A stretch of 64,000 nucleotides of DNA from Rossellomorea aquimaris (GTDB lineage Bacteria > Bacillota > Bacilli > Bacillales > Bacillaceae_B): positions 1,769,001-1,833,000 of the forward strand of contig NZ_CP141595.1 of the NCBI RefSeq assembly GCF_035590735.1. Reading direction: 5' to 3'. This document shows positions 1 to 64,000 of the stretch, piece by piece. Below the pieces are notes generated by a model that saw only the letters and a program-made list of their open reading frames with translations, had not been told where the DNA came from and did not search any database. How positions within the stretch are numbered: the first letter of the stretch is position 1; each line of letters starts with the position of its first letter. A program made the translations under genes and the position numbers.

Positions 1-1244
1 AAGCTTTGATCACAGCGGGTCACCGTTTTCACAATGCTCAACACTCTGATGACATGGGTATTGTTGCTGAAAACGTAAAAGTGAACTTTGATAAGGTTCA
101 AGAGTGGAAAGCTGGCGTTGTTAAGAAATTAACTGGTGGTGTTGAAGGTCTCCTTAAAGGAAACAAAGCAGAAATCGTTCGCGGTGAAGCTTACCTTGTA
201 GATGCTAATACACTTCGTGTGATGGACGATAACTCTGCTCAAACATACAAGTTCAAAAACTTGATTCTTGCAACAGGTTCACGCCCAATTGAAATCCCTA
301 GCTTCAAGTTCTCTAAACGCGTACTTGATTCTACAGGTGCCCTTGCATTGGAAGAAATCCCAAGCAAGCTTGTTGTTATCGGTGGAGGTTACATCGGAAC
401 TGAGCTTGGTACTGCGTATGCAAATCTTGGATCTCAAGTAACAATCTTAGAAGGTGCTGACGATATTCTTAGCGGATTCGAAAAGCAAATGACAGCAATT
501 GTGAAAAAAGATCTTAAGAAAAAAGGTGTAGAGGTCGTTACCAAGGCAATGGCTAAAGGCGTTGAAGAAAGTGACAGCGGCGTTGTCGTTAAATATGAAG
601 TAAAAGGCGAAGAAAAATCTGTTGAAGCTGATTACGTTCTAGTAACGGTAGGCCGCCGTCCGAATACGGATGAAATTGGTCTTGAAGAAGTTGGAATCGA
701 GATGACAGACCGCGGAGTTGTCAAAATTGATAAGCAATGCCGCACGAACATCCCGAACATTTTTGCGATCGGTGACATCGTAGATGGACCACCACTTGCT
801 CACAAAGCTTCTTACGAAGGTAAAATTGCTGCTGAAGTCATCTCTGGTGAACCAGCAGAAATCGACTACCTTGGTATTCCAGCTGTGTGCTTCACAGATC
901 CGGAATTAGCTACAGTAGGTTATTCTGAAGCTCAAGCGAAAGAAGAAGGCATCGAAGTAATCGCTGCTAAATTCCCATTCGCGGCTAACGGTCGTGCATT
1001 GGCACTGAATGCTACAGATGGTTTCATGAAGCTTGTAACTCGTAAAGAAGATGGTTTAATTATCGGAGCACAAATCGTTGGTGCAGGAGCATCAGACATG
1101 ATTGCTGAACTTGGACTGGCTATTGAATCCGGTATGACAGCTGAAGATGTTGCAATGACTATTCATGCTCACCCAACACTAGGTGAGATTTCCATGGAAG
1201 CAGCAGAAGTTGCTATGGGTAGCCCGATTCACATCGTAAAATAA
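1..1244 (+). CDS. pdhD: Dihydrolipoyl dehydrogenase (E3 of pyruvate dehydrogenase), 5'-truncated
   Basis: E3 flavoprotein that reoxidises the lipoyl groups of E2 using FAD and NAD+, in the cytoplasmic 2-oxoacid dehydrogenase complex. The frame is open from base 3, so about 57 N-terminal residues, including the FAD-binding GxGxxG and the redox-active CxxxxC, lie outside the window. Visible here are ATGSRP, the NAD-binding [11 protein letters not shown] at about fragment residue 124, AIGDI before the FAD-contact region, and the C-terminal HAHPTLGE, which carries the catalytic His-Glu pair. The protein ends in SPIHIVK. Position before slp and speA matches pdhD in the pdhABCD operon of Bacillus. 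Two hairpins follow the stop. The internal TTG at base 6 is not the start. Confidence 0.97.
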
Positions 1245-1255
1245 TGTAAGTTAAT

Positions 1256-1290
1256 AAAGGAGTATCCCGGTTTGCCGGGATACTCCTTTT
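1256..1290 (+). terminator. Rho-independent terminator after pdhD
   Basis: A 15-bp perfect stem (arms 1256-1270 and 1275-1289) with a TTTG loop and a short T tract starts 11 bases after the pdhD stop. It would end the pdh operon transcript. Confidence 0.85.
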
Positions 1291-1306
1291 AGTATTTGGT
1301 ACTATT

Positions 1307-1346
1307 AAAAAAAGGATTGAAGCATTTTTTGCTTCAATCCTTTTTA
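1307..1346. terminator. Bidirectional terminator between pdhD and slp
   Basis: The stem AAAGGATTGAAGC / GCTTCAATCCTTT has a T-rich loop, T runs on the right and A runs on the left, so it can work on both strands. It lies just beyond the 3' end of the minus-strand slp gene. Confidence 0.8.
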
Positions 1347-1359
1347 TTTCGCACGAAAA

Positions 1360-1755
1360 TCATTGATCCCAACTTTCGATTGCACTTGAAACGGGTTTTA
1401 TAATGTCTTCTTTAGTAATATCGCCTTCCACTTTACATATGATCTGATTGTTTTCTACAACAACGATTGCTGGTGAAGTCGGGGGAGAATCTGCAATTTT
1501 ATTGGGTGCTTCGGTATTAAGGCTCACTACCTTTAAACGTTTAAGGCTACCAGGGTACTGTTTTTTCAGCTCAATGATTGCATCGTAGTAGGGTATTTCT
1601 TTAGAAACGTTTCGTTCATCGGTAAAAAAGATAACCTGTTTTTCTATAAACTGATCTTCTGCTAAAACAACTTTGTTGGAAGAAATATAATCACATGAAG
1701 TCAAAAGCAACATCGTGGAAATGATTAGTATTGCTAAAGCGAGTATATGTTTCAT
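1360..1755 (-). CDS. slp: Small peptidoglycan-associated lipoprotein (Slp-like)
   Basis: A 131-residue lipoprotein with a short basic N-terminus, a hydrophobic stretch and the lipobox LLTSC (Cys21), so it should be lipidated and held at the outer face of the membrane. The rest has alternating strands and helices with a segment TSPAIVVVENNQ, resembling a thioredoxin fold that lacks the CxxC pair; that fold is inference. Slp of B. subtilis sits directly after pdhD, which supports the name, although here the gene points toward pdhD. The function of the family is not well defined. Start: ATG at 1755, with GAGGATG-like bases just upstream. Confidence 0.75.
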   Translation of the reverse strand: MKHILALAILIISTMLLLTSCDYISSNKVVLAEDQFIEKQVIFFTDERNVSKEIPYYDAIIELKKQYPGSLKRLKVVSLNTEAPNKIADSPPTSPAIVVVENNQIICKVEGDITKEDIIKPVSSAIESWDQ

Positions 1756-1971
1756 ACATCATCCTCTTTTCTTAAACGATGCTATGAACTTTGGATTTGT
1801 AAATAAATTACTTTTGAACCGTTCTTACGTCACATTTTATCATAAGGAAAATCATTAAAGGGTTAAGTCATTGAAATGTTACATAATTGAAAAGACATAC
1901 ATAATGAAAGTAATCTTAAAAGAATATACTATATTAATACGATGATCCGGGGCTGCTCATTGTCTTTATTA

Positions 1972-2633
1972 AAGGCTCTTTTCGTATAGTTTGGGGCTAT
2001 TGTAGAGGCAGAAAGTAATAGTTGATTTCCGCTCCAGGATGCTCGCTTTCCGCGGGGCTGGCGGTGAGCCTCCTCGGCTGCGCCTCCGGGGTCTCACCTG
2101 TCCAGCTACGGGGCTTAGGGGCTCGGAGGTCATAAGCCGAGTCTGCCAAAAAGGCAAAGAGCGCCTTTCCGGCAGACTCGACTTATGCTTGTCGCCCCCG
2201 GGCAAAGCCCCTCCGCTTTTCGTACTGTCCAGCTTTTCCCACAGGAGTCGAGCATCCTGCAGCGAGAATCAACTTTCTGAGCATGTATCCTTAATGGAAA
2301 ACAATTAAAACAAGAATTTTAGCAAACAATCTCATTTAAGGTAAGTAGAGATTGATTTTCCTTTTAAGGAAGAAGAATTATTATTTTCTAGTTGCTTTTT
2401 TCTTACACACCTTGAAGCTCTGTCATGAAAATTCTGTTAAAGATGGTGAGGGGAACTGCGCAGACTCCGGCGGATTTTGGGCGTGCCGAGACCCCGTTCG
2501 GCTAAGCTGAGGAGGCTCGGCCGAACGCTAGCTGCAAGCGGAGCAGTCCCCCTCACCATCTAGCGTAAACCTGGTTGACAGAGCCCTTGCAGATTCTATG
2601 CTAGAAAACAACAATCTTTGCGAAAAGAGCCTT
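1972..2633. repeat. Composite palindromic repeat, copy 1 (with nested 127-bp unit)
   Basis: Bounded by a 13-bp inverted repeat, AAGGCTCTTTTCG at 1972-1984 and its complement at 2621-2633. Inside are two long hairpins. Hairpin 1 (about 2013-2277) pairs GTTGATT with AATCAAC, CAGGATGCTCG with CGAGCATCCTG, and GGTGAG with CTCACC. Hairpin 2 (2416-2584) pairs AGCTCTGTCA with TGACAGAGC, GATGGTGAGGGG with CCCCTCACCATC, and CGTTCGGC with GCCGAACG. Much more GC-rich than its surroundings, with no transposase. A second, shorter copy lies at 31505-32031. It fills the gap between slp and the next gene. Frames open across it are by-products of GC-rich palindromes. Confidence 0.85.
2099..2234. repeat. Nested structured repeat unit flanked by TGTCCAGCT
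   Basis: The 127 bases at 2108-2234 interrupt the 3' arm of hairpin 1 of the composite repeat and are absent from the copy at 31.5 kb. The 9-mer TGTCCAGCT lies at both junctions (2099-2107 and 2226-2234). The unit belongs to the same family as the array at 29.3 kb: a nested stem with arms GGGGC/GCCCC, ATAAG/CTTAT and GTCTGCC/GGCAGAC. Paired arm bases differ from those in the array while pairing is kept. Confidence 0.85.
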
Positions 2634-2715
2634 ATCAAATAATCAAAAGGTTTCAATCCAAGAATCGGGGTAAATAAAAAGAAGGAAGTATAAAATAAAT
2701 CATTTAAAGGATGTA

Positions 2716-2970
2716 ATGAACATGAAATCGTATATTGCTTTTTTGGTTCAAATGATTTTATGGAGTGTTTTCTATATAGCTGAATGGATGTCTGATAAGG
2801 ATCATTTAGAATATAAATGGATCATGTTTGTTATATTTTTTTACTTGGCGTTTATCGCTGCAAAGAAAATCGTGCAGTCAAGAAAGATGACCTTGTTTAT
2901 TACGTCGTTCAGTTTAACGTGCTTTTTTGCCTTCAAAGTATTATTTGAAAATATAATGGAAATATTTTAA
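2716..2970 (+). CDS. Small three-helix membrane protein, unknown
   Basis: 84 residues, almost entirely hydrophobic, with three predicted transmembrane segments at about 5-24, 33-50 and 58-76. Lys and Arg cluster between the second and third. An AAAGG ribosome-binding site lies 5 bases before the ATG. I do not recognise the family. It sits between the composite repeat and the deacetylase lipoprotein, a region with no equivalent in the B. subtilis pdhD-speA interval. Codon use and AT content fit the neighbouring genes, so it is probably real, but no function can be given. Confidence 0.55.
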   Translation: MNMKSYIAFLVQMILWSVFYIAEWMSDKDHLEYKWIMFVIFFYLAFIAAKKIVQSRKMTLFITSFSLTCFFAFKVLFENIMEIF

Positions 2971-3035
2971 TTCTTTCCCAGATTCACTTAAGAATATGTT
3001 AAAATATTCAAAGTGAATACGGAAAGGTGATAGAC

Positions 3036-3875
3036 ATGAATAAGATTTTAGCATCTGGATTAACTCTACTGCTATTAACAGCATGCTCGAGTGAATCAAC
3101 AACTAGCAATGAAGAAGATAAGAAGCCTGATCAGTCTGAAATGAATAAAGAGAACGAGAAGACAAGTGAGGCTGCCGCTTCTCAAGAAAGTGATAATGAA
3201 CAACAAGAAACATCTGAGCCATCAGAAGAGGCAGTTCAATCAAAGGACTATACGATCAATGAAAATAACTGGAGCATTAATCCTATAGGTGATGCGAATC
3301 CAAAAGTGGTTCTCCTTACGATCGATGATGCACCGGATCAACATGCCTTACAAATGGCAAATGATCTAAAAGCACTGGATGCGCCGGCTATCTTCTTTGT
3401 TAATGGTCATTTTCTTGATACACCAGAAGAAAAAGAGACTTTAAAAAAGATTCATGATATGGGATTTGCGATTGGTAATCACACATTTAGTCACAGCAGT
3501 CTGAAAGAAATCTCTCCTGAAAAGCAAAAAGAAGAAATAGTGTCACTAAATGATCTGATTGAATCCATCATTGGGGAACGACCTAAATTCTTCAGGGCTC
3601 CATTTGGTCAGAATACAGACTTTAGCAGACAAATTGCAGCAGAAGAAAAGATGTCACTAATGAACTGGACATACGGATATGATTGGGAAAAGCAATATCA
3701 GAACAAAGAAGCTATCACCGATATTATGGTTAACAGCCCTTACCTGAATGATGGGGCAAACCTGCTCATGCATGATCGCACATGGACGAGCGAGGGTTTA
3801 TCCGATATTGTAAAGGGCCTGCGGGAAAAGGGATATGAAACCTTGGATCCAAATAGAATAAAGACCGTTGAATAA
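3036..3875 (+). CDS. Polysaccharide deacetylase lipoprotein (NodB homology, CE4)
   Basis: A 279-residue predicted lipoprotein (lipobox LLTAC, Cys17) with an acidic, Ser/Glu-rich linker to about residue 85, then a NodB-type domain. CE4 motifs are visible: TIDDAPD (usual TFDD, metal and catalytic Asp), GNHTFSH (metal-binding HxxxH), FRAPFGQ (catalytic Arg) and LLMHD near the C-terminus. Family members remove acetyl groups from N-acetylglucosamine or N-acetylmuramic acid in the wall or other glycans outside the cell; the substrate here is unknown. ATG 3036 follows the site GGAAAGGTGA by 5 bases and is preferred to GTG 3027, which overlaps it. A strong terminator follows. Confidence 0.85.
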   Translation: MNKILASGLTLLLLTACSSESTTSNEEDKKPDQSEMNKENEKTSEAAASQESDNEQQETSEPSEEAVQSKDYTINENNWSINPIGDANPKVVLLTIDDAPDQHALQMANDLKALDAPAIFFVNGHFLDTPEEKETLKKIHDMGFAIGNHTFSHSSLKEISPEKQKEEIVSLNDLIESIIGERPKFFRAPFGQNTDFSRQIAAEEKMSLMNWTYGYDWEKQYQNKEAITDIMVNSPYLNDGANLLMHDRTWTSEGLSDIVKGLREKGYETLDPNRIKTVE

Positions 3876-3879
3876 TGCT

Positions 3880-3924
3880 AAAAAGCTGCGCGAAAGAAGC
3901 CTTTCTTTCGCGCAGCTTTTTTAT
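3880..3924 (+). terminator. Terminator after the deacetylase gene
   Basis: A 17-bp stem, AAAGCTGCGCGAAAGAA with its complement, followed by TTTTTTATT. Confidence 0.9.
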
Positions 3925-4069
3925 TAGTTCTTTTCAATCCGAAAGTTGTTCAGTGTTAAAACCCACATAAAAATCAGGTATGTTAATGAAAGCACTTACA
4001 TATAGTTTAATATTCAATAGTATGATTGATTAAGAGAATAAAAAGTTAAATATGTTATACAAATTAGGC

Positions 4070-4098
4070 TTGATATTTTAAATGTGTTATATTATTAT
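4070..4098 (+). promoter_or_regulatory. Sigma-A promoter of SR1
   Basis: TTGATA at 4070-4075, a 17-base spacer and TATTAT at 4093-4098. This predicts a transcript start near 4105, about 50 bases before the SR1P start codon. Confidence 0.65.
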
Positions 4099-4111
4099 AG
4101 AAACAGATAAG

Positions 4112-4125
4112 ATAAAGCGTTTACA
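4112..4125 (+). promoter_or_regulatory. cre-like site (CcpA) just downstream of the SR1 start
   Basis: ATAAAGCGTTTACA agrees with the cre consensus TGWAANCGNTNWCA at 12 of 14 positions. Placed shortly after the predicted start, it would act as a roadblock. CcpA has a minor effect on SR1 in B. subtilis, so the site is plausible but unproven. Confidence 0.4.
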
Positions 4126-4153
4126 AAAAACAACGTGAAGGAGAGGAAAAAAG

Positions 4154-4273
4154 ATGGGAACAATTGTATGTCAATCATGCCTTAACACTATCGATCACTA
4201 TGAGGATGAGAAGGTTTCTGTTTTATTCTCTAACTGCTGTGATTGCAACGACGACAAAGAATTAGACGACTGA
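4154..4273 (+). CDS. sr1P: SR1P peptide, GapA-binding small protein
   Basis: 39 residues beginning MGTIVCQSC, with a CxxC near the N-terminus, an acidic middle containing EDEKV, and a second cysteine group CCDC. Length and motifs match SR1P of B. subtilis, a peptide encoded inside SR1 that binds the glycolytic dehydrogenase GapA and promotes its interaction with RNase J1. The cysteines suggest metal binding, which is inference. A purine-rich GGAGAGGAAAAAAG site precedes the ATG. The neighbours and the enclosing terminator agree with SR1. Confidence 0.9.
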   Translation: MGTIVCQSCLNTIDHYEDEKVSVLFSNCCDCNDDKELDD

Positions 4274-4326
4274 AACCTGCTAAGGGGTGCAGGGAGTGAA
4301 AATGTCTTAAAGGGGTTCTTATAAAT

Positions 4327-4366
4327 AAAAGGATGAAGAAGGGTGGGGCCTTCTTCATCCTTTTTT
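4327..4366. terminator. Shared terminator of SR1 and speA
   Basis: A 16-bp stem, AAAAGGATGAAGAAGG with its complement, with T runs on both strands. It ends SR1 on the plus strand and speA, whose stop is at 4368-4370, on the minus strand. Confidence 0.9.
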
Positions 4367-4367
4367 G

Positions 4368-5837
4368 TTATCTTATCGCTCTATGCTCTTTAATGACTCT
4401 CAAGTGACGTAAATCATAATCTTCAGGTCCTTGTACTGGGAGACCTGCTTCAATATTGGTTTTGATATAATTGATGTTTTCTTGAGTGATGATTTCACCA
4501 GGGATGAAAATCGGAATTCCCGGAGGATAGACCATAATGAATTCAGCGATTGTTCTTCCGACAGACTCATCAATTGGAATGACCTCGGTATCTGCGTAAA
4601 AAGCATCTCTGGGTGTAATGGAAAGAACAGGTATATCAGGCAGCATAACCTTAACTGGTGTCATATCTCCATGTTTTTTAAGGCTTATTACCAGCTCTTT
4701 TAAAGCCATGACCAACTGATTTCCCTCAACCTCTGTGTCACCAGGAGTGATGATGCAAAGGATGTTATATAGGTCAGACATCTCAACCTCAATGTTATGA
4801 GCTTCCCGTAGCCACTTCTCAGCATCAAATCCACTGATCCCTAAATCTTTCACGGACACAATCAACTTTGTTGGATCATAGGCATAGGTGGCTTTCGTTC
4901 CTAGGATCTCTTCACCTACACAGTATAAACCGTCAATTTCGTTGATCTGTCTTCTAATATCCTGCGACAGTTCAATCGTCTTGGTGATGAGCTCACGTCC
5001 TTCAGTGGCCAGACGTTTTCTGGCAACATCGAGGGAAGCCAGTAATAAGTAGGAAGTCGAAGTGGTCGTCAACATACTTAAAATCGTTTGTACCCGTTTC
5101 GATGAAACAAGCCCTTCTTTCATATTAAGGACAGAGCTCTGAGTCATAGAACCGCCAAGTTTGTGTACGCTGGTAGCCGCCAGATCTGCACCTGCCTGCA
5201 TTGCTGAAAGGGGAAGCTCGTCATGGAAATGTATATGAACGCCATGAGCTTCATCCACAAGTACTGGAACATTATAAGAGTGAGCGATTTCTACAATCTT
5301 TTTGAGATCTGCAGAAATTCCGAAATAAGTTGGATTGATGACCAGAACACCTTTGGCATCCGGGTTTTGTTTCAATGCTTTTGCTACGGCATCTGTTGTG
5401 ATTCCGTGGGAGATACCCAGGTCTTCATCAATATCCGGGTGGATAAAAATCGGAGTGGCTCCTGAGAATACAATGGCAGACATAACGGATTTATGGACGT
5501 TCCTGGGAACAATGATCTTGTCGCCAGGGCCACATACACTCATTACCATTGTCATAATGGCACCACTGGTTCCTTGAACAGAGAAGAAGGTATGATCTGC
5601 ACCAAACGCTTTGGCTGCAAGGTCCTGAGCTTTTTTTATCATCCCCTTGGGCTGATGTAAATCATCTAAAGGACCAATGTTAATCAAATCGATGGAAAGG
5701 GCATTTTCTCCAATATAATCCTTAAACTCAGGATCCATACCTGCACCTTTTTTATGGCCGGGAATATGAAATTGGACGGGATTTTTTTTACTATGTTCAA
5801 TTAAGCCGGAAAATAACGGCGTTTCATTCTGAGACAA
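4368..5837 (-). CDS. speA: Arginine decarboxylase
   Basis: PLP-dependent decarboxylase that converts arginine to agmatine, the first step of polyamine synthesis in Bacillus. The 489-residue length fits the short SpeA type. Visible are VQFHIPGHKKGAG, the PLP-phosphate region SVQGTSGAIM, LVDEAHGVH (Asp contacts the PLP nitrogen) and SVHKLGGS with the Schiff-base lysine near residue 226. The TTG at 5837 is chosen because LSQNETPL aligns with the start of B. subtilis SpeA and AGAGGTG lies 9 bases upstream; GTG 5849 would add four residues but overlaps that site. SR1 lies immediately downstream on the other strand, head-to-head at their 3' ends. Confidence 0.95.
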   Translation of the reverse strand: MSQNETPLFSGLIEHSKKNPVQFHIPGHKKGAGMDPEFKDYIGENALSIDLINIGPLDDLHQPKGMIKKAQDLAAKAFGADHTFFSVQGTSGAIMTMVMSVCGPGDKIIVPRNVHKSVMSAIVFSGATPIFIHPDIDEDLGISHGITTDAVAKALKQNPDAKGVLVINPTYFGISADLKKIVEIAHSYNVPVLVDEAHGVHIHFHDELPLSAMQAGADLAATSVHKLGGSMTQSSVLNMKEGLVSSKRVQTILSMLTTTSTSYLLLASLDVARKRLATEGRELITKTIELSQDIRRQINEIDGLYCVGEEILGTKATYAYDPTKLIVSVKDLGISGFDAEKWLREAHNIEVEMSDLYNILCIITPGDTEVEGNQLVMALKELVISLKKHGDMTPVKVMLPDIPVLSITPRDAFYADTEVIPIDESVGRTIAEFIMVYPPGIPIFIPGEIITQENINYIKTNIEAGLPVQGPEDYDLRHLRVIKEHRAIR

Positions 5838-6125
5838 TTCATTCAACACCTCTTTATATTCTTAATAGCATATTTTATAGCCATGCTAAAGTTATTATTA
5901 TATAGGATTTTTCACATGATTTCATAACTTTTCTTACTATATTTTCAACAAACAAATGAATTATAGCACTTAAGAAAATCTTTGCATAGTGGCATATGCC
6001 TAACCATTGTTATTTTACCGCCCTAGATCATACTGCCTTTCAGTCTCTCTTTTTAATAATACTCCCAACAGGAAAAGGATTTTCCCTCCTTTATCGAGAA
6101 TAGTTCAGTGAATGGAGGGATTCAA

Positions 6126-7082
6126 TTGAATTGGAATACGAGGGTAACAGAGTTATTAAACATTCAATATCCAATTATACAAGGTGGGCTTGCGCATCTG
6201 GCGTATGCAGAATTGGCTGCGGCTGTGTCGAATGCGGGTGGTCTTGGCCAGATCACTGCCATGTCTTTAGACGATCCTGATCAGTTACGAGAAGAAATCC
6301 TGAAGGTAAGGTCTTTAACGGATAAACCTTTCGGGGTGAACTTTGCCATCGGTCAACATGGACGCCCCTTTAGCGAGTTTGTTGACATCGCCATTGAAGA
6401 GAAGGTGCCGGTCGTTTCCGTTACAGGAGGGAACCCGACCCCCTTGTTTCAGCAACTCAAGGGAATGGATATTGTTAAGCTTGTATTGGTCGCCTCGAAA
6501 AGACAGGCGATCAAAGCGGAAGAGCTGGGTGCGGATGCAGTGATGGTTGTTGGTCAAGAAGGAGGAGGTCACCTGGGGAAAGATGATATTGGTACATTTG
6601 TCTTGATTCCCGGAGTGGTGGATGCCGTTTCCATTCCGGTCATCGCTTCCGGAGGCGTCGGGGACGGAAGGGGATTGATGGCTGCTCTTTGCTTCGGTGC
6701 AGAGGGAGTGGAGATGGGTACGAGATTTATTGCTACAAAGGAATGTGTACATGCTTCTGAAGTTTATAAGCGTACCTTGATTGAAGGAGACGAGAATGGT
6801 ACAGTAGTCATCAAACGATCTTTAGGCGCACCGGCAAGGGCCATTTCAAACTCGTGGACCAAACAGATACTTGATGCTGAAACATCGAGCGCTGGCTATG
6901 AAGGATTAAAAGCATACATAAGCGGTGAAGCCAATAAACGATACATTTACGATGGGGAAGTAGACGCAGGGTTTGCGTGGGCAGGACAAGTGATGGGGTT
7001 GATTAATGACATCCCATCGGTTAAAGATCTCATTCAACGAATGATCTCTCAAGCAGAGGGCATCCGGAAGAAATGGAATTAA
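6126..7082 (+). CDS. Nitronate monooxygenase family, FMN-dependent
   Basis: A 318-residue TIM-barrel flavoprotein of the nitronate monooxygenase (2-nitropropane dioxygenase) family. Features: YPIIQGG near the N-terminus, SNAGGLGQITAM, EGGGHLGK with the likely active-site His, IASGGVGDGRGL for FMN phosphate and MGTRF. The family oxidises alkyl nitronates; some members are FabK-type enoyl-ACP reductases, so the substrate is uncertain. TTG at 6126 follows GGAGGG by 6 bases and gives the typical LNWNTRVTELL beginning; GTG 6108 would overlap that site. Next comes yktA, 31 bases after the stop, probably cotranscribed. Confidence 0.88.
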   Translation: MNWNTRVTELLNIQYPIIQGGLAHLAYAELAAAVSNAGGLGQITAMSLDDPDQLREEILKVRSLTDKPFGVNFAIGQHGRPFSEFVDIAIEEKVPVVSVTGGNPTPLFQQLKGMDIVKLVLVASKRQAIKAEELGADAVMVVGQEGGGHLGKDDIGTFVLIPGVVDAVSIPVIASGGVGDGRGLMAALCFGAEGVEMGTRFIATKECVHASEVYKRTLIEGDENGTVVIKRSLGAPARAISNSWTKQILDAETSSAGYEGLKAYISGEANKRYIYDGEVDAGFAWAGQVMGLINDIPSVKDLIQRMISQAEGIRKKWN

Positions 7083-7113
7083 TACATCATCATTCAAGGA
7101 GTTGTTGTAAACA

Positions 7114-7386
7114 GTGGAATATCAATATCCCTTTGATATAGACTGGTCTACAGAAGAAGTCATCGACGTTATCGCCTTTTTCGAAGCAATCGAGAAAGCT
7201 TATGAAAAAGGTGTCTCTAGAGATGACCTTATGAATCGGTATAAGCGTTTTAAAGAAATCGTCCCCGGTAAAGCAGATGAAAAGAGAATATGCAATGAAT
7301 TTGAAGAATCCAGTGGCTATTCCTCCTATCGTGTAGTAAAGAAGATGAAGGAGCTTCATGAGGCTGACAAAATTTCAATGAACTAA
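7114..7386 (+). CDS. yktA: YktA, UPF0223 family protein
   Basis: 90 residues starting at GTG, with [10 protein letters not shown], a helix containing EKAYEKGV, then [10 protein letters not shown] and SGYSSYRV, the hallmarks of UPF0223. It is small, soluble and mostly helical; no function is established. AAGGAG lies 11 bases upstream. Order with yktB (opposite strand) and yktC is as in B. subtilis. Confidence 0.88.
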
Positions 7387-7391
7387 ACGAA

Positions 7392-7426
7392 TAGAACGAC
7401 TGCCATTTTTGGCAGTCGTTCTTTCT
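7392..7426. terminator. Terminator between yktA and yktB
   Basis: The 11-bp stem GAACGACTGCC / GGCAGTCGTTC with a T-rich loop ends in TTTCT. It lies between two convergent genes. Confidence 0.8.
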
Positions 7427-7451
7427 GCATGTTTCCCAACCGTTATATGGT

Positions 7452-8072
7452 TTAGTTCATTTTATAAAGGGGTAAAAGTGTTTCAAAGGCACTGTTAACT
7501 TCTTGGATAAATTCATCACCATTCAGCTTAACAGCTGTATCCCGGTCCAGATGAATTCCGCATAGAAGCTCAGCTTTTTTAACATTCTGTACTCTTTCAC
7601 TTAAGGCGATGAATTCATCTTGTGACATGGAAGAAAAAGGGGTAGCATCCGGTTTTGTATGATCTCCAGACCAAACAAAGTGACCAGGAATCAATGATCT
7701 TATCTTATCTGCATCTTCTTCAACTTTTTTACCGAAATCAACTTTATTTGGAGCTTCATAGATCATGGCGAACCAGACAAAAACATGGGTTTCCCATAAC
7801 CCTATCTGAAAATGTGGATGTTTTTTATAACCCCGTTTGTTATTCGCGAACGCAACCCAGGTATCATCAGGAGGGTTAACCGACCGACGTGCATGTTTAG
7901 CCACATGGTAAAACATCTCCGTTCCTGTTAATGCGCTTAATGTGGGGGCGAAATGATCGCCTAAATATTCAAGTTTAGGTCTGATCTGTTCTTGAATGGC
8001 TGTCATTCGATCTTCTAACCCATTAATCGTGAAAACTTGGAAATCTTCTTGTGTGAAACCATTAAATTTCAT
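7452..8072 (-). CDS. yktB: YktB, DUF1054 (UPF0637) protein
   Basis: 206 residues starting [11 protein letters not shown], with [27 protein letters not shown] and [10 protein letters not shown], all typical of DUF1054. Cytoplasmic, of unknown role. The start has a GAGGAAACAAC site upstream. Convergent with yktA; the conserved yktA/yktB pairing is the main context. Confidence 0.9.
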
Positions 8073-8245
8073 GTTGTTTCCTCCTTATAACCACCAATAT
8101 CTTAACATAATGAGGTACAAGCTTGTAGTGAATTGATTTATCTATGGGTGACTGCACATTTTAGTTACAAGATTGGATGATACTTCATAACATGTAGTAA
8201 ATATTATCAGAACAATCAGATAAATCGAAAACTCGGAAGGGGTGT

Positions 8246-8446
8246 ATGGCCATGAAACAAGTAATGAACACTTCTAAAAAACGTGATGTCCAACAGCAAA
8301 GAATGAATGTATTAAGACTTGAAATGGATTATGAATTAGCTGTATTGTTCGAAGCAATTCAAATGAAGAATAAAGAAACCCAAAACAAGTCCAAACAGAA
8401 ACTTATGAGTATTCGGGAAGAACTAATGAAAATGAAGGCCTTATAA
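8246..8446 (+). CDS. Small helical protein, YkzI-like by position
   Basis: 66 residues, charged and helical (MNVLRLEMDYELAVLFEAIQ), probably a coiled coil, with Lys-rich C-terminal half. It lies between yktB and yktC, where B. subtilis has ykzI, so it may be that gene; I cannot confirm sequence identity. AAGGGGTG precedes two candidate ATGs, at 8246 and 8252; the second has better spacing. Confidence 0.7.
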   Translation: MAMKQVMNTSKKRDVQQQRMNVLRLEMDYELAVLFEAIQMKNKETQNKSKQKLMSIREELMKMKAL

Positions 8447-8769
8447 AGCTTTAATCCTTTCAGGTGGGTATAAAGTATACTGTCAAAAATTCGACTATTG
8501 GACGGCGAGCTCATAGGCATAAAGAGTTCGCTTTTTTGTGGTTATTAATAAAGCCCTGTGATTATGATCGGTCTGATATTGCAGTGGACGCGGACGACGA
8601 GGTGAATAACTTGAAACAGCCTTTCATTTCCATTAAGCTATTTAGCTAAGAGAGAAGTAGTATATTGTGGATCTTGTTTAAAGGATGTTTATGAGTCGGA
8701 TTTAATGAAAACGACCATATTAGTAATAATAATTAGATTTTTGTAACGCAAATGGGAGGCAAATGATCA
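8447..8769. other. Intergenic stretch before yktC
   Basis: 323 bases without a convincing gene. A stem GCGAGCTC / GAGTTCGC (8505-8531, one G-U pair) followed by six Ts could end the upstream transcript. A 61-codon open frame from GTG 8464 runs through that hairpin, lacks a family resemblance and is not called. GGGAGG at 8754-8759 is the yktC ribosome-binding site. Confidence 0.5.
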
Positions 8770-9567
8770 ATGACAAATTGGACGGAATTAGATCAAAATG
8801 TTAGAACGTGGATACGGGAAGCCGGAGAAAGAATTCGTCAATCATTCAAGACAGAGTTGAATATAAAAACGAAGTCGAATAGAAATGATTTGGTTACCGA
8901 TATGGATGAAGCGACAGAGCATTTCTTTACTGAAAATATCCGTAATGCGTACCCGGATCATCAAATCCTCGGTGAAGAAGGATATGGCGATGACTTTAAG
9001 GAGTTATCAGGTATCACGTGGATAATCGACCCGATCGATGGAACGATGAATTTTGTTCATCAACAACGAAACTTTGCCATTTCTATCGGCATCTATGATG
9101 GAGAAGAAGGTAAATTAGGATACATATATGATGTCGTCCATGATGAGCTATATTTTGCAAATAAAGGACACGGAGCTTATATGAATGATGTGAAGTTGCC
9201 GGAGCTTGAGCCAGTTCCGGTTCAGGATGCCATTGTAGCTTTAAATGCACTTTGGGTGACTGAGAATAAACGAATTGACCGAACAATTCTTTCACCACTC
9301 GTGAAGGATGTAAGGGGAACACGTTCCTATGGATCAGCTGCCATTGAATTGGCTTATGTCGCTTCTGGTAGATTGGATGCTTACTTAACAATGCGCCTGG
9401 CTCCATGGGATTTCGCAGCCGGGAAAATTATGATTGAAGAGGTTGGGGGAATAGTAACTGACCTTAATGGGGATCCACTGAATCCGTTGAATAAAAGCTC
9501 ACTGTTTGTAGGAAAACCCGGTCTGCACCAAACCATCTTGACTGACTATCTTGAACGAAAGAAATAA
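8770..9567 (+). CDS. yktC: Inositol monophosphatase family protein YktC
   Basis: 265-residue Mg2+-dependent, Li+-sensitive sugar or inositol phosphatase. Metal-site motifs are in order: GEEG with the Glu at about residue 69, DPIDGTMNF at about 88-96 and WDFAAG at about 212. Members hydrolyse inositol 1-phosphate and some NADP or fructose bisphosphate. ATG 8770 follows GGGAGGCAAATGATCA. Monocistronic: a terminator follows directly. Confidence 0.93.
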   Translation: MTNWTELDQNVRTWIREAGERIRQSFKTELNIKTKSNRNDLVTDMDEATEHFFTENIRNAYPDHQILGEEGYGDDFKELSGITWIIDPIDGTMNFVHQQRNFAISIGIYDGEEGKLGYIYDVVHDELYFANKGHGAYMNDVKLPELEPVPVQDAIVALNALWVTENKRIDRTILSPLVKDVRGTRSYGSAAIELAYVASGRLDAYLTMRLAPWDFAAGKIMIEEVGGIVTDLNGDPLNPLNKSSLFVGKPGLHQTILTDYLERKK

Positions 9568-9569
9568 AG

Positions 9570-9608
9570 AAGGGAGACGGGCAATTTCATTGCTTCGTCT
9601 CCCCTTTT
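9570..9608 (+). terminator. Terminator after yktC
   Basis: GGGAGACG with CGTCTCCC encloses a second stem GCAAT/ATTGC, followed by a run of five Ts. Confidence 0.85.
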
Positions 9609-9611
9609 TAT

Positions 9612-9797
9612 CTACAATCGGCCTTCATCACGATATTTCTTCTTTGTTTTGAAACCGAATCCCATCACTATAAATAGAAAAATGAAGCAGACAATAGCAA
9701 GCAGGATGCTTTGTAAACTGATTGAAATTGCGATTCCCATAAGTGAAACAGCAGCTAATATAGAAAATAATACAAAAATCCATTTAATATTCCCCAA
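9612..9797 (-). CDS. ylaF: YlaF, DUF5325 small membrane protein
   Basis: 61 residues with two transmembrane helices and a basic tail FGFKTKKKYRDEG. Size, topology and place on the minus strand before typA match YlaF (DUF5325). TTG at 9797 is chosen because GGAGG stands 7 bases upstream; the ATG at 9827 would add ten residues before that site. Function unknown. Confidence 0.8.
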   Translation of the reverse strand: MGNIKWIFVLFSILAAVSLMGIAISISLQSILLAIVCFIFLFIVMGFGFKTKKKYRDEGRL

Positions 9798-10005
9798 GAA
9801 AAAACCTCCAAATAAAATGACAATCATATCCTCATTCGATTAAAACCATAATAGCTCTTCCAATTAAATTTTACCTATCAATTCGATAATGTGCAATGGG
9901 TAGAGTGGACAAAGAGATATATCGACGTGAATGAAGTTATTATGGAAACTTTTAGTGGGAAGAAAAGGGTTTATGAAATATTTATTAGGGCTTTTCTAGA
10001 TGCTG

Positions 10006-10014
10006 TGATATAAT
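10006..10014 (+). promoter_or_regulatory. Extended -10 promoter before typA
   Basis: TGATATAAT contains the TGn motif plus a perfect TATAAT at 10009-10014. No good -35 box exists at 17 bases, as expected for extended -10 promoters. The leader to typA would be about 60 bases. Confidence 0.45.
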
Positions 10015-10081
10015 GGTCTAGTTGAACTGAAATATATTATCTTTAATAGTATAAAGAAATCCAATATTCAGGAGTGGAAAT

Positions 10082-11920
10082 ATGAAATTAAGAAATGACC
10101 TTAGAAATATTGCTATTATTGCTCACGTTGACCACGGGAAAACGACTTTAGTAGACGAGCTTTTAAAGCAATCTGGAATCTTCCGCGAAAATGAAACAGT
10201 TTCTGAACGCGCAATGGATTCAAATGATTTGGAAAGAGAACGCGGTATTACGATCTTAGCGAAAAATACGGCGATTCAATATAAAGATTCTCGTATCAAC
10301 ATTCTTGATACACCAGGACATGCTGACTTTGGTGGAGAAGTTGAACGGATCATGAAAATGGTAGATGGTGTTTTACTAGTAGTAGATGCGTATGAAGGCT
10401 GTATGCCTCAGACTCGTTTCGTTCTTAAGAAAGCACTTGAGCAAAAACTTACACCAATCGTAGTTGTAAATAAAATTGACAAGCCTTCAGCTCGTCCGGA
10501 AGAAGTAATCGATGAAGTTCTGGAATTATTCATTGAACTGGATGCAAATGATGAACAGCTTGAATTCCCGGTTGTCTATGCTTCAGCTATCAACGGTACA
10601 GCAAGTACAGATCCGGATCCTGAAAAACAAGACGAAAACATGCAGTGTTTATATGATTCAATCATTGAGCATATTCCTGCACCAGTAGACAACTCTGAAG
10701 ATCCACTGCAATTCCAAGTTGCATTGCTCGATTACAATGATTACGTTGGTCGAATCGGAATCGGACGTGTATTCAGAGGGACAATGAAGGTTGGCCAGCA
10801 GGTAGCACTAATGAAGCTTGACGGCTCTGTTAAACAATTCCGTGTAACAAAGATCTTCGGTTTCTTTGGATTAAAACGTGAAGAAATCCAAGAAGCAAAA
10901 GCGGGTGATTTAATCGCTGTTTCCGGAATGGAAGATATTAATGTCGGTGAAACGGTTTGTCCTGTTGAACATCAAGATCAACTCCCTGTTCTTCGTATTG
11001 ACGAGCCTACACTTCAAATGACATTCCTAGTGAACAACAGTCCTTTTGCAGGTAGAGAAGGTAAATTTGTTACTTCAAGAAAAATTGAAGAACGTTTATT
11101 GGCTCAGCTTCAAACGGATGTAAGTTTACGCGTTGAACCAACAGATTCACCTGATGCATGGACGGTTTCAGGTCGTGGAGAGCTTCACCTTTCCATCCTC
11201 ATTGAAAACATGCGTCGTGAAGGCTATGAATTACAGGTATCTAAACCACAGGTCATCATTAAAGAAGTCGATGGCGTGAAGAGTGAGCCTGTAGAACGTG
11301 TTCAAATTGATATTCCTGAAGAATATATGGGTGGAGTCATTGAATCACTTGGTCAACGTAAAGGCGAAATGCTGGATATGGTAAATAACGGTAACGGACA
11401 GGTCCGTTTAATGTTTATGGTGCCTGCACGTGGATTAATCGGTTATTCAACCGAGTTTATGACTCTTACTCGTGGATATGGAATCATCAATCACACATTC
11501 GACAGCTATCAGCCCCTGCAAAAAGGACGCGTTGGCGGACGTCGTCAAGGTGTACTTGTTTCCATGGAAACAGGGAAAGCATCTCAATACGGAATCATGC
11601 AAGTGGAAGATCGCGGAATTATTTTCGTTGAATCCGGTACAGAAATATATGGTGGAATGATCGTTGGGGAACATACGAGAGAAAATGATATTACCGTTAA
11701 TATCACAAAGCTTAAACAAGCGACAAACGTCCGTTCAGCTAACAAGGATCAAACCGTAACCATAAAAAAGGCAAGAATCATGACTTTAGAAGAATCTCTT
11801 GAATATCTAAATGATGATGAGTATTGTGAGGTAACTCCTGAATCGATCCGTCTTCGTAAAAAAATTCTTGATAAGAATGAACGTGAAAGAGCAGAAAAGA
11901 AGAGCAAGGTGTCTCAATAA
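10082..11920 (+). CDS. typA: Translational GTPase TypA/BipA
   Basis: 612-residue ribosome-binding GTPase of the EF-G/LepA superfamily, involved in 50S maturation and growth under stress. G motifs: AHVDHGKTT (G1, about 15-23), RERGITI (G2), DTPGH (G3) and NKID (G4). The beta-barrel domain II, an EF-G-like domain V and the BipA-specific C-terminal region follow, ending in a charged tail. Start ATG with AGGAGTGG upstream. ylaH begins 22 bases after the stop, so the two are likely one transcript. Confidence 0.98.
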
Positions 11921-11942
11921 ACTAAGTGAGGGGGAGTAGGAA

Positions 11943-12251
11943 ATGGATGTAACTGAGCGTTTGTCCTTTTTCGCATCCCTTTACCGTGTTGACCAGAACG
12001 CGGAAATGGGTATGTGGTTGCTTTATATAACCATAGTAGGGCTCTCAATCTTAGTATATAAGCTCGGTTTTGCGAAGAAGCTGCCTGTAATGAAATCAAT
12101 ATTGATTTATTCTTTTCTTATTCTGGGATGTACCGTATTAACGTTTCTCGGTATCTTTTTACCAGTAGCTGAAGGGCTGGTCGTTGCAGCTCTTATCTTA
12201 GTGATATATAAGATTCGTCTAACGAACGAAAAGAAAAAAGGCACGTTCTAA
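11943..12251 (+). CDS. ylaH: YlaH membrane protein
   Basis: 102 residues with three hydrophobic helices (about 22-39, 52-71 and 74-90), soluble N-terminal [16 protein letters not shown] and a lysine-rich C-terminus. The beginning and position directly after typA (ylaG) match YlaH. GAGGGGGAG lies 6 bases before the ATG. Function unknown. Confidence 0.88.
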
Positions 12252-12255
12252 GCTG

Positions 12256-12298
12256 AAAAAAGCTGTAGTCTCTATTAAATGAGACTACAGCTTTTTTT
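12256..12298. terminator. Bidirectional terminator after ylaH
   Basis: The 14-bp stem AAAGCTGTAGTCTC with its complement has a run of Ts on the right and a run of As on the left. It serves ylaH and the convergent membrane-protein gene. Confidence 0.9.
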
Positions 12299-12308
12299 GT
12301 TATGTGGA

Positions 12309-12752
12309 TTAGGCTCTTGCAGAAGATAGATTATATAGTGGGGGTAAGGACAGAGCGTAGAGAAGATGTCCAGCTGTCCACAAGATAATTCCCTGACCAT
12401 CCATTAAACCGGGTACATCCTTTATTGCCAGGTACGAAAGAGGGAAATACAGAAACACAGTCGGACCTGTTAACACAAGGGAGAGAAGCCATGAGCCACT
12501 ACTGGAAACTTTCAGCCTTTCCACTATGTACACGAACACTACCCCGATCACACATGAAATAACCAAGTGGAACAAAAACTCCATCCATTCAGGCAAGTCT
12601 TTATCACCGAACACAGGGATGAAATCCACATTCAATAACAGGACATATACTTTGATGCCTGTTAATAATTGCATCCATTTTAGAAATAATCCTAATAGGG
12701 TACCGGAAACAAGACCCATGATAGTTCCTGAACCGATTTGTTTAAAAGTCAT
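12309..12752 (-). CDS. Four-helix membrane protein, unknown
   Basis: 147 residues with membrane segments at about 8-25, 60-78, 88-105 and 119-135. The N-terminus is glycine-rich (GSGTIMGLVSGTLLG). I do not recognise the family. Its start overlaps the end of ylaI by 11 bases, so it is translationally linked to that gene, and the two form a minus-strand pair. No counterpart at this position in B. subtilis as far as I can recall. Confidence 0.7.
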   Translation of the reverse strand: MTFKQIGSGTIMGLVSGTLLGLFLKWMQLLTGIKVYVLLLNVDFIPVFGDKDLPEWMEFLFHLVISCVIGVVFVYIVERLKVSSSGSWLLSLVLTGPTVFLYFPLSYLAIKDVPGLMDGQGIILWTAGHLLYALSLPPLYNLSSARA

Positions 12753-12942
12753 CTTCTACTTGAGGAGAACGGTAAAATCTGAAGTTCCCACTCGACACAC
12801 GTTCTTCCGTCTTTTCTTTAATACGATCATGACACTTTTCACACATATAGGTATGAATGGGCCGGTTACGCAATTTCTTCGCTTGTAAGGAATAATCATC
12901 AATATTTTCTATCACTTCACATAGAGCACATTTTACTCTCAT
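12742..12942 (-). CDS. ylaI: YlaI, DUF2197 zinc-ribbon-like protein
   Basis: 66 residues with CALC near the N-terminus and CEKC at about 34-37, a pattern that suggests one zinc-binding site. The block AKKLRNRPIHTYMC is diagnostic for YlaI. Cytoplasmic, function unknown. GAGGTGTAAAGT lies before the ATG. First gene of the pair that ends at 12309. Confidence 0.9.
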   Translation of the reverse strand: MRVKCALCEVIENIDDYSLQAKKLRNRPIHTYMCEKCHDRIKEKTEERVSSGNFRFYRSPQVEDDF

Positions 12943-13130
12943 ACTTTACACCTCAATTTGTTCTAATCATAAGTCTAGTCTTTTTAGTATATCATGTAGT
13001 ATAGTCAAACGCTTTATTTAACTTTCCTGTATGCTTTTAACAATAGAATTTGGTATAGTATAATCAAGGTGAATTACGAATGAAATGAAATACTAACAGA
13101 GAAAAATGAGTCTGCATAAGGGGGGATTGT

Positions 13131-13586
13131 ATGGCTAACCAAGTGGAACCGAGCTTGATTCCTGCACTTTTTGAAGAACTTCAAACAGAAAAATTTGTTA
13201 CACTTGCGACAGTCGATCACCAAACGCATGGACCCAATGTAAGTGCGATCTCTTGGATTTATGCAAAGGATGAACACACATTGTTATTTGCTGTTGATCA
13301 ACGCTCAAGGATTGTAGAAAATATAAAGAACAATCCACTTGTTGTTGTGAATCTAATAGCAAATGAATCAACCTATTCCATAAGCGGATCAGCAGGTGTC
13401 CAAGAGGAAAAACTGGTAGGGGTGCCTTTAAAGCTGACGCTTGTTAAACTTGCTATCACTGAAGTAAGAGATGTCATGTTCTATGGATCGAAAATATCGA
13501 CAGAACCTGCCTATGTGAAAACATATGATAAGACTGCCGCAGACCGGTTGGACCGTCAAGTAATTGAAGCCATGAAAAAAGCTTAG
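13131..13586 (+). CDS. Pyridoxamine 5'-phosphate oxidase-like flavin-binding protein
   Basis: 151 residues with the split-barrel FMN-binding fold: EKFVTLATVD at strand 1, GPNVSAISWIY, FAVDQRSRIVENIKNNP and VVVNLI. Members of this family reduce or bind flavins, F420 or haem; true PdxH motifs are not evident, so I call only the fold. ATG 13131 has GGGGGGATTGT upstream. The terminator hairpin begins inside the last six codons. Confidence 0.82.
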   Translation: MANQVEPSLIPALFEELQTEKFVTLATVDHQTHGPNVSAISWIYAKDEHTLLFAVDQRSRIVENIKNNPLVVVNLIANESTYSISGSAGVQEEKLVGVPLKLTLVKLAITEVRDVMFYGSKISTEPAYVKTYDKTAADRLDRQVIEAMKKA

Positions 13587-13612
13587 TACTCTAAGCTTTT
13601 TCATGGCTTTTT
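13569..13612 (+). terminator. Terminator overlapping the end of the preceding CDS
   Basis: GCCATGAAAAA(A)GCTTAG pairs with CTAAGCTTTTTCATGGC around a TACT loop. The left arm contains the last codons and the stop. Confidence 0.75.
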
Positions 13613-13638
13613 CTCATTTTTTCAAGTGATCTAAAGGA

Positions 13639-14241
13639 TTATTCAATCTTATCGTAAGTCTGATTTTCTTGTTCTTCCCTAAGTTGTTTCTCTTTCGTGT
13701 TGTTCATTTTCTTTTTTGGTTCATTCGGAGCATTTTCCGGATCGGCTTGCTTTAACGATCGAGGGATTTCGGGCATAAGTCTGCCGGATATGTCAGCCAA
13801 TTCATTCATAATTCCCTGGACCGGCTCGCCCCGTTGAATGTCTTTGCTGATTTCATTCAAACGTGCATAAAGATCCGGGTCAGCGATGACAATGGCTTCT
13901 GCACCATATGGGTCTTTTTGAAGAGCTTCTGCAACAGAATATTTAATTGAACCGACTTGAGAACGCTCAATGTCGGAATCGATATCTATTCCAACAAATG
14001 CATATTTTCCAAAGACTACAGCTGTTGCGTCTTTTACGTCTGGTACACTCGTCGTCAGGTCAACTAAATGCCTTGAAATTTGCTGTCCTGATTTTCGTTC
14101 AACATGTTGGATATTGCTATCCTGAACAGTGATCGGTTTATTGTTGTTACTGTTTGAATCATTATCATACCCGACCTCATCCTTATTGGCGCATGCACCA
14201 AGAATGATGGTTACCACAAGTAGAGAGATGAGTTTAAACAT
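13639..14241 (-). CDS. ylaJ: YhcN/YlaJ family sporulation lipoprotein
   Basis: 200 residues with signal peptide and lipobox LGAC (Cys at about 16), an Asn/Asp-rich linker, then the YhcN/YlaJ domain: VDLTTSVPDVKDATAVVFGKY-type core (cut here to its first part), VGIDIDSDIERSQVGSIK and a Lys/Glu-rich C-terminus. Family members are made in the mother cell and associate with the spore or germination apparatus. ATG 14241 has CCTCCC (GGGAGG on its strand) 8 bases upstream; the frame extends further upstream without a site. Divergent from ylaK. Confidence 0.88.
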   Translation of the reverse strand: MFKLISLLVVTIILGACANKDEVGYDNDSNSNNNKPITVQDSNIQHVERKSGQQISRHLVDLTTSVPDVKDATAVVFGKYAFVGIDIDSDIERSQVGSIKYSVAEALQKDPYGAEAIVIADPDLYARLNEISKDIQRGEPVQGIMNELADISGRLMPEIPRSLKQADPENAPNEPKKKMNNTKEKQLREEQENQTYDKIE

Positions 14242-14419
14242 GTGAATACCTCCCGATTTAGAATCAATATCTTTTCTTATTGTGTAATTTTCTTCTATCT
14301 TTATACGTTTATTCATATATTTTAAGAAACGGGCCGTCCTATTTGAGTAGCTGGGAATAACCGGATCAACATTGGCTACATACAATAGTAATAAGAAATC
14401 AGGAGCAGGAGGCATCGAT

Positions 14420-15748
14420 TTGAATAAAATTTATGTATTAGATACCAATGTCTTATTACAAGATCCACAAGCCATCTTTTCGTTTCAAGATAATGAGGTG
14501 GTTATACCTGCAGTCGTTTTAGAAGAAGTGGACTCCAAAAAGCGTTATATGGATGAAATCGGAAGAAACGCAAGACATGTATCGAAGCTGATAGATAATT
14601 TACGGCAACAAGGAAAACTTCATGAAAAAATCCCCCTATATACGGGAGGATCACTAAGAATTGAACTAAATCACCGCTCATTTCAGCAACTTCAGGAAAT
14701 TTTTTTAGAGAAAACAAACGATAACAGGATTATTGCCGTGGCAAAAAACTTATCACTCGAAGAAGAAGCGAAAAAGGATGGGAAATCGGTCATTCTAGTT
14801 AGTAAAGACACCCTCGTACGGGTTAAGGCTGATGCGCTGGGATTACAGGCAGAGGATTTCCTGAGTGACCGCGTCATCGAGGTGAACGATATTTACACAG
14901 GTTTTATTGAACTATACACCGAGAGAGAGTTACTCGACAAATTTTATGATAAAGGGGAACTGACCCTTACTGATATAACGAAACAACGATTTTATTCTCA
15001 TCAATTCCTCATTATGAAGGATGCTCTTGGAAGCTCTGCTTCCGCACTTGGAATGGTTGATGCATCCGGACTGAAAGTGAAAAAGCTGGTCTATGATCAA
15101 GAGCATATGTGGGGAATCAAGGCCCGCAATGTTCAGCAAACAATGGCAACTGAACTGTTACTAAGAGATGATATTTCGCTGGTCACCATGATTGGAAAAG
15201 CCGGGACTGGAAAAACCCTGCTTGCACTTGCCGCAGGTCTTCTTCAGACAGAGGACTTCAATAAATTCAATAAATTGCTCGTGGCTCGTCCAATTGTCCC
15301 GGTAGGTAAGGATATTGGGTATCTTCCAGGGGAAAAACAAGAAAAGCTCAGACCTTGGATGCAGCCTATTTTCGATAACCTCGAATACTTATTCAACACG
15401 AAGAAGCCTGGTGAGCTGGATGATATCCTCGCGGGTATGGGTTCAATTGAAGTGGAAGCCTTAACTTATATAAGGGGTAGAAGCATTCCAGATCAATATA
15501 TCATCATTGATGAAGCCCAGAACTTAACGAAACATGAAGTGAAAACGATCTTAACCAGGGTGGGAGAACGAAGTAAAATCGTTTTGATGGGAGATCCAGC
15601 TCAGATTGATCATCCATACCTGGATGAATACAATAATGGCTTAACGTATGTGGTAGAAAAATTTAAAGATCAAAAACTCGCCGGACATGTTAAACTCATG
15701 AAAGGTGAAAGATCGGGTCTTGCTCAACTTGCTGCTGATCTTCTTTAA
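14420..15748 (+). CDS. ylaK: PhoH-like ATPase with N-terminal PIN domain (YlaK)
   Basis: 442 residues. The N-terminal PIN domain shows YVLDTNVLLQDP with the first catalytic Asp, plus NDNRIIAVAKNL. The C-terminal PhoH ATPase has GKAGTGKT (Walker A, about 263-270), YIIIDEAQN (Walker B) and GDPAQIDHP. PhoH2-type PIN-PhoH proteins are RNases and RNA helicases in characterised cases. TTG 14420 follows GGAGG by 7 bases and gives the family length; the in-frame ATG at 14372 would place this site inside the protein. Confidence 0.93.
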   Translation: MNKIYVLDTNVLLQDPQAIFSFQDNEVVIPAVVLEEVDSKKRYMDEIGRNARHVSKLIDNLRQQGKLHEKIPLYTGGSLRIELNHRSFQQLQEIFLEKTNDNRIIAVAKNLSLEEEAKKDGKSVILVSKDTLVRVKADALGLQAEDFLSDRVIEVNDIYTGFIELYTERELLDKFYDKGELTLTDITKQRFYSHQFLIMKDALGSSASALGMVDASGLKVKKLVYDQEHMWGIKARNVQQTMATELLLRDDISLVTMIGKAGTGKTLLALAAGLLQTEDFNKFNKLLVARPIVPVGKDIGYLPGEKQEKLRPWMQPIFDNLEYLFNTKKPGELDDILAGMGSIEVEALTYIRGRSIPDQYIIIDEAQNLTKHEVKTILTRVGERSKIVLMGDPAQIDHPYLDEYNNGLTYVVEKFKDQKLAGHVKLMKGERSGLAQLAADLL

Positions 15749-15776
15749 TACTGCCGAAACACAATATTAACGTATG

Positions 15777-15813
15777 AAAAAACCGGTTCAGAGGTTCCTG
15801 AACCGGTTTTTTT
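15777..15813. terminator. Bidirectional terminator after ylaK
   Basis: The 11-bp stem AACCGGTTCAG / CTGAACCGGTT is flanked by A and T runs, between convergent genes. Confidence 0.88.
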
Positions 15814-15837
15814 CGACACTTCGCTTTCTTGATGTAC

Positions 15838-16335
15838 TTATTCTACTCGAAAGGCTCTTACATCGGTAATGGGGGTTTCTCTATTTGAGCCGTCTTTGTA
15901 GTAGATATGAACGGGGCCATTTTCCTTTAGTGGCTTTCCGTCTTTTGAGAAACCGATGAGTAATTGATCGGATTGTGCAAGATCCATGCGATGTTCATCC
16001 GTTTCTGTTTCAATCACAAGAGATGCTGCATTCTCAAGAGGTTCCGCATTTGTAAGAAAAGGTGCAAACGGAATAGCGAATGAACCGTTTAAAATTTTTT
16101 CCTTTTCATACTTTTTCTCTGTCTTAAGTGTGGGGGGATAGGTTGCACCTTCCTGAATTTCCCGTGACCAATGCTTGGATACGGCTTTTGTATATTCTTC
16201 CAATTCGTCAATCGTCTCATTTTTTTCATCAAAATATGTAGTTAAATCCACTTTTCGATCATCAAATATCCAAACCCCGGAATCCAGAGTTATTGTGAAT
16301 TTCACCTTACCTTTTATTGGTACTATGCTTTCCAA
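15838..16335 (-). CDS. ylaL: YlaL-like protein, unknown function
   Basis: 165 residues, soluble, beginning MESIVPIKGKVKFTITLD and containing WIFDDRKVDL, AVSKHWSREI, PPTLKTEKKYEK and GPVHIYYKDGSNRETPI. No signal peptide or membrane segment. The symbol is given from position only: B. subtilis has ylaL between ylaK and glsA. GGAGGAG precedes the ATG. Function unknown. Confidence 0.7.
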   Translation of the reverse strand: MESIVPIKGKVKFTITLDSGVWIFDDRKVDLTTYFDEKNETIDELEEYTKAVSKHWSREIQEGATYPPTLKTEKKYEKEKILNGSFAIPFAPFLTNAEPLENAASLVIETETDEHRMDLAQSDQLLIGFSKDGKPLKENGPVHIYYKDGSNRETPITDVRAFRVE

Positions 16336-16474
16336 TTGAGACTCCTCCTCTCGCTGATAGTTTCAGTATATCTGTTAATTAAAGGTTTGTCACACAAAGC
16401 TGAAAGCATTTTCAACGTTTTCAATCGGTGAAAGTAGGGAAACTAAAGGTAGGACTAAAGGAGCTGATACTATA

Positions 16475-17398
16475 GTGATTAGAACTCAGGAGCTATTGGA
16501 AGAATTAGTGGAGAAAGCAAGACCTTTTTCAGTTGAAGGAAAAGTTGCAGATTATATACCTGCACTAAAGGATCAAAACCCAAGTGACTTGGCGATAAGT
16601 ATATATACTTTGGAGAATCATTCTTGTTATGCAGGAGATCATTTAAAGAAGTTCACGCTGCAAAGTATATCGAAAGTCATCACCCTTGCTCTTGTCTTAA
16701 TGGACTATGGGGAGGAACATGTCTTCTCTAAGGTTGGCATGGAGCCTACTGGTGACCCTTTTAACTCCATAGCGAAACTCGAAACACATAAGCCCTCCAA
16801 ACCCCTAAATCCGATGATCAACGCAGGTGCACTTGCAGTCACCAATATGATTAAAGGAAACACAGGAATGGAAAAGTGGGGACGGTTAATAGAGTTCATA
16901 AATCATATGACCGGGGACACGGTATCATATAATGAGGATGTGGCCTATTCAGAACTTCAAACTGCCAATTTAAACAGGTCGCTTTGTTATTATATGAAGC
17001 AGCACGGTGTGATTACCGGAAATGTCGAAGATTTACTTGTTCTCTATACAAAACAATGTGCGGTGGAAATGAGCTGTGTCGACCTTGCTAAGATGGGTGC
17101 AGTTTTTGCCAATGATGGCGTTGACCCTGAAAGCGGGCGCGAAATTATTACGAGAGATGTTGCGAGAATTTGTAAAACGTTCATGGTTACGTGCGGGATG
17201 TATAATACTTCCGGTGAATTTGCCATTAAAGTGGGTATTCCGGCGAAAAGTGGAGTGTCAGGTGGAATCATGGGTGCTGTTCCCGGGAAGTGTGGAATCG
17301 GTATCTTTGGTCCTGCACTGGATAATGTCGGGAATAGCAGTGCAGGGCTAAAGCTCCTTGAAATGCTCAGTGATGAATATTCCTGGAGTATATTTTAA
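16475..17398 (+). CDS. glsA: Glutaminase A
   Basis: 307-residue serine-dependent glutaminase that hydrolyses glutamine to glutamate and ammonia in the cytoplasm. Motifs of the beta-lactamase-like fold: LQSISKV (Ser and Lys of the SxxK pair, about residues 65-68), [10 protein letters not shown], and KSGVSGGI near the C-terminus. Length is typical. GTG 16475 has AAAGGAGC upstream. B. subtilis carries this gene as ylaM/glsA2 at the same place. A small antisense frame overlaps its stop by a few bases. Confidence 0.95.
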
Positions 17399-17475
17399 CG
17401 AAGGTCACGCCATGTCACATAAGGGTACGTTTTTTTAGGCAGTTTTAGGATAAGCAATTGTAAATGAATTTTCAT
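17395..17475 (-). CDS. Possible 26-residue peptide antisense to the glsA-ylaN gap
   Basis: A complete frame, ATG to TAA, on the minus strand. It encodes a short basic peptide with a hydrophobic middle (QLLILKLP) and an aromatic C-terminal part ([10 protein letters not shown]). Bases GGAGGG stand 6 before the ATG, a near-ideal ribosome-binding site, and no other gene uses it. The stop overlaps the glsA stop codon. I do not recognise the peptide. The site is the main support; conservation is untested. Confidence 0.4.
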
Positions 17476-17612
17476 GAGGATCCCTCCGAAATAATAATTC
17501 GAATTTCTGTCATAGAATCCCGGGGAATACACTTATTTTTCTTGCAATTTCTCTGATTTAACGATAAAATTTTAAGACAGGAAAGCTATTTGTTCGGAAT
17601 GGGGGGATCACT

Positions 17613-17894
17613 GTGGCGTCAGAAATGACAATTAATCATCGAGAAAAAGCCTATGAACTGCTAAAGGCCGACGCAGAAAAGATTTTACAACTTATTAAAG
17701 TACAAATGGATAATTTAACGATGCCCCAATGTCCTCTTTATGAGGAAGTATTGGATACCCAAATGTTCGGATTATCTCGTGAAATAGAATTTGCAGTCCG
17801 TTTAGGATTAGTAGATGATCAAGATGGAAAAGAGCTGATTGATTCTTTAGAAAGACAACTTTCTGCCCTTCATGAAGCATCTACAAAAAAGTAA
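17613..17894 (+). CDS. ylaN: YlaN, small iron-homeostasis protein
   Basis: 93 residues, all helical, cytoplasmic, with [20 protein letters not shown] and [24 protein letters not shown] core. Length and sequence match YlaN (DUF1507), which in recent work binds Fur and iron and relieves Fur repression. GTG 17613 follows GGGGGGATCACT. Monocistronic, with a terminator before ftsW. Confidence 0.93.
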
Positions 17895-17906
17895 AATAGT
17901 CATGAC

Positions 17907-17947
17907 AACTCAAACAATACATAGATCTGTTGTTTGAGTTTTTTTGT
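17907..17947 (+). terminator. Terminator after ylaN
   Basis: AACTCAAACAA pairs with TTGTTTGAGTT, followed by seven Ts. Confidence 0.88.
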
Positions 17948-18008
17948 TAAAGATTCTGACTGGTTGGGATTAATTTAAATGATACAAGAGAAAAAGGATT
18001 GAAATGTC

Positions 18009-19226
18009 ATGATTAAAAAAATAGCAAAGTCCTATGATTATTCGTTAATCGCTGTATATGTATTTCTTTGTCTGTTCGGTCTGGTAATGATTTATAGTGC
18101 GAGCATGGTCATGGCTGTAGAACGATTTGGTTGGGAAAGTGACCATTTCTATAAAAGGCAGATGATCAATATTCTCATCGGGTTCTTTGCCTTTACGATA
18201 GCAGCATGGTTTCCATACAAAGCATTCCAAGTGGGGAAAATAATCAAGGGACTCATGTTTATCGTTATCGGATTATTAATTGGGGTACATATTTTCGGTT
18301 ATGAAGTAAATAACGCAAAAAGCTGGATTAATTTAGGTTTCATGCCCATTCAGCCATCGGAGTTCGCCAAGCTTGCAGTCATTATTTATCTTGGCTCTGT
18401 ATACTCCAAGAAACAGGCATACATAGATGATTTTAATAAGGGCCTTGCCCCGCCATTGCTATTTTTAGGTTTTATATGTTTTTTAGTCTTTTTAGAGCCT
18501 GACTTTGGTACGGCGGCCATCATTTTCGCCATTGGAGCAATCGTTATTTCCTGCTCAGGTATCAGTTTTAAAACATTCTCCAAGCTGGCTGGTCTGGGAG
18601 TAGGTCTGTTGATCGTACTGTCTCCGGTCATATACCTGGCAAGAGGCTTTATTTTTACGAGAGAAAGACTTAGCAGGATTGAAGCGTATTTATCACCGTT
18701 TAAATATGCCCAAGGGGAAGGATACCACTTAGTGAACTCATACCTTGCCATTGGTTCTGGAGGGGTAAAAGGGCTTGGATTAGGCCAGAGTGTTCAAAAA
18801 CTGGGTTATCTTCCTGAACCACAAACTGATTTCATTATGGCCATCATTGCTGAAGAATTAGGTGTATTCGGTGTAAGCTTTGTCATCCTCGGACTCTCTT
18901 ATATCGTGCTTCGGGGGATATATACTGGAGTTAAATGTCAGGACCCGTTTGGAACGATGCTGGCCATCGGAATATCCAGTATGATTGGAATTCAAGCCTT
19001 CATTAATTTAGGAGGGGTATCGGGATTAATTCCGATTACAGGTGTTCCACTTCCATTCATCAGCTATGGAGGATCGTCACTTTTAGTGCTATCTTTGTCG
19101 ATGGGTGTCCTTGTAAATGTGTCGATGTTTGTAAAATATGAAGAAAAATATAAAACAAAGAAGGAAAATGGCTATCCTTCGGAGAATATGAATAATAGCA
19201 AAAAAATATATGGTGTAAAAATGTAG
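18009..19226 (+). CDS. ftsW: Division peptidoglycan polymerase FtsW (SEDS family)
   Basis: 405-residue SEDS glycosyltransferase that polymerises lipid II at the septum with a partner class B PBP (PbpB in this window). About ten transmembrane helices. SEDS landmarks: FGLVMIYSAS in helix 1, GYEVNNAKSWINLG, QPSEFAKL, LEPDFGTA with the key Asp, PEPQTDFIMAIIAEE and PFISYGGSS. A cytoplasmic Lys/Asn-rich tail ends the protein. ATG 18009 follows AAAAGGATTGAAATGTC. In B. subtilis ftsW (ylaO) likewise precedes pycA. Confidence 0.95.
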   Translation: MIKKIAKSYDYSLIAVYVFLCLFGLVMIYSASMVMAVERFGWESDHFYKRQMINILIGFFAFTIAAWFPYKAFQVGKIIKGLMFIVIGLLIGVHIFGYEVNNAKSWINLGFMPIQPSEFAKLAVIIYLGSVYSKKQAYIDDFNKGLAPPLLFLGFICFLVFLEPDFGTAAIIFAIGAIVISCSGISFKTFSKLAGLGVGLLIVLSPVIYLARGFIFTRERLSRIEAYLSPFKYAQGEGYHLVNSYLAIGSGGVKGLGLGQSVQKLGYLPEPQTDFIMAIIAEELGVFGVSFVILGLSYIVLRGIYTGVKCQDPFGTMLAIGISSMIGIQAFINLGGVSGLIPITGVPLPFISYGGSSLLVLSLSMGVLVNVSMFVKYEEKYKTKKENGYPSENMNNSKKIYGVKM

Positions 19227-19258
19227 GTCACTTTGATAGAGTATCTAAAACTCTAAGT

Positions 19259-19312
19259 CTAGGGTCTGCCCCCTAAGATACTTCTTTATTATCTTTCGGG
19301 TCAGCCCTTTTT
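19259..19312 (+). terminator. Probable terminator between ftsW and pycA
   Basis: An imperfect stem, AGGGTCTGCCC with GGGTCAGCCCT and inner AAGATA/TATCTT, followed by six Ts. Less regular than the other terminators. Confidence 0.5.
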
Positions 19313-19368
19313 TCATAGACTGCTTTACAGAGATTTTCAATCATGAATAGCCTAAAGGAGAGATTGTA

Positions 19369-22300
19369 TTGAAGAAAATCAAAAAAGTATTAGTAGCAAA
19401 TCGCGGTGAAATCGCCATCCGTGTGTTTCGTGCATGTACGGAGCTTAATATTAGAACCGTCGCCATTTACAGTAAGGAAGATTCGGGAGCATATCATCGA
19501 TATAAAGCTGATGAGGCCTACCTGACAGGAGAAGGAAAGAAACCGATTGATGCTTATTTAGATATAGAGGGGATCATTCGAATCGCAAAGAACGCCGATG
19601 TCGATGCCATCCATCCCGGTTACGGTTTTTTGTCCGAAAATATTCATTTTGCAAGAAGATGTGAAGAAGAGGGGATTACCTTTATCGGGCCTCATTCAGA
19701 GCACTTAAATATGTTTGGGGATAAGGTTAAGGCACGTCATCAGGCCCAACTAGCGAATATCCCGGTTATCCCGGGAACAGATGGACCTGTAGAAACGTTA
19801 GAAGAAGTCATTAGCTTTGGGAAGGACCATGGATTCCCGATCATCATCAAAGCTTCATTAGGTGGCGGTGGACGGGGAATGCGTATCGTCCGTAATCTGG
19901 AAAGTTTAAAGGAAGCATACGAACGCGCTAAATCTGAAGCGAAAGCAGCTTTTGGCAATGATGAAATTTATGTGGAGAAATTTGTCGAGAATCCTAAACA
20001 TATAGAAGTTCAAATTCTTGGGGACGAAGACGGCAATATTGTACACTTATATGAACGTGATTGTTCCATCCAGAGACGTCACCAAAAGGTAGTTGAAATA
20101 GCACCTTCCGTATCCTTGAGTGATCGATTGAGAGAGGATATATGTGAGGCAGCCGTCCGGTTGATGGATAAAGTGAAGTATGTGAACGCAGGGACGGTTG
20201 AGTTCCTGGTTGCAAATGAGCAGTTCTATTTCATCGAGGTAAATCCTCGCGTTCAAGTAGAGCATACGATAACGGAAATGGTTACAGGGGTAGATATCGT
20301 TCAGTCTCAATTAATGATTGCAGAAGGTCATGCCTTACATAGCAGTAAGCTTGGGATCCCTGTTCAAGAAGAAATCAGGACGAATGGGTTTGCGATTCAA
20401 TCCCGTGTTACTACAGAAGATCCATTGAACAACTTTATGCCTGACACCGGGAAGATCATGGCTTACCGTTCAGGCGGCGGATTCGGGGTTCGATTGGATG
20501 CAGGTAATGGGTTCCAGGGAGCCGTCATTACTCCATACTATGATTCCCTTCTTGTTAAACTGTCCACTTGGGCTTTGACATTTGAACAGGCTGCATCCAA
20601 AATGGTCAGAAATCTTCAAGAATTTAGAATACGTGGAATCAAGACAAATATTCCTTTCCTCGAAAATGTCGTTAAGCATGAAAACTTTATTACAGGTAAA
20701 TACGATACATCCTTTATTGACACGACACCTGAACTGTTTATTTTTCCGAAACGAAAAGATCGTGGTACGAAGATGCTTTCTTATATCGGAAATGTAACCG
20801 TGAACGGTTTCCCGGGAATCGAGAAGAAGAAAAAGCCTGTATTTTCTAAGCCCAGGATTCCGGCTCTTGACTTGAAACAAGACTTTAAACCTGGGACAAA
20901 GCAAATTTTAGATCAACATGGTGCCGAAGGGTTGGTTAATTGGGTCAAGGAACAAAACTCAGTTCTCCTTACTGATACAACTTTCCGGGATGCTCACCAA
21001 TCTTTACTGGCTACGCGTGTCAGAACAAACGACCTGAAGCAAATTGCAGAACCGACGTCTCACCTGCTTCCAGATATGTTCTCCTATGAAATGTGGGGAG
21101 GGGCAACGTTTGATGTAGCCTACCGTTTCCTAAAGGAAGATCCTTGGAATCGATTATTAACAATGAGAGAGCGCATTCCAAATGTTCTATTCCAAATGCT
21201 GCTGAGAGCATCAAATGCCGTTGGATATAAGAACTACCCTGATAATGTCATTAAAGAATTTGTTGAGAAATCCGCATTCGCAGGTATAGATGTCTTCCGG
21301 ATATTTGACAGCTTAAACTGGGTTAAGGGGATGGAAGTAGCCATTGATGCGGTAAGACAAAGTGGAAAAATCGCCGAGGCTGCCATTTGCTATACCGGTG
21401 ACATAGAAGATCCTACCCGAACAAAGTATAGTATTGATTACTATAAGGATATGGCAAAAGAATTAGAAGCAAGCGGAGCGCATATTTTAGCGATTAAAGA
21501 TATGGCAGGACTCTTAAAACCGCAGTCTGCCTACCGACTTATTTCAGAACTGAAAGATACGGTCAGCCTGCCTATCCACTTACACACTCATGACACGAGC
21601 GGAAACGGAATATACACATACGCAAGAGCCGTTGAAGCTGGTGTAGATATTGTCGATACAGCACTAAGCACCATGTCGGGACTAACATCTCAACCTAGTG
21701 CCAATACGCTGTACTACGCATTAAAAGGAACGGAAAGAGAACCGAATGTAAATATTAACTCACTGGAAACTCTTTCTCACTATTGGGAAGACATTCGAAA
21801 GTATTATTCAGACTTTGAAAGCGGCATGATGTCTCCACATTCAGAGGTCTATAAGCATGAAATGCCAGGGGGGCAATATAGTAATCTTCAGCAGCAGGCA
21901 AAAGCTGTAGGACTCGGGCATCGCTGGGAAGAAGTAAAAGAAATGTATGCAAGGGTCAACCACCTCTTTGGGGATATCGTAAAGGTTACTCCGTCATCAA
22001 AAGTTGTTGGGGATATGGCGTTGTTCATGGTGCAGAATGACCTGTCGGAGAAAGATGTGATCGAAAAAGGGGAAAAGATTGATTTCCCTGATTCAGTGGT
22101 GGAATTATTCGAAGGATATCTGGGTCAGCCCCATGGCGGATTCCCGAAAGACTTACAAAGCGTGATTCTGAAAGGGCGCACTCCGTTAACCGTTCGACCT
22201 GGGGAGCTCCTTGATGATGTGGACTTTACAGCACTCAAGGAAAAGCTCTTCGAAGAACTGCAACGCCCTGTCACCAGTTTCGATGCTCTTGGATATGCTT

Positions 22301-22809
22301 TATATCCTAAGGTGTTTATGGAGTACGCACATACAATGGATCAATTTGGTGATATTTCCGTTCTCGATACGCCAACCTTCTTATTCGGAATGAGACTTGG
22401 TGAAGAGATTGAAGTTGAAATTGAAACCGGGAAAACACTTATTGTCAAGTTAGTTTCCATTGGGCAGGCTCAGGCAGATGGTACACGAATCGTCTACTTT
22501 GAACTGAATGGTCAGCCTCGTGAAATTGTGATAAAAGATGAAAGCATTAAATCGACAGTGGCAGCCAAGATGAAGGCTGATGCTAAAAATGAGACTCATA
22601 TTGGTGCTTCCATGCCTGGAACCGTGATTAAGGTAATTGCAGAAAAAGGAGAGGCGGTTGAAAAAGGGGATCACTTAATGATCACCGAAGCGATGAAAAT
22701 GGAAACGACCGTTCAAGCTCCGTTCGCAGGCGTAGTGAAAGACATCTATGTTCAAAATGGTGACGCCATTAGCCCTGGTGACTTATTAATAGAAGTTCAA
22801 AAAGCATAA
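19369..22809 (+). CDS. pycA: Pyruvate carboxylase
   Basis: 1146-residue biotin enzyme that carboxylates pyruvate to oxaloacetate, refilling the TCA cycle. Domains in order: biotin carboxylase (about 1-450; LVANRGEIAIRVFRA, ATP-grasp KASLGGGGRGM, EVNPRVQVEH), carboxyltransferase TIM barrel (about 530-900; LTDTTFRDAHQSLLATRVR region, IKDMAGL, HTHDTSG) and biotinyl domain (about 1075-1146; EAMKMET with the biotinylated Lys). TTG 19369 has AAAGGAGAG upstream. Single-gene transcript ended by a strong terminator. Confidence 0.98.
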   Translation: MKKIKKVLVANRGEIAIRVFRACTELNIRTVAIYSKEDSGAYHRYKADEAYLTGEGKKPIDAYLDIEGIIRIAKNADVDAIHPGYGFLSENIHFARRCEEEGITFIGPHSEHLNMFGDKVKARHQAQLANIPVIPGTDGPVETLEEVISFGKDHGFPIIIKASLGGGGRGMRIVRNLESLKEAYERAKSEAKAAFGNDEIYVEKFVENPKHIEVQILGDEDGNIVHLYERDCSIQRRHQKVVEIAPSVSLSDRLREDICEAAVRLMDKVKYVNAGTVEFLVANEQFYFIEVNPRVQVEHTITEMVTGVDIVQSQLMIAEGHALHSSKLGIPVQEEIRTNGFAIQSRVTTEDPLNNFMPDTGKIMAYRSGGGFGVRLDAGNGFQGAVITPYYDSLLVKLSTWALTFEQAASKMVRNLQEFRIRGIKTNIPFLENVVKHENFITGKYDTSFIDTTPELFIFPKRKDRGTKMLSYIGNVTVNGFPGIEKKKKPVFSKPRIPALDLKQDFKPGTKQILDQHGAEGLVNWVKEQNSVLLTDTTFRDAHQSLLATRVRTNDLKQIAEPTSHLLPDMFSYEMWGGATFDVAYRFLKEDPWNRLLTMRERIPNVLFQMLLRASNAVGYKNYPDNVIKEFVEKSAFAGIDVFRIFDSLNWVKGMEVAIDAVRQSGKIAEAAICYTGDIEDPTRTKYSIDYYKDMAKELEASGAHILAIKDMAGLLKPQSAYRLISELKDTVSLPIHLHTHDTSGNGIYTYARAVEAGVDIVDTALSTMSGLTSQPSANTLYYALKGTEREPNVNINSLETLSHYWEDIRKYYSDFESGMMSPHSEVYKHEMPGGQYSNLQQQAKAVGLGHRWEEVKEMYARVNHLFGDIVKVTPSSKVVGDMALFMVQNDLSEKDVIEKGEKIDFPDSVVELFEGYLGQPHGGFPKDLQSVILKGRTPLTVRPGELLDDVDFTALKEKLFEELQRPVTSFDALGYALYPKVFMEYAHTMDQFGDISVLDTPTFLFGMRLGEEIEVEIETGKTLIVKLVSIGQAQADGTRIVYFELNGQPREIVIKDESIKSTVAAKMKADAKNETHIGASMPGTVIKVIAEKGEAVEKGDHLMITEAMKMETTVQAPFAGVVKDIYVQNGDAISPGDLLIEVQKA

Positions 22810-22811
22810 AC

Positions 22812-22849
22812 AAAAAAGGATTCCGGTTATGACCGGAATCCTTTTTTTT
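22812..22849. terminator. Bidirectional terminator between pycA and ctaA
   Basis: AAAAAAGGATTCCGGT pairs with ACCGGAATCCTTTTTT around a short loop; convergent genes on both sides. Confidence 0.92.
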
Positions 22850-22850
22850 G

Positions 22851-23777
22851 TTATGCTTTCAGCTTACTTCTTGAAATGAGCAGGATAAAGTAACATAGTA
22901 ATCCAAATAGACAAGAGATGATCAAAGCGTGCAATAAAGCGATTCCCAAGTTTAACCTTGTGAACACCACGAGTGCTCCGGACATGACTTGAAGGGATAC
23001 CAGTGTAAATGCGATGATCCATCCCCAGTAAATAACCTTTTGGTGCTTATGTTCTTTAATCGCAATATATGTGATATAAGCAATCCATAAGAAAATGAGT
23101 CCTGCTGCTGTCCGATGCCCCATTTGAATCCACTCATACAGATTGGAGGGCAGACCCGGAGACGAGTTGACACATAACGGCCAATCTTTACACACTAAGC
23201 TCGAATCCGTGTGTCTGACTAAAGCACCGGTATAAACAACAATGTAACTATATAAAGTGACTCCTATTGTATGGAATCTCATACGTTTATTAATGACCAA
23301 TGCGTTGGCATCAAATTTCTGATCGACTTCAAAAATCAGAAGCGTTAACAATAGAATTGAAGCAAATGATATAAGAGAAATCCCAAAATGCAGTGCAAGT
23401 ACGAAGTCCGATTGCCCCCAGAGTACAGCGGCAGCTCCGATTAGACCTTGTAATACTAAGAAAAAGAAAGAGAGTGCAGCAAGGAATTTTGTTTCACGCT
23501 TATATCCAATTGCTCTCCATGACCATATCGATAATGCCAATACTAATAATCCTACACCACCGGAGACAACCCGGTGGGCCAATTCTATGACAAGCTCGAA
23601 CGTAATATCGCTTGGTATCAATTGTCCGTTACATAGTGGCCAAGATCGTCCGCAGCCCATGCCAGATTCGGTCTTCGTAACGAGGGCTCCTCCCAATAGA
23701 ACAAATAACATACCAAGAGTAGTGAGAACGGCAAGCCACTTTAATCCTTTGTGGACACCTTTATGCAATCTATTCAC
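22851..23777 (-). CDS. ctaA: Haem A synthase
   Basis: 308-residue membrane enzyme that oxidises the C8 methyl of haem O to the formyl of haem A for caa3 oxidase. Eight hydrophobic helices in two four-helix halves, each with paired His: [10 protein letters not shown] and ALHFG in the first half, MGHRTAAGL and LLHALI in the second. Two Cys in extracytoplasmic loops (CGRSWPLC and CKDWPLC), as in Bacillus CtaA. Divergent from ctaB. The start is GTG 23777, though TTG 23768 has better spacing from AGAAGGTGA. Confidence 0.95.
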
Positions 23778-23971
23778 CTTCTTAATTAATAGACTCTACA
23801 CACTTTCTAATTTATAAATATAGTAGAAAAATATATATGCCCCTACGATAATACATAAAAGGTCGGTAAAACTCAACCGATAAAATGTTACAGAATTATG
23901 AGCATGATATATATTTATATGAAGAGAATAACTATTAGTAGATAATGACTAATTTACAGAAAAACAAAATC

Positions 23972-23985
23972 TGTAAGCGCTTAGC
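23972..23985. promoter_or_regulatory. cre-like site (CcpA) before ctaB
   Basis: TGTAAGCGCTTAGC matches TGWAANCGNTNWCA at 12 of 14 positions and has a palindromic core AAGCGCTT. It lies about 12 bases upstream of the proposed ctaB -10 box. CcpA represses ctaBCDEF in B. subtilis. Confidence 0.5.
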
Positions 23986-23994
23986 TTCGTTTTA

Positions 23995-24003
23995 TGGTAT
24001 GAT
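23995..24003 (+). promoter_or_regulatory. Candidate extended -10 promoter of ctaBCDEF
   Basis: TGGTATGAT: TGn followed by TATGAT (one mismatch from TATAAT). No clear -35 box; the cre-like site occupies that region. This predicts a leader of about 240 bases. Confidence 0.4.
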
Positions 24004-24250
24004 GGGTTTAAAATGTTTGTAGAAATATGAAGAAACGTCTGCGTTTTTCTTTCTTCACAATTTCTTCACATTATTGACTAATTCTCCCCCAAAAAGGAAA
24101 AAATATATGGTTTAATATAATATTGATAGCATATATACTATTTCTTATCTGTGCATGAATTAACAGATGGATATAGAAATAGTGAATCATTTCCTATATA
24201 GTATAGAGGTGGTAACTGGCCTCTGGCTTTTTATAGAGAGGAGGAAGAGA

Positions 24251-25162
24251 ATGTCTAGTCGAATGATGACTAACGCTCAAGAAGCAGATTTGACAACCTC
24301 AACTGCTTGGAAGGATTTTTTAGCACTAATCAAAATTGGTATCGTTAATTCAAACTTAATTACTACCTTTACAGGTATGTGGTTAGCTTTTTACTTTACT
24401 AATACACACTTTCTGAATTCTCTTGATACGATGTTCCTGACATTGATAGGTTCTTCCCTTATTATCGCAGGTTCCTGTTCCATAAATAATGTGTATGATC
24501 GAGACATCGATCCTCTGATGGAACGTACGAAGGGGCGTCCTACCGTAACAGGTAAGATCAATGCACCTAAAGCATTGTCTTTGGGATTAATAATGATTGC
24601 AGTGGGAATCATAATGTTATTTATGACCACCGTCACTGCAGGTGTGATAGGTATCATCGGGGTATTTAGTTACGTTGTATTATATACAATGTGGTCTAAG
24701 AGGAAATACGTAAGCAACACAATTGTAGGGAGTATCTCAGGTGCGGTCCCACCACTTATCGGTTGGTCAGCTGTAGATGCAAACCTGGATATCATCGCAT
24801 GGGTTCTATTCCTGATGATGTTTATCTGGCAGCCACCTCATTTCTACGCTTTAGCGATGAAGAGAGTGGAAGAATACAGAGCAGCGAATATACCGATGCT
24901 TCCCGTAGTAAAGGGATTTGCTACAACGAAGCACCATATCGTTGCATGGGTTGCAGCTCTACTGCCTCTTCCATTCTTCTTGATGGATTTAGGAATCTTC
25001 TTCTTTATCCTTGCAACAGCCTTTAACATTGGCTGGCTAGCACTGGGACTCGCAGGTTACAAAATGAAAGATGATATTAAGTGGTCAAAACTTATGTTTG
25101 TCTATTCACTAAATTATTTAACTATCTTGTTCGTAGCGATGGTTATCGTTACCGTACTATAA
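24251..25162 (+). CDS. ctaB: Protohaem IX farnesyltransferase (haem O synthase)
   Basis: 303-residue UbiA-family membrane prenyltransferase that adds a farnesyl group to haem B, giving haem O for CtaA. About nine helices. Asp-rich prenyl-diphosphate motif NNVYDRDIDPLMERTKGRP at about 79-97; second motif region KRVEEYRAANIPMLPVV. ATG 24251 has GAGGAGGAAGAGA directly upstream; the frame opens at 24167 but without a site. First gene of the ctaBCDEF run. Confidence 0.95.
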   Translation: MSSRMMTNAQEADLTTSTAWKDFLALIKIGIVNSNLITTFTGMWLAFYFTNTHFLNSLDTMFLTLIGSSLIIAGSCSINNVYDRDIDPLMERTKGRPTVTGKINAPKALSLGLIMIAVGIIMLFMTTVTAGVIGIIGVFSYVVLYTMWSKRKYVSNTIVGSISGAVPPLIGWSAVDANLDIIAWVLFLMMFIWQPPHFYALAMKRVEEYRAANIPMLPVVKGFATTKHHIVAWVAALLPLPFFLMDLGIFFFILATAFNIGWLALGLAGYKMKDDIKWSKLMFVYSLNYLTILFVAMVIVTVL

Positions 25163-25265
25163 GATTAGTGGGAATTCTTTCTGATAAGAAATCCAAATAG
25201 ATATTTTTTATGAGTCCTTGTTTTATTCAAAAGTATATTACATGAAAGAGGGGTTTGATTAAGCT

Positions 25266-26342
25266 ATGAAAGCAAGGCTATCTAAGTGGCGCTTATTCTC
25301 AATTGTAGCAATGTTAGCGCTAGTTCTTTCTGGTTGTGGAGAGCCATTTCTCTCCACATTACAGCCAGCTGGTGAAGTAGCACAGTCACAATATGATTTA
25401 ATGATACTGTCTACATTAATAATGGTATTAGTAATCATTGTAGTAGTCATCGTCTATATGGTAGCGATTATTCGTTTCCGTAGAAAAAAGGGAGATACTA
25501 CTATCCCGAAACAAGTTGAAGGAAGTCACACACTTGAAATCGTGTGGACAGTAATTCCAATCATCCTTCTTCTTATCCTGGCTGTTCCAACCGTAACGTC
25601 TACTTTCGAATTAGCTGATACAAAGGCTATGGATAAAAAAGACGCAGATGGTAATCGCGAAGCTTTAGTTATAAACGTTCGCGCTAATCTTTACTGGTGG
25701 GAATTTGAGTATGAGGATGAAAAAATCATCACTTCACAGGATTTAGTTGTACCAACCGATCAAAGGGTTTACTTCAATGTTACAGCTTCTGACGTTAAGC
25801 ACTCTTTCTGGATTCCAGCTGCTGGAGGAAAGATTGATACAAACGTCGACAACGTAAACACATTCTTCCTTGAATTTGATGGAGAAAAGTCTAAAGAAGC
25901 AGGCGGATTATTCTACGGAAAATGTGCTGAGCTATGTGGACCTTCTCATGCTTTAATGGACTTCAAAGTAAAAGCGCTTCCTAAGGACGAGTTTACGGCA
26001 TGGGTAGAAGATATGAAAAATGCAGGAGAACCTAAACCATCTTCTGATTTAGCTCAACAAGGACAAGAAATCTTCAACCAAAAATGCTTAAGCTGTCACG
26101 CAGTATCTCCACAGGATGGACGTCCGGAATCAGCTCGTCTTGCTCCTAACTTAGCAAACTTTGGTGAGCGTACTCGAATCGCAGGTATACTGGATCACAA
26201 TGAAGAAGAGTTGAAAAATTGGCTGGTAGATCCTGAGCAGTATAAGCCAGGTAACAAAATGACAGGTACATATGGTAACCTGCAGGAAGACGAACTTGAT
26301 GCCCTTGCAGAATATCTGATGGGATTGAAAGTTCAAGATTAA
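25266..26342 (+). CDS. ctaC: Cytochrome caa3 oxidase subunit II
   Basis: 358 residues. Lipoprotein signal (LSGC, Cys at about 24), two transmembrane helices (about 40-65 and 85-105), then an extracellular CuA domain with CAELCGPSHALM (the two Cys, His and Met ligands) and a fused cytochrome c domain with CLSCH at about 275-279 and an axial Met in GNKMTG. Electrons pass from cytochrome c through CuA to subunit I. The fusion defines the caa3 type. 103 bases after ctaB. Confidence 0.97.
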   Translation: MKARLSKWRLFSIVAMLALVLSGCGEPFLSTLQPAGEVAQSQYDLMILSTLIMVLVIIVVVIVYMVAIIRFRRKKGDTTIPKQVEGSHTLEIVWTVIPIILLLILAVPTVTSTFELADTKAMDKKDADGNREALVINVRANLYWWEFEYEDEKIITSQDLVVPTDQRVYFNVTASDVKHSFWIPAAGGKIDTNVDNVNTFFLEFDGEKSKEAGGLFYGKCAELCGPSHALMDFKVKALPKDEFTAWVEDMKNAGEPKPSSDLAQQGQEIFNQKCLSCHAVSPQDGRPESARLAPNLANFGERTRIAGILDHNEEELKNWLVDPEQYKPGNKMTGTYGNLQEDELDALAEYLMGLKVQD

Positions 26343-26371
26343 TTGGGGATTAGTTAAAGGGAGGTTTAATC

Positions 26372-28243
26372 GTGAGTAGCTATGCACAGAAAAAAGGCTT
26401 CGGCGCGACTGTTTGGGACTATTTAACAACAGTAGACCATAAAAAGATCGCCATCCTTTACCTTATGGCTGGAGGATTCTTCTTCTTAGTCGGTGGATTA
26501 GAAGCTCTTATCATTCGTATACAGCTTGCTGTTCCTAACAATGACTTTGTTAGTGCCGGCTTATACAACGAAGTTTTAACAATGCACGGTACAACGATGA
26601 TTTTCTTAGCGGCCATGCCGTTAATATTCGCATTCATGAATGCGGTTGTACCTTTACAAATCGGTGCTCGTGACGTTGCATTTCCTTTCCTGAATTCATT
26701 AGGTTTTTGGTTATTCTTCGCAGGTGGAGTTTTCCTTAACCTTTCATGGTTCTTAGGTGGAGCACCAGATGCCGGGTGGACTTCATATGCTTCACTCTCA
26801 ATGGCATCCAAAGGACATGGGATTGATTTCTATGTACTGGGGCTACAGATTTCAGGTGCAGGTACATTAATAGGTGGGATCAACTTCCTTGTAACCATCA
26901 TTAATATGCGGGCTCCGGGTATGACATACATGCGTATGCCGCTATTTACCTGGACAGTATTTGTTACTTCGGCGCTTATTTTATTCGCGTTCCCTGCTTT
27001 AACGGTAGGATTATTCTTAATGTTATTTGATCGTATGTTCGGATCGAATTTCTTTGATGTAGCGAATGGCGGTAACACCATTATTTGGGAGCATTTCTTC
27101 TGGATATTTGGTCACCCTGAGGTATACATCCTTGTATTACCTGCTTTCGGAATTTTCTCTGAGATCATTCCACACTTCTCTAGAAAACGTTTATTCGGTT
27201 ACTCATCCATGGTATTTGCGACCGTACTTATCGGTTTCTTAGGATTCATGGTATGGGCTCACCATATGTTTACAGTAGGTCTTGGACCAATCGCAAACGC
27301 AATCTTCGCCGTTGCGACAATGGCCATTGCCGTTCCAACAGGTATCAAAATCTTTAACTGGCTCCTTACCATGTGGGGAGGAAGCATAAGTTTCACTACA
27401 CCAATGCTCTACGCAGTAGCGTTTATCCCTACTTTCGTAGCAGGTGGTGTAACCGGAATCATGAACGCAGCTGCAACAGCTGACTATCAGTTCCATGATA
27501 CGTATTTCGTTGTTGCCCATTTCCACTACGTAATCGTAGGTGGTGTAGTATTTGCCCTATTGGCAGGTACTCACTATTACTGGCCAAAAATGTTCGGTAC
27601 AATGTTAAATGATTTCTTAGGGAAAATCGCTTTCTGGTTATTCTTTATCGGATTCCACTTAACATTCTTCATTCAGCATTTCCTTGGTTTAATGGGTATG
27701 CCTCGTCGTATTTGGAAGTTCTTGCCTGGTCAAGGGTTAGAAACAGGAAACTTAATCTCTTCTATTGGAGCAGGCTTCATGGGAGTCGCGGTTATTGTAC
27801 TTCTTGTTAACGTCATCATGACTCAAGTAAAAGGGGTTAAAGTTTCTAATGACCCATGGGGAGACGGACGTACCATTGAATGGGCGATTCCATCACCACC
27901 ACCATTCTATAACTTTAAGCAAACTCCGCTTATCCGTGGTTTAGATGCTTATTGGTTAGAAAAAATGGAAGGTAAAAAAGATCTAACACCAGCAGAACCT
28001 ATCGGAGACATCCATATGCCGAATAACTCGATTTTACCGGTAATCATTTCACTAGGGTTATTCATAGCAGCATTTGGTGCTATGTATCATCCGGATGGTG
28101 ATAAAGCATGGGCAATCCCTGTGCTTGTAATTGGAATGCTTATCACATTAGGTGCAATGTTCTTCCGTTCTGTAATTGATGATCATGGATATCATGTTCA
28201 TAAAGAAGATTTAATGGATGATGATAAAGGGGGTAAGGCATAA
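26372..28243 (+). CDS. ctaD: Cytochrome caa3 oxidase subunit I
   Basis: 623-residue haem-copper oxidase core that reduces oxygen at the haem a3-CuB centre and pumps protons. Landmarks: LTMHGTTM (haem a His), FGHPEVYI (CuB His linked to Tyr), WAHHMF (CuB His pair) and FVVAHFHYV (haem His pair). Fourteen or more helices with the C-terminal extension of the Bacillus type. GTG start with GGGAGGTTTAATC before it. The stop overlaps the ctaE start by one base. Confidence 0.98.
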   Translation: MSSYAQKKGFGATVWDYLTTVDHKKIAILYLMAGGFFFLVGGLEALIIRIQLAVPNNDFVSAGLYNEVLTMHGTTMIFLAAMPLIFAFMNAVVPLQIGARDVAFPFLNSLGFWLFFAGGVFLNLSWFLGGAPDAGWTSYASLSMASKGHGIDFYVLGLQISGAGTLIGGINFLVTIINMRAPGMTYMRMPLFTWTVFVTSALILFAFPALTVGLFLMLFDRMFGSNFFDVANGGNTIIWEHFFWIFGHPEVYILVLPAFGIFSEIIPHFSRKRLFGYSSMVFATVLIGFLGFMVWAHHMFTVGLGPIANAIFAVATMAIAVPTGIKIFNWLLTMWGGSISFTTPMLYAVAFIPTFVAGGVTGIMNAAATADYQFHDTYFVVAHFHYVIVGGVVFALLAGTHYYWPKMFGTMLNDFLGKIAFWLFFIGFHLTFFIQHFLGLMGMPRRIWKFLPGQGLETGNLISSIGAGFMGVAVIVLLVNVIMTQVKGVKVSNDPWGDGRTIEWAIPSPPPFYNFKQTPLIRGLDAYWLEKMEGKKDLTPAEPIGDIHMPNNSILPVIISLGLFIAAFGAMYHPDGDKAWAIPVLVIGMLITLGAMFFRSVIDDHGYHVHKEDLMDDDKGGKA

Positions 28244-28872
28244 TGCATGCTGAAGAAAAATTCACGCCAAAGACCTGGCCAGCCTCCCCTGAAAAGGCAA
28301 CCCTTGAGGGGAAAAACAAGTTTATGGGCTTTTGGTTTTTCCTTGGGGGAGAAACGGTTCTTTTCGGATCTCTTTTCGCCACATATTTAGCGCTTAAAGA
28401 CAAAGTTCCTAGTGACAGTCATGCACTTGCTGCTGACATCTTTGATTTACCACTTGCATTCATTGCAACTATGTTACTTTTAACAAGTTCTCTTACAAGT
28501 GTTTATGCAATGTATCATATGAAGAACTATAACTTCCAACGCATGCAGGCTTGGTTATTAGTCACGGTTCTTCTAGGTGCTGCTTTCCTTGTATTAGAGA
28601 TTTATGAGTTTAATCATTACGTACATGAATACGGGCATACTTTTACTAGTAGTGCATTTGGTTCAGCCTTCTACACACTAGTTGGATTCCACGGAGGGCA
28701 CGTAGCTTTCGGTCTTCTATGGATTGTAAGCTTAATGCTTCGTAACGCTAAACGTGGCTTAAACCTTTACAATGCTCCAAAGTTCTATTTAGCTTCTCTA
28801 TACTGGCACTTTATCGACGTTGTATGGGTATTTATCTTTACAGTAGTATACTTAATGGGAATGGTGGGATAA
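28243..28872 (+). CDS. ctaE: Cytochrome caa3 oxidase subunit III
   Basis: 209 residues, five transmembrane helices. MGFWFFLGGETVLFGSLFA opens the family; the conserved region GFHGGHVAFGLLWI and the terminal WHFIDVVWVFIF are present. It stabilises the core and proton uptake. ATG overlaps the ctaD stop (TAATG), showing translational coupling. Confidence 0.97.
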   Translation: MHAEEKFTPKTWPASPEKATLEGKNKFMGFWFFLGGETVLFGSLFATYLALKDKVPSDSHALAADIFDLPLAFIATMLLLTSSLTSVYAMYHMKNYNFQRMQAWLLVTVLLGAAFLVLEIYEFNHYVHEYGHTFTSSAFGSAFYTLVGFHGGHVAFGLLWIVSLMLRNAKRGLNLYNAPKFYLASLYWHFIDVVWVFIFTVVYLMGMVG

Positions 28873-28876
28873 ACTG

Positions 28877-29209
28877 ATGGCGAATCAACAATCAAATTCA
28901 GGTAACCCAAGTGTAGATTACGAATATCGTCGTAAGAAAAATGCAGAGGACATGAGAATGCAAATTACATCCTTCATGTTAATGATTTTCTTAACATTGG
29001 TGGCGTTCATTGCAGTGGCAGGTGATTTTGATAAGTACTTTATTGTACCTTTCATCCTCTTACTTGCAGTCGTTCAACTAATTTTTCAACTTTATTACTT
29101 CATGCATATGAGTCATAAAGGTCATGAAGCTCCTGCATTATTCCTGTACTCTGGTGCACTTGTTGCATTTATCACAGTGTTAGCATTTGTAACGATTGTA
29201 TGGATCTAA
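28877..29209 (+). CDS. ctaF: Cytochrome caa3 oxidase subunit IV
   Basis: 110 residues with a hydrophilic N-terminus and three helices (about 34-52, 57-77 and 85-107). LYYFMHMSHKGHE between helices 2 and 3 is characteristic of the subunit IV family. It starts 4 bases after ctaE and ends the ctaBCDEF run; a terminator follows at once. Confidence 0.95.
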   Translation: MANQQSNSGNPSVDYEYRRKKNAEDMRMQITSFMLMIFLTLVAFIAVAGDFDKYFIVPFILLLAVVQLIFQLYYFMHMSHKGHEAPALFLYSGALVAFITVLAFVTIVWI

Positions 29210-29210
29210 A

Positions 29211-29243
29211 GAAAAAAGTCAGCCGGATGGCTGGCTTTTTTTG
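29211..29243 (+). terminator. Terminator after ctaF
   Basis: AAAAAGTCAGCC and GGCTGGCTTTTT (one G-U pair) around GGAT, followed by more Ts. Confidence 0.9.
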
Positions 29244-29265
29244 TAGAGTTTAAGTTTTCCCAATG

Positions 29266-29928
29266 TGCTTGTCGGGCCTGATCAAGCCGCTTCCGCTTTT
29301 CATTGTCCAGCTACGGGGCTTAGAGGCTCGAGGTCATAAGTCAAACATACCAAAAAGGCAAAGAGCGCCTTTCCGGTATGCTCGTCTTATGCTTGTCGCC
29401 TCTAGGCAAAGCCCCTCCGCTTTTCATTGTCCAGCTACGGGGCTTAGAGGCTCGAGGTCATAAGTCAAACATACCAAAAAGGCAAAGAGCGCCTTTCCGG
29501 TATGCTCGTCTTATGCTTGTCGCCTCTAGGCAAAGCCCCTCCGCTTTTCATTGTCCAGCTACGGGGCTTAGAGGCTCGAGGTCATAAGTCAAACATACCA
29601 AAAAGGCAAAGAGCGCCTTTCCGGTATGCTCGTCTTATGCTTGTCGCCTCTAGGCAAAGCCCCTTCGCTTTTCATTGTCCAGCTACGGGGCTTAGAGGCT
29701 CGAGGTCATAAGTCAAACATACCAAAAAGGCAAAGAGCGCCTTTCCGGTATGCTCGTCTTATACTTGTCGCCTCTAGGCAAAGCCCCTCCGCTTTTCATT
29801 GTCCAGCTCCAGCGGCTAGGCCCTCGAGGTCATAAGCCAATTCTGCCAAAAGGCAAAAAACTCCTTTCCGGCAGAATCGTCTTATGCTTGTCGGGCCTGG
29901 TCAAGCCGCTTCCGCTTTTCTAATTGTC
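29266..29928. repeat. Tandem array of 124-bp structured repeats between ctaF and ctaG
   Basis: Four nearly identical 124-base units start with TGTCCAGCT at 29304, 29428, 29552 and 29676; only a few substitutions separate them. A partial unit of another subtype (29266-29303, GGGCCTGATCAAGCCGC) precedes them and a full unit of that subtype (29800-29924) follows. Each unit folds into a nested stem: GGGGC/GCCCC, GAGGC/GCCTC, CATAAG/CTTATG, CATACC/GGTATG and GGC/GCC. Open frames run through the units only because they are GC-rich. It separates ctaF's terminator from the ctaG promoter. Confidence 0.95.
29800..29924. repeat. Terminal variant unit of the array
   Basis: Same architecture as the other units but with different arms: GCGGCTAGGCCC pairs with GGGCCTGGTCAAGCCGC (4-base bulge), and TTCTGCC pairs with GGCAGAA, where the main units have CATACC/GGTATG. 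Paired changes keep the stem. The right boundary ATTGTCAAG is a degenerate form of the junction 9-mer. Confidence 0.85.
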
Positions 29929-29950
29929 AAGAACTTGTCATTACCTTCCG

Positions 29951-29979
29951 TTGAAGTGGGGGAGGGTTGTCAGTATAAT
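29951..29979 (+). promoter_or_regulatory. Sigma-A promoter of ctaG
   Basis: TTGAAG at 29951-29956, 17-base spacer and perfect TATAAT at 29974-29979, 36 bases before the ctaG start. ctaG is thus probably transcribed separately from ctaBCDEF. Confidence 0.65.
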
Positions 29980-30014
29980 GGGGATAGGTGTTAAATGTGA
30001 AATGAGGTGAGCAA

Positions 30015-30920
30015 ATGCCTTTGGGTATTTTTGGTTTTATGGCTTTATGGAGCCCATTCTTTATATTGGCTTTAGTATTTATTACGGTCGTGTATTTCTT
30101 GATCACTGTCAAATGGAGAGACGGCTTTAAAGAAAGTGAAAAATTGACCAGCAAAGAAGCCACTTATTTTATTCTGGCAATGGTCCTATTATATGGAATT
30201 AAGGGTTCGCCGGTGGAGGTACTAGGTACCATTTTATTTTCTGCTCATATGACTCAGATGGCGTTACTATATTTAGTGGTCACTCCACTGCTCGTATTGG
30301 GAATTCCTAAATGGGTCTGGAAAGCTGCAGTTGAGTTACCGGTGGTTAAGCAAGTATTTAAGTTTATGACAAAACCATTGATCTCTTTACTATCTTTCAA
30401 TATCATCTTTTCGATTTATCATATCCCTCTAGTGTTTGATAATGTCAGAACTGATGCGACTCTTCACGGTTTGGCAACCGTTATACTATTCTTATTATCT
30501 TTATTTATGTGGTGGCCTTTACTAAATCCAGTGGATGACGATATTGACTTAAGCGGGCTCAAGCGTATTGGATATATTCTTGGGAGTGCAGTCTTATTGA
30601 CTCCTGCATGCGGATTGATCATTTTTGCAGAGAATCCTTTATATGCCCCTTACTATGATCCACAGGAGTTTCTTAAAGCGTTGGCACTATGTGTACCTGT
30701 TAACACTCTGGAAGGGTTGACGCTGACTGGTCCGGAGCTATTTACGGATATGTCTACACAAAATGATCAACAGCTTGGCGGAGTGATCATGAAGATTGTT
30801 CAGGAAATTGTATTTGGAGTTATGCTGTTCAACCTGTTTTTTCAATGGTATCGCCAAGATCAGGAGAAACAAGAAAAGCTCTCCTATGATCCCGTTGATC
30901 CTAAGTTGACAGAACAGTAA
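30015..30920 (+). CDS. ctaG: Cytochrome c oxidase assembly factor CtaG (caa3 type)
   Basis: 301-residue membrane protein of the caa3_CtaG family (unrelated to Cox11) with about seven helices. Conserved features include FSAHMTQMALLYLVVTPLL, where the His is a likely metal ligand, NIIFSIYHIPLVFD and LTPACGLIIF. B. subtilis CtaG is needed for active caa3 oxidase, probably for CuB insertion. ATG 30015 has GAGGTGAGCAA upstream. Own promoter at 29951-29979. Confidence 0.93.
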   Translation: MPLGIFGFMALWSPFFILALVFITVVYFLITVKWRDGFKESEKLTSKEATYFILAMVLLYGIKGSPVEVLGTILFSAHMTQMALLYLVVTPLLVLGIPKWVWKAAVELPVVKQVFKFMTKPLISLLSFNIIFSIYHIPLVFDNVRTDATLHGLATVILFLLSLFMWWPLLNPVDDDIDLSGLKRIGYILGSAVLLTPACGLIIFAENPLYAPYYDPQEFLKALALCVPVNTLEGLTLTGPELFTDMSTQNDQQLGGVIMKIVQEIVFGVMLFNLFFQWYRQDQEKQEKLSYDPVDPKLTEQ

Positions 30921-30992
30921 CGTATGAAGGGATGATGAACGTCATTCCTCTGATTACATAGCATATTATCTTTAGAGAAGAGAGGAACAGAG

Positions 30993-31454
30993 ATGGGTTT
31001 ACCTATTTTACCTACCATTAGTACCACCTTTATCGTGTTAAGTGCAGTCACAGTTGCGATTGGCTGGTGGCAGATTAAACAGAGAAGAATTGAGCAACAT
31101 CAAAAAACCATGACACTTGCAGGTATTTTTGCGCTTATTTTTTTCATTATTTATATGAGTAGAACGATTTTTGTTGGAAACACGTCCTTTGGCGGCCCCG
31201 ATAGCATCAAGATTTATTATACGATTTTCCTTGTTTTCCATATAACTTTGGCTACAACCGGGGCAGTATTTGGCTTGATGAGCTTGTGGACGGGCTATAA
31301 AGACCGTTTAGCAAGGCACCGTAAGCTGGGGCCGATTACGAGTTTTATCTGGTTCTTTACGGCTATTACAGGAGTCGCTGTGTATCTGCTTCTTTACGTA
31401 TTCTATAAAGGCGGAGAAACAACTTCTGTCATTCGGGCAATACTCGGATATTAA
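30993..31454 (+). CDS. DUF420 membrane protein (CtaM/YozB family)
   Basis: 153 residues with five hydrophobic helices. Conserved His in QHQKTMTLAG and FLVFHITLATTG fit DUF420. The Staphylococcus relative CtaM is required for the haem-copper quinol oxidase Qox, and YozB is the B. subtilis relative. Next to ctaG, a role in oxidase maturation is a reasonable inference. AGAGAGG lies upstream of the ATG; a terminator follows. Confidence 0.85.
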   Translation: MGLPILPTISTTFIVLSAVTVAIGWWQIKQRRIEQHQKTMTLAGIFALIFFIIYMSRTIFVGNTSFGGPDSIKIYYTIFLVFHITLATTGAVFGLMSLWTGYKDRLARHRKLGPITSFIWFFTAITGVAVYLLLYVFYKGGETTSVIRAILGY

Positions 31455-31499
31455 AAAAAAACCTATTATGTGATTTATCACATAATAGGTTTTTTTTTA
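31453..31499 (+). terminator. Terminator after the DUF420 gene
   Basis: A stem of about 17 bp, ACCTATTATGTGAT with ATCACATAATAGGT plus flanking A and T runs. Confidence 0.92.
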
Positions 31500-31504
31500 T
31501 GATT

Positions 31505-32031
31505 AGGCTCATTTATAAAGGCTTGTGGCTATCTTAGAGAAGAAAGTAGTAGTTGATTTCCGCTACAGGATGCTCGCTTTCCGCGGGGCTGGCGGTGAGC
31601 CTCCTCGGCTGCGCCTCCGGAGTCTCACCTGTCCAGCTATTCCCGCAGGAGTCGAGCCTCCTGCAGCGAGAATCAACTTTCTAAGCATGCATTTTTAATA
31701 GAAATAAATAAAATCAAAAGCTTTCAGCAAACAATTTTTTTTTTGAGGTGAGTAGAATTAATGTCCTATTGAAGAAGAATTCTTTCTTCTAATTAGTTTG
31801 TTTTTTAATACCTTTAGCTCTGTCACGAAAAAATTTTTAAAGATGGTGAGGGGAACTGCGTAGAATCCTGCGGAAGTACGGTCGTGCCGAGACCCCGTTC
31901 GGCTAAGCTGAGGAGGCTCGGCCGAACGTCCGCGGAAAGCGAAGCAGTTCCCCTCACCATCAAGCACATACTAATAGACAGAGCTTAAGCAGTCCTATTG
32001 TTAAAAACAACAATCTTTGAGAGAACTAAAG
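31505..32031. repeat. Composite palindromic repeat, copy 2
   Basis: Homologue of 1972-2633 over its whole length. Left end AGGCTCATTT and right end GAGAGAACTAAAG are decayed forms of the copy 1 terminal repeats. Hairpin 1 (about 31546-31682) keeps GTTGATT/AATCAAC, GCTGG/CCAGC, GGTGAG/CTCACC. Hairpin 2 (31816-31985) has a perfect 18-bp arm GATGGTGAGGGGAACTGC and AGCTCTGTC/GACAGAGCT. At 31630-31638 the single TGTCCAGCT marks where copy 1 holds its extra 127-bp unit. No coding capacity. Confidence 0.88.
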
Positions 32032-32085
32032 GGAATGGTAGAAGCACCGTCGAATGTAGAAATAGTAGAAGGGAGCAGATAAATC

Positions 32086-33231
32086 ATGATTACAAAATTG
32101 AATCACGGGCAGTTTGAAGAATCTTTACAGTTATCCGAATATGCGTTTCAATATGTAGTACCAAGTGAAGACAGGAAGAGACGCCTTCAACAGACCAAAG
32201 ATCATACTGTTTATGGAATATATGAAGAAGAGAACTTAGCTGCGAAGCTTCATTTGATCCCGCTCCAAATCCAGCTGGGTGAACATGTGTATCCGATGGG
32301 AGGTATTGCCGGAGTGGCCACCTATCCTGAGTTCAGAAGAAGAGGGTATGTGCGCCAATTAATGAATCATTCATTACGGAAGATGAAGGAAGATGGCACA
32401 GTCCTGTCCATGCTTCATCCATTTTCCATTGATTTCTATCGGAAATTTGGATGGGAAGTATTTGCATCTTTCCACAAGATACAGCTTGAGAAGAAGGATC
32501 TTGTACCATTAAAGCCTTACAGTGGCAGTATCAGGAGATATAAGAAGGATACATACCCAAATGACTTGGAATCGATTTATGATCGCTATGCGGTGCAGCA
32601 TAACGGGATGCTGGTACGTTCAAAAAACTGGTGGAGGGAAAGGAGTATCACCGATCTGTGGATAGCGATATATTATAACGATGCAGGGGAAGCAACCGGA
32701 TACCTTACTTATGAAGTGAAAAAGGAAAAGATGAAGGTGGAAGAGTTTGTTCCACTGACAAGTGATGCCAGAATTGGTTTATGGAACTTCATTTGTCAGC
32801 ATGACTCCATGGTGAATGAAGCTGAACTTATATTGAACCCCTGTGAAGTGTTACCAATGATGTTGAAGGACCCAAGAATTAAAGTGGAGAAGCACCCATA
32901 CTTCATGGCTAGAATCGTCGATGTACAAAACTTCTTGAAGAGATATGTAAAAGAGATCGATTTTCCGTATCAACTTGTATTCTCCATTACGGATTCGACA
33001 GCGGATTGGAATAACAGCATTTTTATTCTTAATAAAAATGAAGTGATGGTTGGTGAAAAGATTGAGGCACCGATTTCGCTGGACATCAAAGCTTTCACAG
33101 CATTGATCTTTGGAGTGCATACCCCAGAGGAACTGGTCCAAATGGGAAAACTTCAGGCTGGTGAGGAGGATATTCATAAGCTCCAATCCTTATCCCAGGG
33201 GAAGCCTCCATTCTTTTACGATTTCTTTTAA
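32086..33231 (+). CDS. GNAT acetyltransferase, Eis-like
   Basis: 381 residues. N-terminal GNAT domain with MGGIAGVATYPEFRRRGYVR (acetyl-CoA P-loop region) at about 67-86, FYRKFGWEV, then a second GNAT-like part and a C-terminal SCP2-like region ending FFYDFF. This architecture is that of the Eis family, which acetylates amines such as aminoglycosides or protein lysines; the target here is unknown. GAAGGGAGCAG precedes the ATG. Stands alone between repeat copy 2 and a convergent gene. Confidence 0.88.
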   Translation: MITKLNHGQFEESLQLSEYAFQYVVPSEDRKRRLQQTKDHTVYGIYEEENLAAKLHLIPLQIQLGEHVYPMGGIAGVATYPEFRRRGYVRQLMNHSLRKMKEDGTVLSMLHPFSIDFYRKFGWEVFASFHKIQLEKKDLVPLKPYSGSIRRYKKDTYPNDLESIYDRYAVQHNGMLVRSKNWWRERSITDLWIAIYYNDAGEATGYLTYEVKKEKMKVEEFVPLTSDARIGLWNFICQHDSMVNEAELILNPCEVLPMMLKDPRIKVEKHPYFMARIVDVQNFLKRYVKEIDFPYQLVFSITDSTADWNNSIFILNKNEVMVGEKIEAPISLDIKAFTALIFGVHTPEELVQMGKLQAGEEDIHKLQSLSQGKPPFFYDFF

Positions 33232-33241
33232 GAGAAAATAA

Positions 33242-33284
33242 AGTATAAAAGACCAATTCCCTGCGAATGGGAATTGGTCTATAC
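33242..33284. terminator. Terminator between convergent genes
   Basis: AGACCAATTCCC pairs with GGGAATTGGTCT; flanking AGTATA/TATACT extends it. The T tract is better on the minus strand. Confidence 0.75.
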
Positions 33285-34343
33285 TCATAATTTGAAATTC
33301 GTTTTTATAATACCCGCCTCTTTAGCCGAATTAAACACGATAAGGATGAGCGGCCCGATAATAAAGCCCAATACCCCAAAGAGCTTTAGTCCGAGGTACA
33401 TGGCGATTAATGTAGCAAGCGGGGACAAACCAATATGGGTTCCCATCACTTTAGGCTCTACTGTTCTTCTTATGATAAGTAGAATGGCTGCCAATACTGC
33501 TAATTGAGTTCCTAATGCGATACTTCCTGTAAGCAGATGGAAAATAGCCCACGGTGCCAAAATGACGATTGATCCTATCAACGGAATAAAATCAATCACC
33601 CATATGATAATCGACATCACGATCGCAACTTCTGGAGCGATGAATAGAAGTCCAATCAAGGAAACGACAAAGATGATGATACTCACCAGGAATTGCGCTT
33701 TAAAGAATCCAAAAATCACATAGGTGAGTCGGGAAGTCATAAACGCCACTTTCTCTGCTGTTCTTTCTGTCAGGTGACCATAAATGGATTTCTTAATTCG
33801 AGGTAAGTCCAACATGAAAAGAAAGAGAGCAATTAAGTATACGAGAAAACTCACTAAGTAATTGGGTATATAAGACAAAAACACACTTATCTTTTCAATA
33901 TTGACAGAGTTGAGAATCTTCGTCTTTCCACTATTTAAAAAGCTTTGTACGTCTTCACTGAAGCTTCTCACTAGTTCATCAGGAAGATCCTCTGTCGCAT
34001 TCAGCAGGCGATCCTCGTAATCAAGCCAAATATCGCTTAATTGGTTTACATATTTCGGTGCATCTTCTATCAGCTTAATACCTTCCCCAACGACTTTTGT
34101 AGTAACGAAGAACGAGGATACGCTTATAAGTAGCAGGAACAGGATAAAAACTGAAAGTACCGCCATTCGGCGTTTTGCAGAGAAACGATTTTGTATAAAT
34201 CTAACGGCAGGCTCAAGGAAAAGAGCTGTTATAATCGCAGTAATCAAGGGGACTGAAACAGGTAATATAAAAATAGCAACTATAGCCAGTATTAAGGTGA
34301 TAAGTGTGATCAATAAAACTTTTTTCGTGAAAAACTTGGACAA
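33285..34343 (-). CDS. AI-2E/PerM family permease, YtvI-like
   Basis: 352 residues with about eight helices: two or three at the N-terminus, a charged extracytoplasmic segment at about 75-150, then five or six more. FMLDLPRIKK and IDFIPLIGSIVILAPWA are typical of the AI-2E transporter (UPF0118) family. YtvI of B. subtilis is a sporulation membrane protein of this family; other members are exporters or Na+/H+ antiporters. Substrate unknown. GAAAGGGGTACACC lies before the ATG. Confidence 0.85.
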   Translation of the reverse strand: MSKFFTKKVLLITLITLILAIVAIFILPVSVPLITAIITALFLEPAVRFIQNRFSAKRRMAVLSVFILFLLLISVSSFFVTTKVVGEGIKLIEDAPKYVNQLSDIWLDYEDRLLNATEDLPDELVRSFSEDVQSFLNSGKTKILNSVNIEKISVFLSYIPNYLVSFLVYLIALFLFMLDLPRIKKSIYGHLTERTAEKVAFMTSRLTYVIFGFFKAQFLVSIIIFVVSLIGLLFIAPEVAIVMSIIIWVIDFIPLIGSIVILAPWAIFHLLTGSIALGTQLAVLAAILLIIRRTVEPKVMGTHIGLSPLATLIAMYLGLKLFGVLGFIIGPLILIVFNSAKEAGIIKTNFKL

Positions 34344-34519
34344 TGGTGTACCCCTTTCTAACAGAAACCTATTACTATCATTATATGAGAGAATGAGAAG
34401 AATGAACAGTAGGAAGAAAGTGAAATTCCGAAGCTTTTACATCTATTTATATTAGAGTCCAAGCGTTTCTAGAATAGGGCACTTAGTGGAGTTTGGATAA
34501 ATGCTGAATGGATGATAGA

Positions 34520-34552
34520 GAAAAGACTGTCCGAAGTTAGACAGTCTTTACA
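34520..34552 (-). terminator. Terminator of the yugN-like gene
   Basis: AAAGACTGTC and GACAGTCTTT around an 8-base loop; TTTTC follows on the minus strand, just beyond the stop of the gene ending at 34563. Confidence 0.7.
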
Positions 34553-34562
34553 TAAACTGATA

Positions 34563-34922
34563 TTACCAGGCAAAGTTCGTTGCTTCTTTTTTAACATCTG
34601 CAATAAGTTTTTCACAAGAAGTGATCAGATGTTTAGGGAATTCTTCACCTTCCCCGTATTCTATACCGTGTGGGTAGTAATGTTTTCCTAATAATGGAGT
34701 CATAAGTTGAATAACGGCGTCATGCTTTCCGATATCTCCCTCAGTAGCAAGACCTTGGATTCGTAAATAGAAGATTCCTTCCCTGATTTCGAATTTACGA
34801 TCGTACGTCACTCTTTCATAATCCCATTGACCTGCACGAACAAGTCCGTGAGATTCCATAATCTCGTCTAACCGGTTTAAGTCCACTTTTAAGCTTTCAA
34901 ATTCAGTTCCTTCAAAACGCAT
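34563..34922 (-). CDS. YugN-like protein
   Basis: 119 residues, soluble, starting MRFEGTEFESLKVDLNRLDE, with GQWDYERVTYDRKFEI and HYYPHGIEYGEGEEFP, which fit the YugN-like family of Bacillus. Function unknown. GGAGGGAATTTTT gives a strong site before the ATG. Single gene, flanked by its own terminator. Confidence 0.85.
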   Translation of the reverse strand: MRFEGTEFESLKVDLNRLDEIMESHGLVRAGQWDYERVTYDRKFEIREGIFYLRIQGLATEGDIGKHDAVIQLMTPLLGKHYYPHGIEYGEGEEFPKHLITSCEKLIADVKKEATNFAW

Positions 34923-35173
34923 AAAAATTCCCTCCTATATTGTCCGGCATGAGGACTTACGAGCCCTGATGCTTTTCGTATGGTAGAAGCATTTATATCG
35001 GTGTATGTACAATGATACTAAATGCGGTATTTCTCATTCTTAATAATAGTGGAAAAACCTTTATCTTGCAATGTCTTCAATCATTTGAATTTGTCATTTT
35101 TAAAAAAATGAATATCCTGCAGGAGAAAGTGAAAGATATAGGAAGGAATTCGGAACGTATGAGGAGGATCCAA

Positions 35174-35608
35174 ATGACAAAAATCAGGGACTTGATGACA
35201 AAGGATATTGAAACTTGTTCGTTACTGGACAATGTGTATGAGGTTGCTTTAAAAATGAAAGAACACAATGTAGGATCCATTCCCATCGTGGATGGTGATA
35301 AGATTGTGGGAATGATGACCGACAGGGATATCGTCCTCCGCTGTATTGCTGAAAAACATCCTGCTTCTTCAAAAGTAGAAGACATCATGAGTCAACACCT
35401 AATAACCGTAGGACCTGACACCGAAGCATCAGAAGCGGCCCACGTCATGGCTGAGCATCAGATACGAAGACTTCCAGTCGTCGAGGGAGATCGATTGATC
35501 GGCATGATATCTTTAGGGGATTTTGCTATTAGGGAGTCTCTGGGCAGACAGGCCTATGTTGCGTTAGAAAACATATCCGAATCAAACTTCAGAAATAAAC
35601 CGTTTTAA
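35174..35608 (+). CDS. ylbB: CBS-domain pair protein YlbB
   Basis: 144 residues made of two CBS domains in tandem (about 5-60 and 68-125): DLMTKDIETC, VGSIPIVDGDKIVGMMTDRD, then DIMSQHLITV and RRLPVVEGDRLIGMISLGD. Such pairs bind adenine nucleotides and sense energy state, usually attached to enzymes; here the domain stands alone. GAGGAGG is 6 bases before ATG 35174; the frame extends upstream without a site. Order with ylbC as in B. subtilis. Confidence 0.92.
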   Translation: MTKIRDLMTKDIETCSLLDNVYEVALKMKEHNVGSIPIVDGDKIVGMMTDRDIVLRCIAEKHPASSKVEDIMSQHLITVGPDTEASEAAHVMAEHQIRRLPVVEGDRLIGMISLGDFAIRESLGRQAYVALENISESNFRNKPF

Positions 35609-35615
35609 TAGCGAG

Positions 35616-35650
35616 GGGATGGTCCAAACAGGACCATCTCTATTTATTTT
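35616..35650 (+). terminator. Terminator after ylbB
   Basis: GATGGTCC and GGACCATC around AAACA, followed by TCTATTTATTTT. Confidence 0.75.
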
Positions 35651-35749
35651 GGTTCTAGAAACCTTTCCCCACCCGAGATTCATTTGTTTTAGAAGGAATG
35701 AAAATATGCTATCCTTTATACTAGACTGAAGTTTTTGAATCATAAACAA

Positions 35750-35758
35750 TGGTATAAT
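35750..35758 (+). promoter_or_regulatory. Extended -10 promoter before ylbC
   Basis: TGGTATAAT, a TGn plus perfect TATAAT, about 55 bases before the proposed ylbC start. No clear -35. Confidence 0.45.
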
Positions 35759-35812
35759 AATTCTAGTATTTGTGGCATATCCTGATAGAGAAAGTAGAGA
35801 GGAGGGAAATTT

Positions 35813-36877
35813 CTGAGAACCGTTTTGCGTATTTTGATCATTCTTGTCATTATTTTATTTATTGGTATTTATCAAGGTCAAAAACAAGAAAATGAGCCTC
35901 TTAAAGGACCAGAAACCCAAACTCTTAAAGAAGACAACGAAAACCAATTAAATCAATCAATTGAAGCTCCAGGTGAACGACCTGCATCAGGTTTATCAAC
36001 CTGGATTGGCAAAGATACGAAAAAGGTAATTGAAGCTTTTGGAGACCCAGAGCGGGTCGAACCAAGCTCATACGGGTATAAATGGTGGATCTACCCGATA
36101 TCGGATAAACAATACATACAAATGGGCGTTAACAATCATAAAGTCGTTACGTTGTTTGCCATTGGGAATCAGGTGGATGTGGCTCCTTATAAATTGGGAC
36201 AACGTTTGGAAGACATTTACCGTTTTACCATTGTGGATTCTGAAATCGTTGTAAATGACGAATCAGGTGCTTATCAGTTTGAATTAAATGAAGAGGACCT
36301 GAATACCCGGCTTCTCGTAACCCTTGGAGATATTTATGCCCAGCTTTATCTGGACAAATTCACAGGAAGACTTACGAGTATCCGCTTTCTTGATAGTCAA
36401 ACACTGATCGAGATGCATCCATATGAAATGATGTATAGAGGGGAATTGGCTGAGGAACAAGAGCCAAGCGAGGACGAATGGGATAAAGTGAATAGTGCAA
36501 GCGAACAGCAGATTTTTGATATTACAAATGTGATCAGACATCAATTCGAAGCAGATATACTAAAATGGGATGAAGAAACGGCAATGGTAGCAAGGGGTCA
36601 TAGTAAAGAAATGTATGAAGAAGATTATTTCTCACATGATTCACCCACCTTCGGGAACCTATCTGAGCGTCTGGAAAGTGAAAATGTTATGTTCAAGACT
36701 GCAGGGGAAAACATCGCTTCCCAGTACTCGGACGCACCAGAAGCGGTTCATGGCTGGCTGAATTCAGAAGGCCACCGAAAGATTCTACTGGAACAACAAT
36801 TCACCCATCTTGGCGTAGGGGTATATAAAAGGTACTACACACAAAATTTTATAGAGAAATTAGAAGATAAAGAATAA
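35813..36877 (+). CDS. ylbC: YlbC, exported or anchored CAP-domain protein
   Basis: About 354 residues. An N-terminal hydrophobic helix (about 5-22) anchors or exports it, followed by a CAP-associated domain (about 60-200; WIGKDTKKVIEAFGDPERV) and a C-terminal CAP/SCP domain (about 235-350; HSKEMYEEDYFSHDS, TAGENIAS and GHRKILL). The extracellular CAP fold is common but its activity here is unknown. Start: GGAGGG stands 6 bases before a CTG at 35813, while the first usual codon, TTG 35825, is 18 bases from it; I favour CTG, with TTG as the alternative. Confidence 0.85.
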   Translation: MRTVLRILIILVIILFIGIYQGQKQENEPLKGPETQTLKEDNENQLNQSIEAPGERPASGLSTWIGKDTKKVIEAFGDPERVEPSSYGYKWWIYPISDKQYIQMGVNNHKVVTLFAIGNQVDVAPYKLGQRLEDIYRFTIVDSEIVVNDESGAYQFELNEEDLNTRLLVTLGDIYAQLYLDKFTGRLTSIRFLDSQTLIEMHPYEMMYRGELAEEQEPSEDEWDKVNSASEQQIFDITNVIRHQFEADILKWDEETAMVARGHSKEMYEEDYFSHDSPTFGNLSERLESENVMFKTAGENIASQYSDAPEAVHGWLNSEGHRKILLEQQFTHLGVGVYKRYYTQNFIEKLEDKE

Positions 36878-36921
36878 AAAGGTTGATTCCCTTACTTCTC
36901 AGGGAATCAACCTTTATTTTT
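36876..36921. terminator. Terminator after ylbC, shared
   Basis: AAAAAGGTTGATTCCCT pairs with AGGGAATCAACCTTTATTTT; the neighbouring gene is convergent. Confidence 0.88.
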
Positions 36922-36931
36922 GAAAAAAAGT

Positions 36932-37426
36932 CTACCGTTTCTTTTTGAAAATAAAAAATGACCCGGTAGAATGAGCAACAATCTTACCGTCTGAACTGAT
37001 AACTTTCCCGTCCACTACAATGGTCTTGCTTCCCTGATGAACGACAGCAGCATGAGCAGTTAATCGGTCTCCTATCCCTGGTGCCAAGTAGTGAATGTTT
37101 AAATTTGTCGTTACAGCTCCATATCCTTCAGGAAGCATCATATTGGCTAATGTGCCCATAGCGGAGTCCACTAAAGTAGCGGTTACTCCTCCGTGAACGA
37201 TCTGCAGTGAATTATGTGTAACGGGCGTAATCGGAATACTTATTTCGAAATTCCCGTCTTTCACTTCGCGGTCCATGGCAAATATTCCGCCTATGATTGA
37301 TCCATTTTCATTGTTTTTCTTACGTTTAACTCCTTCGAGAAGCTGTTTCAAGATTAGAAGATCCTCATCCGAAGCTCCTGTAAGACATTCATCTAACAAC
37401 TGTTGTACCTGTTCTTTCATTTTCAT
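36932..37426 (-). CDS. PaaI-type hotdog thioesterase
   Basis: 164 residues with a hotdog fold: QIVHGGVTATLVDSAMGTLA (HGG motif and the helix-start Asp), LNIHYLAPGIGDRLTA and VVHQGSKTIVVDGKV. Members hydrolyse acyl- or aryl-CoA esters. An N-terminal helical extension of about 45 residues precedes the fold. AAGGATGTATG-like bases precede the start. Not in the B. subtilis ylbC-ylbD gap. Substrate unknown. Confidence 0.88.
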   Translation of the reverse strand: MKMKEQVQQLLDECLTGASDEDLLILKQLLEGVKRKKNNENGSIIGGIFAMDREVKDGNFEISIPITPVTHNSLQIVHGGVTATLVDSAMGTLANMMLPEGYGAVTTNLNIHYLAPGIGDRLTAHAAVVHQGSKTIVVDGKVISSDGKIVAHSTGSFFIFKKKR

Positions 37427-37585
37427 ACATCCTTTTCTTTATTCACAGCCAAAATATTCATTGGATACTGTAAAATCAACGTTACTATACATGTAAATAT
37501 TACTACAAAAAGGAATGTATCACCATTCTTTTGAATCCTTCATAAAGTGTAGTAGGTAGATGCCTGTAATGGAGGTGTTCATATA

Positions 37586-38002
37586 ATGGGTAAATCACTA
37601 CACCCTAAGGTAAAAGAGTTTAAAGGATTTGTGAGAAAGCATCCGAAAATTGTGAAAGATGTGCGTAATGGTGATGCCAATTGGCAGGATCTCTTTGAAG
37701 ACTGGTACTTACTGGGGGAAGATGATACAAGGTGGGATAAGTATAAAGATGAAGCCGCGAAAGAATCAAACCCAACCAACCAAGGAAGTAAAAACGGCTG
37801 GATGGATCAGGTTGGAGATATGGTGAAAAAAATGGACGCTAATCAATTGCAACAACATATTAACAGCTTAAGTGAGGCCTTGGGAGCAGTACAAGGAGTA
37901 CTTAGTCAATTTCAGTCAAATAACAATAGAGGGTCAGGAACAACAACCAAAACTGAAACACCATCTAAACCCTCCCATCCATTTTCATTCCGGAAAGATT
38001 AG
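37586..38002 (+). CDS. ylbD: YlbD, spore coat-associated protein
   Basis: 138 residues, hydrophilic, with KEFKGFVRKHPKIVKDVR, ANWQDLFEDWYLLGEDD and a Ser/Thr/Gln-rich C-terminal third. Matches the YlbD family (putative coat protein). ATG with GGAGGTGTTCATATA before it. ylbE starts 14 bases after the stop, so these two are an operon. Confidence 0.9.
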   Translation: MGKSLHPKVKEFKGFVRKHPKIVKDVRNGDANWQDLFEDWYLLGEDDTRWDKYKDEAAKESNPTNQGSKNGWMDQVGDMVKKMDANQLQQHINSLSEALGAVQGVLSQFQSNNNRGSGTTTKTETPSKPSHPFSFRKD

Positions 38003-38016
38003 GAGGGTGTCTAAAG

Positions 38017-38259
38017 ATGCGAGCGGACATTATTGAGTATATTTATGCCAAAGAAGATCTGAAATTATTTTTAAGAGATCAGCCACAGTGGTATCGTACA
38101 CTTTCTCGAAATCCCAATGAATTAGAGAAATTCGAAATTGCGTCGATTAACCATTTTCAAAAAACGATTCCTCATCGAGTACAAAAATTCTCAAACGGAG
38201 TCCAAATGGCCTCCATGATGATCAGTATGTTCCAATCAATGAATAGTGCCGAGAGTTGA
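38017..38259 (+). CDS. ylbE: YlbE-like protein
   Basis: 80 residues with EYIYAKEDLKLFLRDQPQWYR and NHFQKTIPHRVQKFSN, diagnostic for YlbE. Soluble, function unknown. AGGAGGGTG upstream. The terminator hairpin starts inside the last codons. Confidence 0.9.
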   Translation: MRADIIEYIYAKEDLKLFLRDQPQWYRTLSRNPNELEKFEIASINHFQKTIPHRVQKFSNGVQMASMMISMFQSMNSAES

Positions 38260-38274
38260 GGCACTATTTTTTTG
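38242..38274 (+). terminator. Terminator overlapping the ylbE stop
   Basis: AATAGTGCC and GGCACTATT around a 9-base loop, followed by six Ts. The left arm is coding. Confidence 0.82.
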
Positions 38275-38350
38275 TGCCAAAGTCCAAAAAAAGTTTTGAG
38301 TAAAAAGCGAAACGGTTGGGCAAGGCTATTAGTAAGGAGTGGTGTACACG

Positions 38351-38746
38351 ATGAAGAAAATCATATTTCTATCCATTGCGTTACTTATGTCATTAAGCGG
38401 CTGTAAGGAAAAAATGCCTGAACCGGAAAGCTTTACGTTTACTAAAAAAGTTGAGGCTGCGAAAGCTGAGGAAAAACCTCTTTCCATCAAACATATGGTA
38501 CAAGGAAGTCAAGTGTATATTGAATGTATCGTTCCCAATGTAACATTCACATCAGAAAAAAGCGGAGCGAAAAAAGGAAAGATCGTCGTTCGTTCAAATA
38601 CCGGCAATTTGTATAAGGAGTATCATACAGCCGCCTTTGTTGTAAAAGGGTTACCAAAAGGTGTGCATCTTCTCAACGTTGAAATAGTAGGGACGAATAA
38701 CAAACCTTTAGGGATGAAAAAGCAGTTTTATGTGACGATTCAATAA
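38351..38746 (+). CDS. Small lipoprotein with a beta-rich domain, unknown
   Basis: 131 residues. Signal peptide and lipobox SLSGC (Cys at about 18), then a domain of repeated strands (KHMVQGSQVYIECIVPNVTF, AAFVVKGLPKGVHLLNVEIV) that looks immunoglobulin-like. No cysteines beyond the lipidated one and CIV. I do not recognise the family; it is not at this place in B. subtilis. AAGGAG precedes two GTGs and the ATG at 38351; the ATG gives the normal signal peptide. Confidence 0.7.
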   Translation: MKKIIFLSIALLMSLSGCKEKMPEPESFTFTKKVEAAKAEEKPLSIKHMVQGSQVYIECIVPNVTFTSEKSGAKKGKIVVRSNTGNLYKEYHTAAFVVKGLPKGVHLLNVEIVGTNNKPLGMKKQFYVTIQ

Positions 38747-38761
38747 TCATTGTTTCTTAAT

Positions 38762-38798
38762 GTCCGTCGTGAAAATTTTTTTCGCGGCGGTATTTTAT
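38762..38798 (+). terminator. Terminator after the small lipoprotein gene
   Basis: CCGTCGTGAAA and TTTCGCGGCGG (two G-U pairs) around a T-rich loop, followed by TATTTTATGG. Confidence 0.72.
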
Positions 38799-38905
38799 GG
38801 GGATTCATACTTGATTGGATAAAGTGGATAAAACCAAAAAATTCAATTTGCATATTCGCTTCCTTGCGTGAAACGTGTTAAAATATCGTTACGGAGGTGA
38901 GCGTT

Positions 38906-39352
38906 ATGCTTGCTACTATAGAAAGAATGGAAATATTGGATTCAGCTGACGAATTATCTCAGTGGATTTTAGAATCTGATGTGGCAGAAAATTATCGTAA
39001 GTCTTTATATAAACTTCGCAACAATTCTGAAACTCAACGAAAAGTACAAACCTTTTCGCGAATGAAAGAAAGTTACGAAGAAGTTCAACGCTTCGGTCGT
39101 TACCACCCGGACTACAAAACCATCATGAAAGAAATCCGTGAAGCGAAAAGAGAAATGGACCTTGATGAGAATGTAGCGGAGTTCAGAAGAGTGGAAAACG
39201 AGCTGCAGGATCTGCTTGATCAAGTGAGCCTGCTAATTGGACATTCCGTGTCTAAAAATGTAAAGGTTCCTTCAGGGAATCCATTCTTCTCAAGCGGAGG
39301 ATCATGCGGAGGCGGCTGCGGATCTGGCGGAAGCTGCGGTTGTTCAGCCTAA
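38906..39352 (+). CDS. ricF: RicF (YlbF), subunit of the RicAFT complex
   Basis: 148 residues. With RicA and RicT it forms a complex that steers RNase Y processing of mRNAs and promotes competence, biofilm and sporulation. Helical core (DSADELSQWILESDVAENYR, FGRYHPDYKTIMKEIREAKR) followed by the cysteine-rich tail CGGGCGSGGSCGCSA, which in B. subtilis helps hold [4Fe-4S] clusters. ATG 38906 has GGAGGTG 6 bases upstream; GTG 38897 overlaps that site. Terminator follows. Confidence 0.95.
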   Translation: MLATIERMEILDSADELSQWILESDVAENYRKSLYKLRNNSETQRKVQTFSRMKESYEEVQRFGRYHPDYKTIMKEIREAKREMDLDENVAEFRRVENELQDLLDQVSLLIGHSVSKNVKVPSGNPFFSSGGSCGGGCGSGGSCGCSA

Positions 39353-39360
39353 TGATATGG

Positions 39361-39402
39361 AAAGAAGAGCGGACAATGTGTCTGCTCTTCTTTTCATTTT
39401 GT
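39361..39402 (+). terminator. Terminator after ricF
   Basis: AAGAAGAGC...GACA and TGTC...GCTCTTCTT, followed by TTCATTTT. Confidence 0.85.
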
Positions 39403-39420
39403 GGTATTGATCCTTATTCC

Positions 39421-39735
39421 TTACTGTCTTAACCGAACACAGTCCACACAGAGGTTCCCGCAGCAAAACATTTTTTCCTGGGGGACATAGAACCGATGCC
39501 GATATACATACAATGATCCTTCTTCCCTGAAAAAAATCGTATCAGAATGCAGTCTCTTTCCCCGCATCGCTCTAGCCGACCATTTTTTAATGGAGTACTC
39601 GATGTCACTCTTCTCTTTCTTGGATCTTATATAGATAAATGGTATGCCTGCGCTCCATTTCACATGCGCATCTTCAATCCCGTCCTCTTGTCGTAGTTGG
39701 TCGATAAAAAAGTCCCAAATCATATTCAAATCCAT
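39421..39735 (-). CDS. Unknown protein with cysteine-rich C-terminus
   Basis: 104 residues, soluble. N-terminal helix MDLNMIWDFFIDQLRQEDG, a beta-rich middle (FIYIRSKKEKSDIEYSIKKW), and a C-terminal CCGNLCVDC with four cysteines. Such a cluster suggests a metal or Fe-S site. I do not recognise the family; B. subtilis has nothing here between ricF and ylbG. Convergent with ricF. GGAGGGTCACC lies before the ATG. Confidence 0.7.
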   Translation of the reverse strand: MDLNMIWDFFIDQLRQEDGIEDAHVKWSAGIPFIYIRSKKEKSDIEYSIKKWSARAMRGKRLHSDTIFFREEGSLYVYRHRFYVPQEKMFCCGNLCVDCVRLRQ

Positions 39736-39874
39736 GGTGACCCTCCGTTCTGTCCTTCATTATGTAGTATTCACTGTACGCTTTGTTTAATGAAAGTTCA
39801 CACCATTACGTATTGCTTACCGCCACATTATTATGCTAGACTTATAAAAAAGTGATTCCTAGAGGGGAAACTAT

Positions 39875-40150
39875 ATGTTAACAGAGAGACAAGGTTTAGT
39901 TGTTTGGTTACATAGTTTGAAGCATGCCAAGTCCCTGAGGCGATTTGGGAATGTTCACTATGTTTCGAAGAAAATGAAATATGTTGTGCTCTATTGTAAT
40001 CAAGATGAAATCGACACGGTAATGGAAAGAATAGCTGCCTATTCCTACGTGAAAAAGGTAGATCCTTCCCATAAGCCATTTATAAAGTCTGTTTTTGAAA
40101 ATTCCCGCCCGGATAAGGCAAAGGAATATGATTACAAAATGGGATTTTAA
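39875..40150 (+). CDS. ylbG: YlbG, UPF0298 family protein
   Basis: 91 residues with [38 protein letters not shown] and [10 protein letters not shown], diagnostic of UPF0298. Ferredoxin-like fold likely. Function unknown. AGAGGGGAAAC upstream of the ATG. Terminator 40154-40188 follows. Confidence 0.92.
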
Positions 40151-40153
40151 TGT

Positions 40154-40188
40154 TTGCTGCCAAAGAGAGTTATTTTGGCAGCTTTTTT
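40154..40188 (+). terminator. Terminator after ylbG
   Basis: GCTGCCAAA and TTTGGCAGC around a 9-base loop, followed by six Ts. Confidence 0.88.
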
Positions 40189-40237
40189 CTTAGAGTGATA
40201 CATCTCCCGTTACAAAAAGCTGTACCAGTAACATCCT

Positions 40238-40627
40238 TTATTGTAAAGGCAGTATATAATGATTTAATCGCAGTATCGCGATCAGATGCTGATAGTACAA
40301 TGCTTTTTCCGGATAGAGAGTGGAGGGTTTCACATCCATTTGGATGATAACCCTGTCTAATTCCTTAGCCGTTTCTTCAAAAAGGGAGTAGCGCTGGTTT
40401 GGTGTGATATTCGGATTTGGGATTCCTTCCCGGCAAACATAAATGGCTTGGAATTTGCCCTGTTCTGTAGGTTTCATCACAAGCGCCAGGGATGATACGG
40501 CACGGTTATTAACAATAGTATGAAATGCCATCATATGCTGTAATCGCTCTTTATTGGCTTTTGCAAGCTCCATTAGTTCATAAATATCTGAATATCCTTC
40601 TCCTAATTCAATAAAACGTTGAATCAT
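40238..40627 (-). CDS. Conserved Bacillaceae protein, unknown
   Basis: 129 residues, soluble, mixed alpha/beta, starting MIQRFIELGEGYSDIYELME, with ANKERLQHMMAFHTIVNNR and KFQAIYVCREGIPNPN. I recall a similar uncharacterised protein at this place in other Bacillus genomes but cannot name a domain with certainty. AAAGGAGATTGA upstream of ATG 40627. Convergent with ylbG. Confidence 0.72.
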   Translation of the reverse strand: MIQRFIELGEGYSDIYELMELAKANKERLQHMMAFHTIVNNRAVSSLALVMKPTEQGKFQAIYVCREGIPNPNITPNQRYSLFEETAKELDRVIIQMDVKPSTLYPEKALYYQHLIAILRLNHYILPLQ

Positions 40628-40726
40628 TCATTCAATCTCCTTTTCTTACCGAGTTTATCAATTCCTTATTATTTCAAACATATAGTGATAAGTAAAGATT
40701 CAAAATAACTTATAGGGGTGATCGTG

Positions 40727-41041
40727 ATGATATGGTTATTTCTATTTATCGTCTTGGGTTTATCATGTTTGTATGTTATTGGCGGGAGGCATGAAACGAA
40801 AGAAATTGAATTAAAGAATAGTGATTCTTTTATCGTGACGGCAATATTGTCTACGCTGGCGGCACACGGAATTCTATCTCTGGTAGAGGAGGTTGAATGG
40901 CAAAACTCTACGCTTCAAGATTTACAAGAAACTCTTTTAAGTAATGGCTTGGTGGATAAAAGTGAATGGGATCATATGCTTGCAGATCATTTAAACCAAG
41001 CTTCTTTTCCCACAGACAGTAAAGATCTTGATTTTGGTTAA
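40727..41041 (+). CDS. Small membrane-anchored protein, unknown
   Basis: 104 residues: one N-terminal transmembrane helix (about 1-19, WLFLFIVLGLSCLYVIGG), then a soluble acidic region rich in Leu and Glu (LSLVEEVEWQNSTLQDLQE), probably helical. Not recognised. AGGGGTGAT is 5 bases before ATG 40727; GTG 40718 lies inside it. Possibly cotranscribed with the next gene, 87 bases away. Confidence 0.6.
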   Translation: MIWLFLFIVLGLSCLYVIGGRHETKEIELKNSDSFIVTAILSTLAAHGILSLVEEVEWQNSTLQDLQETLLSNGLVDKSEWDHMLADHLNQASFPTDSKDLDFG

Positions 41042-41128
41042 ATGATTGGAAATAATCTAAAAATATTCCACCATTAGCTGCTGGAATCTGCTATTCTTTA
41101 TGTAACAGACGGAGTCAAGGAGTATAGT

Positions 41129-42538
41129 ATGAAACGCATCCTATTTACATTTGGTCTACTTATGATTTTGATTAGTTCCAGCATTCTTTTCTTTCAATGG
41201 ATGGGATTCACGACAGAAAGTGCCGAAGAGCCTGGGGCTGTAAAGGTAAATCAATCTTATTCCATCACGCATGAAGAAAACACATTTTTTGTGACACAAA
41301 CCATTCATTTCTTATCAACAATCCCTAAACAAATAACCATTCAATGGCCAAGTGATGCAAGGGATTTTTCATGTGTAAATGATAGAGGGGATAAGTGTTT
41401 AACGAAAGAAAATGGAGAATTCCAATTAAGTAATCTCTATAAAGACCTTAAGGAGATCACGATTACCTATTCTTTCGAGCAGCCGATTAAAACAGAAGGT
41501 ACGTTAGTGAAAGATTGGCATCCTGCACTATCTTCTATTGAAACGTTGAATACAAATATTCACATAACAGAAAAGAGTTTGAGGACCGGAAAATGGGTAG
41601 CAGGATATAAATTTGCGAGCCATAAAAAAAAGAATTATATCGATTATTATTCCTTCATTGGCCGTGGTGAGCCTTCCGCATTATATTGGACAGGAGATCC
41701 GTTGATGGAGAAAGCTTCATCTACAGTGAGGATGCTGTACGACAGGACCGACATAAAAGAGGCTGAGGCAGTCCAACCAGGCTCATTTGAAGGATTTGTG
41801 ACCGTCATCATCACGGATAAAATCCAGCACTATATATCTCCATATTTGATTGTGAGGAACACAGCTGATAAGGAGTTGCTGGATGAACTGAAAGGGAGCT
41901 TACTGTATCAACAGTATTTTTCCACTGATGATGATGCTTGGCTTAAAGAATTTATTGTTAGCATCCTTATAAAAAAACAACCTCACACTTCAAAATCTGC
42001 ATGGGCTTATAAAGAAGTAATGGAAGGACTGACCTCTTCCCAATTGGATGCATTTAAACGGAGGATGGAAGAGGACAAGACCAAATCGGTTGATGCAACA
42101 AAATTAGATATGATTTTAGGAAGAGTTACAGGTTTTGACTCTACATTTTTTACTGAAAGTGTAAAAGGAAAAGAGAAAGTCCCAATGATTCTTAAAAGCA
42201 ATAATCCTGTGCTCATCAACAAAAGAACACATAACCTGTCTTACATTTCGTATAAACAGAAAGAACTTATTCAATTTCCACAATCAGTAAAGGCTTTGGG
42301 GCTGGACATTAAAGAGATAAAGCCAAACGTATTTTTTACATCGTTGAATGGAAATACATTCAGGTTTTACGTGAATGAAGACTACTTTATTTATAATGAA
42401 GAAAATTACGGTTTATTAACGAATCCCATCCAAACAGTTGGGGGTTCTATCTATATGGATGTTCATTGGTTCGAGAAATTGTTCAAGGTAGAAGTGATGA
42501 ATAATGAAGTTTCCACCAGAGATGATGAAAGAACGTAA
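41129..42538 (+). CDS. Exported or membrane-anchored protein of unknown function
   Basis: 469 residues with an N-terminal helix (about 4-26) and a large extracytoplasmic part. N-terminal third is beta-rich (TQTIHFLSTIPKQITIQWPS); a pair of Cys at about 90 and 98 could form a disulphide. The last 70 residues resemble the copper-amine-oxidase N-terminal or stalk-type beta fold. I do not recognise the whole protein. CAAGGAGT lies upstream of the ATG. It occupies the ylbG-rsmD gap, where no B. subtilis gene of this size exists. Confidence 0.7.
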   Translation: MKRILFTFGLLMILISSSILFFQWMGFTTESAEEPGAVKVNQSYSITHEENTFFVTQTIHFLSTIPKQITIQWPSDARDFSCVNDRGDKCLTKENGEFQLSNLYKDLKEITITYSFEQPIKTEGTLVKDWHPALSSIETLNTNIHITEKSLRTGKWVAGYKFASHKKKNYIDYYSFIGRGEPSALYWTGDPLMEKASSTVRMLYDRTDIKEAEAVQPGSFEGFVTVIITDKIQHYISPYLIVRNTADKELLDELKGSLLYQQYFSTDDDAWLKEFIVSILIKKQPHTSKSAWAYKEVMEGLTSSQLDAFKRRMEEDKTKSVDATKLDMILGRVTGFDSTFFTESVKGKEKVPMILKSNNPVLINKRTHNLSYISYKQKELIQFPQSVKALGLDIKEIKPNVFFTSLNGNTFRFYVNEDYFIYNEENYGLLTNPIQTVGGSIYMDVHWFEKLFKVEVMNNEVSTRDDERT

Positions 42539-42541
42539 AAA

Positions 42542-42570
42542 GCCCTGCAGAACTTTCTGCAGGGTCCTTC
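42542..42570 (+). terminator. Weak terminator-like hairpin
   Basis: CCCTGCAGAA and TTCTGCAGGG pair perfectly around a short loop; the following TCCTTCTAT is a poor T tract. Confidence 0.5.
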
Positions 42571-42801
42571 TATATCCATTTCTGGAAAGAAGGCAAAGGG
42601 AGAGGAGAAACCGGAGGAAGAACTTATGGGGAATCGTAAGTCTTCTCCGCGGTTGGCAACAACATCAGTTAGGATGCTGTTACTTCCATTATCACCTATC
42701 GACATGATTTTATACATGTTTTGCGACAATTTCAGTATGTAGCGATATCTGTCGAGATATGATAGGATAGTGAAGAAAAAATACATATATGGTGGATGAT
42801 T

Positions 42802-43356
42802 ATGAGAGTAATATCAGGAACGTTAAAAGGAAGACCGTTGAAAGCTGTTCCTGGCAGTGGGACACGGCCGACAACAGATAAGGTAAAAGAGTCTATATTT
42901 AATATGTTAGGCCCCTATTTTGAAGGGGGTACAGGATTGGATTTATTTGCAGGAAGCGGTGGACTCGGAATAGAAGCCCTGAGTCGTGGACTGGATTCTG
43001 TGATTTTCGTGGACCGTGATGCAAAAGCATTTCAAACCATTAAGGCAAACCTCCATGATTGTGACCTGGTGGAGCAAAGCGAAGTGTATAGAAACGAAGC
43101 AACGAGGGCGTTAAAGGCAATTTTAAAAAGAGAGATAACCTTTGATTATATATTCCTGGATCCTCCTTATAAACAGCAGAAGCTTCAACAACTACTGGAA
43201 TTCATCGACGAGCACAATCTTCTAAATGAAAGCGGTTACGTCATGTGTGAACATGGCTCGGAGATCACACTGGGAGATAGAGCCGGGGGCTTGGAGAAAG
43301 TAAGGGAAGAAACGTATGGAATCATAAGAATTTCTATTTTTTTCAAAGGGAACTAA
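42802..43356 (+). CDS. rsmD: 16S rRNA (guanine966-N2)-methyltransferase RsmD
   Basis: 184-residue AdoMet-dependent methyltransferase acting on 16S rRNA G966. Motifs: RVISGTLKGRPL at the start, TRPTTDKVKESIFN, DLFAGSGGLGIEAL (AdoMet), FVDRD and FLDPPYKQ (catalytic NPPY-type). GGTGG is 6 bases before ATG 42802; ATG 42796 lies closer. coaD starts 33 bases downstream, as in B. subtilis (ylbH-ylbI). Confidence 0.96.
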   Translation: MRVISGTLKGRPLKAVPGSGTRPTTDKVKESIFNMLGPYFEGGTGLDLFAGSGGLGIEALSRGLDSVIFVDRDAKAFQTIKANLHDCDLVEQSEVYRNEATRALKAILKREITFDYIFLDPPYKQQKLQQLLEFIDEHNLLNESGYVMCEHGSEITLGDRAGGLEKVREETYGIIRISIFFKGN

Positions 43357-43374
43357 GGAAGAAACGATAAATAG

Positions 43375-43887
<513 letters not shown>

Positions 43888-43895
43888 TTCATACA

Positions 43896-43980
43896 GGGTT
43901 GATCCAAATGTGTAGACTGTACCATTCTCATTTTTTGAGAAGTATATGGTCATAGGCAACGGGATCAACCCCATTCTTTA
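43896..43980. terminator. Long nested hairpin between coaD and ylbJ
   Basis: Outer stem GGGTTGATCC / GGATCAACCC (43896-43905 and 43962-43971), with inner ACCAT/ATGGT and TTCTC/GAGAA. Between convergent genes; probably a bidirectional terminator, though larger than usual. Confidence 0.7.
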
Positions 43981-43983
43981 TTT

Positions 43984-45198
43984 TCATTCATGTCTTCTTA
44001 CATACAGAACAATATAGAGAATCAAACTGAATATCGTGATCACTGGACCTGCTATCTTAAACCAATATAGCATTTCCGTCCAGAATGCATTGTTTTTCAT
44101 GGCGAATACAGGTATGGCATTGGAGAGCTGCTCATCGGAAAATCTCTCGTATATCGGTTTCCAAATGATGATGGTCGTGACGGACGCGGCTATTCCATGA
44201 ACAAAACGGGCATAGAAAAAGGGCTTGAACCGAATATCGGTTTCTGCTAATATGCTTGCCACTTGCGCTTGGACGCTGAACCCACTGAACCCCAATATAA
44301 AACTTGTAATAATGGCTTGCTGAAGCAGAGTAGCTTCATCTACTCCACTTGTCAGCTTTGAGCCTAGTGTGATTTCAAACAAGCCTGAAATAAAAGGAAT
44401 GCTTAATTGCTCTGGTAATTGGAGCAGAATGAATAGAGTTGAAAAGGCTTCTGCAATAAAGGTCGTAATATTCAGATGATAAAGCATTTTATTAATGACC
44501 GAAAATAAGATAATGAAACCACCGATCATCAGTAAGGTTTGAATGGAAGAGGTGACAGCATCTCCCAAGAGCTTCCCTATAGGGCGCTTATCTTGCAGTC
44601 TTGTGCGATGAAGAGCAGAAAAGGCTTCCAGAATGATAAAGCCTTTTTTCCCGGAAGACCGATATCTTAATTCTTCCTTCTCTTTTCCACCATAGAATCT
44701 CATGACGACACCTACACAGATGTTTCCAATATAATGAGCGGCAGCTAAAACAATTCCTAGGGTAGCATTTTGAAAGAATCCAACCGACACAGCTCCAAAT
44801 ATGAATAAAGGATTGGAAGAGTTCGTGAAGGAAACAAGGCGTTCCGCTTCCAATTTCGTGATTTGTTCTTCCTGCCTCAGACGGGCCGTCAGTTTGGCTC
44901 CCGATGGAAATCCTGATGCCATCCCCATTGCCCACACAAAACCGCCGACCCCGGGGACCCGGAATAATGGCCTCATCAAGGGTTCCAGCATGACTCCGAT
45001 AAATCTGACTACACCAAAACCGATCAACATTTCTGACACGATGAAAAATGGCAATAACGAGGGGAATACGATCTCCCACCACATATCTAATCCCCGTATG
45101 GAGGCCTCAAGAGATTCTCCCGGCATTATGATGAGAGATGCCGCAAATAAAGTCACGCTCATCGATAAAGCCAAGGTTTTGATTTTCGATTTGAACAA
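43984..45198 (-). CDS. ylbJ: YlbJ, sporulation integral membrane protein
   Basis: 404 residues, about eight to ten helices, with two copies of a nucleoside-recognition (Gate) type domain: MWWEIVFPSLLPFFIVSEML, GFPSGAKLTARL, TNSSNPLFIFGAVSVG and GFSGFSVQAQV. B. subtilis YlbJ is made in the mother cell under sigma-E and is required for spore cortex formation. TTG 45198 lies about 7 bases after GAGGGGGAA. Divergent from ylbK. Confidence 0.93.
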   Translation of the reverse strand: MFKSKIKTLALSMSVTLFAASLIIMPGESLEASIRGLDMWWEIVFPSLLPFFIVSEMLIGFGVVRFIGVMLEPLMRPLFRVPGVGGFVWAMGMASGFPSGAKLTARLRQEEQITKLEAERLVSFTNSSNPLFIFGAVSVGFFQNATLGIVLAAAHYIGNICVGVVMRFYGGKEKEELRYRSSGKKGFIILEAFSALHRTRLQDKRPIGKLLGDAVTSSIQTLLMIGGFIILFSVINKMLYHLNITTFIAEAFSTLFILLQLPEQLSIPFISGLFEITLGSKLTSGVDEATLLQQAIITSFILGFSGFSVQAQVASILAETDIRFKPFFYARFVHGIAASVTTIIIWKPIYERFSDEQLSNAIPVFAMKNNAFWTEMLYWFKIAGPVITIFSLILYIVLYVRRHE

Positions 45199-45375
45199 CC
45201 GGACTTCCCCCTCTTATGAAATAAGTTCCTTCTATATCAATTCCTTGTGAATCGGGAAAAGAATGATAAAATGGGATTAATTCAACTTGTCCTCATATTA
45301 TTCAATATACTCATACATAATTGAAATAGACCATATGATGAAATGTACTGATAACTCGGCAAAAGGGGGAAGGGC

Positions 45376-46155
45376 ATGGACAGACCCAAAATTGGATTAG
45401 CCCTCGGCTCGGGTGGGGCAAGAGGATTTGCACATTTAGGGGTTTTAAAGGCATTTGATGATGCGAATATCCCTATAGATATGATTGCAGGAAGCAGTAT
45501 GGGGGCTCTTGTGGGCTGCTTTTATGGGGTAGGGCATAAGATGGAAGACCTTTACAAGCTTTCCACCACCTTCAGAAGAAAATATTATTTAGACTTTACC
45601 GTTCCAAAGATGGGCTTTATTTCGGGTAAAAGGATTAAAGAATTCATTCAGCTTTTTACACATAATAAAAATATTGAAGATTTAAATATTCCAATAAGTG
45701 TCGTTGCCACAGATATTACAAATGGTGAAAAAGTGGTGTTTACGACCGGCCCTATCTCAAGTGCGGTCCGGGCAAGTATTGCGATCCCGGGTATATTTGT
45801 ACCTGAAAGAATAAACGGCCGCTTACTCGTGGACGGAGGAGTCATTGACCGGGTACCTGTTTCTGTCGTTAAAGAGATGGGGGCTGATATCGTCATCGGT
45901 GTCGATGTATCTCATGTAAAAAGGAATGCTGAAATCACAACGATTTATGATGTGATTATGCAAAGCATCGATATCCTTCAATTAGAAATCGTCGCACACC
46001 GTGAATTTGCTTCTGACTTTATGATCAGACCCCATGTAGAAATGTATAGCACCAGAGCCTTTAAGAATATTGATGAAATTATCGATATGGGGGAGGAAGA
46101 GGCGAAGAAGGTTATTCCTTCTATTCAGAAAGCTTTAGATAATTGGAAGGAGTAA
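45376..46155 (+). CDS. ylbK: Patatin-like phospholipase YlbK
   Basis: 259 residues of the RssA/NTE group. Oxyanion motif GSGGARGFAHLG at about 11-22, nucleophile GSSMG at about 39-43 and the dyad aspartate in VDGGVIDRVP. Predicted cytoplasmic or membrane-associated serine hydrolase acting on phospholipids or lysophospholipids; true substrate unknown. ATG with AAGGGGGAAGGGC upstream. The stop is 5 bases before the ylbL start. Confidence 0.93.
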   Translation: MDRPKIGLALGSGGARGFAHLGVLKAFDDANIPIDMIAGSSMGALVGCFYGVGHKMEDLYKLSTTFRRKYYLDFTVPKMGFISGKRIKEFIQLFTHNKNIEDLNIPISVVATDITNGEKVVFTTGPISSAVRASIAIPGIFVPERINGRLLVDGGVIDRVPVSVVKEMGADIVIGVDVSHVKRNAEITTIYDVIMQSIDILQLEIVAHREFASDFMIRPHVEMYSTRAFKNIDEIIDMGEEEAKKVIPSIQKALDNWKE

Positions 46156-46160
46156 AGAGC

Positions 46161-47204
46161 ATGAAAACGAAAACATTAATAAGAACCTTAGTCATCATGA
46201 CCATTATCATGGTTGCTACATCCTTTTATTATCTTCCCTTTTATGTAACGAAGCCGGGAGGAGCCCATGAACTGGATCCGATCGTAAAGGTGAAGAATGG
46301 CTATGAGGATGAAGGTGAATTAATGCTTACAACCGTCAGGATGGGAAGAGCAAATATCTATGCATATCTTATGGCAAGCTTAAAAAAATACGAATATATC
46401 TTTCCTGTTGAGGAAATTAGAAGCCCTCATGAAAGTGACGAGGAGTATAATCTTCGTCAACTGCACCTTATGGCTGACTCTCAAAACCATGCCATTGAAG
46501 TGGCCTATAAAAAAGCGGGTAAATCCTATGAATACACCTACAAAGGTATATATGTCTTAAATATTTACCCATCTATGCCGGCAGAAGAAGTCTTAATGCC
46601 CGGTGATCGTATTACGGCCGTTGATGGGAATACATTTCAATCTTCAGAGGAATTCATTGAATATGTCAGTAAAAAAAAAAATGGGGATACTGTTAAGATT
46701 ACTTACGTTAGGGATAAGGAAGAAATGGTGGAAACGATTTCCTTGGAGGCTTTCCCTGATATGCCGGATAAAGTTGGTCTAGGAATTACGCTAAGTGACG
46801 ATAAAGAAATCAAAACCGATCCTCCTGTGGAACTGGATACTGAAGAGATTGGTGGCCCTTCCGCAGGATTGATGTTTAGCTTGGAGATATATAATCAACT
46901 AACGAAGGATGACATTACGAGGGGTCATTCTATTGCGGGGACGGGGACGATTTCCGAAAATGGGGAAGTTGGACGCATTGGCGGTATAGAGCAGAAAGTC
47001 ATTGCTGCTGACAAAGCAGGTGCAGAATATTTCCTTGCTCCACATGAAAAAGTTACTAAAGAAATGAAAGAAAAGTATCCTGAACTTGAATCGAACTATA
47101 CTGCTGCCAAAAGAACTGCTGAAGACATTGGTACTGATATGAAGGTAATACCTGTGAAAACCTTTGATGAAGCATTAGCATTTTTACAAACATTAGCAAA
47201 ATAG
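46161..47204 (+). CDS. ylbL: YlbL, membrane PDZ-Lon protease
   Basis: 347 residues. N-terminal membrane helix (about 7-27), PDZ domain (about 125-200; GIYVLNIYPSMPAEEVLMPG) and a Lon-type S16 protease domain with catalytic Ser in GGPSAGLMF and Lys in GIEQKVIAAD. In B. subtilis YlbL, with CtpA, degrades the SOS division inhibitor YneA. AAGGAGT is 9 bases before ATG 46161, inside the end of ylbK; the two are cotranscribed. Confidence 0.95.
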   Translation: MKTKTLIRTLVIMTIIMVATSFYYLPFYVTKPGGAHELDPIVKVKNGYEDEGELMLTTVRMGRANIYAYLMASLKKYEYIFPVEEIRSPHESDEEYNLRQLHLMADSQNHAIEVAYKKAGKSYEYTYKGIYVLNIYPSMPAEEVLMPGDRITAVDGNTFQSSEEFIEYVSKKKNGDTVKITYVRDKEEMVETISLEAFPDMPDKVGLGITLSDDKEIKTDPPVELDTEEIGGPSAGLMFSLEIYNQLTKDDITRGHSIAGTGTISENGEVGRIGGIEQKVIAADKAGAEYFLAPHEKVTKEMKEKYPELESNYTAAKRTAEDIGTDMKVIPVKTFDEALAFLQTLAK

Positions 47205-47205
47205 T

Positions 47206-47236
47206 CAAAGAGGCTGTCATAGGCAGCCTCTTTCTA
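47206..47236. terminator. Terminator between ylbL and tmcAL
   Basis: AAAGAGGCTG and CAGCCTCTTT around a short loop, followed by CTATTTTT. Confidence 0.88.
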
Positions 47237-47239
47237 TTT

Positions 47240-48451
47240 TTATATCATCACAGGCGGTTGAGACCATTCTTGATGAAGCAATTTTTTTCGGGCTGCCGCA
47301 TTTTTTAAACCTAATGAAAATATTTCAGCGGCTCTGACATCTAATTCTATTTCGCTTTGATTAGCGCTTGAAAGCTTACTGATTAAAGGTAAGGGCATTT
47401 CTTTTTTCTTGGAATGGAGAAATTCCCTTCCCGTTTTATTCATTCCAAGCAGGCGGATATAGCTTGGGGAGATGTGTCTGTTACGCATCTCTTCCTTGCG
47501 CGTATTCGTAAGAATATGGAGGAGCATTCGTTGAAGGCGTGTCCATGTATAGCGCTTTGTTTTAAGCTTAGTCATGAATTCTTCAAAGGAAGTCGAGGTT
47601 TTGACACACTCCATCATCCGATTTTCTATCCCTTCTTCTACTTCATATATCTCCTTCAGTTCCTCTTTGGACGACGAAAGAAGCTTATACTGTAAAATCG
47701 CCCAGTAATTTTCCCAGCGATGGAATCCGCCATACTTGAGTTGGTACTGAGTTAACTGATCAACGGATGTCGACGGGAGATAAGAATCAATCCTATGATC
47801 ACCTCCGCTGCTGAATATACTTTTCCTTATGCTTGTTGCACTCGCAATGGAAGGAGAAGAGAAGTGTTGATCATGGTACCCGGCAGCTTCCCTTGTAATG
47901 GTGTACGCTTTTAGTGACGAGTGAATCTGGTTTCTCGCTTCCATATAATGAAACCCCAATATATTATTCGGTTTACTTAAATCGATAACGGAGTCTCCGT
48001 TTCCTAATGTTTGAAAGGCTTTAGCAAGAGCAGAAGGATAGCTCATGCCTTCTTGGATAAACCCACTTATATAAGTATTGTATCGCTCCCGATTTGCTTC
48101 AATGAATACCAGCGTTTTCTCGAAAGTATCAATATCCCCATCCTCGCTGCCAAAACAAAAACTCTCACAGCCTATGAAATCAAGGAGTGAAATGGCTCCC
48201 CTCGAAAAAATCTCAGCATGCTGAGTGGCAAAACAATAGGGGAGTTCAATCACGACGTCAACCCCTGCTTCTAAAGCCATTCTGGTGCGGGACCATTTAG
48301 AGACCAGCGCAGGCTCACCACGCTGAAGGAAATGCCCACTCATCACTGCAACCACTACATCAGCACTAGTTGCAATCCTCGTTTCCCTTAAATGATGTAA
48401 ATGACCATTATGAAAGGGATTATACTCTACAATTACTCCTGTTGCTTTCAT
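47240..48451 (-). CDS. tmcAL: tRNA(Met) cytidine acetate ligase TmcAL
   Basis: 403 residues. N-terminal nucleotidyltransferase-like domain with VEYNPFHNGHLHHL (HxGH) and MSGHFLQRGEPALVSKW; central FGSEDGD and NNILGFHYMEA; C-terminal helical part. The enzyme (YlbM in B. subtilis) acetylates C34 of elongator tRNA-Met using acetate and ATP. Length fits. Divergent from ylbN, with a 239-base gap that holds the ylbN promoter. Confidence 0.96.
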   Translation of the reverse strand: MKATGVIVEYNPFHNGHLHHLRETRIATSADVVVAVMSGHFLQRGEPALVSKWSRTRMALEAGVDVVIELPYCFATQHAEIFSRGAISLLDFIGCESFCFGSEDGDIDTFEKTLVFIEANRERYNTYISGFIQEGMSYPSALAKAFQTLGNGDSVIDLSKPNNILGFHYMEARNQIHSSLKAYTITREAAGYHDQHFSSPSIASATSIRKSIFSSGGDHRIDSYLPSTSVDQLTQYQLKYGGFHRWENYWAILQYKLLSSSKEELKEIYEVEEGIENRMMECVKTSTSFEEFMTKLKTKRYTWTRLQRMLLHILTNTRKEEMRNRHISPSYIRLLGMNKTGREFLHSKKKEMPLPLISKLSSANQSEIELDVRAAEIFSLGLKNAAARKKLLHQEWSQPPVMI

Positions 48452-48634
48452 GAAATTTTCTACATCCTTTCTAAGTCAAAACTATCTGCTATGTAAATCA
48501 TTATATAAGGAAATGATATAGATTCTCTCCTTTTATGACATAATCATAACTAATATTATAAAATATTTGAAAGTCCTTATATTTAAACGTTATAATTACA
48601 ACACTATGGTAGTAAAGAGTGTAAAGAAAAAATA

Positions 48635-48663
48635 TTGACAAACGGTATTATGAAAGCTATAAT
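48635..48663 (+). promoter_or_regulatory. Consensus sigma-A promoter of ylbN-rpmF
   Basis: TTGACA at 48635-48640, 17-base spacer and TATAAT at 48658-48663, both boxes perfect. The transcript would begin about 20 bases before the ylbN start. Confidence 0.85.
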
Positions 48664-48690
48664 TACCTTTGTTGCCTTGAGGTGATTACA

Positions 48691-49233
48691 TTGAAATGGT
48701 CAATAATACAATTACAAAAATTTAGAGACAAGGGACTTTCCATTGACGAAACGATTAATTTGGATGAATTGAAAGAAATCGATCCCCAAATTATAGAAGT
48801 CTCACCTATTCGAGTGTCCGGAAAGGCAGATATCGGTTCAAACCGCGTCACTTTCCATCTCCATATAGAAGGAAAGTTAGTATTACCTTGCTCAAGAACC
48901 CTTGTGGATGTTGATTTACCAGTTGACATTAATACGATTGAAACGTATCTTCTAAATGAAGCTGATTATGATCAGTATGGGGAAGAGGAAGTACATCGTA
49001 TTCAAGGTGATGTTATTGATTTAAAACCTGCTATTAGAGAATTACTATTACTTGAGATTCCGATGCAAGTAATCAGTGATGAAGCGAGAGAACAAGATGA
49101 GATGCCTTCTGGTAAGAACTGGGAAGTACTAACGGAAGAACAAGCTTATCAAGTCGAGCAAGAGGAAGAGAAGAAAGTTGATCCTCGTCTCGCTGACTTA
49201 GCAAAACTTCTTGATCAAAACAAGAAATCTTAA
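48691..49233 (+). CDS. ylbN: YlbN, DUF177 (YceD-type) protein
   Basis: 180 residues of the DUF177 family linked with rpmF across bacteria and plants, where it takes part in 23S rRNA or ribosome maturation. LHIEGKLVLPCSRTLVDVD and LLEIPMQVI are conserved; the tail is charged. TTG 48691 gives the normal LKWSIIQLQKF start with GAGGTGAT before it; GTG 48682 overlaps that site. rpmF follows after 64 bases. Confidence 0.93.
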   Translation: MKWSIIQLQKFRDKGLSIDETINLDELKEIDPQIIEVSPIRVSGKADIGSNRVTFHLHIEGKLVLPCSRTLVDVDLPVDINTIETYLLNEADYDQYGEEEVHRIQGDVIDLKPAIRELLLLEIPMQVISDEAREQDEMPSGKNWEVLTEEQAYQVEQEEEKKVDPRLADLAKLLDQNKKS

Positions 49234-49297
49234 AAGCGAAGTACCAGTTCGACTGGCTTCATAATGAGTATTAATCTCTTTTAAGGAGGTGGGAAGA

Positions 49298-49471
49298 ATG
49301 GCAGTACCTTTTAGAAGAACATCTAAAACAGCAAAAAGACAACGTCGTACACACTTCAAACTACGTGTACCTGGTATGGTAGCATGCCCAAACTGTGGTG
49401 AAATGAAACTAGCACACCGTGTTTGTAAAGAGTGCGGAACGTATAAAGGTAAAGAAGTTGTAAACAAATAA
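49298..49471 (+). CDS. rpmF: 50S ribosomal protein L32 (zinc-binding form)
   Basis: 57 residues starting [20 protein letters not shown]. Two CxxC pairs (CPNC and CKEC) show the zinc-binding form rather than the zinc-independent paralogue. AAGGAGGTGGG is a strong site 6 bases before ATG 49298. A strong terminator follows. Confidence 0.98.
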
Positions 49472-49486
49472 TATTGTTTACACCCG

Positions 49487-49528
49487 AAAAAAGCGTGAAA
49501 GAGGCCATGGCTCTTCACGCTTTTTTTA
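49487..49528 (+). terminator. Terminator after rpmF
   Basis: AAAAAAGCGTGAA with TTCACGCTTTTTT and an inner GAG/CTC pair. Confidence 0.92.
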
Positions 49529-49604
49529 TTGTCATTTTTAAGAAATGCCTGTTCATCCCATACAGAAAACCATACACTATAAGTAAGACAGGAGGGGTTT
49601 GAAA

Positions 49605-50363
49605 GTGGGAGAATATATCATACATATGAACAAAGATGGAATACTGCAGTTTATCATCAACCGCCCCGAGAAACGGAATGCAGTCAGTTATGAAATTATG
49701 GAGGGGCTTGAAAAAGCTTTAAATGAGTGTATAAATAATGATCACGTGAAAGCACTACTGATAACGGGAAGTGGTGATCGGGCCTTTTGTTCCGGCGGGG
49801 ATTTGACTCAATTTCATAACCTTAAGACAGAGAGTGAAAGTTATGAAATGCTCAGTAAAATGGGGGGGCTCATTACGAGGCTTGCCTTTCTGCCAAAGCC
49901 CACGATCGCCTTTATAAATGGAACGGCAATTGGAGGCGGATGTGAGATCGCAACCGCATGTGATTTTAGAATTGCTAAAAGAACTGCGAAAATGGGGTTC
50001 GTCCAAGGGAATCTTGCCATTACAACTGGCTGGGGAGGGGGAACCTTACTTCTTGAGAGAATTTCAGTGTCAAATGCGCTTTCACTTCTGATGACAGCGA
50101 GGGTGGAAGAAGCAGAATTCCTTCATGATATTGGGTTTGTAGATGCGTTAGTTGATGACATTGTGCCAATCCATGAAATTCCCCTCATTAAAATGATCTC
50201 TTTGAAATCAGAGGGGGTATTGAAGGCATATAAGCAGCAACTCCTTGAGAGATGGGATAAAAAAAGAGTAGAAGAGAATATCATGAAGGAAATAAGACAT
50301 TGTGCTAAGCTCTGGGCAAGTGATGAGCACCACGAAGCAGTGGACAAATTCTTTGAAAAATAG
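49605..50363 (+). CDS. Enoyl-CoA hydratase/isomerase family protein
   Basis: 252-residue crotonase-fold protein: NRPEKRNAVSYEIM, GSGDRAFCSGGDLTQF (oxyanion hole) and FINGTAIGGGCEIATACDFR with the second oxyanion Gly and a Glu at a catalytic-type position. Likely hydrates or isomerises an acyl-CoA; the exact one is not determined. GTG 49605 lies 7 bases after GGAGGGG; TTG 49599 is too close. The acyl-CoA carboxylase genes two loci downstream suggest a joint role in branched or odd-chain acyl-CoA use, but that is inference. Confidence 0.88.
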   Translation: MGEYIIHMNKDGILQFIINRPEKRNAVSYEIMEGLEKALNECINNDHVKALLITGSGDRAFCSGGDLTQFHNLKTESESYEMLSKMGGLITRLAFLPKPTIAFINGTAIGGGCEIATACDFRIAKRTAKMGFVQGNLAITTGWGGGTLLLERISVSNALSLLMTARVEEAEFLHDIGFVDALVDDIVPIHEIPLIKMISLKSEGVLKAYKQQLLERWDKKRVEENIMKEIRHCAKLWASDEHHEAVDKFFEK

Positions 50364-50374
50364 GTGAAACATAA

Positions 50375-50410
50375 CAAAAAGGAACAGGTGATTCCCTGTT
50401 TCTTTTTGTG
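50375..50410 (+). terminator. Terminator after the enoyl-CoA hydratase gene
   Basis: CAAAAAGGAACAGG pairs with CCTGTTTCTTTTTG with one mismatch, loop TGATTC. Confidence 0.82.
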
Positions 50411-50495
50411 TGCTTAAAAAAATAGTGGCGCAGATTCTATCTTCTCTAGTAAGAGCATATGTATGGATAAACTGGATCTTACAGGGGGGATGGAA

Positions 50496-51119
50496 ATGTC
50501 TTCGAATAGACAGGATGCATGGAGTCAAGATGAAGATGTGTTGTTAGCGGAAGTGGTATTACGACATATACGAGAGGGTGGTACCCAGCTTCAAGCGTTT
50601 GAAGAGGTAGGAAGAAAACTATCAAGAACATCAGCAGCTTGTGGCTTTCGCTGGAACTCATTTGTTCGTAAACAATATAAATCTGGAATCGAACTGGCTA
50701 AAAAACAGAGAAAGCAGTCTAAGAAATATTCTCCAATCGTTAAGGCAAACGAGGAAAAGCAGGAAGTGCCGAAACAACAAGTTGAGAGTTCCTCAGAGCT
50801 TGAAGTTCCGGAAGTGTTTTCAATGGGAAGCATGATAAATTATCTTCAAAAAGCAGAGGAAGCCGTTCGAAATGGAGAAAAAGTAAGGAATGAAAATACT
50901 CAACTGCATGGACAAATCTCTCTATTGAAAGAGAAGCTTCAAGAAGTTGAAGAGGAGTTGAAAGAATACGAAGCAAAATACAATCTCCTTGAAGAAGATC
51001 ATAAGTCATTATTAGCTATTTTTGAAAAAGCAAGGAAAATGGCTTTATTGCAAGGAAATGAAGACAAGGTGAAGTTTCAAATGGATAAAAACGGGAACCT
51101 TCAGCGGTTGAATAAATGA
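50496..51119 (+). CDS. gerR: RsfA-family sporulation transcription factor (GerR)
   Basis: 207 residues. N-terminal Myb/SANT-like DNA-binding domain (about 5-65; [37 protein letters not shown]), a basic linker (KKQRKQSKK) and a long C-terminal coiled coil (about 120-185). Related to RsfA; B. subtilis GerR (YlbO) is a sigma-E-made regulator that modulates the mother-cell programme. GGGGGG stands 6 bases before ATG 50496. Monocistronic. Confidence 0.92.
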
Positions 51120-51123
51120 AGAG

Positions 51124-51166
51124 AAAGATAGGCTGGCTAAAGAATATCTTTAGCCAGCCTATCTTT
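51124..51166. terminator. Bidirectional terminator between gerR and ylbP
   Basis: A near-perfect stem of about 20 bp, AAAGATAGGCTGGCTAAAGA with its complement, between convergent genes. Confidence 0.93.
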
Positions 51167-51175
51167 GGGTTTGTA

Positions 51176-51652
51176 TTAGCTGATTTTCTGTTCTGTGACA
51201 CCTTCAGGGAACCATACGTATGGATTTTCGCCTAAATCTCTTTCCACTTCGTATGTTACGGCTTCGAAGCCCATTTTCTCCCAGAACCCCTGGGATTTGA
51301 TACGGGAATTTGTTTTAATAGGTAAACCTAAGCTTTTTGCGAATTCTACCAGCATTTTTCCGTAGCTTTTGTTTTGATATTTTGGTAATACTTCAAGCTT
51401 CCATAGCTCCAAGTAATTTTGGGGAGGGTCGAAGTACTGATCAAATCGGGCATTGCGCTGGTACAAACTCATTCTGGCAACCAGCGTATCGCCAAAATAA
51501 ATTCCATAAAATGGTGATTCGCTATCGTTTTCAATAATGTTTGCTTGTAAGTCTTCTAACATCGATAATTCCTGTACCCCATATTCTTTAAATTTCTTAA
51601 ACTCTTCGAGAGTTTTATAGTTTACTTTTAATTTCTCCACTTTCACTGCCAT
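51176..51652 (-). CDS. ylbP: YlbP, GNAT-family N-acetyltransferase
   Basis: 158 residues with LELWKLEVLPKYQNKSYGKM (acetyl-CoA loop) and IKSQGFWEKMGFEAV in a GNAT fold; N-terminal MAVKVEKLKVNYKT. Matches YlbP; substrate unknown. AGGAGG is 7 bases before ATG 51652; the frame continues upstream without a site. Convergent with gerR. Confidence 0.9.
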   Translation of the reverse strand: MAVKVEKLKVNYKTLEEFKKFKEYGVQELSMLEDLQANIIENDSESPFYGIYFGDTLVARMSLYQRNARFDQYFDPPQNYLELWKLEVLPKYQNKSYGKMLVEFAKSLGLPIKTNSRIKSQGFWEKMGFEAVTYEVERDLGENPYVWFPEGVTEQKIS

Positions 51653-51884
51653 CGTATGACCTCCTAAAAATGCTGAAAAATAAATTTGGAAAACATGATC
51701 AATCATGTATCCGTTTGCAGCTGATTGTGTGATCAAGCAAGTATTTATTATTATTATATAACAAATAAACAAAAAATTCTGCACTTAATTAAGAAAACGT
51801 TTACAATAAAGAAGAAGGAATTCGACGATTTTTGTAGAATTCGTAATATGAACAGATGTGTTCTATAAAGAAAGGGGAGAGATT

Positions 51885-53234
51885 GTGCAGAAGATTCTAA
51901 TTGCAAATAGGGGAGAAATTGCTTCAAGAATTATTAAAACCTGTAAACAATTAAACATTCAAACAGTCGCGGTTTATTCGGATGCAGATCAGGATATGCC
52001 CTTTGTTAAAGAAGCGGATATTGCTCACCGCATTGGTGAATCACAAGTGAACCGCTCATACTTGGTAGTGGACAATATACTCGATGTAGCGAAAAAGGAA
52101 AAAGTGGATGGGATCCATCCCGGATATGGTCTCCTATCAGAAAATGCGGACTTTGCCAGAAGAGTTGCAGAAGAAGGCATCTCCTTTATTGGACCTGCTC
52201 ATGATATCATCGAAAAGATGGGCGACAAGGTAGAGGCTAGAAGAGTGATGCAAGATGCGTCCGTACCAGTCGTGCCTGGAAGTGATGGAGGAGTGGAATC
52301 CCTTGATGCTGCCAAGAGTGTAGCTAATGAAATTGGTTATCCTGTTATGTTGAAGGCAAGTGGTGGAGGCGGGGGGATCGGAATGATTCGCTGTGAAAAT
52401 GAGCAAGCGCTCGTTCAAAGCTTCGATTCTACTAAAAACCGGGCTAAAGCCTATTTCGGGAAAGAGGAAGTCTTTCTTGAGAAATGTATTGAAAATGCGA
52501 GACACGTTGAAGTACAAATTTTTGGAGATCATCACGGGAATTTGGTGCATCTTTTTGAGCGTAATTGCTCAGTGCAAAGAAGAAACCAAAAAGTGATAGA
52601 AGAATCACCTTCCCCAAGCCTTTCTCAAGAAACGAAGGAGAAAATGTTTGCATCTGCTATCCAAGCTGGTAAAGCAGTCGACTATACGAATGCTGGAACA
52701 GTGGAGTTCATCGTTGATGATGAGGAAAATTTTTATTTCTTGGAAATGAATACACGACTTCAAGTGGAACATCCGGTCACTGAATCCATCACAGGATTAG
52801 ATTTAGTGAAGTGGCAGCTTTTGGTAGCTTCTGGTGAGCCTCTGCCTCTATGCAAACAGGAGGAAATCCATGCAAACGGTCATGCCATTGAGTTCAGGGT
52901 ATATGCTGAGGATCCAAAGACTTTTTACCCGTCCCCAGGTCAGTTAACGACCTTACAATGGGGTAAAGGGGATGATGTTCGAATAGATAGTGGTTATGAA
53001 GAAGGAAATAAAGTCACTCCTTTCTATGATCCGATGATTTCAAAATGCATCATCAAAGGAGATAACCGTGAGGACGCGTTACATAAAGCCAAGGTCTTCT
53101 TTGAAGGGGTAACCATTGAAGGGGTTAAAACAAATGTCGCTCTCTTCAAGGATATCATTGAAGATATAGGTTTTATTGAAGGAACTTATACAACGAAATG
53201 GCTTCAGGACTTTTTAAAGGCTAACCAAATGTAA
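51885..53234 (+). CDS. Biotin carboxylase subunit of an acyl-CoA carboxylase
   Basis: 449-residue ATP-grasp enzyme: KILIANRGEIASRII, HPGYGLLSENADFA, KASGGGGGIGMIR and EMNTRLQVEHPVTE. It carboxylates the biotin on the adjacent carrier. Closely grouped with a short carrier and a PccB-type carboxyltransferase, so it is more likely part of a propionyl-, methylcrotonyl- or similar acyl-CoA carboxylase than of the fatty-acid AccC set. GTG 51885 follows AAAGGGGAGAGATT; ATG 51858 has no site. Inserted between ylbP and panE relative to B. subtilis. Confidence 0.92.
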   Translation: MQKILIANRGEIASRIIKTCKQLNIQTVAVYSDADQDMPFVKEADIAHRIGESQVNRSYLVVDNILDVAKKEKVDGIHPGYGLLSENADFARRVAEEGISFIGPAHDIIEKMGDKVEARRVMQDASVPVVPGSDGGVESLDAAKSVANEIGYPVMLKASGGGGGIGMIRCENEQALVQSFDSTKNRAKAYFGKEEVFLEKCIENARHVEVQIFGDHHGNLVHLFERNCSVQRRNQKVIEESPSPSLSQETKEKMFASAIQAGKAVDYTNAGTVEFIVDDEENFYFLEMNTRLQVEHPVTESITGLDLVKWQLLVASGEPLPLCKQEEIHANGHAIEFRVYAEDPKTFYPSPGQLTTLQWGKGDDVRIDSGYEEGNKVTPFYDPMISKCIIKGDNREDALHKAKVFFEGVTIEGVKTNVALFKDIIEDIGFIEGTYTTKWLQDFLKANQM

Positions 53235-53310
53235 GAACAATAAATGCAGGGCATTATGCTAATGCCTGTAAAGAATTCAACTAAAAGAGGACAAACTGGA
53301 GGAATCAATC

Positions 53311-53526
53311 ATGAAGGAAATTACATCATCAATGGCAGGAACGGTATTAAATGTACTGGTAGAACAAGGTGGAGAAGTGTCTGTTGGAGATACTGTCTTA
53401 ATGCTTGAATCAATGAAAATGGAAATTCCTGTTGAAGCTGAAACGGGAGGGAAGGTTTCTGAAATTAAAGTGAGTGTAGGGGATTTTGTCAATGAAGGGG
53501 ATGTATTACTCGTTATTGAAGGTTAA
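53311..53526 (+). CDS. Short biotin/lipoyl carrier protein
   Basis: 71 residues, a complete biotinyl domain: [18 protein letters not shown], the biotin motif LESMKME with Lys36, and [18 protein letters not shown]. The minimal size matches single-domain carriers (YngXX type of Bacillus). It carries CO2 between the upstream carboxylase and the downstream carboxyltransferase. GGAGGAATCAATC before the ATG. A 12-bp hairpin follows. Confidence 0.93.
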
Positions 53527-53544
53527 CTCGAGTATGCAAACATT

Positions 53545-53575
53545 AAGTCAGAGATGCTGTGAACATCTCTGACTT
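53545..53575 (+). terminator. Intercistronic hairpin between carrier and carboxyltransferase genes
   Basis: AAGTCAGAGATG and CATCTCTGACTT around CTGTGAA, followed by GTTTACG. The poor T tract suggests partial termination or mRNA stabilisation rather than full stop. Confidence 0.55.
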
Positions 53576-53611
53576 GTTTACGCATTTACATAAAACGACG
53601 GAGGGGATATT

Positions 53612-55153
53612 ATGTCGACATCTAAAACGATCATCAACACTCTCGAACAAACGAGAGAAAGGATTACTTCGGGTGGTCAGCCAAAATATCATGAGAAATT
53701 GAAAGAACAGAAAAAGATGTTTGTTCGTGATCGGCTTCAACAATTATTTGATAATGGGGATTACCAAGAAGATGGTATGTTTGCAAACAATAAGGCCGAA
53801 GATCTGCCGGCGGATGGAGTCGTAACGGCAATTGGAAAGGTTGGAGGCCAGACTGTTTGTGTAATGGCCAACGATTCCACAGTTAAAGCAGGATCATGGG
53901 GAGCGAGAACCGTTGAGAAAATCATTCGAATTCAAGAAACCGCTCTGAATTTAAAAGTGCCCATCTTTTATTTAGTAGATTCAGCCGGAGCTCGCATTAC
54001 CGATCAGTTAGATATGTTCCCTAATCGACGTGGGGCAGGTAAGATCTTTCACAATCAAGTGAAAATGTCAGGAATGGTTCCGCAAATTTGTGTTCTTTTT
54101 GGTCCTTCTGCAGCTGGTGGAGCGTATATCCCGGCTTTTTGTGACATAGTGATCATGGTTGATGGGAATGCGTCTATGTACCTTGGTTCCCCTCGAATGG
54201 CAGAGAAAGTGATCGGTGAGAAAGTAACGCTTGAAGAAATGGGTGGTGCAAGAATGCACTGCACTGTCAGTGGGTGTGGAGATCTTCTTGCAGCAACTGA
54301 AGAGGAAGCGATTGAGGAAGCGAAGAGATATTTAAGTTATTTTCCGGCGAATTATCAACATAAGCCTGCTGTTAAGGAAGGTCTCGCTCCTAAGCATGAG
54401 AAGCTGTTAGAAGACATTATCCCGGAACATCAAAATGCACCTTTTAATATGTACGATTGCATCGATACATTGATCGATGAAGGAAGCTTCTTTGAAATGA
54501 AAAAACTTTTCGCTCCTGAATTAATCACCGGCTTCGGGCGCATGGATGGTAAAGTGGTCGGGATCATTGCCAATCAGCCAAAGGTAAAGGGAGGAGTCCT
54601 TTTCCATGATTCTGCGGACAAGGGGGCGAAATTCATCCAGTTATGTGATGCCTTCCATATTCCGTTATTATTCCTGGCTGATGTGCCCGGGTTTATGATA
54701 GGGACAAAGGTGGAGAGAGCAGGGATCATTCGCCATGGAGCAAAGTTGATAGCTGCCATGAGCTCTGCAACGGTTACGAAGATATCTGTCATTGTAAGAA
54801 AAGCATACGGCGCAGGTCTATATGCAATGGCAGGTCCAGCTTTTGATCCGGATGTTTGTATTGCCCTCCCTACAGCCCAAATTGCTGTAATGGGACCGGA
54901 AGCAGCCGTAAATGCGGTTTATTCAAATAAGATACAAGCTATCGAAGATCCAAAAGAGAGAATTCAATATGTTCAAGAAAAGCAGAAGGAATATAAAGAG
55001 CATATCGATATTTATAAATTGGCATCGGAATTAATTGTAGACGAAATTACAGCACCGAATGAGTTGCGTTCTGTATTAATTCAACGTTATAAACTTTATG
55101 AAACCAAAGATGTTCAATTTAGTGAAAGAAAACATCCCGTATATCCTGTTTAA
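53612..55153 (+). CDS. Acyl-CoA carboxylase carboxyltransferase subunit (PccB type)
   Basis: 513 residues with both crotonase-like halves. Motifs: LVDSAGARITDQLDMFP, GPSAAGGAYIPAFCD (oxyanion), then FLADVPGFMIGTKVERAGII and RKAYGAGLYAMAG in the C-terminal half. Family includes propionyl- and methylcrotonyl-CoA carboxylase beta subunits; substrate not assigned. ATG 53612 has GGAGGGGATATT upstream. Third gene of the carboxylase set. A terminator candidate follows at 55170. Confidence 0.93.
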   Translation: MSTSKTIINTLEQTRERITSGGQPKYHEKLKEQKKMFVRDRLQQLFDNGDYQEDGMFANNKAEDLPADGVVTAIGKVGGQTVCVMANDSTVKAGSWGARTVEKIIRIQETALNLKVPIFYLVDSAGARITDQLDMFPNRRGAGKIFHNQVKMSGMVPQICVLFGPSAAGGAYIPAFCDIVIMVDGNASMYLGSPRMAEKVIGEKVTLEEMGGARMHCTVSGCGDLLAATEEEAIEEAKRYLSYFPANYQHKPAVKEGLAPKHEKLLEDIIPEHQNAPFNMYDCIDTLIDEGSFFEMKKLFAPELITGFGRMDGKVVGIIANQPKVKGGVLFHDSADKGAKFIQLCDAFHIPLLFLADVPGFMIGTKVERAGIIRHGAKLIAAMSSATVTKISVIVRKAYGAGLYAMAGPAFDPDVCIALPTAQIAVMGPEAAVNAVYSNKIQAIEDPKERIQYVQEKQKEYKEHIDIYKLASELIVDEITAPNELRSVLIQRYKLYETKDVQFSERKHPVYPV

Positions 55154-55169
55154 ACTATGAAATGTATGG

Positions 55170-55198
55170 CTCGTTCCTTAGGGACGGGTCTTTTCTTT
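55170..55198 (+). terminator. Probable terminator after the carboxyltransferase gene
   Basis: CTCGTTCC and GGGACGGG (with wobble pairs), followed by TCTTTTCTTTC. Confidence 0.6.
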
Positions 55199-55290
55199 CG
55201 AGTATAGGATGATTCATTTAGCCTATGGTTTTCTAGTTGTTTAAAATTTGGTAAACTATTCTTAAAAACATGTATGAGTAAGGAGTCATT

Positions 55291-56187
55291 ATGAAAATAG
55301 GAATCATTGGAGGAGGAGCAGTCGGGCTATTATTTGCAGGATATTTGGGCCAAAAGTTTGATGTCACTCTTTTTGTAAGGAGAGAGGAACAGGTTCAGAG
55401 CCTGTTAATGAATGGTATAACAGTACATAAAGGAAGCTCTTCATTCACCACGCGAGTCCACTCTGATTTTCTTACAGAAGTTCCCTTGAAGTTTGACTTC
55501 GTCATTGTGGCAGTGAAGGAATATGATTTAAAACCTCTGGAAAATGTGTTGGAGCTTATGGATAAGAATCAACCCCTATTATTTCTTCAGAATGGAATTG
55601 GGCATTTGGAATGGGTGAATTCTTTGCCCCACTACAATTTACTCGCGGGTTCCGTAGAGCATGGCGCTCTGAAAGAAAACGACCATGCGCTCCATCATTT
55701 AGGAGTGGCGAAGACAAATCTTGCTTTAATTAAAGGAGAATGGGGAGTTGTAGAAGAATTAGTATCACAGAGTATTCCTTCTTTTCCATTTTTATTAAAA
55801 GAAGACTTTGAGGAAATGCTCCTAACTAAGTTATTCGTCAATGTACTAATTAACCCTCTGACGGCTTTAGCCCGGGTAAGGAACGGGAAGCTGGTTGAAA
55901 ACCCACATCTCCATCAATTACAAAGGGACTTATTCCAAGAACTGCTTCTCCTATTTCCCCATATGGAAAAAATTGTTTCCTTTGAAGGGGTGGTGGGAAT
56001 TTGCAAAAATACATACGAAAACAGGTCTTCCATGCTAAAAGACATTGAATCTGAAAGGAGAACTGAAATAGAGTCTATCTTAGGCGTTCTTCTGGAAAAA
56101 GCACAAAAAGAACACCATTTTGTACCCATCATGAATGTAGTATACAGATTAGTTAAAGGAATTGAAAGAGAAGGTCTGGGGGGATAA
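55291..56187 (+). CDS. panE: 2-Dehydropantoate 2-reductase (ketopantoate reductase)
   Basis: 298-residue NADPH-dependent enzyme that makes pantoate for pantothenate and CoA. KIGIIGGGAVGLLFAG is the dinucleotide motif; VAVKEYDLK holds a conserved Lys; LTKLFVNVLINPLTAL carries the substrate-binding Lys and Asn. B. subtilis YlbQ sits here. The stop is 1 base before the next ATG; both are likely coupled. Confidence 0.92.
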   Translation: MKIGIIGGGAVGLLFAGYLGQKFDVTLFVRREEQVQSLLMNGITVHKGSSSFTTRVHSDFLTEVPLKFDFVIVAVKEYDLKPLENVLELMDKNQPLLFLQNGIGHLEWVNSLPHYNLLAGSVEHGALKENDHALHHLGVAKTNLALIKGEWGVVEELVSQSIPSFPFLLKEDFEEMLLTKLFVNVLINPLTALARVRNGKLVENPHLHQLQRDLFQELLLLFPHMEKIVSFEGVVGICKNTYENRSSMLKDIESERRTEIESILGVLLEKAQKEHHFVPIMNVVYRLVKGIEREGLGG

Positions 56188-56188
56188 A

Positions 56189-56575
56189 ATGGCTTCGATT
56201 TTTTCGACCATCATTGCCATATTTGTGTTAATCCCATTTTTGGGATATTTCATCAGTTTCATTCTAGCGAAAGAGATCATGAAGAACCATCGTAAAGCCG
56301 TTCATCTGGCCATTGATGTTACAACCTTTCTTCTAATCGTCTCAGTTCACTTCATCGTCATCGCCATTTGGCGAACCTCATACCTATGGCTGATCTTCCT
56401 TATCATTTGCTCCATTGGAGTTCTATTTGCCATCATGTACTGGAAAGCAAAGGGGGAGATTCACTACCCTAAGGTGCTGAGAGGTTTCTGGCGACTGAAC
56501 TTTCTGGTATTCTTTACTGCTTATATAACATTAATGATCACAGGATTGATCCTCCGTATTCTTGAATTGTATTAG
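56189..56575 (+). CDS. DUF3397 membrane protein
   Basis: 128 residues with four helices (about 3-25, 40-62, 64-84 and 105-125). The region RKAVHLAIDVTTFLLI fits DUF3397. GGTCTGGGGGGATAAA ends 1 base from ATG 56189, inside the panE end. Function unknown; found near bshC in Bacillus relatives. Confidence 0.85.
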   Translation: MASIFSTIIAIFVLIPFLGYFISFILAKEIMKNHRKAVHLAIDVTTFLLIVSVHFIVIAIWRTSYLWLIFLIICSIGVLFAIMYWKAKGEIHYPKVLRGFWRLNFLVFFTAYITLMITGLILRILELY

Positions 56576-56665
56576 AAAAAACAACAGGCAAGTTTTTTCC
56601 TTTTCTTAATGTGGAATGATATACTCATCGTTAGGATATAAAGAGCTAGAAAAGGAGTAATTTAA

Positions 56666-58285
56666 ATGGAAGTGGAAAGCTTAAACATTCCAGCAATAAA
56701 TAAGTTCGCCTCTCAATACTTAAAACAAGAAGAGCCAGTCACTTCTTTTTTTCACTATAATGTAAACAGTTCTTCCGTCTATTCTGACCGGATGAAAGAT
56801 TTAGCTTCTCGTCAGTTTCAGAGAGAGGATCTGGCAGGGTGTATATCTTCTTATATGAAGTCATTGCCGTCATCTGAAAAGGTAGAGGAATCGCTGGGGA
56901 AATTGAGAAACGATGCCGTAACCGTCATCGCTGGGCAACAGGCCGGTCTAATGACTGGACCACTCTACACAATACATAAAATCATTTCGGTCATTCAACT
57001 AGCCAGACAACAGGAAGCTGAGTTAAAGCATCCTGTTGTACCAGTTTTTTGGATTGCGGGTGAAGATCATGATTATCAAGAAGTGAATCATATTTACGTT
57101 GAAAAAGGATCAAAGCTTGAAAAAATCGGATATCCGGAGAGAATCGTAGAAAAGAAAATGACCTCTCATATTACGTATAAAAAAACAGTAATGAAGAAAT
57201 GGCTCAATGACATATTAGTAATGCTGGGAGAAACAGAGCATACAAAACAGCTGGCATCTGACCTGACTAAAATGATTGAAGAAGAAGAGGATATTGTTCG
57301 ATTCTTTGCCCATTTTGTGATGAGCTTATTCAAAGAATTCGGATTATTGGTCATCGATTCTGCTTATCCACTATTAAGGAAGCTTGAATCAAGACATTTT
57401 CACCATTTGATTGAAAACAGTCAATCCATCACAGATAAGGTGCTTGAGCAACAAGAAGAAATCCGGAAAAATGGGTATGGAACTCAATTGGACATTTCCC
57501 CTATAGCCGCCAATCTGTTTATCCAACTTCAGGATGGACGTGCTTTGTTAGAAAGAGATGGGAATAAGTTCTTTGAGAAGAATAGCGGTAAAGCATATTC
57601 CAGTCTTGAATTGCTATCCATTCTGGATGAAAGTCCAGAATCATTCAGCAATAATGTTGTCACCAGACCCATGATGCAAGAATGGTTATTTCCAACACTC
57701 GCATTTGTGGCCGGCCCTGGCGAAATTGCCTATTGGGGTGAATTGAAGAAAGCCTTTGAATATGTGGACTTGAAAATGCCTCCGGTTGTCCCAAGGTTAA
57801 ATATAACAATAGTGGAACGAGAAATAGATAAGAGAATTCAAGATCTTCAATTGACTCTGCATGGAGTGATTACAGAAGGAGTTTCTACGGCTCGTGATGC
57901 ATTTTGGAAATCCCTCGAGCGCCCGGATTTAGAGTTTGAAATGAAGGGAATCCAGGAAGAACTGCAGCGTCAATATGAAAAGATTCGCGAACAGGCAGTC
58001 AGTATTGATCAGGGATTACATCCGATCATTGATAAGAATCTTGAATTCCACTTGAGCCAATTCGATTATCTGCGCAACAAAGTGAACAAAGCCTTGAAGG
58101 ATAAGAATTCATTAACCTTTAATCAATTCATGAAGGTGGAAAACAGCATCAGACCAAATGAAGGCCCACAGGAAAGAACGTGGAATGTCCTTTATTTCTT
58201 AAACAAATACGGTCCCGATTTTGTAAGAGACCTGACACTTCTTGAATTCACCTTTGATGGGACTCACAAAGTGGTATATATCTAA
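56666..58285 (+). CDS. bshC: Bacillithiol biosynthesis cysteine-adding enzyme BshC
   Basis: 539 residues. Adds cysteine to GlcN-malate, the last step of bacillithiol synthesis. Core Rossmann part with VIAGQQAGLMTGPLYTIHK and VFWIAGEDHDYQEVNH, then VARPMMQE-type VTRPMMQEWLFPTLAFVAGP, and a C-terminal coiled coil (about 380-450). Length is normal for the family. AAAAGGAGTAATTTAA before the ATG. Terminator follows. Confidence 0.96.
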   Translation: MEVESLNIPAINKFASQYLKQEEPVTSFFHYNVNSSSVYSDRMKDLASRQFQREDLAGCISSYMKSLPSSEKVEESLGKLRNDAVTVIAGQQAGLMTGPLYTIHKIISVIQLARQQEAELKHPVVPVFWIAGEDHDYQEVNHIYVEKGSKLEKIGYPERIVEKKMTSHITYKKTVMKKWLNDILVMLGETEHTKQLASDLTKMIEEEEDIVRFFAHFVMSLFKEFGLLVIDSAYPLLRKLESRHFHHLIENSQSITDKVLEQQEEIRKNGYGTQLDISPIAANLFIQLQDGRALLERDGNKFFEKNSGKAYSSLELLSILDESPESFSNNVVTRPMMQEWLFPTLAFVAGPGEIAYWGELKKAFEYVDLKMPPVVPRLNITIVEREIDKRIQDLQLTLHGVITEGVSTARDAFWKSLERPDLEFEMKGIQEELQRQYEKIREQAVSIDQGLHPIIDKNLEFHLSQFDYLRNKVNKALKDKNSLTFNQFMKVENSIRPNEGPQERTWNVLYFLNKYGPDFVRDLTLLEFTFDGTHKVVYI

Positions 58286-58330
58286 TGGAAGACTCGTACG
58301 GTATTAATAGTCTCGACAAGTAAAAAAATG

Positions 58331-58373
58331 AAAGGACCTAATTCGTTTAAAATTGCGAATTAGGTCCTTTTTA
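58331..58373 (+). terminator. Terminator after bshC
   Basis: AAAGGACCTAATTCG and CGAATTAGGTCCTTT, then Ts. Confidence 0.92.
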
Positions 58374-58479
58374 CGTTGTATAAAGACAAATTTCACTTGT
58401 GAAAAATTGTCTGGAAAAGAGAGAAAAACACTAACGGAAAATAGAGGAAATATTTTGTAAGTAAAGAATTTAGAAAAGA

Positions 58480-58504
58480 GTGGAGAAAAGTGGGGGGATG
58501 TGGT
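58480..58504 (+). promoter_or_regulatory. Possible MraZ operator: GTGG boxes at 10-bp spacing
   Basis: GTGGA at 58480, GTGGG at 58490 and GTGGT at 58500, exactly 10 bases apart, with a further GTGGG at 58521. MraZ of E. coli binds TGGGN repeats separated by 5 bases in the mra promoter, the same period. Directly upstream of mraZ. Confidence 0.55.
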
Positions 58505-58535
58505 ACATTTGTGTTAGAAAGTGGGGGCAGTGCAT

Positions 58536-58967
58536 ATGTTCATGGGCGAATATCAACATAACATTGATAATAAAGGCCGTTTAATCGTACCTGCCAAGTT
58601 CCGTGATCACCTCGGAGAATCATTTGTCATCACCCGAGGGTTGGATCAATGTTTATTTGGTTATCCCATGGATGAGTGGCGAGCTCTTGAAGACAAGCTC
58701 AAAGCCCTACCACTGACAAAGAAAGATGCCCGTGCCTTCACTCGGTTCTTCTTCTCTGGAGCAACTGAGAGCGAATTAGATAAGACGGGTAGGGTGAATA
58801 TTCCTGCTACACTTGTGAATTATGCACAATTAGATAAAGAATGCATTATTTTAGGAGTTTCCAATCGAATTGAGATTTGGAGTAAATCATTATGGGAAGA
58901 CTATTTCACACAGTCTGAAGATTCATTTGCTGAGCTTGCAGAGAATATGGTAGGGTTTGATATTTAA
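58536..58967 (+). CDS. mraZ: Transcriptional regulator MraZ
   Basis: 143 residues made of two SpoVT/AbrB-like halves, each with the DxxGR motif: [11 protein letters not shown] at about 10 and [10 protein letters not shown] at about 80. MraZ forms ring oligomers that bind the operon's own promoter. ATG 58536 gives the standard [11 protein letters not shown] start; in-frame GTG 58521 lies inside the GGGGG site. First gene of the division and cell-wall cluster. Confidence 0.97.
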
Positions 58968-59005
58968 TCCTCCACAAAACGTTCGATTGGAAAGGTGAAT
59001 ACAAC

Positions 59006-59941
59006 ATGTTTAAACATACAACTGTATTATTAAAAGAAACGGTGGATGGCCTGATTATTAAAGAAGATGGAGTCTATGTAGATTGTACTCTGGGTGGAGC
59101 AGGACATAGTGAGTATCTTGTGAGCCAGTTATCACCGGAAGGGCATCTATATTGCTTCGACCAGGATGAAACAGCCATCAACCACGCAAAAGAAAAGCTT
59201 TCATCCTACCAGGATAGAGTTACATTCGTTCAATCTAATTTCCGAAATCTAAAGGAAGAACTTGAACAACTGGGAGTACATAGTGTGGATGGGATTCTAT
59301 ACGACCTGGGTGTGTCATCGCCTCAACTGGATACTCCGGAAAGAGGATTCAGTTATCACCATGATGCTCCTCTCGATATGAGAATGGACTTGCAAGGTGA
59401 AGTAACTGCTTACGATGTGGTTAATCATTGGTCGTTTGAAGATTTGGTTCGTATTTTTTATCGATATGGAGAAGAAAAGTTCTCTAAGCAAATTGCGAGA
59501 AAAATTGAAGCGGCACGTGATATTAAGGCGATTGAAACAACGGGTGAACTTGTGGATCTCATTAAGGATGGCATTCCTGCACCTGCAAGACGAAAAGGCG
59601 GTCATCCTGCTAAGAGAGTCTTTCAAGCAATACGAATTGCCGTCAATGATGAACTGGGAGCCTTTGAAGACTCACTTGAACAAGCGATAGAGCTTCTCCA
59701 TAAGGGAGGAAGAGTGAGCGTGATTACATTCCATTCCCTCGAAGATCGCATTTGCAAGACGATGTTCAAGGAGAAGGCATCAGGACCTGACCTGCCTCCG
59801 GGATTACCGATTATTCCTGAGGGTTATGAAGCAGAACTGAAGCTTGTAACGAGAAAACCGATCCTGCCTAGTGATGACGAATTAGAAGAAAATAATCGCG
59901 CTAGGTCAGCTAAATTAAGAATCGCAGAAAAAAATATATAA
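59006..59941 (+). CDS. rsmH: 16S rRNA (cytosine1402-N4)-methyltransferase RsmH
   Basis: 311-residue AdoMet enzyme that methylates C1402 in the decoding centre. Motifs: [27 protein letters not shown] (AdoMet), [17 protein letters not shown], and C-terminal [11 protein letters not shown] with GGAAAGGTGAATACA upstream. ftsL follows after 25 bases. Confidence 0.98.
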
Positions 59942-59966
59942 ATAGAAGGAAACAGGAGGGAGAATT

Positions 59967-60335
59967 TTGAGTAACTTAGCCAGAAAGTACGAGCAGCAAA
60001 AAGTTGAGAAAACCAATCAATCCGTTCAAGCCAAGCCTAAGCGCCTTAGTGAAGAGAGAAGATCCGTCATCACACCGGGGGAAAAGATTCTTGTAGCCAT
60101 TTTCGCAGCGGTATTTTGCTTCTTGGCCGTTCAGATTGTGACAACACAAGCTGCCATCTATGATGTGAATAAAGATGTTCAGCACGTTGAATCAACTATT
60201 GAAAAGCAGGAAAAGGCTAATAATGACCTTAAGCTTCAAGTGAGTGAGCTTAGTATGTATGAGCGTATTCTTGAAAAAGCGAAAGAGCTTGGACTTAATT
60301 TGAAAGAAAAGAACGTTAAGGTTGTTGAACAGTAA
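59967..60335 (+). CDS. ftsL: Cell division protein FtsL
   Basis: 122-residue bitopic membrane protein: basic cytoplasmic N-terminus (about 1-38), one transmembrane helix (about 40-60) and a periplasm-facing coiled coil (about 68-120) that pairs with DivIC/FtsB. TTG 59967 follows AGGAGGGAGAATT. The stop overlaps the pbpB ATG by one base. Confidence 0.95.
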   Translation: MSNLARKYEQQKVEKTNQSVQAKPKRLSEERRSVITPGEKILVAIFAAVFCFLAVQIVTTQAAIYDVNKDVQHVESTIEKQEKANNDLKLQVSELSMYERILEKAKELGLNLKEKNVKVVEQ

Positions 60336-62536
60336 TGAAAAAAAGACCAAGTATGAACATAGGGGCAGCCATCCTTTTCGGGATTTTCGGCTTGCTCTTT
60401 TTTGTATTAATGGTTCGCTTTGTCACGATTCAGGTCACAGGGGAAGCTGAAGGTAAAGTCCTGGCATCACAAGCGGCAAAAAAATATATAAAAAGCCACA
60501 TTTTAGAAGCTCACAGGGGAACGATTTTTGACGGGAAAGGTGAAGTCATTGCGGAGGATACTTCTGCCTATACACTCGTAGCCATTTTAGATCCCAGCAT
60601 CACGAGTGATCCGAAAAAACCTAAGCATGTAACAGATCCCCGGAAAACAGCAAAAGCTCTGGCACCATACCTTGATATGGAGGAGAGCAAAATATATGAC
60701 CGCCTTAATCAAGAAGGGCCATATCAGGTGGAATTTGGTTCTGCAGGTAGAGATCTATCTCATCAAATGATGCTCGAGATTAAAGAAGAAAACATACCTG
60801 GAATCACATTCAGGAAAGAAGCAAAGCGATTTTATCCAAATGGCTCATTCGCACCTCATCTTATTGGTTTTGCACAAAAATCCACTGCGGATAACGGTGA
60901 TTCCAAAACAGTAGGGAAAATGGGTGTGGAAGCAAGCTTTGATGATGTGTTAAGTGGCAAGGACGGTTCGGTGGAATACAAAAGTGATGTTTGGGGATAT
61001 TTATTGCCAAATGCAGATGAACATGTAACATCACCACAAGATGGAAATGATATTTACCTTACAATCGACAAAAAAGTTCAAACATTCTTAGAAGAAGCCA
61101 TGAATGAAGTGCAAAAGAAATATAAACCAAAGAAAATGTTTGCAATCGTATCAGATCCAAAAACAGGTAAGATTTTAGCGATGTCACAAAGACCTACCTT
61201 TCACCCTGGTACGAGGGAAGGTTTACTTGACAATTGGACAAACTTCATTGTGGAGGAAACGATTGAGCCTGGTTCGACTATGAAAGCTTTTTCATTGGCT
61301 GCGGCTGTAAATGAAGGGAAATTCAACCCGAATGAAGCCTATGAATCTGGTAAATATTATGTTGATAATGTTCCTAATCCTATCAGGGACCATAATGGTG
61401 GAGAAGGCTGGGGGACGATTTCTTATTTAGAAGGGGTTCAAAGATCTTCTAATGTGGCATTTGCGAATTTATTGGACAAAATAGGTTTTAAAAAGTTCGA
61501 AGGGTATTTAAATAGTTTTGGATTTGGTGAACCTACAGGTGTGGGATTACCACATGAAGCTTCTGGATCTATCCTTTATCATTACCCAATTGAAAAATAC
61601 ACCACGATTTTTGGGCAAGGTACAACCGTTACCCCGCTTCAAATGATTCAAGCGGAGTCTGCCATTGCGAACGACGGAAAAATGATGCAGCCCTATGTTA
61701 TCTCAAAAATTGTAGATCCAAATACGAAGAAAGTGGTTGAAGAAACAAAACCAAAAGTTGCTGGAAATCCAATTTCGAAAGAGTCGGCTGAAAAAGTGAG
61801 GGAATATCTGGAAACAACTGTAACTTCCGATGAAGGCACAGGGACCCGTTTTGCTATCGAAGGCTATCGCGTTGCAGGTAAATCAGGCACTGCGCAAATC
61901 CCTGATCCTGAAACAGGGAGGTATATGTACGGGAAAGAAAAGTATCTATTTTCATTCATGGGTATGGCACCGGCCGATGACCCTCAGCTAATCGTCTATG
62001 TGGGTATTCAACAACCCGAATTAGAACCGACTGAAATCGGTTCGGATCCTGTAGCAGCTGTTTTCAATCCTGTCATGCAGAATAGCTTGAAATACTTAAA
62101 TATTAAACCTCAGGAAAAAGTGAGTTTGAAAAAACAGTCTCTTCCTGATACGAAAGAAATGAGTGTGGAAGAAGCTAAAAAAGAGCTGGAAAAAGCAGGG
62201 GCTACACCAGTTGTTGTAGGAAATGGATCGAGTGTTATCAAGCAGCTGCCCCAAGCTGGCAATACGATTCTTGAAGGGGAAAGAGTTGTAATCAAAACCG
62301 ATGGAGACACCACGATTCCGGATATGAAGGGATGGTCTGTAAGGGATGTCTTTAAAGTGGCAAATCTTGCAGGTCTGAAAATAAATATGGTTGGAAACGG
62401 CTATGCTGTCAGTCAAAATATTCAACCGGGGGTTCCTGTGGAAAAAGGAGAGCCTCTAGTGGTTAATTTTAGTACTCCGGAAGAAAAAGTACAGCAAGAT
62501 GAAGAAGAGAATACGGAAGAACCACCGCTGAACTAA
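60335..62536 (+). CDS. pbpB: Division transpeptidase PBP2B
   Basis: 733-residue class B penicillin-binding protein for septal cross-linking, the partner of FtsW. N-terminal helix (about 10-32), dimerisation domain, then transpeptidase with EPGSTMKAFS (SxxK Ser), RSSNVAF (SxN) and AGKSGTAQ (KSGT). Two C-terminal PASTA domains (about 585-710) follow, then an acidic tail. ATG overlaps the ftsL stop (TAATG). Confidence 0.98.
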   Translation: MKKRPSMNIGAAILFGIFGLLFFVLMVRFVTIQVTGEAEGKVLASQAAKKYIKSHILEAHRGTIFDGKGEVIAEDTSAYTLVAILDPSITSDPKKPKHVTDPRKTAKALAPYLDMEESKIYDRLNQEGPYQVEFGSAGRDLSHQMMLEIKEENIPGITFRKEAKRFYPNGSFAPHLIGFAQKSTADNGDSKTVGKMGVEASFDDVLSGKDGSVEYKSDVWGYLLPNADEHVTSPQDGNDIYLTIDKKVQTFLEEAMNEVQKKYKPKKMFAIVSDPKTGKILAMSQRPTFHPGTREGLLDNWTNFIVEETIEPGSTMKAFSLAAAVNEGKFNPNEAYESGKYYVDNVPNPIRDHNGGEGWGTISYLEGVQRSSNVAFANLLDKIGFKKFEGYLNSFGFGEPTGVGLPHEASGSILYHYPIEKYTTIFGQGTTVTPLQMIQAESAIANDGKMMQPYVISKIVDPNTKKVVEETKPKVAGNPISKESAEKVREYLETTVTSDEGTGTRFAIEGYRVAGKSGTAQIPDPETGRYMYGKEKYLFSFMGMAPADDPQLIVYVGIQQPELEPTEIGSDPVAAVFNPVMQNSLKYLNIKPQEKVSLKKQSLPDTKEMSVEEAKKELEKAGATPVVVGNGSSVIKQLPQAGNTILEGERVVIKTDGDTTIPDMKGWSVRDVFKVANLAGLKINMVGNGYAVSQNIQPGVPVEKGEPLVVNFSTPEEKVQQDEEENTEEPPLN

Positions 62537-62542
62537 ATAAAT

Positions 62543-62646
62543 AGGGCTGACTTATGTATGTGACTGACTCGAGAGCACCTGGATCGATTTCTTTTGAACC
62601 GATTTAGGTATGAGTGCCATTCACATTGAAGTCGCCCTTTTCTTAT
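62543..62646 (+). other. Structured element between pbpB and spoVD
   Basis: AGGGCTGACTT (62543-62553) pairs with AAGTCGCCCT (62629-62638); inside are ATGTGA/TCACAT and GCACCT with AGGT...GTGC. TTTTCTT follows. It may be a branched terminator for the division genes. Confidence 0.5.
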
Positions 62647-62710
62647 GGGAACAATCGATAAAATTGACGTGAATGATTACGCCTCCCTCATCCTTTCATG
62701 GATTTCAAAC

Positions 62711-62737
62711 ATACCCAAATAAGTCCAAGCATATAAT
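62711..62737 (+). promoter_or_regulatory. Sigma-E-type promoter of spoVD
   Basis: ATA at 62711-62713, 16 bases, then CATATAAT at 62730-62737, agreeing with the sigma-E pattern ATA-N16-CATAnAnT. It lies 31 bases before spoVD, a sigma-E gene in B. subtilis. Confidence 0.65.
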
Positions 62738-62768
62738 GGAACGAGCCATAGAAGGGGAGGTTCCATTA

Positions 62769-64000
62769 GTGAAAAGAGTATCCAATGTAACGGTAAGGAA
62801 AAGGTTAGCGGTAGCGCTTGTAGTAGGAGTCCTGATTTTCTCCATTATTGATATAAGGCTGGGATATGTTCAGTTTTTTAAAGGGGACTGGCTTACAAGT
62901 TTAGCAAAGGACTCCTGGAGTCGAAATATCCCATTTCAACCGGAGAGAGGGAAAATAGTAGACCGAAACGGGGTAGAACTGGCTGGTAACCAAAGTGCCC
63001 CGACGATATTTGTCGTTCCTAGACAAATCACAGACCCTCAGGGAACAGCGGATAAACTGGCGGCTGTTCTTAATATTTCAGTAGAATCTGCATATAAATA
63101 TGTTACACAGAGTGCCAATATGGTGTTGATTAAAGAAGCGAGAAAGATCTCATATGAAAAAGCAAAAGAGGTCAGGGACCTAAATATAAAAGGTGTTTAC
63201 TTAGGCGAAGACTCTAAACGTTATTATCCATACGGCAGTTATTTATCCCATGTGCTTGGCTTCTCGGGAATTGATAATCAAGGGCTGATGGGACTTGAAT
63301 TGTCATATGATGAGGAACTTAGTGGGGATAAAGGGTATGTTAAATTTTTCTCCGACGCAAAAGGAAAACGAATGCCCGATATGGCAGATGACTTTGAAAA
63401 ACCGGAAAACGGCCTGGATTTAAAGCTTACGATTGATACGAAAGTCCAAACCATCGTGGAGCGTGAATTGGATATTGCTCAAGCGACTTACAACCCCGAT
63501 GGAATTATCGCCATTGCCATGAACCCTAAAAATGGCGAGATATTGGCGATGTCAAGCAGGCCGACTTTTGACCCGGCGAATTTCCGGAATGTGCCTCAGG
63601 AAATCTATAACCGGAATTTACCGATTTGGAGCACCTATGAACCTGGTTCAACGTTTAAAATCATTACTCTCGCTGCAGCCCTGGAGGAAAATAAGGTGGA
63701 TCTTTACAAAGAAAAATTCCATGATCCCGGTCATGTTGAAGTTGCCGGATCCACCCTTCATTGTTGGAAGAGGGGAGGACATGGAACCCAAACTTTTTTG
63801 GAAGTGGTCCAAAATTCATGTAACCCGGGATTTGTCGAGTTAGGTGAGAGATTAGGGAAAGAAAAGCTATTCAGCTACATTCATGATTTTGGCTTTGGAC
63901 AAAAGACCGGCATTGATCTTCAAGGAGAGGGAAAGGGGATCCTCTTTAATATTGATCGAGTCGGTCCTGTAGAACAAGCTACAACCGCCTTCGGTCAGGG
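62769..64000 (+). CDS. spoVD: Spore cortex transpeptidase SpoVD, 3'-truncated
   Basis: A frame from GTG 62769 stays open to the window end, 410 codons, and is cut there. It starts with a basic stretch including VSNVTVRKRL and a membrane helix (about 15-32), then the dimerisation region (IPFQPERGKIVDRNG) and the transpeptidase with EPGSTFKIIT (SxxK) and NSCNPGFVELG (SxN). SpoVD cross-links cortex peptidoglycan in the mother cell with SpoVE. GAAGGGGAGG lies about 8 bases before GTG. The KTG motif and PASTA domain would lie beyond the edge. Confidence 0.96.
   Translation, partial: MKRVSNVTVRKRLAVALVVGVLIFSIIDIRLGYVQFFKGDWLTSLAKDSWSRNIPFQPERGKIVDRNGVELAGNQSAPTIFVVPRQITDPQGTADKLAAVLNISVESAYKYVTQSANMVLIKEARKISYEKAKEVRDLNIKGVYLGEDSKRYYPYGSYLSHVLGFSGIDNQGLMGLELSYDEELSGDKGYVKFFSDAKGKRMPDMADDFEKPENGLDLKLTIDTKVQTIVERELDIAQATYNPDGIIAIAMNPKNGEILAMSSRPTFDPANFRNVPQEIYNRNLPIWSTYEPGSTFKIITLAAALEENKVDLYKEKFHDPGHVEVAGSTLHCWKRGGHGTQTFLEVVQNSCNPGFVELGERLGKEKLFSYIHDFGFGQKTGIDLQGEGKGILFNIDRVGPVEQATTAFGQ

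Follow-up and report, generated by a model that had tools for sequence, protein, structure and literature searches.

Within the window that we analysed, a 64,000-nucleotide stretch of Rossellomorea aquimaris DNA, a tandem array has the cytochrome c oxidase subunit IVB gene (28877-29209, TIGR02908) upstream of it and ctaG (30015-30920, TIGR02737) on its other side. A terminator-like hairpin with a T-run, found on the plus strand by a pattern scan and read in the sequence (29221-29243), stands 3' of the subunit IV gene, and the array comes next. Tandem Repeats Finder reports a single array (29284-29893) with a period of 124, 4.9 copies and 94% matches, and a profile search with nhmmer places all of its units on the plus strand; both bear out the 124-bp tandem array of the preliminary description. 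The array opens with a 41-bp 5'-truncated unit (29261-29301, profile positions 83-123), of which the 3' end alone is present (CAATGTGCTTGTCGG...CGCTTTTC). There follow five full units, each recovered both by nhmmer and by our covariance model R1: unit 1 (29303-29425), unit 2 (29427-29549), identical to it, units 3 (29551-29673) and 4 (29675-29797), with one difference each from unit 1, and unit 5 (29799-29920), a divergent type with different complementary stems. For one repeat length of the array the minimum free energy has z = -3.26. The window also holds two Rfam matches, a ylbH leader (42533-42652, 104 bits) and an SR1 sRNA (4102-4363, 54 bits).

The preliminary description had counted four near-identical units and two variant ones; the four stand, and of the two variants one is a divergent full unit and the other a fragment. 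Its list of paired arms holds in much the same way: CATACC/GGTATG, GAGGC/GCCTC and GGGGC/GCCCC are present in units 1-4, and TTCTGCC/GGCAGAA, GGCCC/GGGCC and GCGGC/GCCGC in unit 5, but GTCTGCC/GGCAGAC and a third-stem GGGGC/GCCCC are absent from the array and occur instead in a lone unit elsewhere in the window (2098-2221). Recent expansion, also proposed there, is supported by pairwise differences of 0, 1 or 2 bases among units 1-4 and by the four nearest named records, whose ctaG sites carry 1, 2, 5 and 1 full units, respectively (one unit of the five-unit record contains Ns). CtaG itself is 95-97% identical to CtaG of three R. aquimaris strains and of Bacillus sp. CH30_1T, which, as judged by this one protein, would place the chromosome close to R. 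aquimaris within Rossellomorea.

We read the array as one locally expanded copy of a 123-bp intergenic repeat that is present in more than 100 copies in this genome. With one unit as the query, blastn gives at least 86 matches (best 40 of 81 candidates scored); the profile gives 89 non-overlapping matches in 40 loci, 74 of the 89 at full length; and R1 gives at least 120, of which 110 have E < 1e-6 (best 150 of 1167 candidates). Fifteen congeners have from 52 to at least 142 R1 matches per genome, and 24 of the 25 genomes in this sample, the source genome included, have matches; in an order-wide search the congener G246 gave a lone weak match. In that search, with the best 14 candidates or fewer scored per genome, 188 of 249 genomes and 80 of 105 genera of the order gave one match or more. 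Thirty genomes from 27 other genera, selected for having matched already, hold 9 to 117 matches each (best 118 candidates scored), and head-to-tail neighbours are seen in other genera too. Nearly all copies are 122-124 nt long, and consecutive units in the arrays that we read are separated by 1-5 nt. Many arrays open with a 5'-truncated unit, and many start directly after a terminator-like hairpin. Units of the same array are more alike (mean identity 0.892, 49 pairs) than units of different arrays (0.807, 2151 pairs), a comparison that covers 68 of the genome's 74 full units. A rare subtype (L073:2535-2654, L054:2210-2330 and L044:2214-2330) has the usually constant CATAAG/CTTATG helix swapped for another complementary pair, for example CACATTG/CAATGTG.

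No Rfam family matches the array at its gathering score, and the weak hits at E up to 10 are at chance level. Phage records gave no match to the unit, and plasmid records gave one, on a 690-kb replicon of Cytobacillus spongiae. Our search of the full-text literature found no description of the repeat, although an earlier one may exist in the subscription papers, most of which lie outside its coverage; the papers retrieved with words of the unit sequence concern, by their titles, unrelated subjects.

Orthologous sites show that arrays turn over. Among 25 records of the Rossellomorea clade, the ctaG site holds at least one full unit in 17, a 3' fragment alone in one (L075) and no unit in 7, one of which (L092) has a weak match on the opposite strand; in 52 further records with both the subunit IV gene and ctaG, no unit lies between them. 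R. marisflavi JCM 11544, a congener poor in units, is without any at this site. More widely, 20 fetched orthologous stretches contain 0 to 5 full units each. Locus L071 has one unit, a chimera of two types, and L067 is an A-B-A-B array where a relative has one unit. The two flanks of L034 match those of a relative at 95.8% and 97.9% identity and the array does so at 81.9%, with different stems in all three units. We considered retroposition because so many arrays begin with a 5'-truncated unit; at L039 the relative resembles a deletion derivative. A two-unit array (L035, G000:C1:201762-202007) has a SAM riboswitch (201572-201676) about 86 bp away, and in relatives this locus is empty or holds remnants.

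Copies of the repeat also move, as indicated by filled and empty sites, by an array present at two loci and by the varying numbers of units at orthologous sites. The lone unit at 2098-2221 (plus strand) sits inside a larger palindromic repeat of a second family (GTTGATTTCCGCT...CTTTCCGCGGGG...GGGGTCTCACC...CCCGCAGGAGTCGAG...AATCAAC), which has at least 40 matches in the genome (best 40 of 119 candidates scored) and two copies in the window. The copy at 2016-2276 contains the nested unit as an insert at 2099-2225, including GTAC; the copy at 31550-31690 is empty, and sequence comparison places the corresponding empty site, TCTCACC|TGTCCAGCTATTCCCG, at 31623-31654 on the plus strand. Filled larger repeats have a precise insert of 126 or 127 bp before TGTC, consisting of the unit plus GTAC. 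TGTC(C.GCT) thus flanks the nested unit on both sides, the 5' copy in the unit's own letters (TGTCCAGCT) and the 3' copy in those of the target, where it may be the target's TGTCCCGCT (L036). At the equivalent position in another species a different type of unit is nested in one copy (L225), and the sister copies L219, L228 and L231 are empty. Outside the larger repeat, L048 and L052, which lie 970 kb apart (at 1889 and 2859 kb), share one three-unit array within unrelated flanks, with units that are identical or 99% identical and a start fragment common to both. Orthologous sites that are empty or hold only a fragment are found for L031, L035, L039, L048 and L058; those of ordinary arrays yielded no base-exact junction, and the sites compared showed no clean target-site duplication. 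TGT occurs within 6 nt of the 3' end of 9 of 23 arrays, against a background of 0.084, for a motif picked after the flanks had been viewed; the 23 come from 26 non-nested arrays after setting aside L053, L058 and L062, whose 3' ends are altered, and the 14 nested units are left out for want of independence.

The reverse strand of the unit is predicted to form a long imperfect hairpin, and the arms of this hairpin covary. For this analysis we aligned 105 of 107 distinct full units with MAFFT without structure (alignment A1), leaving out two 131-nt units, one unit with Ns having been skipped earlier. Paired columns are complementary in 95.0% of 3874 cells compared with 80.7% in shuffles, two-sided changes occur in 26 of 37 pairs compared with 16.3, and the covariation score is 0.354 compared with 0.109; further pair types, 52 of them against 49.6, show no excess. 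When partner columns are slid, the signal is lost. Against a tree-based null of 60 simulated alignments, which is approximate because exchange of units violates strict descent on a tree, 7 of 7260 column pairs pass at E < 0.05. Six are stem pairs (17-109, 22-99, 44-78, 45-77, 46-76 and 47-75) and the seventh, 23-97, is the neighbour of one. At each of columns 44-47 with 75-78 all four Watson-Crick types are present. Column diversity averages 0.376 for the most variable helices and 0.169 for columns that are unpaired; the covarying stems are accompanied by conserved unpaired bases. The covariation is genuine, and exceeds what phylogeny and chance would give; the preliminary description had named a lack of such an excess as its refutation, and this outcome did not occur. 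Its further conclusion, that the folded form is kept, survives only in part: covariation alone is not proof that the fold is under selection, since arms can also be kept complementary by template switching, according to the part of PMC8794818 available to us.

What kind of molecule folds? The preliminary description had left this as RNA or DNA cruciform, and the choice can be narrowed. Whether RNA or DNA parameters are used, the minus strand comes out as the more stable in all 105 units, and we therefore favour one strand over a symmetric cruciform. Across genera the same holds for 52 of 56 units and 31 of 33 loci. Within the genus the advantage arises because column pairs 41-81, 50-72, 51-71 and 58-64 are G.U in the minus strand where the plus strand has A.C; across genera this is clearly kept at 58-64 alone (46 of 54), and the other three columns are not conserved. 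In wobble counts that set aside the three pairs 29-31/90-92, the minus strand has 400 G.T, 22 A.C and 167 other in 4190 stem cells when the four columns are included. Without the four columns the counts are 46 G.T, 22 A.C and 141 other in 3771, compared with 37, 0 and 2 in 672 for the SAM riboswitches of this genus (30 loci, 25 of them distinct). Restricted to pairs that show two or more Watson-Crick types, they are 26, 15 and 113 for the unit and 9, 0 and 2 for this control, which is small here, and across genera the minus strand gives 81, 53 and 201 in 1697. There is thus a minus-strand asymmetry in the wobbles, but it is weak next to that of a real RNA, and the scarcity of G.U intermediates speaks against ordinary RNA and for single-stranded DNA.

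Could the minus strand nonetheless be a structured RNA, whether an sRNA, a processed transcript or an antisense element, with pairing selected at the RNA level? The consistently better fold of that strand, gained through G.U positions conserved in the genus, would agree with this, as would the conserved internal loops and the excess of G.T over A.C both in this genome's units and across genera; moreover, about half of the bcr repeat copies in B. cereus are transcribed, according to the portion of PMC3446304 that we saw. Yet the units have no uniform orientation relative to the genes beside them (among 40 loci, 18 run with both neighbours, 12 against both and 10 otherwise, from rough ORF calls), so that the minus strand would usually be antisense, and this, the lack of any Rfam match reaching a family's gathering score and the scarce wobble intermediates beside the SAM control make a plain RNA unlikely in our judgement, though it is the strongest of the competing explanations. 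A somewhat less probable alternative is that the arms are kept complementary mainly by mutation, through template switching within an imperfect palindrome, without selection for the fold. Template switching is able to create and mend stems (PMC8794818, as far as that source was accessible), G.U intermediates are indeed few, and units L042 and L083 differ at one unpaired column and at 12 stem pairs, all of them two-sided and none one-sided. However, positions 30-91 and 58-64 stay non-complementary in the genus and across genera, where such a mechanism would mend them; in the eight pairs of units that do not differ at unpaired columns, there are 10 one-arm changes to 4 two-arm changes, as in ordinary mutation; and the spread of the units is left unexplained. 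Template switching may add to the covariation, but the conserved mismatches speak against its being the sole cause. We give least credence to an ordinary host function in cis, with hairpins behind genes serving termination, insulation, supercoiling or nucleoid binding and the arrays growing by plain slippage. The intergenic position of the units and the many arrays right after a terminator-like hairpin would suit it, and a hand count has 16 of 26 non-nested arrays following a gene of the same direction; this is not different from half, however, the presence of units at a given site varies among close relatives, and units are also nested in another repeat.

Among known repeats, ERIC has a length of about 127 bp, and Vibrio attC repeats are about as long as our unit. 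Like MITE-like repeats (ERIC, NEMIS, RUP, bcr1 and other bcr), the unit is a non-coding, intergenic, many-copy imperfect palindrome with traits of a mobile element but without an enzyme of its own; for this class we draw on parts of PMC3733652 and PMC3446304, and for the bcr repeats of the B. cereus group on parts of PMC2267715 and PMC3446304. It is unlike them in its head-to-tail arrays of full units, its hypervariable complementary stems and its order-wide distribution, where bcr and ERIC are compared by description. The unit ends, TTGTCCAGCT... and ...CCGCTTTTC, do not form terminal inverted repeats: a short AGC/GCT is the pairing nearest the ends, with the stem beginning 12 nt inside. With REP and REPIN sequences the unit shares a hairpin recognised, in their case, as a single strand, an intergenic and clustered placement and a lack of autonomy. 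REPs, however, are palindromes of 20-40 bp (PMC3733652, in the part seen) and the unit has 122-124 nt, its copy number is not tied to Y1 genes, and no unit adjoins the three RAYT genes of this genome, one of them being accompanied by a GGACGGACC repeat of its own. Integron attC sites, whose bottom strand is preferred and which are recognised by their fold and extrahelical bases (PMC3053210, again in part), resemble the unit in their variable complementary stems, tandem arrangement and one-strand preference. Here, though, no gene cassettes separate the units (the gaps are 1-5 nt), no integron integrase scores above the cut-off in 17 genomes, and we recognised no core boxes at the unit ends by eye. 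Structured RNAs in Rfam, finally, share with the unit compensatory changes and conserved loops, and differ from it in the points raised above: the unit has no model match, few G.U intermediates relative to SAM and a mixed orientation to genes.

Two candidate movers were examined and rejected. The three Y1/RAYT genes of this genome have no adjacent unit in their 3.3-kb loci, at least 13 genomes rich in units lack any Y1 hit, and G246 has 6 Y1 hits and one weak unit. For the integron integrase, TIGR02249 was above its cut-off in 0 of 17 genomes of the genus, and hits below the threshold occur as they do in all 14 control genomes. These families, Y1 and integron integrase, thus yielded no mobilising enzyme. 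A hand count of replication strands (39 versus 26 of 65 loci, the terminus being assumed at half the chromosome) gave no significant bias. At L151 (G000:C1:4271918-4275253) a RAYT-type Y1 transposase gene has on its flanks several copies of another short repeat, GAGGTCCGTCCCTC, which is likely the REP of that gene.

The copies, their covariation, the filled and empty pairs, the array at two loci and the turnover of units are observed directly, as are the fold and strand bias at the level of structure prediction. We propose that they reflect a non-autonomous mobile repeat whose folded single strand is recognised by a putative DNA enzyme and which expands locally into arrays, a reading to which we assign a probability of roughly one half. 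What we infer is the step through a single strand, the choice of target and the enzyme. The working form would be single-stranded DNA of the minus strand (GAAAAGCGG...GCTGGACAA), and a new unit would insert beside a target of the TGTC/GACA type. The end of the unit would itself carry such a target, and therefore a resident unit would serve as the target for the next, producing head-to-tail arrays; unequal recombination could afterwards duplicate, delete and mix units. A more specific and rather speculative version would make these arrays a cassette-less, order-wide counterpart in Bacillota of attC arrays, with single-stranded DNA hairpin sites handled by a putative recombinase that reads the minus strand. 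Such an enzyme might recognise the fold and a few unpaired bases, sites would be inserted, removed and shuffled, and the freely drifting stems would record the exchange of units.

The repeat is present in more than 100 copies per genome across much of the genus. Its arrays would provide a natural record of compensatory changes arising in a DNA hairpin, and they caution against taking covariation as proof of RNA. If the unit does move as a folded single strand, the enzyme responsible would represent an undescribed DNA-processing activity.
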